A stretch of 32,040 bases of DNA, taken from positions 1 through 32,040 of the forward strand of contig QHSP01000110.1 of NCBI GenBank assembly GCA_003220495.1. Reading direction: 5' to 3'. The position numbers were made by a program, and so were the translations under genes. The notes under the pieces are model-generated. The model made no database searches and had not been told where the DNA came from. It saw nothing but the letters and a program-made list of their open reading frames with translations. Positions 1 to 32,040 of this stretch are shown here, piece after piece. This DNA is from Candidatus Rokuibacteriota bacterium. GTDB taxonomy: Bacteria > Methylomirabilota > Methylomirabilia > Rokubacteriales > CSP1-6. Numbering within the stretch: the stretch's first letter is position 1; each line of letters begins with the position of its first letter.

Positions 1-1
1 C

Positions 2-142
2 GGCTGCGTCAGCGCGGTCCTGTATACGATCAGCTTCCAGGCGCCGGGATTCTACGAGCGCCACGGCTATCGCGTGCTGGGCACGGTTCCGTGCCTGCCG
101 CCGGGGACGAGCCGCATCTTCATGACGAAGCCACTCTCATAG
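2..142 (+). CDS. GNAT family N-acetyltransferase, C-terminal fragment
   Basis: Only the last 46 codons are in the window; the 5' part lies off the left edge. The frame ends at TAG 140-142. The fragment contains SFQAPGFYERHGYRV followed by a short strand ending RIFMTKPLS, which is the typical C-terminal fold of small GNAT acetyltransferases, where the FY..GY element packs against acetyl-CoA. The substrate cannot be told from this part. It is convergent with the rhodanese gene, 9 bases away. Confidence 0.75.
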   Translation, partial: GCVSAVLYTISFQAPGFYERHGYRVLGTVPCLPPGTSRIFMTKPLS

Positions 143-151
143 GGACGGCGC

Positions 152-559
152 TCAGGAGCGGCCCTCGGGCTCGCGCTCGATCGTGCGGCCGGCGGACGCC
201 CACCCGGTGAAGCCGACCGCGAGGTGCGCCACGTTGGGGAAACCCATCTCGCGCAGGACGTCCGCGGCGAGCGCGGAGCGTTGGCCGCCGGCGCAGTACA
301 CGATGATGCGCTTCGTAGGGTCGATCTTACCCGTGTAGTAGTGCGAGGTCGGGTCGAGCCAGAATTCGAGCATCCCGCGCGGCACGTGCGTGGAGGTTGG
401 TATGAACCCCATCTTCCGCCGCTCGCGGACGTCGCGGATGTCCACGACCTGCACGTCGCCGCGCGCCATCTCGGCCTCGACCTCCTCGACGGACAGATTC
501 TCAATCCGGGTCTTCGCTTCCTCGACCATCTGCCCGACGGTTTTCCTCGGCTTCCACAT
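152..559 (-). CDS. Rhodanese-like domain protein
   Basis: A 135-residue single-domain rhodanese. After an N-terminal helix, VQVVDIRDVRERR (about residues 36-48) is the CH2A-like element, and the active-site loop is CAGGQRS with the persulfide-carrying Cys at residue 89. The C-terminal GFTGWASAG is the usual end of the domain. Such proteins transfer sulfane sulfur or act as regulators; the acceptor is not evident. No signal peptide is seen, so it is probably cytoplasmic. The start is supported by GAGGAG about 9 bases upstream, and this ribosome site overlaps the TGA of the upstream DUF2161 gene, so the two are probably co-transcribed and coupled. Confidence 0.9.
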   Translation of the reverse strand: MWKPRKTVGQMVEEAKTRIENLSVEEVEAEMARGDVQVVDIRDVRERRKMGFIPTSTHVPRGMLEFWLDPTSHYYTGKIDPTKRIIVYCAGGQRSALAADVLREMGFPNVAHLAVGFTGWASAGRTIEREPEGRS

Positions 560-571
560 GTGGGGCGCTCC

Positions 572-1309
572 TCAATCTCGTATCGTCGCACCGGAGGCGA
601 GCTCCGGCAACGCCCTCGACGCCGCGAAGCGGCCAATGTCCTGGCGGGCGCGCTCCGTCAGCGCGTACGTCGCGCGCTGTAGCCGTCGAAACCAGCCGTA
701 GACGTCGCGCTGGAGAATCCGCGGCGCGTTCGGCACCAGCCCGGTCTCGCGCAGGGCCTTGAGGCTCGCGTTACCCCCGCGCTCGATGAGGATCGCGCAG
801 CGCAGGGCCTCCTGGCGATAGGCGGTCACGATCGGCGTGCGCGTGACGCCGCCGCGATTGGGATCACCCACGCGCCGTGCGTGCTCGCCGAGCAGGCGGG
901 TCAGGCTGGCCGTGCGCCGCCGCGGGCGATACGGGGCGGGGTCCACCACCACCTCGACGCAACCGGGCGAGCGCCCCGGCGCGACGGTCATGAGGCCGAG
1001 CCCGAGGCGGCGACAGAGATCGCGCACGTCGCGTCGAAGAACCGACCCGCGTCGGCCCCGACGGCCGCGAGGTCGGCTGACGGCAAGATAGACACGATCC
1101 GTCAGAGTGAGCCGGTCGACGCCCTGGAGCACGAGGGCGAGACTGAAGCCGAGCTTCAGCTCGACGATCACGGGCGGCTCGTCACCCCGAATCGCGACGA
1201 CGTCGCAGCCGCGGACCTCCGCCTTGACGTCGTAGCCCTGACCTTCGAGGAAGGCCTTGACCGCCGGATAAAGGTCGGCCTCGGCGCACGAAGACCTGGC
1301 ACGTGGCAT
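572..1309 (-). CDS. DUF2161 protein, putative PD-(D/E)XK nuclease fold
   Basis: A 245-residue protein matching the DUF2161 family. The N-terminal part shows a PD-(D/E)XK-like core: GCDVVAI (Asp36), then PVIVELK (Glu50, Lys52), preceded by the helix DLYPAVKAFLEGQGYDVKAE. The middle is Arg-rich (about residues 82-135), and the C-terminal part has a helix-rich region with LRETGLVPNAPRILQRDVYGWF, which looks like a DNA-binding or winged-helix element. The family is annotated as a putative phosphodiesterase; cellular role unknown. It lies 12 bases upstream of the rhodanese gene on the same strand. No strong Shine-Dalgarno is visible before the ATG. Confidence 0.8.
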   Translation of the reverse strand: MPRARSSCAEADLYPAVKAFLEGQGYDVKAEVRGCDVVAIRGDEPPVIVELKLGFSLALVLQGVDRLTLTDRVYLAVSRPRGRRGRRGSVLRRDVRDLCRRLGLGLMTVAPGRSPGCVEVVVDPAPYRPRRRTASLTRLLGEHARRVGDPNRGGVTRTPIVTAYRQEALRCAILIERGGNASLKALRETGLVPNAPRILQRDVYGWFRRLQRATYALTERARQDIGRFAASRALPELASGATIRD

Positions 1310-1360
1310 CCACGCGATTCTACGTGACCGGCCGCGGAAACCGCGACGTTCTCGGCCGCC

Positions 1361-1754
1361 TCACGGCTGCACCGCCTTCGCGTGAGCCCCGATCCGCCAG
1401 AACACCACGACGTGATCGGCGATGATGATCGGCACGAGGAACGTCGGGTCGGCCAGAGCCAGCCGGGACGCCGCGGCGCCAGCGCCAGGGTCGCCACGAT
1501 GATGTCTCCCCAGCCGCCGGGCACGGCGAACGCGCGAGGCAGCGAAGATCGAGCCTCGCGAGCCAGTGACGGAAGCGTCGACGCCCCACGACCGCTGCGA
1601 GCAGGAGCCCCGTCAATCCGGCGAGCACGAGCTGCGGAGTCGGTGGCCGCCAGCGTGCGATAGAGCCTGTGGCTCCCAGGCCGAGCGCGGCCGCGAGCCC
1701 GACGGCGATGTATCGCCGTCCGTCGTCTCTCGCGGACTGCGGCGATCCTGGCAT
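1361..1754 (-). pseudogene. Small membrane protein gene with two frameshifts
   Basis: The coding signal switches frame twice. From ATG 1754 the first frame encodes a TM-like protein (IAVGLAAALGLGATG, then LVLAGLTGLLLAAVVG) down to about 1540. A second frame continues with LPRAFAVPGGWGDIIVATLAL to about 1475. The third frame gives LALADPTFLVPIIIADHVVVFW and ends at TGA 1361-1363. Put together this makes a plausible protein of about 130 residues with three or four membrane segments. No function is recognised. It starts 8 bases after the upstream monooxygenase stop, so it belongs to that operon. Either the gene is decaying or the assembly contains indel errors in this GC-rich stretch. Confidence 0.6.
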
Positions 1755-1762
1755 GGGTGCCC

Positions 1763-2761
1763 TCACGAGCGAACGGCCGGGAGCACCTTCTCGCCGAAGA
1801 GCCGTACGGTGGCGACCGGATCGACCGCGAGGCTGACGGAGAACATGAGCCGTCGCACCCCGGCCGCCTGCGCGGCGCGGACCTGCGCCAGGCACTCCTC
1901 GGGAGTGCCGCAGATGGCCAGCCGACGACTGAGATAGTCGAACAGCCCGAGCTCGGTCACCAGCGCGGCGTCGGCTTCGCCGGGACGCGGGCTGTAGCGG
2001 CGGCGCAGCTCCAAAAGCGCCGCGCGGTGCTCGGCGGGCACACCACGCCGGGCGAGATCGCCGCCGCCCATGACGTAGGCCGACACGAACGCGAGGATCG
2101 CGCCGATCTTGCGTCGCGACGCGTTGCCGTCGGCGCTACAGTCGAGGCACGCGATCTGCCAGATCTCGATCTGGTCCGGATCCCGGCTCGCCGCGCGCGC
2201 CGCGCGGACGACCACGCTTTCCGACTCGACGACGTTGTCGGCGGCGAGCCCGTAGTTGATGAAGACGCCGTCGGCGTGGGCTCCCGCCGCTTTGAGCGAG
2301 CGCGGGTGTGACGCTGCGAGAAAGACCGGACTGGGGCGCTTCACCCAGGGAAGGTGAGCGGTCCCGCCGTGATACGACGCCGGCCGCCCGCGCAAGAGCT
2401 CCTTGATGAACGTCACGCCTTCGCCGAGCTCGCCGGCCGGAAGACTCGCCGCGCCAAGATTGCGAGTACCGCTGTGGCCGACGCCGACACCGAGCAGCGC
2501 GCGACCGGGCGCGAGCAGATCGACCGACGCGATCGAGGCCGCGGCGACGGCTGGATGGCGCGTGACGAGGTTCGTCACGCAGACGGCGACCCGCGCGCGC
2601 CGCACACCTTCGGCCAGGAGCGTCGTCGCCACCCAGGGATCCATGGCGATGCCCGGCGTGTCGGCGATCCCGACCATGTCGTAGCCGAGAGTGTCGGCCG
2701 CCTCGGCCATCGCGCGCACGAGGGCGACGTGGTACGGCCAGAAGAAGAACCCGATCTCCAC
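1763..2761 (-). CDS. LLM class flavin-dependent oxidoreductase
   Basis: A 332-residue luciferase-like monooxygenase (TIM barrel, FMN or F420 dependent). The N-terminal strand MEIGFFFWPY, the following helix and DTPGIAMDPWVATTLLA, then VAVCVTNLVTRHPAVAAASIASVDLL and GRALLGVGVGHSGTRNLG are the family's characteristic segments; VFLAASHPRSLKAAGAHADGVFINYG is the later beta-alpha unit that binds the flavin phosphate. The substrate is not evident. The start is GTG, only 7 bases after the DUF2277 stop, which indicates translational coupling. A frameshifted membrane gene follows after 8 bases. Confidence 0.88.
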   Translation of the reverse strand: MEIGFFFWPYHVALVRAMAEAADTLGYDMVGIADTPGIAMDPWVATTLLAEGVRRARVAVCVTNLVTRHPAVAAASIASVDLLAPGRALLGVGVGHSGTRNLGAASLPAGELGEGVTFIKELLRGRPASYHGGTAHLPWVKRPSPVFLAASHPRSLKAAGAHADGVFINYGLAADNVVESESVVVRAARAASRDPDQIEIWQIACLDCSADGNASRRKIGAILAFVSAYVMGGGDLARRGVPAEHRAALLELRRRYSPRPGEADAALVTELGLFDYLSRRLAICGTPEECLAQVRAAQAAGVRRLMFSVSLAVDPVATVRLFGEKVLPAVRS

Positions 2762-2768
2762 GAGTCGG

Positions 2769-3053
2769 CTAGCGCGAGAACCTCTGCGCCGCGCGGGCCC
2801 GCGCCTTGGCCGCCTCTTCCTCGCGGGTCCGCGCCGGCGCGGTCGTCTCGAGTGAGCTCAGGAGATTCCTGGAAACCGCCGCGACCTCGTCGATGGCCGT
2901 CAGGAACGCCGCTTCGTTGGCCTTCGACGGCTTGTTGAACCCGCTCACTTTCCGCACGAACTGCAGGGAGGCCGCGCGGATCTCTTCGTCGGTCACGGGC
3001 GGCTCGAAGTTGAACAGCGTCTTGATGTTGCGGCACACGGGCGGTGCGCTCAC
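2769..3053 (-). CDS. DUF2277 domain-containing protein
   Basis: A small protein of 94 residues from GTG 3053. The conserved family start is usually M-CRNIKTLFNF; here CRNIKTLFNF follows a second GTG (3036-3038), so the true protein may begin five codons later and be 89 residues. The rest, PPVTDEEIRAASLQFVRKVSG and FNKPSKANEAAF, is highly typical of DUF2277, and the tail is a charged helix (AAKARARAAQRFSR). Function is unknown; the family is small, cytoplasmic and widespread in soil bacteria. It sits between the SelA-like enzyme and the LLM monooxygenase. Confidence 0.88.
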   Translation of the reverse strand: MSAPPVCRNIKTLFNFEPPVTDEEIRAASLQFVRKVSGFNKPSKANEAAFLTAIDEVAAVSRNLLSSLETTAPARTREEEAAKARARAAQRFSR

Positions 3054-3057
3054 GCGG

Positions 3058-4194
3058 CTATCGCCGCGTGAGCTCCTCCCGCAGGCGCGCGGCCACGGTC
3101 GCTTCCTCGCCCGGCTGGAGGTTGATCGGATCGACGGCGATCTCGTCGAAGTAGCCGCCCTGGTGGGCCCCTTGCTGGACGTAGATGTGGGGCTCGCCCT
3201 TGGCCAGCGCGACCTGCACCGCGGTGCCCGACGGCCCCGCCCAGTCCGGCGTGAAATACACCACGGCGTGAGGAATGACGCGGTTCATCTGATCGTGCTC
3301 GACGACGCAGCGCAGACCGGGGATGTCGCCGAGCGCCTCGACGATCGTCGTGCAGACGTCGATGTAGCGCTTCATCTCGGCGGCCTCGTCCTCGGCGATG
3401 AACAGCTCGAGCGCCGTCACCAGGCCGCAGATCTCTTCCTTCGACGTCTTCGCGGCGCGGCCCAGCGCCTGGTTGGGACTCGCGTTGAGCGAGACCGCGC
3501 GCACGAGATCGCGGCGCCCGGCGAGGATGCCGGTGGACTGCGGCCCGCGGATGCCCTTGCCGCCGCTGAAGCTGACGAGGTCGGCGCCGAGGCGCAGGAA
3601 CTTGGTGAGGTTCTCGCGCGGCGGCAGCATCGACGCGGCGTCGACGATGACCGGCACGCCGCGGCGGTGGGTGATTGCCAAGACCTCCGCCAGCGTGAGC
3701 ACGCCCGGCGGGCTCGTGAAGGGCGAGATCAGATAGGCCACCGCCGCGGTCTTCTCGGTGATCGCGTCCTCGAGCTCGAACGGCTGCGTGCGGCGGGCCA
3801 GCCCGACCTCGACCAGCACGCCGCCGGCGACCCGGTAGGCCTGGTCGTAGGCGAAGCGATGCGCGCGCTGGATCACGATCTCGTTCCGCATCCCGCGCGT
3901 GTCGGGCAGGCGCGTGATCTTCGCCGGGTCGTCGCCGGCGATGCACGCCGCGGCCTGCAAGATCAGCCCCGAGCTCGCGCCGGCGGTGACGAACGCCGCC
4001 TCGGCGCCGAGCATGCGGGCGATCGCGGCGCCCGCGGCCTCGTTGAGCTCGTCGATGTTGACGAGGGCGGTCGACGCCTGGCGCATCGACTCGAGCGCCT
4101 CCGGGCGGAGCCGTGAGCCACCGTAGCGCGTGGTCGTCCCCGAGCCGTGGATGACGGGACGGACGCCGAGCTTCCGATAGACCTCGGGGATCAT
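3058..4194 (-). CDS. SelA-like PLP-dependent enzyme
   Basis: A 378-residue fold-type I PLP enzyme related to SelA and DgaE-type ammonia-lyases. GSGTTTRYGGS (residues 17-27) is the family N-terminal motif; AGASSGL binds the cofactor phosphate; Asp185 in VPVIVDAAS contacts the pyridine nitrogen; Lys213 in SFSGGKGIRGPQ is the Schiff-base lysine. Related proteins act on amino-sugar acids or unknown amino-acid substrates. They are not selenocysteine synthases merely because of the name. GAGGAGG lies 7 bases before the ATG. Its first 4 bases overlap the end of the class III aminotransferase gene (ATGA), so the two PLP enzymes are translationally coupled and probably act in one pathway. Confidence 0.85.
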   Translation of the reverse strand: MIPEVYRKLGVRPVIHGSGTTTRYGGSRLRPEALESMRQASTALVNIDELNEAAGAAIARMLGAEAAFVTAGASSGLILQAAACIAGDDPAKITRLPDTRGMRNEIVIQRAHRFAYDQAYRVAGGVLVEVGLARRTQPFELEDAITEKTAAVAYLISPFTSPPGVLTLAEVLAITHRRGVPVIVDAASMLPPRENLTKFLRLGADLVSFSGGKGIRGPQSTGILAGRRDLVRAVSLNASPNQALGRAAKTSKEEICGLVTALELFIAEDEAAEMKRYIDVCTTIVEALGDIPGLRCVVEHDQMNRVIPHAVVYFTPDWAGPSGTAVQVALAKGEPHIYVQQGAHQGGYFDEIAVDPINLQPGEEATVAARLREELTRR

Positions 4195-5561
4195 GCGAGG
4201 CCCTCCTCTTTCATGTCACGGATCGCCGCCTCGAACGCGGTCACGGTCTGGCCGAGGATCTCGTCGGTGTGGCAGGTGCCGACCAGCGCTCGCCCCCCGT
4301 TGAAGTCCACGCCGTGCAGGATGAGCGCCTGACGGAGCGCCCGGCTCTGCTCGGCGTTCTTCGCGTCGAGCCGGCGCCAGTCGACGTCCTGGACCGACTG
4401 ATCCGATCCGTCGCGCGGCGGCGCGCCCGCGCCGAAGAAGATCTTCCAGTCGCTGTGGTCGCCGTAGATCTTCCAGGGGACGCTCTCGCGCGCCAGGATC
4501 TCGTTCATGCCGTAGCGCAGCTTGGCCGCCTGCTGGTTCGCGAAGCGGATGGCCTGACCGTCGGCCACGGACGAAAGCATCGCGACCCCTGCCGCGGCCG
4601 AGAGCGGATTGGCGTTGAAGGTGCCGGCGTGCGCGATCTTGGCGCGGCGGTTCTCCTCCGCGGTCGCCTTGGTGGCCAGATAGCTCATCACGTCCTCGCG
4701 ACCGGCGCAGGCGCCCCCGGGAAGCCCGCCGCTGAGGATCTTCGCCATCGTGGTGAGATCGGGCCGTACGCCGAGCAATTCCTGAGCGCCGCCGGGCGCG
4801 ACCCGGAAGCCGGTGACGACCTCGTCGAAGATCAATAATGCCTTCGCGCGCCTGGTCTCCTCGCGAAGCGCCGCCACGAAGGACGGCGGCGCGGGCACCG
4901 AGCCGAAATGACCGCCCGTCGGCTCGATGATCACCGCGGCCACGTCGCCCTTCGCGAGACGCTCGCGCACCGCGACGATGTCGTTGGGCGGCAACACGGT
5001 GACGAGATCGACGACCTCGGGAAGCTGGCCGGCCTCGGGCTCGGCCTCGTACGGAGGACGCACGCCGATCTCGAGCCCCTCGTGCCAGCCGTGGAAGTGG
5101 CCCGCGAACTTGACGACGTGGCGCTTGCCGGTGAACGCCCGGGCAAGCCGCACCGCCATGTGCGTGGCCTCGGTGCCCGAGGCCGTGAAGCGCACGCGCT
5201 CGGCGCTCGGCACGAGCCGGCAGACCCACTCGCCCCACTCGACTTCCTTCTCGTGGCAGGCGCCGTAGTGGGTGCCGCGCAGGGCTTGCGCGCTCACCGC
5301 GTCCGCGATCTGCCGGGGACTGTGTCCGAGGAGCAACGCGCCGTGACCCATCCAGTAGTCGACGTAGCGGTGACCGTCGACGTCCCACTTGTAGGCGCCC
5401 TCCGCGCGGGCGATGTAGAGCGGAAACGGCTGCATCCGGCGGTTGTCGTGCGTCACCGCGTCGGGGAAGAGGCGCCGGGCGCGCTCGTACAAGGCGCGCG
5501 AGGCGGGCAGGGCCTCGGTGTAGCTGTCCTGGAGCTTGGACGAGGCGGCGAGACGGGCCAT
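4191..5561 (-). CDS. Class III aminotransferase, glutamate-1-semialdehyde aminomutase-like
   Basis: A 456-residue fold-type I class III PLP enzyme. YKWDVDGHRYVDYWMGHGALLLGH (from about residue 57) is the N-terminal hallmark; SGTEATHMAVRLAR binds PLP phosphate; Asp246 in LLIFDEVVTGFR contacts the pyridine nitrogen; Lys274 in TTMAKILSGGLPGGA forms the Schiff base. The last motif resembles HemL, but the protein is longer than HemL (about 430) and sits in a catabolic-looking operon, so I do not call hemL. The start has AGAGGAG 7 bases upstream. It is the first gene of the operon aminotransferase - SelA-like - DUF2277 - LLM. Confidence 0.88.
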   Translation of the reverse strand: MARLAASSKLQDSYTEALPASRALYERARRLFPDAVTHDNRRMQPFPLYIARAEGAYKWDVDGHRYVDYWMGHGALLLGHSPRQIADAVSAQALRGTHYGACHEKEVEWGEWVCRLVPSAERVRFTASGTEATHMAVRLARAFTGKRHVVKFAGHFHGWHEGLEIGVRPPYEAEPEAGQLPEVVDLVTVLPPNDIVAVRERLAKGDVAAVIIEPTGGHFGSVPAPPSFVAALREETRRAKALLIFDEVVTGFRVAPGGAQELLGVRPDLTTMAKILSGGLPGGACAGREDVMSYLATKATAEENRRAKIAHAGTFNANPLSAAAGVAMLSSVADGQAIRFANQQAAKLRYGMNEILARESVPWKIYGDHSDWKIFFGAGAPPRDGSDQSVQDVDWRRLDAKNAEQSRALRQALILHGVDFNGGRALVGTCHTDEILGQTVTAFEAAIRDMKEEGLA

Positions 5562-5730
5562 GAGAATTCTCCTCTGGCGGCGCGGCGATATCGGCGACGT
5601 CGGTACGTTACGCCCGTCGTCCGGGGCCGGTCAAGGAAGGCGGCCGCGACGCGAGGGTTCGACAACGACGCCGGTCAACGCGCCCTGGCGCTGACCGGCG
5701 TCGCGAAGCTCGCGGGGAAGGGCCCGGTCT

Positions 5731-6174
5731 CTACTCGAGGTCCAGCGGGTCGCGCTTGGGCCCGACCGTCTTCATGGTCTCGAACCCGTTCTCCACCATG
5801 TCGCAGTAGAGCTCGACGCGGTTCCCATCCGGATCGAAGAAATACACGCTGCGCGTCACGTTGTGCTCGGCGGTGCTGTCGAGCGGGATCCCCATCCGCT
5901 TGAGCTCCTTGTACGCGGCCCGGAGCTCCTCGAAGTTGTCGAGGCGCCACGCGACGTGATGCAGGCCCGGCTGGGTCTTCGCCGGCGGCTCGCCGGTCGC
6001 CTGCTGGAACAGCGCCAGATCGTGGTGTTCCTTGCCGAAGCTGAGGAACACGGCGCCGCGTTCCAGATTTTCGTGGGCCACCTTCAGGCCCAGGGTCTGC
6101 GTGTAGAAGTCCCGCGATTTCTCCGCATTCCGCACGTTCAGCACGACGTGGCCGAGCCGTTTCGCCTGGATCAT
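5731..6174 (-). CDS. VOC family protein (glyoxalase/extradiol-dioxygenase type)
   Basis: A 147-residue single vicinal-oxygen-chelate protein made of two beta-alpha-beta-beta-beta modules. LGHVVLNVRNAEKSRDFYTQTLGLKV opens module one, and GLHHVAWRLDNFEEL opens module two. The probable metal triad is His9, His73 and Glu121 (in FFDPDGNRVELYCD), all present. This set is seen in catechol-type dioxygenases and glyoxalases, but the substrate is not evident. An AGGG element lies about 6 bases before the ATG. It stands alone, with gaps of 131 and 169 bases on either side. Confidence 0.85.
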   Translation of the reverse strand: MIQAKRLGHVVLNVRNAEKSRDFYTQTLGLKVAHENLERGAVFLSFGKEHHDLALFQQATGEPPAKTQPGLHHVAWRLDNFEELRAAYKELKRMGIPLDSTAEHNVTRSVYFFDPDGNRVELYCDMVENGFETMKTVGPKRDPLDLE

Positions 6175-6305
6175 GGTGTCCCTCCCCCGCGCACCGATAG
6201 GGCGCCCGGCGCCAGCCGTTCACCCCGGCACTCGCCATACTGTACCGCGCTTCTACCCTCGCCGCGCAACCCCCGATTTGACGGGGCCGAGCTCACGGCT
6301 GGCCG

Positions 6306-7418
6306 TCACGTGGCCGGCGAGCCGGCGGGAACGGCGTGCCGCTCGCGGCGCTCGACGCCGGCGCGCACGAGGGGAACCAGATCGCGGCCGAACTCGATCG
6401 CGTCCTGGAGCGGGTCGAATCCCCGGATCAGCACAGTGGAGGCCCCGGCGTCGTAGTAGTCCAGCAACGATTCGGCCACTTGCTCCGCCGTGCCGACCAG
6501 CGCGGTGGTGCTGCCGGCCGCTCCGGTGGCGGCGGCGATCGCGGTCCAGAGCCGCTTGTCGTGCACGTCGCCGCGCGCGGCGAGATCGAGGAGCCGTTGC
6601 GAGCCGACGCTCTGGGGCCGCGCCGGCGTCGAGGTACCGCCGCGCAGCTCGATGATGCGCTCGAGGATGCCGCGCGCGCGAGCCCAGGCTTTCTCCTCGG
6701 TCGCGCCGAGGATGGGACGCACCGACACGCTGAATCGCGGCGGCCGTCCGGGCGGCGCCGCGGCGCGGACCTCGGCGATCGACCGGCGGATGGCCGCGAC
6801 CGGCTCGCCCCAGAGCGCGTACACGTCGCAGTGCCGCGCGCCGACCGCGAGCGCCGGGCCGGAGGCGCCGCCGAAGTAGATCGGAATCGCCGGCCGCTGG
6901 AGCGGCTTGACCTCGGAGAACGCGCCGCGCACCCGGTAGAACTCGCCGTCGAAGTCGAACGGACGGTCGCTCGTCCAGGTCCGGCGCAGAACCTCGAGAT
7001 ACTCGTCGGTCCGGCGGTAGCGGGCGTCGTGATCGAGGAAGTCGCCGTCTCGCTGCTGCTCGGCGTCGCTGCCGCCGGTGATGATGTGGAGCGCGATGCG
7101 CCCGCCGGTCACGTGGTCGAGCGACGCGGCCTTGCGCGCGGCAAGGGTCGGCGCCACGAATCCGGGTCGGTGGGCGATGAGAAAGCCGAGCCGCGTCGTC
7201 GCCCCCGCGGCGTGCGCCGCGACCACGAAGCCGTCGGCGCCGGTCGACCCGTAGCCGACCAGCACGCGATCGAACCCGCCCGCCTCGTGGGCGCGGGCGA
7301 AGTCGGCGATGAAGCGCGGATCGACGGCGCCGGTGATGATCGACTTGCCGTAGATCTCGGAGGCCAAGGTCGTCGAGATCATCCCGATGATTTCGATCCC
7401 GGTCCTGTGCACGATCAC
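6306..7418 (-). CDS. SsuD-like LLM flavin-dependent monooxygenase
   Basis: About 370 residues from a GTG start; similar to the alkanesulfonate/dimethylsulfone monooxygenase branch. IEIIGMIS at the N-terminus, DRVLVGYGSTGADGF, then FLIAHRPGFVAPTLAARK and GRIALHIITGGSDAEQQRDGDFLDHDARY are the diagnostic blocks of FMNH2-dependent SsuD-like enzymes. IPIYFGGASGPALAVGARH is the later phosphate-binding unit. Such enzymes cleave C-S or related bonds using reduced flavin from a partner reductase, which is not in this window. The start is uncertain: GTG 7418 has little ribosome site, but homology requires the IEIIGMIS segment. A perfect palindrome lies 17 bases upstream. Confidence 0.85.
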   Translation of the reverse strand: MIVHRTGIEIIGMISTTLASEIYGKSIITGAVDPRFIADFARAHEAGGFDRVLVGYGSTGADGFVVAAHAAGATTRLGFLIAHRPGFVAPTLAARKAASLDHVTGGRIALHIITGGSDAEQQRDGDFLDHDARYRRTDEYLEVLRRTWTSDRPFDFDGEFYRVRGAFSEVKPLQRPAIPIYFGGASGPALAVGARHCDVYALWGEPVAAIRRSIAEVRAAAPPGRPPRFSVSVRPILGATEEKAWARARGILERIIELRGGTSTPARPQSVGSQRLLDLAARGDVHDKRLWTAIAAATGAAGSTTALVGTAEQVAESLLDYYDAGASTVLIRGFDPLQDAIEFGRDLVPLVRAGVERRERHAVPAGSPAT

Positions 7419-7434
7419 TCCGTGCTCACGGCGC

Positions 7435-7457
7435 CGCTCCCCTGACTCAGGGGAGCG
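7435..7457. promoter_or_regulatory. Perfect 23-bp palindrome upstream of the SsuD-like gene
   Basis: Arms CGCTCCCCTGA and TCAGGGGAGCG (11 bp each) around a single central C, placed 17 bases before the start codon of the SsuD-like monooxygenase and about 110 bases after the end of the peroxiredoxin gene. The one-base centre suits a dimeric repressor operator better than an RNA hairpin. A transcript could still fold with a 9-bp stem, and no U-tract follows. No regulator gene is adjacent. Confidence 0.45.
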
Positions 7458-7568
7458 CCGTTCAAAAGCGTGTGCCCGTTCACCGTGACCTTCAGCATGT
7501 GCCCGTGAGAAACGGCGTGACGAGATTGACGTCCGCCTCGAACACGATGTCGCGGGTCTCGTCGCTCC

Positions 7569-8222
7569 TCAAGGCCGGCGCAGCCCTTCGAGGATCTTCA
7601 CCGTGTCGGCCGGCTCCGGCCGCCGCGTGTAGTCCGGGTCGGCGTCGACCGCGCGGACGATGCCCCCGCGATCGATCACGAACCGGGCAGGGGCGGGCAG
7701 CCGCCACGTGCCGTCACCATTGCCGCGCGCGAGATCGATGCCGAACTTCGTGTAGATCTCGCGCAGATCGTCGGGCAAGGTGAAGACCAGGCCGTACGAT
7801 TCGGCGACGCGATTACCAAAATCACGCAGCATCTCGTAGGTGAACGGCTGGGGCTCCTCGGTCTCGCGCGGTGTGCGCGCCACCTGAGGCGAGATGACGG
7901 CGAGGCTCCCGCCCGCGCCGGTGATCTGGGGCAAGGCCTGCTGCAGAGCTGCCAGCTCCGCGTTGCAGTACGGTCACCAGCGGCCGCGGTAGAAGGACAG
8001 CACGACCGGCCCGCCGGCCCGCAGGTCGGCGAGGCTCACCTGGTCTCCGCCGGCGTTGGGGAGGGTGAAGTGGGGAGCCGGCTGGCCCACCTTCGCGATC
8101 CGGCTCATGATCCCGGAGGCCCGGAGATCCTCGATGCTCCGCGCCATGATCGCCCGCGCCTCCGCCGGGATCCGTGCCTTCGACGCCTCGCGCAGCTTGT
8201 CGAGCTGTTCCTGGAGCGTCAT
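7569..8222 (-). CDS. Peroxiredoxin-like (AhpC/TSA) probable selenoprotein, in-frame TGA read as Sec83
   Basis: A thioredoxin-fold peroxiredoxin-like protein of 217 residues if TGA 7974-7976 is decoded. Upstream of it the frame ends VVLSFYRGRW; downstream it continues without a frame change as PYCNAELAALQQALPQ. Family members carry W-C-P-Y-C here, so the TGA falls exactly on the first catalytic Cys and gives U83-P-Y-C86. The rest (VGQPAPHFTLP before; VDRGGIVRAVDADPDYTRRPEP late) is standard. The start is ATG 8222, chosen for GGAGG 6 bases upstream; an ATG two codons earlier overlaps that ribosome site. A hairpin follows the TGA at SECIS distance. Likely role: thiol- or selenol-dependent peroxide or disulfide chemistry. 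The alternative is a nonsense mutation or base error in a Cys codon. Confidence 0.85.
7938..7968 (-). promoter_or_regulatory. Bacterial SECIS-like hairpin after the UGA
   Basis: On the minus strand, 12 to 31 bases after the UGA, GCGGAGCU pairs with AGCUCUGC (8 bp, one G-U) around a GGC loop. Below it CUGC pairs with GCAG across an AAC/A internal loop. The apical loop begins 20 bases after the UGA and starts with GG. That fits the known bacterial requirement for a short stem-loop with a G at the start of its loop some 16-37 bases downstream of the Sec codon, bound by SelB. It lies inside the coding sequence, as bacterial SECIS elements do. Confidence 0.65.
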
Positions 8223-8325
8223 CAGCATCCTCCTCGAGCGAGATCGATCAACCGGACCGTACCACACTCTCGCGCAGGCCGGTTCCGGTCGGCGGACCCC
8301 GCGGGATCCTCGGGGCACTCGGGAG

Positions 8326-8363
8326 AAAAAAGTGCCCCGCCGGGCAGCGCGTCCGGCGGGGCA
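8326..8363 (-). terminator. Rho-independent terminator of the extradiol dioxygenase gene
   Basis: A perfect 11-bp stem (TGCCCCGCCGG with CCGGCGGGGCA, 9-base loop), followed on the minus strand by C and six T. It begins 31 bases past the stop of the dioxygenase gene at 8394 and separates it from the peroxiredoxin gene. It is the clearest intrinsic terminator in the window. Confidence 0.9.
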
Positions 8364-8393
8364 TCGTCGTCGATCGTGGCGCCGAGCTCTGCG

Positions 8394-9341
8394 CTACGCG
8401 ATCACCCGATTGAGGAATCGCTCCGGCGGCCGCTCGCCCCACTGAGAGACGAGCCCGTCTTCCGCCGAGATCAGGTTCGAGCCGTTCTTCACGTTCAGCC
8501 GGTCGGTGTCGGACCAGTGCTCGTGCACGCGACCCCACGGATCCGACCAGTAGTCGTAGATCTGGCTCCCGAGGAGGTGGCGCCCGATGCCCCACATGTG
8601 CTCGTACTTGCCGAGCTTCTTGATGTGCTCATGGCCGGTGAAGACGTCGTCGATGTCGGCCACCTCGAACGAGAAGTGGTTCAAGCCGGCGCGCTCGTTC
8701 TTGACGCAGAAGAACACGTGATGGTCGACGTACGTGCTCCCGCGATCGAGCCGGTTGAACGAGCCGATGATGTTGTCCTTGCTCCCGGCGTAGACGTCGT
8801 CCGAGCAGATGAAGCCGAGCGTGTCACGGAACCAACGGGCCGTCTCGACGACCTTCGGCGACGCCATGACCGCGTGGCCGATCCGCTTGACCCGCGAGGG
8901 GCCCGTGTGGATCCGCATCACCTTGCCGGCCCGCTCGAGCCCTTCCGATCCGAGGTTGAGCGGCTGGCGCTTCACGGCGATCGGCTTGAGCTTCTTGATG
9001 CCGTAGACGACCTCGATCTGATATCCGTTCGGCTCCTTCAGCCGGACCCGCTTGCCGCCGCCCGGCTCGTCGATGTCCTCGACGCTCGAGGCGCCCGGAG
9101 CTTTGGCCACCTTCTTCAGATCGTCCAGGCTGGCCGCGTAGTACGCGATCCCCACGAAGCCGGGATCGCCCTTCTCCGTGACGTGGAGATGATGAGGCGC
9201 GTCGGTGCCTCGCATGTAGAGCGCGGTGTTGGTCCGGGCCGCCCGCACCATCCCGAAGTTGGTGAGGAACTCTTCCGCGACATCGAGGTCTGGGGACCGA
9301 AGCCGCCCGTACGCCAGGTCCGTCGCCTTGATCAGTGCCAT
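8394..9341 (-). CDS. Two-domain type I extradiol (catechol 2,3-) dioxygenase, VOC family
   Basis: A 315-residue protein with two VOC domains, the usual size for type I extradiol dioxygenases. The C-terminal domain carries the iron triad: His156 (RIGHAVMAS), His222 (GLNHFSFEV) and Glu274 (RVHEHWSDTD). The N-terminal domain (LAYGRLRSPDLDVAEEFL, VGIAYYAASLDDL) is the non-metal copy. It probably cleaves a catecholic ring next to the hydroxyls; the exact substrate is unknown. The start MALIKATDLA was chosen over an upstream ATG because AGGAGG lies about 8 bases before it. A strong terminator ends it, so it seems to be a single-gene unit. Confidence 0.88.
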   Translation of the reverse strand: MALIKATDLAYGRLRSPDLDVAEEFLTNFGMVRAARTNTALYMRGTDAPHHLHVTEKGDPGFVGIAYYAASLDDLKKVAKAPGASSVEDIDEPGGGKRVRLKEPNGYQIEVVYGIKKLKPIAVKRQPLNLGSEGLERAGKVMRIHTGPSRVKRIGHAVMASPKVVETARWFRDTLGFICSDDVYAGSKDNIIGSFNRLDRGSTYVDHHVFFCVKNERAGLNHFSFEVADIDDVFTGHEHIKKLGKYEHMWGIGRHLLGSQIYDYWSDPWGRVHEHWSDTDRLNVKNGSNLISAEDGLVSQWGERPPERFLNRVIA

Positions 9342-9449
9342 CGCCCTGCCCTCCTGTGTTGGGACGCTCGCCATGCTAGACCACCGTCAATCCCAGGGCA
9401 AGAAGCGCGGGCGGCTGGACGACCGAATGCCGGCAGGCGAAGACCGGGC

Positions 9450-9803
9450 TCAGCGCCCCATCTGTCGATCGTAGGAGGCCGAGATGCGCTCGATCAGCTG
9501 GGGATCGACCGACGTGGCGCCGACCGTCTTGAACTCGACGCGGACGCTGCCATCGGCCTGCGTGCGCACCAGCGCGAGCACGCCGATCCCGTTACGGTCG
9601 CCGCGCAAGGTCCCGGTCGAGCGCTCTTCCTGCGTGATCCGCACGCCTTCCTCGAGCATCGCGTTGCGGGCGGCGCCCCACGACCGATCGAAGGTGCTCG
9701 TGGGCGTCGTCGTGTAGACGCCCGGCGCGACCTCATAATAGGTGCAGCCGGCGAGCAGGCTCGCGCAGAGGCCCGCCGCGAGTAGAGCTCGAAGGCTCGT
9801 CAT
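9450..9803 (-). CDS. Small lipoprotein, hypothetical
   Basis: A 117-residue protein with a lipoprotein signal peptide: LLAAGLCASLLAGC, with the lipobox LAGC and the lipidated Cys at residue 20. The mature part is a small alpha/beta domain (TFDRSWGAARNAMLEEG, then GTLRGDRNGIGVLALV, RVEFKTVG, LIERISASYDRQMGR), similar in outline to small outer-membrane-anchored lipoproteins of unknown function. Its ATG overlaps the stop of the DUF2950 gene by 4 bases, so it is the last gene of the HdeD-DUF3300-DUF2950 operon and is probably exported with those proteins. Confidence 0.8.
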   Translation of the reverse strand: MTSLRALLAAGLCASLLAGCTYYEVAPGVYTTTPTSTFDRSWGAARNAMLEEGVRITQEERSTGTLRGDRNGIGVLALVRTQADGSVRVEFKTVGATSVDPQLIERISASYDRQMGR

Positions 9804-10723
9804 CGCGGGCTCGCGTCGGACGCGATCTTGGTCCACGTCTTGTCGGGGTTGAACATCTTCATGGCGTTCGCGATCTGCGCGGTTCTCGGTCCGAGGTCCT
9901 TCTCGTACACGACGCCGTCGTGGCTCACGATGAACGTGGTGATGCCCGAGACCGCGTAGGTGGCCGGGTACGCCACCAGCGCGAACCCGCCGATCATGTG
10001 CCCCTTCACGAGGTAGTCGTAGGCGCCGCCCGGCGCTTCGGGGCCCTGGGCAAGCAGCAGGCGATAGAGATAGCCGTGATAGGGCATGCGCTTGCCGGGC
10101 TCGGGCTTCGTATAGCCGGCCGCGCGCGCGTCGGCGACGAGCGGGCCGAGCGGGCTCGGCCGCTCTCCCGGCTTCGTTTCCCAGTAGAGACCGTCTCGCT
10201 TGCCCTTGGTGCTCTCGAGACGCTGCGCGTACTCGAGTATTCCGGCGCCGCGGTCTCTCGAATAGTATTCGCGCTGGGCATCGAGGTAGGCCAGGCACAC
10301 CTCGATCGCGGAGAGCTCGTTTCGCCCGATCCGGCGATAGAGGAGCTCGTCGTCTCCCGCGTCGGTATCCCAGAACCACCGCGGGCCGTCGGGCACGAGA
10401 GGAATGGCGACCGGGAAGTCGTTGTCGCCGACGTAGAGGACGACCTTCCCGCCGCCGCCCTCGAGCCGGTGCGCGCGATCGTAGGCCGTCACGAACCGCT
10501 GGAAGGCCGCGCGGTCGGCGACCTCGTCTCCGGACGAGATCAGTGGACGTCCCTTGGGGCCGAGGATCTCGATGAGCGCCTTCCGGTCGCCGGCGCGAAA
10601 TGCGCCGACGAGCGCGTTGACCGCGTCGTCCAGGGATTCGAAGGTCTTCTGCCCGGGCGGCGCGGCGAGTGCGGCACCTTGAAGAAGGACCGCGAGCGCT
10701 AGCGCGATACTCAAGGTTTTCAT
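9800..10723 (-). CDS. DUF2950 domain-containing secreted protein
   Basis: 307 residues with an N-terminal signal peptide (MKTLSIALALAVLLQGAALA, cleavage after ALA). The mature protein matches DUF2950: FESLDDAVNALVGAFRAGDRKALIEILG near the start, GPRWFWDTDAGDDELLYRRIGRNE in the middle, and MPYHGYLYRLLLAQG with GGFALVAYPATYAVSGITTFIV and YEKDLGPRT near the end. The biochemical role is unknown; it is nearly always encoded beside DUF3300, as here. It overlaps DUF3300 by 4 bases upstream and the lipoprotein gene by 4 bases downstream. Probably periplasmic. Confidence 0.92.
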   Translation of the reverse strand: MKTLSIALALAVLLQGAALAAPPGQKTFESLDDAVNALVGAFRAGDRKALIEILGPKGRPLISSGDEVADRAAFQRFVTAYDRAHRLEGGGGKVVLYVGDNDFPVAIPLVPDGPRWFWDTDAGDDELLYRRIGRNELSAIEVCLAYLDAQREYYSRDRGAGILEYAQRLESTKGKRDGLYWETKPGERPSPLGPLVADARAAGYTKPEPGKRMPYHGYLYRLLLAQGPEAPGGAYDYLVKGHMIGGFALVAYPATYAVSGITTFIVSHDGVVYEKDLGPRTAQIANAMKMFNPDKTWTKIASDASPR

Positions 10724-12141
10724 CGCCGCCCTCCACCGCCGCCTCTCCCACCGCCCCCGCCGCCGCCACCTCTGGAGCCGCCCCCGCCGCCCCCTCGGCT
10801 GCCGCCGCCAGAGCTGACGCTGCTGCCGCCGCTTCGGCTACCTCCGCCACCACCGCCACCGCTGTAGCCGCTCGCTCGGGAGGAGCTCACGCTGGACTGA
10901 CCGCGCTGGCTGTTGGCGCGCTGATCGCGACCTTGCCCCCCGCCCTCGAAAGCTCCGGCGTCACGACCGCCGCCGCCCGCGCCGGCCTCGCGGGTTCCTG
11001 CCGTCGGCCCACGTTGCCCGCCCCCGGCCTCGCGGGTAGACGCACTGGGGCCGCCACCGCGGCTCGCGTCTCCCCGGCCGCCTCCCTGATCACGGCCCCG
11101 GTAAGCATCTCGCGAGCCGGCCTGGGGACTGTTGCCGCGGCCGTACTTCTGCTGGGTGCCCTTGTCGCGATACTGAGCGCCCTTGCGGTGCTCGGGATTG
11201 TGCTTGAACGATTCCTTTCCGCCCTGGCCGCTGCCCCGCTCGTTCTTGATCTGGGTGGCTTTGTCCCCACGGTTCACGTTGTTGGTGAAGTTGTTGGACT
11301 TGTTGACGTCGACATCGACGTCGCCGCCACCCCAGTTACATCCGCCCCAGACCGCCGCGCCGACCGCCATCCCCACGCCGAATGAGAGCGCCGCTGCACC
11401 CCAGGGGTAGGCCGGGGGATACGGGTAGTAAGGCGGATAGGCGGGCGGGTATGACCCGTAGACGACGGTCGGGTTGTAGCTCGGCACGTAGACCACCTGC
11501 GGATTCGCCGGCTCGATCTTGATGATGGTCTGCTCCGCGGGCGGAGCCGGCTGTCCGGACGCCGGTGGCGCCGGCTGCGCCGCCGCCTGCTCGACGATCA
11601 CCTTCTGCTGCTCGTTCGACTTGAGATTGCCCTGCGCCTGCGCCTTCGCCCGCATGCGCTGGATGGCGTCCATGGTGTCCTTCCTCTGGTCGAGGAAGGC
11701 ATCGCCGAGCTTCTGCATCCAGTCGATCTTCTCGTTCAAGAGGTCGAGGGTCTGGGGGAAGCTGCACAGCGACTTCACGCTGTCGTCCCAGTCGTGTTTT
11801 TTGAGCTCGTCGTTGAGCGCCGCGTCCTTGAGGTTCGGGTTGGACTTCATGAGCCGGGCGGCCTGGATCACCTCGAGCGGGTAGGTCGCCGCCATCATCA
11901 CCTGCGCGACCAGCGGATCGGGGTAGAGCGCGATCGGCGCGACGATCGCCTCGAGCTCCTCCGGCTTGAAGGGCTGGACGTCGTCGTCGCCCGGTGGCTG
12001 GGCCGAGGCGGGCTGCGCAGCCGGAGGCGGCGGGGCCTGGGCCTGAGCCTGCTGGGCTCGCGGAAGCGGAGGTGCGGCGAGCACGAGCGCGAGCGCGACC
12101 GGCAGGCTTCGGCCCGCGATGATCCGGATCCAGCGTCTCAT
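10720..12141 (-). CDS. DUF3300 domain-containing secreted protein with Gly-rich tail
   Basis: 473 residues from ATG 12141, which has GGAGGG 3-4 bases upstream; an ATG six codons earlier has none. A signal peptide is followed by a Gln/Pro/Ala linker, then the DUF3300 core: LEAIVAPIALYPDPLVAQVMMAATYPLEVIQA, WDDSVKSLCSFPQTLDLLNEKIDWMQKLGDAF and NPQVVYVPSYNPTVVYG. After a Tyr/Pro stretch and a short hydrophobic Gly/Ala segment, the last 170 residues are low-complexity Gly/Arg/Ser. Function unknown, probably cell-envelope. It lies between HdeD (22-base gap) and DUF2950 (4-base overlap) in one operon. Confidence 0.92.
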   Translation of the reverse strand: MRRWIRIIAGRSLPVALALVLAAPPLPRAQQAQAQAPPPPAAQPASAQPPGDDDVQPFKPEELEAIVAPIALYPDPLVAQVMMAATYPLEVIQAARLMKSNPNLKDAALNDELKKHDWDDSVKSLCSFPQTLDLLNEKIDWMQKLGDAFLDQRKDTMDAIQRMRAKAQAQGNLKSNEQQKVIVEQAAAQPAPPASGQPAPPAEQTIIKIEPANPQVVYVPSYNPTVVYGSYPPAYPPYYPYPPAYPWGAAALSFGVGMAVGAAVWGGCNWGGGDVDVDVNKSNNFTNNVNRGDKATQIKNERGSGQGGKESFKHNPEHRKGAQYRDKGTQQKYGRGNSPQAGSRDAYRGRDQGGGRGDASRGGGPSASTREAGGGQRGPTAGTREAGAGGGGRDAGAFEGGGQGRDQRANSQRGQSSVSSSRASGYSGGGGGGGSRSGGSSVSSGGGSRGGGGGGSRGGGGGGGGRGGGGGRR

Positions 12142-12163
12142 GAGCCCTCCGTCAAGCACGACG

Positions 12164-12730
12164 CTACCTGCCGTAGGCGAGTCGCCGAGCGCCCGCGTTC
12201 TTCATGCCCTTGAGCCGGAAGCCGAGCGCGATCATGAGAATTCCGACCACGATCGCGAACGAGCCGATCAGCCATAGCACCGCGAGCGCCCCCGCGCCCG
12301 GAGCAACGATGAGGACGACGCCGAGCACGACGCTCAGCACGCCGTTCAGCGCGAGCAGCCATTCGTTGCGCAGCTCGCGACGCAGGTGGAACGCCGCGAG
12401 GATCTCGAAGACACCGCGGACGATGGCCCACACCGCGATCAGATAGAGGAGCGCGATCGCGGTGAAACCGGGCCACAGCAGAGTCAGGACGCCAGCGGCG
12501 AGGCTCGCCAGACCGGCCAGGAAGACCCCCCACGGAAACGCCCCCTCGCGCCGTCGCGCGAGCGTCCACAGGATCGCCAGGACTCCGTCGATGAAGAGAT
12601 AGCCCCCGTAGACCAGGACGAGGACCGCCAGGGTGATGCCGGGCCAGAAGAGCGTGCCGAGGCCGAAGAGCACCGCGAAGATGCCGCGCAGGACGATCGC
12701 CCACCAGTTCCGTGCCAGCGTTTGCAGCAT
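12164..12730 (-). CDS. HdeD family membrane protein
   Basis: A 188-residue integral membrane protein with six predicted helices arranged as three hairpins, each containing the repeated family pattern (LFGLGTLFWPGITLAVLVLVYG, then AAGVLTLLWPGFTAIALLYLIA, then VLGVVLIVAPGAGALAVLWLIG). This is the HdeD fold, named for acid resistance in E. coli, though most homologues are uncharacterised. The ribosome site GGAGGG precedes the ATG by about 17 bases and a closer AAAGG is nearer. It is the first gene of the operon that continues with DUF3300, DUF2950 and a lipoprotein, and is divergent from the MscS gene; together they suggest an envelope-stress locus. Confidence 0.9.
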   Translation of the reverse strand: MLQTLARNWWAIVLRGIFAVLFGLGTLFWPGITLAVLVLVYGGYLFIDGVLAILWTLARRREGAFPWGVFLAGLASLAAGVLTLLWPGFTAIALLYLIAVWAIVRGVFEILAAFHLRRELRNEWLLALNGVLSVVLGVVLIVAPGAGALAVLWLIGSFAIVVGILMIALGFRLKGMKNAGARRLAYGR

Positions 12731-12933
12731 TGGTGCGCCTTTCCGCCCTCCAAGTGGGGCGTGCCTCCGGGCCGGTTCCGGTCGAGTCCACCGTAGCGCT
12801 CAGAGGATCGGGGGCCCAGGGGCGGCCAACAATGAGACCTTGGTCGGATGCCGCAGGGGCGTGGGACTTTGGTCTACTAGGCGCGGCTCGGAGGCGGCTC
12901 GAGGCCCCGGCCCGCGATGGGGAGGTCGGAAGA

Positions 12934-13746
12934 ATGGAACCGCGAGACATGCTGCAGGTCGCGATCGACGTCGGCGTACGGTTCGGCATCCGCATCATCG
13001 GCGCCATCGCGCTCTGGATCATCGGACGCGCAATCATCAACTTCTGCGGACGGCTGATCAGCCGCTGGCTCGTCCACCAGCACCTCGACCCCACGCTCGG
13101 GCGCTACATCGCCTCGGCCTCGTCGATCGTGCTGAGCGTCGTCCTGGTCATCGCGATCCTCGGGATCTTCGGTGTCGAGACCACCACGTTCGCGGCGGTC
13201 ATCGCCGCTGCCGGCGTGGCCATCGGCGTGGCGTGGGGCGGTCTCCTCGGCAACTTCGCGGCGGGCGTCTTCCTGGTGATATTCCGGCCGTTCAAGACCG
13301 GTGAGTTCGTCAGCGGCGGCGGCGTGACTGGGACCGTGCACGAGATCGGAATGTTCGCCACCAGCTTCGACACCCCCGACAACGTGCGGACCATCGTCGG
13401 CAACAACAAGATCGTGGGGGACACGATCCAGAACTTCTCGGCGAATCCTTACCGCCGTGTAGACCTCACGGCGCAGCTCGCCCACGGGGTGGACGTGAAG
13501 GACGCGGTCGCCATGCTCAAGGAGCGGCTGACGCGGATCCCGAACGTGCTGGGTCAGCCCGCTCCAGACGTCGAGATTCTCCAGTTCACGCTGGCCGGAC
13601 CCGTGCTCGCCATCCGGCCGTACTGCAACAACGCGCACTACTGGCAGGTGTACTTCGACACCAACCGGATGATCCGCGACTCGTTCAGCTCGGCGCGCTA
13701 TCCGGTGCCCGAGCAGCACGTCCGGGTCCAGAGCTCGACCGGCTGA
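12934..13746 (+). CDS. Small-conductance mechanosensitive channel, MscS family
   Basis: A 270-residue MscS-type channel. Hydrophobic segments lie at about residues 12-30, 50-75 and 80-105. The third is the pore helix, AAVIAAAGVAIGVAWGGLLG, followed by NFAAGVFLVIFRPFKTGEFV, the TM3b-to-beta-domain transition that is diagnostic for the family. The cytoplasmic alpha/beta domain ends near EQHVRV. It releases solutes on hypo-osmotic shock. The start was chosen because GGAGG lies about 8 bases upstream of ATG 12934, although the frame is open further upstream. It is convergent with livF, one base apart. Confidence 0.92.
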   Translation: MEPRDMLQVAIDVGVRFGIRIIGAIALWIIGRAIINFCGRLISRWLVHQHLDPTLGRYIASASSIVLSVVLVIAILGIFGVETTTFAAVIAAAGVAIGVAWGGLLGNFAAGVFLVIFRPFKTGEFVSGGGVTGTVHEIGMFATSFDTPDNVRTIVGNNKIVGDTIQNFSANPYRRVDLTAQLAHGVDVKDAVAMLKERLTRIPNVLGQPAPDVEILQFTLAGPVLAIRPYCNNAHYWQVYFDTNRMIRDSFSSARYPVPEQHVRVQSSTG

Positions 13747-13747
13747 T

Positions 13748-14455
13748 TCACTGCTGGCCGAGATAGGCTTCGCGGATCCGCGCGTCGCGCGCGAGCTCCG
13801 ACGGGGCGCCCTCGGCGACGATCCGGCCCTGCTCGAGGACGTAGGCGCGGGCCGCGATCGCGAAGGCCTGGACGATGTTCTGCTCGACCAGCAAGACCGC
13901 AACGCCCTCGGCGTGGATCCCGGCGACGACCTCGAAGACCTGATCGACGATCTGCGGCGCCAGGCCGAGCGAGGGCTCGTCGAGCAGCAAGAGCCGCGGC
14001 ATCGCCATCAGCGCGCGTCCGATCGCGACCATCTGCTGCTGACCTCCCGAGAGCGCGCCGGCGAGCTGTCGCCGGCGCTCGCGCAGGATGGGGAAGGTCC
14101 CGTAGACGCGCTCGAGGCTCTGGCTCCGCCGCGCTCGCGCGGCCGGCGCGTAGCAGCCGATCTCGAGATTCTCCTCGACCGTCATCGCCGGGAAGAGGCG
14201 GCGGCCTTCCGGGACGAGCGCGATCCCGTGGCCGCAGAGCTCGTGCGCCGGAACCGACGCGAGCTCGCGCCCGTCGAGCCGCACGCGGCCGGCGCGGATC
14301 GGCAGGAGGCCGGCGATCGCGTCGATGAGGGTGGTCTTCCCGGCGCCGTTCGGGCCCACCACGGTGACCAGCTCACGACCCCCCACGACGAGCGACACGT
14401 CCCAGACCGCGACGGCATCGCCGTGGGCGACCTCGAGGCGCTCGACGTCAAGCAT
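13748..14455 (-). CDS. livF: Branched-chain-type ABC transporter ATPase LivF
   Basis: A 235-residue ATPase of the Liv family. Walker A is GPNGAGKTT (residues 34-42), the ABC signature is LSGGQQQMVAIGRAL, Walker B is LLLLDEPSLGLAP, and the switch is LLVEQN with the LivF-typical Asn. It powers an importer together with LivG; homologues carry amino acids, urea, short amides or aromatic acids. Its ATG lies inside the end of the livM-livG fusion (8-base overlap), showing tight coupling. It is the last gene of the operon from 19641. Confidence 0.95.
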   Translation of the reverse strand: MLDVERLEVAHGDAVAVWDVSLVVGGRELVTVVGPNGAGKTTLIDAIAGLLPIRAGRVRLDGRELASVPAHELCGHGIALVPEGRRLFPAMTVEENLEIGCYAPAARARRSQSLERVYGTFPILRERRRQLAGALSGGQQQMVAIGRALMAMPRLLLLDEPSLGLAPQIVDQVFEVVAGIHAEGVAVLLVEQNIVQAFAIAARAYVLEQGRIVAEGAPSELARDARIREAYLGQQ

Positions 14456-16184
14456 AGGCTTTCCCGAGATACGCGCGGACCACGTCGGGATCGCGCATCA
14501 CCTGACGCGGGAGGCCTTCGGCGATGACCCGCCCCCCGCTCAGCACGACCACGCGGTCGGCGAGGTCGAGGACGGCTCGCATGATGTGCTCGACGAAGAC
14601 GACGGTCGTGCCGCGGTCGCGAATCCGGCGAACGAGCCGGAGCGCGTCGGTCATCTGGGCCGGCGTCAGCCCCGAGAGCACCTCGTCCAGCAGCACCAGC
14701 CTCGGCTCCGAGGCGAGCGCGCGAGCGAGGTCGAGGAATTTCCGCTCGAGCAGGTTCAGCTCGTCGGGCAGCGCGTCGGCCTTGGCCCCGAGGCCGGTGA
14801 AGGCGAGCCAGGCGCGCGCCAGGCTGCGTCCCGCCGCGCGGCCGTGCCCGCCGCCGAACATGGCCGCGAGCGCGACGTTGTCGACGACGGTGAGCCGGCG
14901 GAACGAGCGCGGGATCTGATAGGTGCGGGCCACGCCGAGGCCGGCGATCCGGTGAGCCCGCACCCGGGCGATGTCGAGTCCGTCCAGCACGACCTGGCCG
15001 CCATCGGCCTGGTAGTAGCCGCTGACGACGTTGATCAGGGTCGACTTGCCCGACCCGTTCGGACCGATGAGGCCGAGGATCTCGCCCGCGCGGACCTCGA
15101 GCGTCACCCCGGTGAGCGCCTGCAGGCCGCGGAAGGCCTTCTTCACGTCGGTGCAGCCGAGCAGGGGACCCGCCGCCACCCGCGCCGGCGACGCGACACT
15201 CACCGACACGGCGTCGCTCGCCGGCGCCTCCATCGGGGTGACCCTCGCGCGACGCGCGCGACTCAGGCCTCCCGCCACACCGTCGGGCAGGAACACGATG
15301 ACCACGATCAGGATCGCGCCGATGAGCGCCCGGTTCAAGATCGCGCTCTCCCCGCCGGTGAGCGACTGCGTGAGCGCGGTGACGAGGACGGCGCCCAGGG
15401 CCGGGCCGTACCAGAAGCGCGTGCCGCCGAGCGCGGCCATCATGATCGCATCGACCGCGACCCCGACCGCGAACGTCTCGGCAACGGTCACGTACGTCAC
15501 GAACATTGCGTGGATCCCGCCGATCAGCCCCGCGATGAAGCAGCTCAGCGCGAAGGCGACGAGCTTGTAGCGGTAGGTGGGAACGCCGAGGACTTCGGCG
15601 ACGTCCTCGTCGTCGCGGATGGCGAAGAGCCCCATGCCCCAGCGCGAGCGGTAGATCGCGAGCGCGGCGAAGGTCGAGAAGAAGGCGACCGCGAGCGCCA
15701 GGTGATAGAGCGTCGTCGCGGGCGCGCCGAAGAGCGTCGGGACGGGGACCGCGGCCAGGAAGACGCCGGGCCCGCCGTCGAGCCGCGTGTTGAGCGCGAT
15801 CGTCGACAGGACGAACGTGACCGCGAGGGTCAGGAGGCCGAAGAGCTCGCCGCGCACGCCGCGCACGCGGAAGACGATCGCGGCGATCGCGCTCCCGAGG
15901 AGCGCCGCGACCAGGCCCGCCACCGGCAAGGTCCACAGAAACGGCACGTCGAAGGCGGTCGTGAGCGTCGCCGTCGTGTAGACGCCCGCGCCGAAGAACG
16001 CGGCGTGACCGAAGCTGAAGTAGCCGGCGTAGCCGCTGAGGATGTTCCAGCTCGTCGCCAGCGCCACCCAGAAGAACACGAGGTAGAGGACCGATTCGTA
16101 GAAGGCCGGGAGCTTCAGCGCCGGCACGAGGGCCAGCGCGACGGCCATGACGACGAGCGGGACGGCCGGTGGAAGGCGGGACAC
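14448..16184 (-). CDS. Fused Liv permease-ATPase (LivM-LivG)
   Basis: A single 578-residue frame from GTG 16184, 2 bases after the livH stop. Residues 1-300 form the LivM permease (NILSGYAGYFSFGHAAFFG near residue 50, ALGGTRFWYGPALGAV near 251, IVFLPDGVAGGL at 297-306). A linker of about 35 residues follows, then the LivG ATPase with Walker A GPNGSGKS (374-381), SFRRLTVVDNVALA, Walker B RLVLLDEVLSGL and switch VVFVEHIM. The canonical LSGGQ-type signature is replaced by LNLLERKFLDLARAL, a degenerate form. A Met at the linker (TPMEAPASD) could allow internal initiation of separate LivG, but no stop separates the domains. Confidence 0.93.
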   Translation of the reverse strand: MSRLPPAVPLVVMAVALALVPALKLPAFYESVLYLVFFWVALATSWNILSGYAGYFSFGHAAFFGAGVYTTATLTTAFDVPFLWTLPVAGLVAALLGSAIAAIVFRVRGVRGELFGLLTLAVTFVLSTIALNTRLDGGPGVFLAAVPVPTLFGAPATTLYHLALAVAFFSTFAALAIYRSRWGMGLFAIRDDEDVAEVLGVPTYRYKLVAFALSCFIAGLIGGIHAMFVTYVTVAETFAVGVAVDAIMMAALGGTRFWYGPALGAVLVTALTQSLTGGESAILNRALIGAILIVVIVFLPDGVAGGLSRARRARVTPMEAPASDAVSVSVASPARVAAGPLLGCTDVKKAFRGLQALTGVTLEVRAGEILGLIGPNGSGKSTLINVVSGYYQADGGQVVLDGLDIARVRAHRIAGLGVARTYQIPRSFRRLTVVDNVALAAMFGGGHGRAAGRSLARAWLAFTGLGAKADALPDELNLLERKFLDLARALASEPRLVLLDEVLSGLTPAQMTDALRLVRRIRDRGTTVVFVEHIMRAVLDLADRVVVLSGGRVIAEGLPRQVMRDPDVVRAYLGKAYA

Positions 16185-16186
16185 GC

Positions 16187-17035
16187 TCAGAGCTCGGGTC
16201 GCAGCAGCAAGATCAGGATCAGGAGCGTGAACGACACGAGCGGCGCCCAGCCCGGAGCCGTGACCGCCATCGTCAGCGCCTCGCTCGCGGCGATGAAGAT
16301 CGAGGCGGCGAGGAGCCCGAGCGCGTTGCCCAGGCGGCCGATGATGACCGCGGCGAACACGACGCCGATCCACGAGTAGATCTGCGACGGCGCCAGGGTG
16401 TGGTTGAGGGCGATGAAGAGCCCGGCGACCGCCGCGTAGGCCGAGCTCAGGCCGGCGAGCAGCAGCGCGAGGCGGCGGCGATTGACGCCGAACGCGCCGG
16501 CCATCGGCCCGTCCTGCGCGCTGGCGCGCGCGGCCTTGCCGAGGTAGCTCCAGCGGAGCCACGCCCAGGTCGCGAGCGTCAACGCCGCCGCCGCGACGAA
16601 CGCCAGGAGGCCGCCGAGCCCCACGAAGAACGTGCCGAGCCGGAGCGACGTGCGCATGTACGGCGACTCGAGACGACGGAAATCGGCGGTCCAGATCCAC
16701 TGGATCAGGCTTTCGAGAATGACGGTGAGCCCGAAGGTGACGATCAGAGACGTGAGCTCGTCGATCCGGAAGCGGAGGAATCCTTCCTCGAGCGCGATCC
16801 CGACCACGAAGAAGCCCGGCACGATCACGACGAGCGTGAGGATCGGATCGAGGCGGAGCGCGGTCGCGAGCTGGTAGGTGAGGTACGCCCCGAGGAACGC
16901 CAGCGCGAAGTTGGCGAGGTTGATGACGCGCAGCAGGCCCCACGTCAGGCTGAGCCCGAGGCCGAGCAGCGCGTAGAGCCCGCCGGTGAACAGCCCGGCG
17001 AGCAGCGACTGGCCGATCAGGTTCAGGCTGGGCAG
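16187..17035 (-). CDS. livH: Branched-chain-type ABC transporter permease LivH, probable CTG start
   Basis: The conserved LivH N-terminus (NLIGQSLLAGLFTGGLYALL, then LSLTWGLLRVINLANFALAFLGAY) is fully encoded upstream of the first canonical start (GTG 16828), but no ATG, GTG or TTG occurs in frame before it. CTG 17033-17035, with AGGGGAG about 9 bases upstream, gives 282 residues, the family length; a second CTG three codons later is the alternative. Starting at GTG 16828 would delete the first helices. The rest has VTFGLTVILESLIQW and VFAAVIIGRLGNALGLL, typical of LivH. It forms the membrane channel with the LivM part of the fused gene. Confidence 0.85.
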   Translation of the reverse strand: MPSLNLIGQSLLAGLFTGGLYALLGLGLSLTWGLLRVINLANFALAFLGAYLTYQLATALRLDPILTLVVIVPGFFVVGIALEEGFLRFRIDELTSLIVTFGLTVILESLIQWIWTADFRRLESPYMRTSLRLGTFFVGLGGLLAFVAAAALTLATWAWLRWSYLGKAARASAQDGPMAGAFGVNRRRLALLLAGLSSAYAAVAGLFIALNHTLAPSQIYSWIGVVFAAVIIGRLGNALGLLAASIFIAASEALTMAVTAPGWAPLVSFTLLILILLLRPEL

Positions 17036-17060
17036 TGCGCGGCGCTCCCCTGGGCGCTCC

Positions 17061-17591
17061 TCACGTCGAGTAGAGCGGCAGCCGCTGCCCCGGCGGCAGG
17101 TTGGCGACCGCGTCCTCGAGCGTGCGCGCCTGGCGCCACTCGCTCGCGGGCCGCACGTAGCCGTTCGTGCCGACCTGATCGATGCCCCAGTAGACCTCGA
17201 GGTTGTTGCCGTCGGGGTCCTGGAACTCGACGGCGATCTGACAGCCGGCCCGCCGGCGCCCCTCGAACACGATCGGGACGCCGTGCTTGCGGAGCCACGC
17301 CCGCGCGCGGAAGACCTCGTCGAGCGTCGCCACCTCGAAGGCGAAGTGATTCAGGCTGCTGGGGTCGCTCTTCCGGGCGCCGCCGACCAGCGCGACGCCG
17401 TGATGGTCGGCATTGCAGCGCATGAAGACCATGCCGCCCGGCACCATGCTGTCCGGGTACCGATCGCTGATCGCCAGGCCGAGCACCTCGGTGTAGAAGC
17501 GCACGGACCTCTCGATGTCGGTGACGTTGAGCACGACGTGGCCGAGCTTGCGCAGCTGGAACTGGAGCGGAGCATCCGACGTGCCCGACAT
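17061..17591 (-). CDS. VOC family protein, extradiol-dioxygenase-like
   Basis: A 176-residue single VOC protein. LRKLGHVVLNVTDIERSVRFYTEVLGL opens the fold; the likely metal triad is His18, His82 (LNHFAFEV) and Glu132 (DPDGNNLEVYWG). It has a 40-residue C-terminal extension ending LPPGQRLPLYST. The family includes ring-cleaving dioxygenases and glyoxalases, so activity on an aromatic or enediol compound is plausible but unproven. It lies 10 bases after DUF169 and 25 bases before livH, so its substrate may be the compound imported by the transporter. Confidence 0.87.
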   Translation of the reverse strand: MSGTSDAPLQFQLRKLGHVVLNVTDIERSVRFYTEVLGLAISDRYPDSMVPGGMVFMRCNADHHGVALVGGARKSDPSSLNHFAFEVATLDEVFRARAWLRKHGVPIVFEGRRRAGCQIAVEFQDPDGNNLEVYWGIDQVGTNGYVRPASEWRQARTLEDAVANLPPGQRLPLYST

Positions 17592-17601
17592 GCGCGTTCT
17601 C

Positions 17602-18312
17602 CTATTCGGTCGCCAGGGCGCGTCGCCGTTCCCGATGGTAGTCGGACAGCTTCTGGTTGGCGGACGCGATCGTCTGGGCCTCCGCCGCCACTCGCGCGAC
17701 GTCCTTGCCCGGGATCATCACGTAGAGCTCGTCCTCGCCGAGGTCGGTGTACACCCGATTGCCGACGCAGCCCGTGCTCGCGATGACGCCCTGGGCGATC
17801 GACGCCGGCAGCGCCATGCACGTGGGACGGCCCAGGAGCGGAGCGGGCGCCGCGATGCCGGCGCGCAGCGCGGCCTCTAGCAAGAGCATGACGCGGCCGG
17901 GCCTGCCGGCGACGAGCACGACGTCCGGATCGACTGGAGCCTCGGCGAGCGGCGCGTAGATCACGACGCTCGGCGTCTGAGGCAGGCGCGGAATCCCCGG
18001 AACCTCCTCCATCTTGAGGTAGCCGAGCTCGGTCATGAGCCCGAGCGTCTGCGGCAGCTCCGCGGCGCGCTCGGGCGGCAAGGGGATGTTGTGCGTGTAG
18101 CTGCCGATCGGGCAGTTGTGATGATCGGCGGGAACCGTGTAGAAGGTTCGCTCTGCGGCGGCGAGCCGCCAGAAACTGCAGCCCGAGGGCACGATCCCGC
18201 TGAACTTCGGCACGCCCGGTGGCGGGGAGGAACGGAACGCGACGGCGACGGGGCGCCGCGGGAGGCCAAGGGCCCCGGTGAGCTGCCGCTCGACGATACG
18301 ATAGTCGGTCAT
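17602..18312 (-). CDS. DUF169 domain-containing protein
   Basis: A 236-residue cytoplasmic protein of the DUF169 (COG2043) family. Diagnostic segments are GLPRRPVAVAF, then SGCSFWRLAA (Cys45), DHHNCPIGSYTHNIPLP (Cys67), LVAGRPGRVMLLLEA, GRPTCMALPASI (Cys165) and STGCVGNRVYTDLGEDELY (Cys182). Four cysteines in conserved-looking settings hint at metal or cluster binding; that is inference, since the family has no established function. It is 15 bases downstream of the hydrolase gene and 10 upstream of the VOC gene in the same operon. Confidence 0.87.
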   Translation of the reverse strand: MTDYRIVERQLTGALGLPRRPVAVAFRSSPPPGVPKFSGIVPSGCSFWRLAAAERTFYTVPADHHNCPIGSYTHNIPLPPERAAELPQTLGLMTELGYLKMEEVPGIPRLPQTPSVVIYAPLAEAPVDPDVVLVAGRPGRVMLLLEAALRAGIAAPAPLLGRPTCMALPASIAQGVIASTGCVGNRVYTDLGEDELYVMIPGKDVARVAAEAQTIASANQKLSDYHRERRRALATE

Positions 18313-18327
18313 GGTTGGCCTCTGGCG

Positions 18328-19641
18328 CTAGATCAGGGTCTTGACGATCCGGCCGCTCGCTTCCACGTACCATTTCTCGCTCGGGAAGGTCTTGCCGCCG
18401 AGAGTCGCCGCCATCCAGTCGGCGACGAGGATCGGCGGAAACGGGCCCAGGTTCGCGGCCGGCACATTGCCGACCGAGTGACGCGAATCCTGATAGACGA
18501 CCAGGCGCCTGGGGCCGCGGAGTGACTTCATCAGTCGCTCGGTGTGCTCGAGGGGCGACAGCTCGTCGAATTCACCGGCGACGCAGAGATACGGTGCACG
18601 AATCCGCTCGGCGTGCCCCTCCCACGTCATACCCCGGCGGAGCTCGTCGAAGCGCGACTCGTCGGTGATGCCGGACATGTACATGAAGCGCATCTTGAAC
18701 GTCGGCGACGCCTCCTCGAAGATCGTGTGGAAGCCGGGCTCGTGACAAACGGCCGAGACCGCGACGGCGCGGATGCGCGGCTCGTGCGCGGCCGCGAGGG
18801 TGCCGAAGAACGAGCCAAAGCTGTTGCCGGCGAGTCCGACGCGGCTCACGTCGATCTCGGCGCGGGCCGAGAGCCAGTCGACGGCCGCCGTGCCCGTCGC
18901 GGTCCACGCGGGCATGCTGAAGTAGATGTCGAGCAGCGGGCTCTCGTACTGACCCGGCCCATCCAGCGCGAGCACCGCCATCCCGCGCGAGAGCCACCGA
19001 TCACCGTACATCGCGACGCCCATCTCCTTGAAGCTGTCCATGCCCGGGAGCGAGACTACGACCGGGACGCGTCCGCCGTGGTAGCCGGGCGGCAAATGAA
19101 ACCAGGCCGGGAGCGACAGACCGTCGGGCAAGCGAATCCAGGCCGCCTCGACCTGGTGGTCGGCGAGCTTGGCGTACCGCGTATAGCAGTCGCGCTTCTT
19201 TCCGTTGTACAGGCGGTTCTGCGCGTTGTTTTCGTCGATGGGCCACTGGGCGGCGCCCCAGTGGATGCTCGCCATGAAGTAGTTCTCGCGCGCCGTCACG
19301 AAATCTTGATTCTCCTCGGCCGCGTGGGCCTTGGCCTCACGACGGCGGGCGACCGCCTCGAACGCGGGCGACGCGTCGGCGAGCTTCGTGATGCGCTGTC
19401 GGATGGCGGCGAAGTCGGCGTTGGCCTCGGGGCCGCACGGCACGGAGAGATAGATGGAGCGCGGCTGGTCCCAGTCCATCCCCACCGAGCGGATGGTGTT
19501 GTCGAGGAGCCAGCGTTGCTCGGTCCAGCGTCGCGTCAGCGGCCCGCTGTGAGCGGGCGTGCCCTGTTCACTACGCGATTCTGCGTCCGATGGTGGGGTG
19601 GCTTTCGCGTCGTTGGCCAGCTCGAGAGAACCGTCGGACAT
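18328..19641 (-). CDS. Alpha/beta hydrolase, FrsA/pseudooxynicotine-hydrolase-like
   Basis: 437 residues from ATG 19641 (GGGGGG 6-7 bases upstream; upstream in-frame Met lacks one). A helical N-terminal half (about residues 40-170) precedes the alpha/beta hydrolase core. The nucleophile elbow is GNSFG with Ser274; the acid is Asp359 in GEFDELSP and the base His388 in QDSRHSVGN. An N-terminal helical domain with this core is typical of FrsA-like hydrolases and of C-C bond hydrolases such as 2,6-dihydroxypseudooxynicotine hydrolase. With a ring-cleavage-type VOC protein and an importer in the same operon, hydrolysis of an aromatic or diketone intermediate is a fair guess. Confidence 0.85.
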   Translation of the reverse strand: MSDGSLELANDAKATPPSDAESRSEQGTPAHSGPLTRRWTEQRWLLDNTIRSVGMDWDQPRSIYLSVPCGPEANADFAAIRQRITKLADASPAFEAVARRREAKAHAAEENQDFVTARENYFMASIHWGAAQWPIDENNAQNRLYNGKKRDCYTRYAKLADHQVEAAWIRLPDGLSLPAWFHLPPGYHGGRVPVVVSLPGMDSFKEMGVAMYGDRWLSRGMAVLALDGPGQYESPLLDIYFSMPAWTATGTAAVDWLSARAEIDVSRVGLAGNSFGSFFGTLAAAHEPRIRAVAVSAVCHEPGFHTIFEEASPTFKMRFMYMSGITDESRFDELRRGMTWEGHAERIRAPYLCVAGEFDELSPLEHTERLMKSLRGPRRLVVYQDSRHSVGNVPAANLGPFPPILVADWMAATLGGKTFPSEKWYVEASGRIVKTLI

Positions 19642-19680
19642 GACGTCACCCCCCTGTGAGGTAGTGGCCGGATACCGCGC

Positions 19681-19686
19681 ACTATA
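19681..19686 (-). promoter_or_regulatory. Candidate -10 box (TATAGT) of the hydrolase-Liv operon
   Basis: On the minus strand TATAGT lies about 40 bases upstream of the hydrolase ATG, in the only sizeable gap before that six-gene operon. The element 17 bases further up (TGGCTT) is a poor -35, so this may need an activator, or TTGAGT at a short 13-base spacing may be used. Confidence 0.35.
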
Positions 19687-19740
19687 CTGCGGCCCTCTCA
19701 CTCAAGCCAGGGAGGTCCACGACGAGGAACCGACGAATGT

Positions 19741-19767
19741 GGAGGGGGCCATCGAGAGGCCCCCTCC
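19741..19767 (-). terminator. Strong hairpin without U-tract after the repeat lipoprotein gene
   Basis: A perfect 10-bp stem, GGAGGGGGCC and GGCCCCCTCC around a 7-base loop, 16 bases past the stop of the lipoprotein gene on the minus strand. No run of T follows on either strand. It may act as a Rho-assisted terminator or an mRNA 3'-end stabiliser. Confidence 0.5.
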
Positions 19768-19783
19768 GTGGAGATCGGCCGAT

Positions 19784-20260
19784 CTATCCAGCCTGCGGCG
19801 GCATCGGCGGGGTGGGCGGCGCCGTGCCGCTCGGGATCCACACCCAGTAGTACGGCGTGGCTCCGCCGTCACCGTAGAGCTGCCAGCGCCCCTCTCGGAA
19901 GGTGTACGTACGATCCGAAGTCGTCACGACTGCCGAGCCACTCGGCTTCATCGGGGGCGACGGTGCCGTCGCCAGGGTCGATCCGGTCGGGATCCATACC
20001 CAGTAGTACGCGACGCTGCGGCCGTCACCGTAGAGCTGCCAGCGTCCCTCGGGATACACGATGCGATCCGAAGGAACCGCTGAGTTCACCGGAGGTGCCG
20101 CGGGCGGAACCACTACCGCCGGCGCTGCCGGCGGCGCCGGCGCCATCACCACCGGGCTCGGGGTCGATGTCTGGACCTCTCTGCTTCTGTACACGCAGCC
20201 TCCCAGCATGGCCAGGAGCAGCGGCGTGACCAGGACCGCTTGAACGACGCGAGTGCTCAT
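19784..20260 (-). CDS. Lipoprotein with a duplicated GRWQLYGDG...YYWVWIP motif
   Basis: 158 residues from ATG 20260, chosen for GGAGGAAGAG just upstream. A lipoprotein signal ends at LAMLGGC (Cys about residue 22). An Ala/Pro-rich linker is followed by two copies of one motif: RIVYPEGRWQLYGDG...AYYWVWIPTG and RTYTFREGRWQLYGDG...PYYWVWIPSG, separated by a Pro/Ser linker and ending in a Pro-rich tail. The Trp/Tyr-rich unit looks like a small beta structure exposed on the surface. No function recognised. It has its own upstream region and a hairpin after it, so it appears to be monocistronic. Confidence 0.8.
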   Translation of the reverse strand: MSTRVVQAVLVTPLLLAMLGGCVYRSREVQTSTPSPVVMAPAPPAAPAVVVPPAAPPVNSAVPSDRIVYPEGRWQLYGDGRSVAYYWVWIPTGSTLATAPSPPMKPSGSAVVTTSDRTYTFREGRWQLYGDGGATPYYWVWIPSGTAPPTPPMPPQAG

Positions 20261-20590
20261 TTCTCTTCCTCCATCATGCGGTGGGCAATGCTTGCCCGAC
20301 GTCAAGCGGGGCATCTTTTGTGCCACGGAAGGTGAACGGGAGGCGCTCATATGGGGCGACGCGATTGCGTAAGGTTAGGGACGCGACATCAGGGCTTTCA
20401 TCCATGGAGACTCGCGGCACCACGTAAGAAGTGCCCGCGCCTTTTTGCGCGTCCCCGGACGGTCCACTGCTTTAGTCCGACGCAGGCGACCACTTCGCGC
20501 TACCATCCCGCGTGGCCGACCGATAGAGCGCGCGGTGCGCGCTGTGGGCCTCCGCGAGCTCCGGCTCGCTGGCCCGAGGAGGACTCGTCG
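20261..20590. other. 330-bp divergent intergenic region
   Basis: This separates the minus-strand repeat lipoprotein from the plus-strand ABM protein. A small inverted repeat (GGGCAA/TTGCCC, 20283-20297) lies just upstream of the lipoprotein start, with TTGACG beside it at 20300-20305 (minus) but no convincing -10. Towards the ABM gene AGGAGG at 20577-20582 is the ribosome site. I see no RNA gene or conserved reading frame in the rest. Confidence 0.5.
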
Positions 20591-20908
20591 ATGCTGGCAA
20601 TCTGGGTGAAAGTGCGCGTGAAGCCGGACCAGAAGAAGCGTTTCCTCGAGGCGATCGAGATCGACGCGCTCGGCTCCGAGCGGGACGAGCCCGGCTGCCT
20701 GCAGTTCAACGTCCTCCAGGACGACCAGGACGAGAACGTCTACTACTTCTACGAGGTCTACAAGGACATGGCGGCGCTCGAAGCTCACCGAGCGGCGCCG
20801 CACTATGCGACCTGGCGCGCCGCGGCCGACACCCTGGACGGACCGACCGCCCCGACTCGCTGCAAGACGGTTTTCCCGGCGGATCGCGTCTACTGGGGCA
20901 AAATGTAG
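20591..20908 (+). CDS. Antibiotic biosynthesis monooxygenase (ABM) domain protein
   Basis: A 105-residue single-domain ABM (YgiN-like) protein with the ferredoxin-like alpha/beta barrel. LAIWVKVRVKPDQKKRFLEAIEID is strand one and helix one; SERDEPGCLQFNVLQDDQDENVYYFYEVYKDMAALEAHRAAPHY covers the central hallmark (EPGCLxFxV, then YEVYKDxxAxxAHxxxPHY). The family performs cofactor-free oxygenation of quinol-like substrates or acts as a small-molecule-binding protein. AGGAGG lies 8-9 bases before the ATG. It is alone on its strand before mreB, 174 bases away. Confidence 0.88.
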   Translation: MLAIWVKVRVKPDQKKRFLEAIEIDALGSERDEPGCLQFNVLQDDQDENVYYFYEVYKDMAALEAHRAAPHYATWRAAADTLDGPTAPTRCKTVFPADRVYWGKM

Positions 20909-21082
20909 CGGTCGAAGCGTCGTGCGGCTCATGGTCTCAGGCCGTCCGGTCGCTGTCCGCCGGGCGTCGCTGCTGTCACCGCCAGATCACCCGGGCCGGT
21001 GTCCGGTGAGGCGGCCACCTGTCCAATCACACAGTTCGGGCGCGCGCCGGGTGTGGCGCGGGGATTGCTAGCTGTGGCGTCG

Positions 21083-22135
21083 ATGCTATCAGACCGTCTA
21101 TTTGGGCTCTTTTCGTCGGACCTGGCGATCGACCTGGGTACGGCCAACACGCTCGTGTTCGTGCAGGGCCGGGGCATCGTCCTCAACGAGCCCTCGATCA
21201 TCGCGATCCGCAAGACCGACAACGAGGTCATCGGGGTCGGCCACGAGGCCAAGGCGATGCTCGGGCGCACGCCCGAGAACATCCAGGTGATACGTCCGCT
21301 GAAGGACGGCGTCATCGCCGATTTCGACGTGACCGAACGGATGTTGCAGTACTTCATCGAGCGAGCGCGGCAGATCTCGTCCGGGCGCAAGCGCGCCTGG
21401 GTCCTCGACCGGCCCCGGGTGGTCGTCGGCGTTCCCTCGGGCATCACCCAGGTCGAGAAGCGGGCGGTGCGCGACGCGGCGCTCCAGGCCGGCGCGCGCG
21501 ACGTCTATCTGATCGAGGAGCCGACGGCCGCGGCCATCGGCGCGGGCCTGCCGATCCACGAGCCGGGCGGTCACCTGATCGTCGACATCGGCGGCGGGAC
21601 GACCGAAGTCGCCGTCATCTCCATGTCCGGCACGGTCTACTGCAACTCGGTCAGGATCGCCGGCGACGAGATGGACGAGGCGATCATCCAGCACATCCGC
21701 AAGCACTACCGCCTGCTGGTGGGCGAGCGTCGCGCGGAGGAGATCAAGATCGCGCTCGGCTCCGCCCATCCCGAAGCGCTGGCGCGAAGCTCGATCGAGG
21801 TCAAGGGGCGCGATCTCGTCGACGGCGTGCCGAAGACGCTCGTCATCACCGACGAGGAGATCCGCGAGGCGCTGCGCGAGCCCGTGATGACGATCGTCGA
21901 GACGGTGCGCACGTGTCTCGAGCGGACGCCACCCGAGCTCGCGGCCGACATCATCGAGAAGGGCGTGGTGCTGACCGGCGGCGGCGCGCTCCTGCGCGGG
22001 ATCGACTGGCTCCTGCAGCACGTGACCCAGCTGCCCGTGCGAGTGGCCGACGATCCGTTGAGCTGCGCCGCGCGCGGCGCCGGCCGGGCGCTCGACGATC
22101 TCGAACTCTTGAAGAAAGTCGCGATTCCCGCCTGA
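21083..22135 (+). CDS. mreB: Rod shape-determining protein MreB
   Basis: A 350-residue actin-like ATPase. [22 protein letters not shown] holds phosphate loop 1; [11 protein letters not shown], then [14 protein letters not shown], and [14 protein letters not shown] (phosphate loop 2) and [18 protein letters not shown] (adenosine loop) are all intact. It polymerises under the inner membrane and guides elongation-type wall synthesis. ATG 21083 gives the family-typical N-terminus, although the frame is open upstream and no clear ribosome site is seen. Odd context: mreC and mreD do not follow; the next gene is convergent after 7 bases. It may be a second mreB copy. Confidence 0.95.
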
Positions 22136-22142
22136 CGCGCGC

Positions 22143-22928
22143 CTAGTCCACGCCGAAGTCGTACACCCGGCCAGACGCGCCGGCGGCCATTCCGTAGGTG
22201 AGGACGAAGCCGTATTCACCCGGCTTCAGCGGCTCCTTGGGTATCAGCTTGTACAGGCCGCGCGCGTCCCTGTCAGCGGCCTCCATGTCCACCTTGTCCT
22301 CGCTGCGGACCCCGTACTTGATCGAGCCGCCGAACGGCGCGTACGACCCGCTGGAGATCTTGAGATTCCGGTCGTCGTGGTCGCTGCCCGGCTTGAGCCG
22401 CACCAGCGGCGCGTCGTTCGCGGACCACGTGCTGTAGAAGACCGGCTTCTTGTCCGCGGTCCGGTACTGGGCCTTCCGTCCCTTGAGGACCAGCTCGCTC
22501 TTGGAGTCGAAGAACCCGGTGTTGAACTCCAGAGCGGCGTTGGCGGGGACGAGCTCGACGGACTTGCCACCGATCAGGTGGACGATACTTTCCCTCGCCG
22601 CCGCCGGGGCCGCCGCAGCCGGCGCCGCGGGCGCGGCCGCGGCCGGCGGTGCCGTCGACGCGGAGCCGGCATTGACGACGGCCTCGATCACCTGGTCCGA
22701 CATGCCGGCGTTCTTCAGGCCGATGAGCCCCTTCGTGCTCACGTCGAACTTCGTCTGGCTCGCCCTGATCTTCGAGACGATGATCGAGTCCGAGAGCCCG
22801 GCCTTCTTCAAGGCGATGAGCGACTCGTTCGTGAGCACTTCCTGCGCCGTGAGCGACGTGGCGGTGACGAGGGTCAGCGCCGCCACTGCGAGAATGAACG
22901 TGAGTCGAAGTCTGCGCGAACCGATCAT
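22143..22928 (-). CDS. Secreted hypothetical protein with tandem helical motif
   Basis: 261 residues. A signal peptide ends near SLTAQE (residue 30). Residues 31-88 hold two similar helical units, LTNESLIALKKAGLSDSIIVSKI and VSTKGLIGLKNAGMSDQVIEAVV, each a leucine-rich helix, KxAG[LM]SD turn and amphipathic helix. An Ala/Pro linker (about 89-112) leads to a C-terminal beta-rich domain (HLIGGKSVELVPANAALEF to the end, with LKPGEYGFVLTYG). I do not recognise a named function; the tandem helical unit is also seen in other exported proteins of soil bacteria. Probably periplasmic. A consensus promoter lies 60-90 bases upstream. Confidence 0.75.
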   Translation of the reverse strand: MIGSRRLRLTFILAVAALTLVTATSLTAQEVLTNESLIALKKAGLSDSIIVSKIRASQTKFDVSTKGLIGLKNAGMSDQVIEAVVNAGSASTAPPAAAAPAAPAAAAPAAARESIVHLIGGKSVELVPANAALEFNTGFFDSKSELVLKGRKAQYRTADKKPVFYSTWSANDAPLVRLKPGSDHDDRNLKISSGSYAPFGGSIKYGVRSEDKVDMEAADRDARGLYKLIPKEPLKPGEYGFVLTYGMAAGASGRVYDFGVD

Positions 22929-23238
22929 TGGGCGATCCTCCCGATCGACGATGGACCTCGGAGAGCGTTATCGTTGGCGAGGGTTGTTATAGGGCGTCGC
23001 CTCGCTCGCTGTCAAGCGGGGTGCCCGGCGTGTCGCGAGCGCGAAGGTGCCTTCGCCGCTGAGGGCGCTCGCGAACACCGCCAGCTCACCCTCCCACACG
23101 TCGCCGGCCCCGCCGCGCTCGAGCGTCTTGTCGCCGAGCGCGAGACCGACTCCGAGCATCGTCAGAATGCAGCGGCCTCGCCTTGACCGCGGGCCCCGGC
23201 GCGTGGTACCCGGTGCTCCACCAGAGGAGGACCGAGCG
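22929..23238. other. 310-bp divergent intergenic region
   Basis: This lies between the secreted hypothetical (minus) and the hydantoinase (plus). The left third carries a strong sigma70 promoter for the minus gene. Near the right end is a weak plus-strand candidate for the hydantoinase: TTGACC (23183-23188), 17 bases, then GTACCC. The middle contains a 63-codon minus ORF (22968-23159) that I do not accept as a gene because its end overlaps the promoter and it has no ribosome site. Confidence 0.5.
22986..23015 (-). promoter_or_regulatory. Sigma70-type promoter TTGACA-N18-TATAAC
   Basis: The -35 TTGACA is at 23015-23010 and the -10 TATAAC at 22991-22986, with an 18-base spacer, on the minus strand. 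The predicted transcript start near 22979 gives a leader of about 50 bases before the secreted hypothetical protein at 22928. It is the closest match to the housekeeping consensus in the window, suggesting strong constitutive expression. Confidence 0.8.
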
Positions 23239-24666
23239 ATGCTGGATCTCGTGATTCGCGGGGGCGACGTGGTGACGCCGCAAGGCGTCGGCCGATGGGA
23301 CGTGGCGATCGAAGGAGAGCGCATCGTCGGCCTCGGCCTGCCCGAGCACGGGCGGGAGGCGGCTCGGGTGATCGACGCCAGCGGCAAGATCGTCGTGCCG
23401 GGCGGCATCGAGCCCCACACGCACCTGGCGCACTTCATCTCGATGCAGCCCGAGGAGAACCTCCACACCCTCGGCCCGGAAGAGGACACGCGCGGAATGG
23501 TCTTCGGTGGGACGACCACCCACGTCGACTTCTGCTTCGTGCGGCCGGGGACGGACGTGCAGCAGGTGATCGAGACGCGCGCCGCTCGCTGGAAGGGCAA
23601 CTCGTACGCGGACTACTCGTTCCACGTCACGCTCCAGGGAGCCTTGCCGATCAAGCTGTTCGATCAGCTGCCCGAGGCGGTCCAGGCCGGCTTCCCGAGC
23701 TTCAAGGTGTTTACGGTCGACGTGCTGCCGCCGCATCCCAAGCGCCACACCTACCGGCTCGACTACGGGCGGATCCAGCTCGCGATGGAGAAGATCGCCC
23801 CGCACAACGGCATCATGGTGGTGCACGCCGAGGACCACGACATCGTCCAGTTCATGTACGAGAAGTTCCGCGAGGAGAAGCAGACAGACGGCTGGCTCCT
23901 GCCCCTCGTCCACAACAAGCTCTCGGAGAAGCTCGCGTTCCGCCGAACGATCCAGCTCGCCGCGCACACGGGGGCCGGCGTCTATTTCGTCCACACGTCC
24001 GCCCGTGAGGGCGTGGACGCCGTGGCGGAGGCGCGCGCCGGCGGGTATCCGATCTACGCCGAGACGCTCCATCACTACGCGTGCTTCACCGCCGAGGACT
24101 ACAAGAGCCCGCGCGGGTTCTGCTACCACACCTATCCCTCGCTCAAGTATCCCGAGGACCAGGCCGCGCTCTGGAACGGGCTCGTGCGCGACGGCGTGTC
24201 GACCACGGCGACGGACGAGTTCCCGACGTCGCTCGAGCTGAAGCTGCGGGGGCAGGATCTCGAGAACGTCACGGGCGGCAATCTCGGCGCCGAGGCGCGC
24301 ATGGGCATCGTGTACTCGGAGGGCGTCGTGAAGCGGAGGATGTCGCTGGCGCGGTTCGCCGACGTCACCGCCACGAACGCCGCGAAGATCCTCGGCCTCT
24401 ACCCGAAGAAGGGTGTCATCGCCCCCGGCAGCGACGCGGATATCGCGATCATCGATCCGGCGATCAAGAAGACGCTCGCGCGCGACGATTTCCACGTCAG
24501 CGACTACAGCCCCTGGGAAGGCTGGGCGATCCAGGGCTGGCCGGTGACCACGATCCTGCGCGGGCGCGTCGTCGTGGAGAACCGCCGCCTGGTCTCCGAC
24601 AGCCGCGACGGCAAGCTGGTGGCGCGCAAGATCTCCCCCGAGGTGCTGCGCCGCCCGGCCTGCTGA
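23239..24666 (+). CDS. Dihydropyrimidinase / D-hydantoinase family amidohydrolase
   Basis: 475 residues, the usual size for cyclic-amide hydrolases. MLDLVIRGGDVVTPQG and IDASGKIVVPGGIEPHTHLAH supply His60 and His62; Lys156 in PSFKVFTVD is the likely carbamylated lysine bridging two metals; His196 (VVHAEDHD), His252 (YFVHTSA) and Asp326 (TATDEFP) complete the site. The normal SDHCPF after the catalytic Asp is TDEFPT here, so the substrate may differ from dihydropyrimidines. The start has AGAGGAGG 7-9 bases upstream. It leads the operon hydantoinase - GatC-like - amidase, consistent with ring opening followed by amide cleavage. Confidence 0.9.
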   Translation: MLDLVIRGGDVVTPQGVGRWDVAIEGERIVGLGLPEHGREAARVIDASGKIVVPGGIEPHTHLAHFISMQPEENLHTLGPEEDTRGMVFGGTTTHVDFCFVRPGTDVQQVIETRAARWKGNSYADYSFHVTLQGALPIKLFDQLPEAVQAGFPSFKVFTVDVLPPHPKRHTYRLDYGRIQLAMEKIAPHNGIMVVHAEDHDIVQFMYEKFREEKQTDGWLLPLVHNKLSEKLAFRRTIQLAAHTGAGVYFVHTSAREGVDAVAEARAGGYPIYAETLHHYACFTAEDYKSPRGFCYHTYPSLKYPEDQAALWNGLVRDGVSTTATDEFPTSLELKLRGQDLENVTGGNLGAEARMGIVYSEGVVKRRMSLARFADVTATNAAKILGLYPKKGVIAPGSDADIAIIDPAIKKTLARDDFHVSDYSPWEGWAIQGWPVTTILRGRVVVENRRLVSDSRDGKLVARKISPEVLRRPAC

Positions 24667-24689
24667 GGCCCGGCCCCGGATCGCGCGCC

Positions 24690-24878
24690 GTGACCGACCT
24701 GACGACCGAACAGGTGGGCGCGCTCGCGGCGGCCCTCGGGTTGCCCGTCACGTCCGACGACCTCGCGGAGGTGACCCACCGGCTCAACGCGCTGATCGAG
24801 GCGCTGGGCCCGCTGGCCGAGCTGCCGCTCGAGCGGGTCGAGCCCGTCCCGGGCCTCGGCGATCTGCCGTCCTCGTGA
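24690..24878 (+). CDS. Small GatC/AtzG-like protein paired with an amidase
   Basis: A 62-residue protein from GTG 24690 (MTDLTTEQVGALAAALGLPVTSDDLAEV), two helices ending LPLERVEPVPGLGDLPSS. The form, a small helical protein ending in a short extended tail directly before an amidase gene, is that of GatC and AtzG-like accessory subunits, which wrap around an amidase-signature enzyme. Its TGA overlaps the amidase GTG (GTGA), so the two are translated together and probably form a complex. Start codon and ribosome site are weak, so the exact N-terminus is uncertain. Confidence 0.7.
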   Translation: MTDLTTEQVGALAAALGLPVTSDDLAEVTHRLNALIEALGPLAELPLERVEPVPGLGDLPSS

Positions 24879-26305
24879 CCGCCGATCGCGCCGATCTCGC
24901 CTTTCTCGGCGCCCGACAGCTTGCCGCGCTCGTGCGCGAGCGCACGGTGTCGCCGGTCGAGATCACGCAGCTCTATCTCGAGCGGATCGATCGGCTCGAT
25001 CGAGATCTGCGGGCCTACATCACCGTGCTGCCGGATGCGGCGCTGGAGACGGCGCGGCGGGCGGAGACGGCCGTGATGCAAGGCTCGAGGGTCGGCCCGC
25101 TCCACGGCGTCCCCTACGCTGTGAAGGATCAGTTCGACACCGCCGGCGTGCGCACGACGTCCGGATCGCGGATCATGGAGCACCACATTCCCGCCGAAGA
25201 CGCGACGACGATCGCGCGTCTGAACGCGGCCGGCGGTATTCTGCTCGGCAAGCTCAATCTCACGGAGTTCGCCCTCGGCGGCACGCAGCAATTTCCGTTC
25301 GGCCAGCCGCGGAATCCGTGGAATCGCGAGCACGACCCCGGCGGATCCTCGTCGGGCTCGGGCATCGCGGTCGCCGCCGGGCTCTGCGCCGCGTCCCTCG
25401 GGGAGGACACCGGAGGGTCCGTGCGCTCGCCCGCGTCGTTCTGCGGCGTCGTGGGGCTCCGCCCGACGTGGAGCCGCGTGTCTCGCCACGGCTCGTTTCC
25501 GGTGAGCTGGTCGATGGACACGCCGGGACCCCTCAGTCGCACGGTCGAGGACGCCGCGTGGCTCCTCCAGGTGATCGCGGGGTATGACCCGAAGGATCCG
25601 CTCTCGAGCCGCGAGCCCGTGCCGGACTACGCGCGCACATTGGCCGATGGAGCTCGAGGGCTTCGCGTCGGCATCATCCGCGAGCTGACGTTCGGGCCGG
25701 AGACCGATGCCGAGGTGCGGGGCGCCGTCGTCGAAGCGGCGCGGAGCCTCGAGCGGCTCGGCGCCGTCACGGAGGAGATCTCGCTCCGCCTCGTCCCGCT
25801 CGCGGGCGCGATCTTCATGGCGCTCGCCGATGCCGACGGCGCCGGCGTGCACGGTCGCTGGCTCCGCACGCGCGCCGCGGATTACGACCAGGGCACGCGG
25901 CGCCGCCTCTTGACCGCCAGCCTGATTCCGGCCGCGATCCAGCAGCGGGCCGCGCGGGCGCGCGCGCTGGTCCGCGCCGAGATGCGCGACGCGCTGACCC
26001 GCCACGATCTGCTCCTGTGCCCGACCGCGCACCAGGCGGCTCCGCCGATCGCCGCCGCGCGCGGCGTCATCACGAGCCGCCACGAGGTCGCGGGGCGCTT
26101 CTTCACGCGCCGCTCCTACGTCACGCCGGCGGCCCTGGCCGGGTTGCCGGCCATCGCCGTGCCGTGCGGCTTCACGCGCTCAGGGCTGCCGATCGGTCTC
26201 CAGCTGATCGCGCGTCACTTCGACGAGGCCACCCTGCTTCGCGCGGCGTACGCCTACGAGCAGCAATCCGAGTGGGGGAGGCGCCGGCCGCCCGGCACGA
26301 GCTGA
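24875..26305 (+). CDS. Amidase-signature family hydrolase
   Basis: 476 residues. The AS triad is visible: Lys84 (VPYAVKDQFD), cis-Ser158 (DPGGSSSGSG) and nucleophile Ser182 (GEDTGGSVRSPASFCGVVG). PTWSRVSRHG and MDTPGPLSRTVEDAA follow as in GatA and AtzE-like enzymes. It hydrolyses an amide or carbamoyl bond; a role in tRNA amidotransfer is unlikely because gatB is absent and the neighbour is a hydantoinase. The product of hydantoinase action, an N-carbamoyl or amide acid, is the natural candidate substrate. GTG start coupled to the small GatC-like gene. Confidence 0.9.
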   Translation: MTADRADLAFLGARQLAALVRERTVSPVEITQLYLERIDRLDRDLRAYITVLPDAALETARRAETAVMQGSRVGPLHGVPYAVKDQFDTAGVRTTSGSRIMEHHIPAEDATTIARLNAAGGILLGKLNLTEFALGGTQQFPFGQPRNPWNREHDPGGSSSGSGIAVAAGLCAASLGEDTGGSVRSPASFCGVVGLRPTWSRVSRHGSFPVSWSMDTPGPLSRTVEDAAWLLQVIAGYDPKDPLSSREPVPDYARTLADGARGLRVGIIRELTFGPETDAEVRGAVVEAARSLERLGAVTEEISLRLVPLAGAIFMALADADGAGVHGRWLRTRAADYDQGTRRRLLTASLIPAAIQQRAARARALVRAEMRDALTRHDLLLCPTAHQAAPPIAAARGVITSRHEVAGRFFTRRSYVTPAALAGLPAIAVPCGFTRSGLPIGLQLIARHFDEATLLRAAYAYEQQSEWGRRRPPGTS

Positions 26306-26416
26306 GATCGGGGCGGCTCAGGAGCGGAGCGCGAAGATCCGCCCGCAAATCTCCGCGGGAACACCGGGCCCGCTGTCCGCGAACGTGGCTCCGGAGGCGA
26401 GCCTCGCCGGCGTGCC

Positions 26417-28381
26417 TCAGGCGGTGGCCGCCGGCAGCTCGACGATGAAGGCCGCGCCGCCTTCCGGCCGGTTGACGGCCCGCAGCGATCCCTGGTGCTG
26501 TTCGACGATCGAATACGAGACCCAGAGGCCGAGGCCGGTGCCTTCGCCGGGCGCCTTCGTCGTCGTGAAGGCCTCGAAGATTCGGGGGAGCACGTTGGGA
26601 TGGATTCCGGGTCCGGAGTCGAGGACTTCCAGGCGGACGTTCGGACCGCCGGGCTCGGACAGTCGCATCGTGATCACCCGCTCGCCCTTGTGAGCGGCCA
26701 TCGCCTGGTGCGCGTTCTGGACGAGGTTGAGCAGGACCTGCTGGATCTGACCTTCGTCGGCCATGACCGGCCGAACACTCCCGAACTCGGTGACGACCTT
26801 GACGCTGTCGCGGCGCAGCTGGTGGCTCTTGAGCTCCAGCACCCACTGGATCTGATCCTCGAGGCGGCAGGGGTGGCGCGCGGCGGCGTGCCCGCTCGTG
26901 AACCGCAGGAGGTTCTGGAGCATCTGCGCCGCGCGCGACGTCTCCTGGACGATCGTGTGCAGGCGCTCGCGGCTCTTGACGGGATCGTCCGATCCCATCA
27001 ATAGGAGCTCGGCCTGGCCGAGGATCGCCGTCAGACGGTTGCGCGTCTCGTGCGCGAGACCCGCCGCCAGCTTGCCGACCGTCGAGAGCTTGTCGCCCTC
27101 GATGAGCTGGGCCTCGGCCGACTTGAGATCCTCGAGCTGGTGCCGTGTCGCCGAGTAGAGCTGCGCGTTCTGCAGCGCCAGCCCGATCTGGTTGGCGCAG
27201 GCTTCGACGAGCGCGATCTCCGACTCGCTGAACGCTTCCCGCGTGCGGCGCCCGAGCGACAGCGCGCCAAGGATTCGTCCCCGGCTGTGGATCGGCACGC
27301 ACACGAAGGCGTGGATCCCTTCCTGGGTCACGGCCGCGCGCGCCGCCGGCAGGAGATCGGCGGACTCGCTGACGTGCGCCCAGTGCAGCGTCTTGCCGGT
27401 CGCGGCCACGCCGCCGATGAGCCCTTGCCCGATCGGCAGCGCGTGGTTGATCTCGCGCAGCCGCGGCCGCAGTCCCCGGTCGCCGCGCAGCTGTAACGTC
27501 GAGCCGTCGGCCGAGAGCAGGTGGAGGCTCGAGATCTCGTGACCGGTGACGTGCGTCAGCGCGTCCAGCGCGATGCGCAGGACCTCATCGACGTCGAGGG
27601 TCGCGCTGATCGCCTCTCCGATACGGTGCAGGATGCGCACGGGCGATTCGACGTCGACGGTCGGCGCGCCCGCCGTGCGCCGGACCAGCTCGTGGAGCTC
27701 TCGGAGCCGCTCGTCGCCGTGGTCCTTGAACGCGAACGCGTAGCCCTCGTCGTCGGCGCGCACGAGAATCGACGGAACCTCGAGCCGTGTTTCGCTCTCC
27801 GGCAGGGTGATCGAGAGCGTCGCCATGCGGGCGGCGCGGCGCGATCCATTGCCGCGCACCTTGATGCCGGAGGCGCTGAGGTTGACCGACGTCGACTCCC
27901 ACTCGGCGCCGCTCTGCTCGCGGATCCGTACCGGCAGCGCGACGACCGCCCGTGGCGCGCGCCGCCGCTCGGGCTCGGCGTCCTCGGTCTTGCCGGTGCC
28001 GTTCTTGGCCTTGCGCGGTTTCTTGGCAGGGACCTCGAAGCACGCGAGCGCCTCTTGCAAACGCCGCAGCGCGACCGGCTTGCCGATGAAGTCGAAGGCG
28101 CCGGCCCGCATGGCCTCCTGGGCCTGGCTCTCGGTGGCGCGCCCGGAGACCACGAGGATCGGGACGTGCAGCTTGCGGACGGTTTCGTGCTTCATGAAGT
28201 CGAGCCCGCTCATCCCGGGCAAGCACACGTCGAGGAGGACCGCGTCGGGACGCTGCACGCGCAGGGCGTCGAGCGCCGTCTCGGCCGTGTGCGTGATCAG
28301 GGGCTCGTGCCCGATCTCGTGGAGAAACTCCCCGAAGACCTCGCAGACCGCCTGATCGTCGTCGATAACGAGGATGCGCAT
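26417..28381 (-). CDS. REC-PilZ-GAF histidine kinase
   Basis: 654 residues with four domains. REC (about 1-115) has Asp51 in LLDVCLPGMSG, Ser79 and Lys101. PilZ (about 138-232) keeps both c-di-GMP motifs, RRAPR (140-144) and NLSASG (167-172). GAF spans about 250-410. The kinase core (about 415-654) has His444 in LAHETRNRL, the N-box around Asn556, DSGPGI at 588-593 and GTGLGLW at 614-620. No membrane segment is seen, so it is a cytoplasmic sensor. It may combine phospho-input at REC with c-di-GMP sensing; the partner regulator is not in the window. A sigma54-type promoter lies upstream. Confidence 0.93.
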   Translation of the reverse strand: MRILVIDDDQAVCEVFGEFLHEIGHEPLITHTAETALDALRVQRPDAVLLDVCLPGMSGLDFMKHETVRKLHVPILVVSGRATESQAQEAMRAGAFDFIGKPVALRRLQEALACFEVPAKKPRKAKNGTGKTEDAEPERRRAPRAVVALPVRIREQSGAEWESTSVNLSASGIKVRGNGSRRAARMATLSITLPESETRLEVPSILVRADDEGYAFAFKDHGDERLRELHELVRRTAGAPTVDVESPVRILHRIGEAISATLDVDEVLRIALDALTHVTGHEISSLHLLSADGSTLQLRGDRGLRPRLREINHALPIGQGLIGGVAATGKTLHWAHVSESADLLPAARAAVTQEGIHAFVCVPIHSRGRILGALSLGRRTREAFSESEIALVEACANQIGLALQNAQLYSATRHQLEDLKSAEAQLIEGDKLSTVGKLAAGLAHETRNRLTAILGQAELLLMGSDDPVKSRERLHTIVQETSRAAQMLQNLLRFTSGHAAARHPCRLEDQIQWVLELKSHQLRRDSVKVVTEFGSVRPVMADEGQIQQVLLNLVQNAHQAMAAHKGERVITMRLSEPGGPNVRLEVLDSGPGIHPNVLPRIFEAFTTTKAPGEGTGLGLWVSYSIVEQHQGSLRAVNRPEGGAAFIVELPAATA

Positions 28382-28416
28382 TTCGTGTTCGCCGGTTAAA
28401 GGCTATCCCTTCTTCC

Positions 28417-28432
28417 AGCAATCGGCATACCA
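28417..28432 (-). promoter_or_regulatory. Sigma54-type promoter, TGGTATGCCGATTGCT
   Basis: On the minus strand the element has GG, exactly 10 bases, then GC, and differs from the TGGCACG-N4-TTGCW consensus at only two positions (T for C twice). The expected start point, about 12 bases past the GC, is near 28405, leaving a leader of about 24 bases before the kinase ATG. Sigma54 promoters need an enhancer-binding activator; none is encoded in this window. Confidence 0.6.
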
Positions 28433-28570
28433 CGAGGTGGTGCTGCGTAAATATGTATTCGATAACGTAATTCCTGAAACTGTGACGTTCCGGGAATGGA
28501 TGATCCGGGGTCAGTGCTGGGCGATTCCTGGCCACGGTCGGGACCGCGTGATTCTCAGCGCCGAGCGCGG

Positions 28571-28606
28571 GAAAACGAACGGGGGAGCGATACTCGTGGC
28601 TCCCCC
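28571..28606 (-). terminator. Hairpin terminator of the diiron protein gene
   Basis: An 8-bp stem, GGGGGAGC and GCTCCCCC with a 10-base loop (28581-28606), 11 bases past the stop at 28617. On the minus strand it is followed by GTTCGTTTTC, a short imperfect T-tract. It is a plausible intrinsic terminator for the ferritin-like gene. Confidence 0.65.
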
Positions 28607-28616
28607 TTCGACGAGA

Positions 28617-29405
28617 TCAGAAGGAGGTCGGGCGAAGCCCCATCGGGACCGCGATCTTGTAGTACGAGGCGAGGAAACCTTCCCACCAGGCCTGGCGCTC
28701 GCCGCCGCGAGCCACCTCCGAGAACAGGCGCAGGCTGTCGTCCTGCCACTGCTGGATCGTGTCGAGATTTCCCGGGTCGTCCTCGATCAGCGCCTTGACG
28801 AGGGCTCGGCCGTAGCTGATGTGGCGCGTCTCGTCGCGGATGCGCGCCCGATGGTTGACCGCGGACAGGACGTCGCCGCGCGCCTCGGCGCCGTCCGCCA
28901 GGACGGTGAAGGTTCCCGGCCCCGCGGCGCCCTCGGCGACGAAGTTGCCCTTCACGAGGATCTCGATCGAGTCCTCGAGCTCGAGCAGGTGCCGGAAGAA
29001 GCGGCACGTCGTGCCCGGCGCTTCCCACGCAGCGAGCCAGTCCCGCTCCGGGATGGCGGCCCGCTCGAACACTTCGCGGTCCATCTCGAGGTGCCGCTGC
29101 TCGTCAGCCAGCTGGAAGAGCGCCGACTTCTTGAGCTCGTCGAACGGGGCGTTGGCGGCGGCGGTCGCGACGTAGTGGGTCGCTGAGAGCTCCGAGTAGT
29201 AGTTGTTGGCGAACTGGTCCACCGCGTTCTCGAGGTAGCGCGGACTGACGGTCCTGTAGTTCAACGCGTCGTCGGCGATGGTCGCGCGCTCGGTGAGATA
29301 CCGTTCGCGCTCACGGGCCTGCATGACGACGTAGCGTTCCCAGCTGAGGTTCGCCGGATCGCTGAACAGCGCCGTGTTCTTGAGGACGAGCCGCTTTCGC
29401 GCCAT
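28617..29405 (-). CDS. Diiron ferritin-like oxygenase/oxidase, AurF-like
   Basis: 262 residues, almost entirely helical. The diiron ligands are suggested by Glu72 (NNYYSELSATHYV, with His77), Glu102 and His105 (LADEQRHLEMDREVF), Glu144 or Glu148 (LELEDSIEIL) and Glu192 and His195 (IRDETRHISYGR), giving the two ExxH pairs of the ferritin-like superfamily. It is closest in outline to AurF-type N-oxygenases and related uncharacterised proteins; the substrate is not evident. GAGGAGG lies 4 bases before the ATG. Repeat copy A lies directly upstream. Confidence 0.75.
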   Translation of the reverse strand: MARKRLVLKNTALFSDPANLSWERYVVMQARERERYLTERATIADDALNYRTVSPRYLENAVDQFANNYYSELSATHYVATAAANAPFDELKKSALFQLADEQRHLEMDREVFERAAIPERDWLAAWEAPGTTCRFFRHLLELEDSIEILVKGNFVAEGAAGPGTFTVLADGAEARGDVLSAVNHRARIRDETRHISYGRALVKALIEDDPGNLDTIQQWQDDSLRLFSEVARGGERQAWWEGFLASYYKIAVPMGLRPTSF

Positions 29406-29423
29406 CGCGCCTCCTCGATTACA

Positions 29424-29480
29424 GGCGCGCCTCGGCCGGCGGGGCCCCCGCCCCGCGACGGCCTGCAGCGCGCACTGCCG
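29424..29480 (+). repeat. 57-bp GC-rich interspersed repeat, copy A
   Basis: Matches copy B (30669-30725) at 49 of 57 positions without gaps, same orientation. Core CGGCCTGC.GCGCGC.CTGCC. It begins right after the dehydrogenase stop on the minus strand and contains a GGCGGGG/CCCCGCC hairpin. See copy B. Confidence 0.8.
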
Positions 29481-30527
29481 TTATGCGCCGGGCCCGCGCT
29501 CCATCGAATAGGGCTGCCAGCGCACGAGCTTGCTCTTCTCGAGAACCGACGGGTTCACGCAGCTCCGCGGCCAGCGCCCGCCCAGCACCAGCGCGATCTC
29601 CTGACCGACGCGCCGCTTGCGCACGGGATCGAACCTCGCCGAGGCCGAGGCCACGTGCGGCGTCAGAATCACGTTGTCCATCTTGAGCAGCGGGTTGTTA
29701 CCGTCCGGCGGCTCCTGCTCGAGCACGTCGAGCCCGGCGGCGGCGATCCAGCCTTCCTTCAGCGCCTTGATGAGGGCGGGCTCGTCGGTAGTCGGGCCGC
29801 GGCCGGTGCTGACGAAGAGCGCCTCCGGCTTCATGAGCCGGAAATGGTGCTCCGTCATCAGGTGGTACGCGTCGGCGGTGGACGGCGCGTGCATCGAGAC
29901 GATGTCCGAGCGCTGCAGGAGCTCGGTGAGGTTCACCGGCTCCACGCCGTACTGACTCACGACGAGCTCCTCGACGTACGGGTCGTACGCGAGAATGTGG
30001 AACCCGAACGCCCGCGCCCGCACCGCGACTGCACGCGCCACGTGGCCGAACGCGATGAGGCCGAGGGTCTGGCCCATCAGCCGGGGGAACTGGGATAGGA
30101 GCGGTCGTCCCTCCGCCCAGCGCCCCTCACGGACCATCCGGTCCATCGTGACGACCCGGCGGTAGGTGGCCAGGATCAGCATCATGGCGTGGTCGGCGAC
30201 TTCCTCGATGAACGTGTCGGGCACGTTGGTGACGGGGATGCCGCGCGCCGTGGCCGCGTCTACGTCGACCGAGTCGACGCCCACGCTGCCGAGCGCGATC
30301 ACCTTGCACCGCTCCAGCCCGTCGATGAGGCGCTTGGTGACGCGGCGCCCCTTCGCGTAGAGCGCATCGGCGTCACGCGCTTCCTTGACGAATTCCTCGT
30401 CGGTCTTGGCTGCGATCTCGACGATCTCGGCGTCGAGCGGCGCGAGCGCCTCCATCTCCAGCTTGTAGCTCGCGCCAGGAACCGAAAAGCTTGCGCCACT
30501 CGGGGTGACCACCTTGAACTTCGCCAC
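29481..30527 (-). CDS. D-isomer-specific 2-hydroxyacid dehydrogenase
   Basis: 348 residues from GTG 30527 (GGAGGAG about 6 bases upstream). The NAD-binding domain contains LGLIAFGHVARAVAVRARAFG; the classic GxGxxG is AFGHVA (159-164), with Ala replacing the first and third Gly. Catalytic residues are Arg243 (STGRGPTTDEP), Glu270 or Glu272 (DVLEQEPP) and His291 (TPHVAS). Substrate-domain motifs LGSVGVDSVDVDAATARGIPV and IEEVADHAMMLIL are normal. It reduces a 2-keto acid or oxidises a D-2-hydroxy acid, substrate unknown. It is divergent from the substrate-binding protein at 30843 and bracketed by the repeat pair. Confidence 0.9.
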   Translation of the reverse strand: MAKFKVVTPSGASFSVPGASYKLEMEALAPLDAEIVEIAAKTDEEFVKEARDADALYAKGRRVTKRLIDGLERCKVIALGSVGVDSVDVDAATARGIPVTNVPDTFIEEVADHAMMLILATYRRVVTMDRMVREGRWAEGRPLLSQFPRLMGQTLGLIAFGHVARAVAVRARAFGFHILAYDPYVEELVVSQYGVEPVNLTELLQRSDIVSMHAPSTADAYHLMTEHHFRLMKPEALFVSTGRGPTTDEPALIKALKEGWIAAAGLDVLEQEPPDGNNPLLKMDNVILTPHVASASARFDPVRKRRVGQEIALVLGGRWPRSCVNPSVLEKSKLVRWQPYSMERGPGA

Positions 30528-30668
30528 GCTCGTCTCCTCCTCAGTCTTCCTCGGTCTGACGGGCCGTACGCGCCCGCGCATTGTCGCATAGGCGGCGACG
30601 CCGCGCGGTGCCGCCAATCCCTGACTGCCCCTGGCCCCCGATCATCGCACAGTCCTCTTCCTTGCATC

Positions 30669-30725
30669 GGCGGGCCTTGGCCGGTGGGGCCCCGGCCCCG
30701 CGGCGGCCTGCGGCGCGCGCTGCCC
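30669..30725 (+). repeat. 57-bp GC-rich interspersed repeat, copy B
   Basis: Second copy of the repeat at 29424-29480, same orientation, 86% identical. Its distal side runs straight into a G6/C6 hairpin and an 18-bp palindrome. Both copies are intergenic and bracket the dehydrogenase gene. It resembles REP-like or small non-autonomous elements, but no terminal inverted repeats or target duplications are evident. Confidence 0.8.
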
Positions 30726-30742
30726 GGGGGGTGGCGCGCCCC

Positions 30743-30760
30743 CCGCGCAAGCTTGCGCGG
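30743..30760. promoter_or_regulatory. Perfect 18-bp palindrome CCGCGCAAGCTTGCGCGG
   Basis: This self-complementary site overlaps the candidate -35 of the substrate-binding protein promoter, about 83 bases before its ATG. A symmetric site with no spacer at this position is typical of an operator for a dimeric repressor. Confidence 0.5.
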
Positions 30761-30782
30761 TTTCCGACTCTTGCCCTAGTAT
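30753..30782 (+). promoter_or_regulatory. Candidate sigma70 promoter TTGCGC-N18-TAGTAT
   Basis: The -35 TTGCGC is at 30753-30758 and the -10 TAGTAT at 30777-30782, 18 bases apart, giving a transcript start near 30789 and a leader of about 54 bases before the substrate-binding protein. The -35 is embedded in the palindrome, so binding there would block it. Confidence 0.5.
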
Positions 30783-30842
30783 CTCGCCCATACGGTGCCG
30801 TCCCAGACAGCGCGAGCTCGAACCCTCCGGAGGAAAGCTTCC

Positions 30843-32040
30843 ATGATCAAGCGCATCCTTGCGATTGCGGCGACCGCGTTCGCGCTCGGCGTCACGTCGG
30901 CGCAGGCGCAGGAAGTGAAGGTCGGCGTCGCGCTGCCGTACACCGGCATCGGCGCCGAGTTCGCCCAGCTGGTCGACCGCGGGATGGAGCTCTATCTCAA
31001 GCTCAACCCCGACAAGGTGAAGCCGTACAAATTCACCCTGATCCGGCGCGACGTGAAGGATCCGGGCGGCGCCAATGCGAAGATCGCGGTGCAGGAGCTG
31101 CTCACTCAGGACAACGTCGACGTCCTGGCCGGCTGGATCTACTCGCCGAACGCGATCGCGTCGGCGCCGATCGTGAGCGCGGGCAAGAAGCTCGCGGTGA
31201 TCATGAACGCCGGCACCGCGCACATCACCACGCTGTCGCCGTACTACGTCCGCACCTCGTTCAGCATGTGGCACGCGGGGTACGCGCTCGGCGAGGCCGC
31301 GGCGAAGATCCTGAACGCGAAGACCGCCGCCGTCGGCTACACCGACTTTCCCCCGGGCAAGGACAGCCTCGCCGCATTCAAGCGGAGCTTCGAGGCCAAT
31401 GGCGGCAAGGTGATCGACGAGATCCCGATGGGCGGCGCCGGCGCGGTGCCCGACTTCACGCCGTTCTTCCAGCGCGCCAAGGACAAGAAACCGGACGTCT
31501 TCTTCGTCTTCGTCCCGGCCGGTGACCACGCGGCCGCGGTCGTGAAGACCTATGCCGCGCTCGGCATGCGGGAGGCCGGCATCAAGCTGATCGGTCCGGG
31601 CGACATCACCCAGGACACGAAGCTCCAGGCGATGGGCTCGGCGGCGGTCGGCCTGATCACCATGCACCACTACCACGCCGATCTCGACAATCCGGAGAAC
31701 AAGCGCTTCGTCGAGGCGTGGAAGAAGGAATACGGCGCCACCACCACGCCCGACTTCATGGCCGTCGGCGGCTACGACGGCATGGCGGCGATCGTCCACG
31801 TGGCGCAGGCGCTCAAGGGCAAGATCGAGGTCGACCCGGCGCTCGAGGCGCTCAAGGGTTGGAAGTTCGCGAGCCCGCGCGGCCCCATCATGATCGACCC
31901 CGTCACGCGCGACATCGTCATGAACGAGTACCTGTCCGAAGCCGTGCTGAAGGACGGGCGCGTCTACCAGAAGGTGATCGGCAAGATCGACGGGGTCAAG
32001 GACGCCTGCAAGGAGCAAAAGATCGGGCCGTGCGCTCCCA
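30843..32040 (+). CDS. Liv-type ABC transporter substrate-binding protein, 3' end cut off
   Basis: 399 codons are visible and the frame runs off the right edge, close to its expected end. A signal peptide (MIKRILAIAATAFALGVTSAQA, cleaved near residue 22) is followed by VKVGVALPYTGIGAEFAQLVDRGMELYLKLN, then VQELLTQDNVDVLAGWIYSPNAIASAPIV and KLAVIMNAGTAHITTLSPYYVRTSF, all typical of type I periplasmic binding proteins of the Leu/Ile/Val family; the visible C-terminal part has Cys residues in DACKEQKIGPC. It captures a ligand in the periplasm. No transporter subunits follow inside the window. AGGAAAG lies about 6 bases before the ATG. Confidence 0.93.
   Translation, partial: MIKRILAIAATAFALGVTSAQAQEVKVGVALPYTGIGAEFAQLVDRGMELYLKLNPDKVKPYKFTLIRRDVKDPGGANAKIAVQELLTQDNVDVLAGWIYSPNAIASAPIVSAGKKLAVIMNAGTAHITTLSPYYVRTSFSMWHAGYALGEAAAKILNAKTAAVGYTDFPPGKDSLAAFKRSFEANGGKVIDEIPMGGAGAVPDFTPFFQRAKDKKPDVFFVFVPAGDHAAAVVKTYAALGMREAGIKLIGPGDITQDTKLQAMGSAAVGLITMHHYHADLDNPENKRFVEAWKKEYGATTTPDFMAVGGYDGMAAIVHVAQALKGKIEVDPALEALKGWKFASPRGPIMIDPVTRDIVMNEYLSEAVLKDGRVYQKVIGKIDGVKDACKEQKIGPCAP

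Follow-up and report, generated by a model that had tools for sequence, protein, structure and literature searches.

Peroxiredoxin-like (Prx-like) selenoproteins in which a UXXC motif replaces TXXU were described in 2005 (PMC1088965). They belong to the Prx-like thiol:disulfide oxidoreductase class, which combines the PF00578 domain with a UxxC or UxxU motif and has been named 'Prx-like' in the Sargasso Sea set and 'Prx-like 1' in the GOS set (PMC1088965, PMC2398784, PMC9312934, PMC13188914). In reviews, selenoprotein subfamilies are defined by domain and motif, and those listed include an OsmC-like selenoprotein (PF02566, UxxT) and SelD selenoproteins with a UxxK motif (PMC13188914). The bacterial SECIS element is modelled as an upper stem of 4-16 bp with an apical loop of 3-9 nt, which carries a G within its first two positions and lies 16-37 nt from the UGA (PMC13188914). 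For one Methylomirabilota MAG, the same source cites a prediction of 63 selenoprotein genes, and selenium-rich biology has thus already been reported for the phylum. A search of one literature collection returned no paper on selenoproteins of Rokubacteria.

The window analysed here, a stretch of 32,040 nucleotides from a Candidatus Rokuibacteriota bacterium, contains a gene for a Prx-like selenoprotein of the AhpC/TSA family (PF00578) on the minus strand (8222-7569). On this strand, the gene starts with the ATG at 8222-8220, 6 nt downstream of a Shine-Dalgarno sequence (AGGAGG, 8234-8229), and ends with the TGA at 7571-7569. Its 217 residues include a predicted selenocysteine (Sec) at position 83, encoded by an in-frame UGA (7976-7974, minus strand) where the Cys homologues have TGC or TGT. 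When this TGA is translated as U, a single open frame results (MTLQEQLDK...SFYRGRW-U83-PYCNAEL...EGLRRP) with the active site W-U-P-Y-C, and Cys homologues carry WCPYC in the equivalent columns. ORF calling with translation table 11 yields two minus-strand ORFs of 114 (8318-7974) and 121 amino acids (7934-7569). The joined product matches Pfam AhpC-TSA over residues 45-191, spanning the TGA (93.7 bits, E 1.1e-26; gathering score 26 bits), and Redoxin with 56.1 bits. An earlier note on this DNA, which gave no strand, had described a peroxiredoxin-like protein in a frame uninterrupted through the TGA, had placed this TGA at the first Cys of W-C-P-Y-C, and had expected annotation to split the gene, and each of these points is borne out. 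Its proposal that the product is probably a selenoprotein is supported: all of its suggested checks that can be done computationally gave a positive result, and the Sec machinery, the conservation of the TGA, the conserved hairpin and the purifying selection downstream were all found.

A lone in-frame stop resembles a nonsense mutation, and the assembly behind the window is a draft, both of which would suit a dead gene in which the TGA arose by nonsense mutation or by misassembly. Against this, separate assemblies within the order share the orthologue, which is present in 28 of 60 genomes; all 29 of its copies have exactly one in-frame TGA and none has Cys. Inspection of 31 non-redundant UGA copies, two of them proteobacterial, placed the TGA at the same codon every time. 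As many independent assemblies share the same TGA, the family as a whole cannot owe it to sequencing error. Candidatus Rokuibacteriota MAGs are the nearest relatives, with 80-88% protein identity, and when 95 genomes of the phylum were searched with a profile, the gene appeared in this order only, always with TGA. Outside the order, two MAGs have TGA, one from Reyranellaceae (L030) and one gammaproteobacterial (L032), and six further relatives (L031, L033-L037) have TGC or TGT. selB scored above the cut-off in both of these TGA-bearing genomes and did not in the genomes of the two Cys relatives tested. On the family tree, three Sec/Cys changes were counted, and a single change is also compatible.

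Purifying selection downstream of the TGA likewise stands against a dead gene. In comparison to the nearest relative, dN/dS is 0.166 before the TGA and 0.18 after it. Values below 1 on either side of the codon were obtained whichever sequence the window's gene was compared with, and also in close pairs. Degraded sequence downstream of the TGA, which the earlier note had named as grounds for abandoning its reading, was thus replaced in the data by constraint, and the relatives align through the TGA as U or C. A second, divergent UGA-containing Prx-like paralogue, 44% identical to the window's protein, was observed in one genome (G009, contig C443, locus L083).

The window's own genome (G000; 5.98 Mb in 159 contigs, 98.4% complete) has a complete Sec apparatus, a further point against a dead gene. 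selB (357 bits) directly follows selA (591.7 bits) on contig C152, and a tRNA-Sec with the anticodon UCA (TCA; 69.8 bits), found by two programs, lies a few kb from them. With selD (336.7 bits, contig C1), all four genes that the earlier note had proposed looking for are present. selD contains one in-frame TGA of its own and is itself a selenoprotein gene (C1:77537-78481, plus strand, L084), in which the context CAG-U-ASK agrees with the UxxK motif of SelD in PMC13188914 and a hairpin with a GATC loop comes after the UGA. Another likely selenoprotein in this genome is a TlpA/ResA-like AhpC-TSA protein (C89:78056-78112, plus strand, L090), where the in-frame TGA of LYFWEST-U-PYCARELPS precedes a possible hairpin. 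Across the order, tRNA-Sec is near-universal (48 of 59 genomes), and its co-occurrence with the Prx-like gene therefore says little. In three of the 28 gene-bearing MAGs (G052, G025 and G041; estimated completeness 77-100%), no selA, selB or tRNA-Sec was found, which could speak for a dead gene. Gaps in the bins are probably the cause, with true loss as the other possibility, and in two of these three MAGs the gene after the UGA has a dN/dS below 0.4 against a near relative.

By itself, the open frame is silent on the residue inserted, and UGA might be read as another amino acid, either through a code in which it means Trp or Gly or through general suppression. However, TGA is the true stop of most orthologous genes, the window's gene included, indicating that UGA has not been reassigned. 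The site also aligns with Cys and not with Trp or Gly, tRNA-Sec(UCA) and SelB are present, and a SECIS hairpin follows the codon. The chance that a residue other than Sec is inserted is accordingly negligible.

The SECIS element (7961-7943, minus strand), supported by pairing and codon bias, has an 8-bp upper stem and a 3-nt loop, GGC (7953-7951), at a distance of 20 nt from the UGA. In stem length, loop size, the GG at the start of the loop and spacing, it agrees with every feature of the published bacterial model (PMC13188914). The earlier note had placed a hairpin with an 8-bp upper stem and a loop starting with GG at 7938-7968; this hairpin is confirmed, with its upper stem-loop at 7961-7943, and the fit to the published model is accompanied by conservation at synonymous sites across species. 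Across 30 distinct sequences, 96.3% of cells are paired, compared with 27-50% in slid controls, and the covariation score of the hairpin was reached in 0 of 500 shuffles. The second stem pair is exchanged from C-G to U-A in eight sequences; this is the only pair changed on both sides, and part of the sequences concerned are related to one another.

Codon choice within the hairpin carries more weight. The Ala codon in the 3' arm is GCT in all 31 genes, a codon used for 4% of Ala elsewhere in these genes. The next Leu is CTA in eight of 31 (1.4% elsewhere), each time with the matching U in the 5' arm, and the residue on the 3' side of the loop, when it is Ala, is encoded by GCA in 10 of 11 cases (4% elsewhere). 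Given these rare synonymous codons in the stem, selection works on the RNA as well as on the protein. Compared with synonymous shuffles, the hairpin shows a modest excess in folding free energy (mean z -1.65), and the codon-bias test is the stronger of the two. A SECIS covariance model used to search the window's own genome recovered its own gene (70 bits) and little else, and is thus specific to the family; one match at E 0.12 is another gene with an in-frame TGA. An Rfam search of the window gave no match. Together with the shared TGA, the downstream selection and the Sec apparatus, the rare-codon constraint in the hairpin makes a dead gene very improbable.

UGA recoding directed by SelB and the SECIS, giving a UxxC thiol or peroxide oxidoreductase, is almost certainly the best explanation for this gene. 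The frame, the machinery, the conservation, the constraint on the SECIS and the predicted fold are direct results of the analysis, and the insertion of Sec in the cell is very likely. According to this model, a ribosome arriving at the UGA (7976-7974) would meet the hairpin (7961-7943) just 3' of it, which would hold SelB with GTP and Sec-tRNA(Sec). SelA and SelD would make selenocysteine on tRNA-Sec(UCA), and the residue would be inserted at the UGA in place of termination. The product is predicted to have a peroxiredoxin/thioredoxin fold with a UxxC site, in which Sec83 would occupy the classical Thr/Ser position and Cys86 that of the peroxidatic Cys, and to act most likely as a cytosolic thiol-disulfide or peroxide oxidoreductase.

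The AlphaFold model has a peroxiredoxin fold with a mean pLDDT of 94.7, and its best matches among solved structures are the Bcp and AhpE peroxiredoxins (probability 1.00, 20-25% identity). In a profile alignment to Bcp (2cx3), U83 stands opposite the Ser of P-A-A-F-S-P-V-C and C86 opposite the peroxidatic Cys, and the Pro is replaced by Arg79. Both the fold and the position of Cys86, together with the PF00578 match, would suit a selenoprotein that follows the classical peroxiredoxin mechanism, where Cys86 attacks the peroxide and Sec83 merely assists in place of Thr/Ser. However, the classical PxxxT/SxxC(U) motif is absent, as the corresponding residues are R79-G-R-W-U-P-Y-C86, with Arg for Pro and Sec for Thr/Ser. 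Furthermore, among 35 sequences, U83 and C86 form the sole invariant Cys-type columns (motif U/C-P-x-C), and the invariance of UxxC/CxxC points to a thioredoxin-like arrangement in which the first residue is the nucleophile. The classical mechanism is therefore unlikely here. From the aligned residues, the likely chemistry is one in which Sec83 would attack a disulfide or hydroperoxide substrate and Cys86 would resolve the intermediate as a selenenylsulfide, which a cellular thiol or a thioredoxin-type reductant would then re-open.

Directly downstream of the Prx-like gene, seven other genomes of this order (L056-L062) carry an intact OsmC-like gene (PF02566, 59.5 bits) that likewise has an in-frame TGA, in the context LAF-U-LMT; in an eighth (L066) an OsmC-like gene lies about 1 kb further downstream. 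This sister-genome gene resembles the OsmC-like selenoprotein of PMC13188914 in both its PF02566 domain and its UxxT motif; the window differs in keeping only a remnant. On the minus strand, at approximately 7568-7446, there is a twice-deleted remnant in three short pieces, which match 'ETRDIVFEADVNLVTPFL', 'HMLKVTVNG' and 'TLLNGAPLS' of the intact gene in L056 and L061. No further copy of the OsmC-like gene was found in the window's own genome. In G017 (contig C351, L079), a deletion fuses the first approximately 140 Prx-like codons to the last part of the OsmC-like gene, with the reading frame preserved. Either true loss or faulty assembly may account for this fusion and for the deletions in the window. 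That the adjoining gene in the window is truly degraded is the one other observation in favour of a dead Prx-like gene, set against the evidence above. The presence of an OsmC-like selenoprotein next door hints that the two form a linked redox module based on selenium. A tentative possibility is a rokubacterial two-selenoprotein operon for peroxide detoxification, where the Prx-like UxxC protein would use selenium to reduce the OsmC-like peroxidase or would act as its partner, and of which the window's species would be losing the second half.

This gene provides a well-supported selenoprotein from an uncultured soil lineage, which standard annotation splits in two, and it adds to the very large published selenoproteome of the Methylomirabilota MAG cited in PMC13188914. 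Being Sec-only in the order and Cys-containing in relatives elsewhere, the family is suited to tests of Sec retention. Among described groups, the Sec-peroxiredoxins (TxxU; PMC13188914) share the fold and the Pfam family with the window's protein, but their Sec is peroxidatic and lies behind a Thr, whereas the window's Sec is at the Thr position with Cys three residues later. The cd02970/AhpC-TSA_2 family (UxxS; PMC13188914, PMC9312934) is also peroxiredoxin-like with Sec at the first motif position; it was set aside, as the window's protein has UxxC, matches PF00578, and gave no PF13911 match at E 0.01. The SelL-related model NF040769 was likewise rejected (22 bits, cut-off 120 bits).

Since both PF00578 and UxxC are present, the gene fits the Prx-like thiol:disulfide oxidoreductase class; it is real but, judged by domain and motif, a member of a bacterial selenoprotein class already described. 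This agrees with the statement in the earlier note that UxxC thioredoxin-fold selenoproteins exist in bacteria. Compared by description, and not by alignment to the published representative WP_010940744.1, the gene and the class share the AhpC/TSA domain, UxxC in place of TxxU, a bacterial SECIS just after the UGA, and widespread Cys forms. In contrast, the rokubacterial subfamily is set apart by a WUPYC motif and by a mostly helical stretch of approximately 40 residues ahead of the domain, and it is Sec-only in 28 genomes of a single order.
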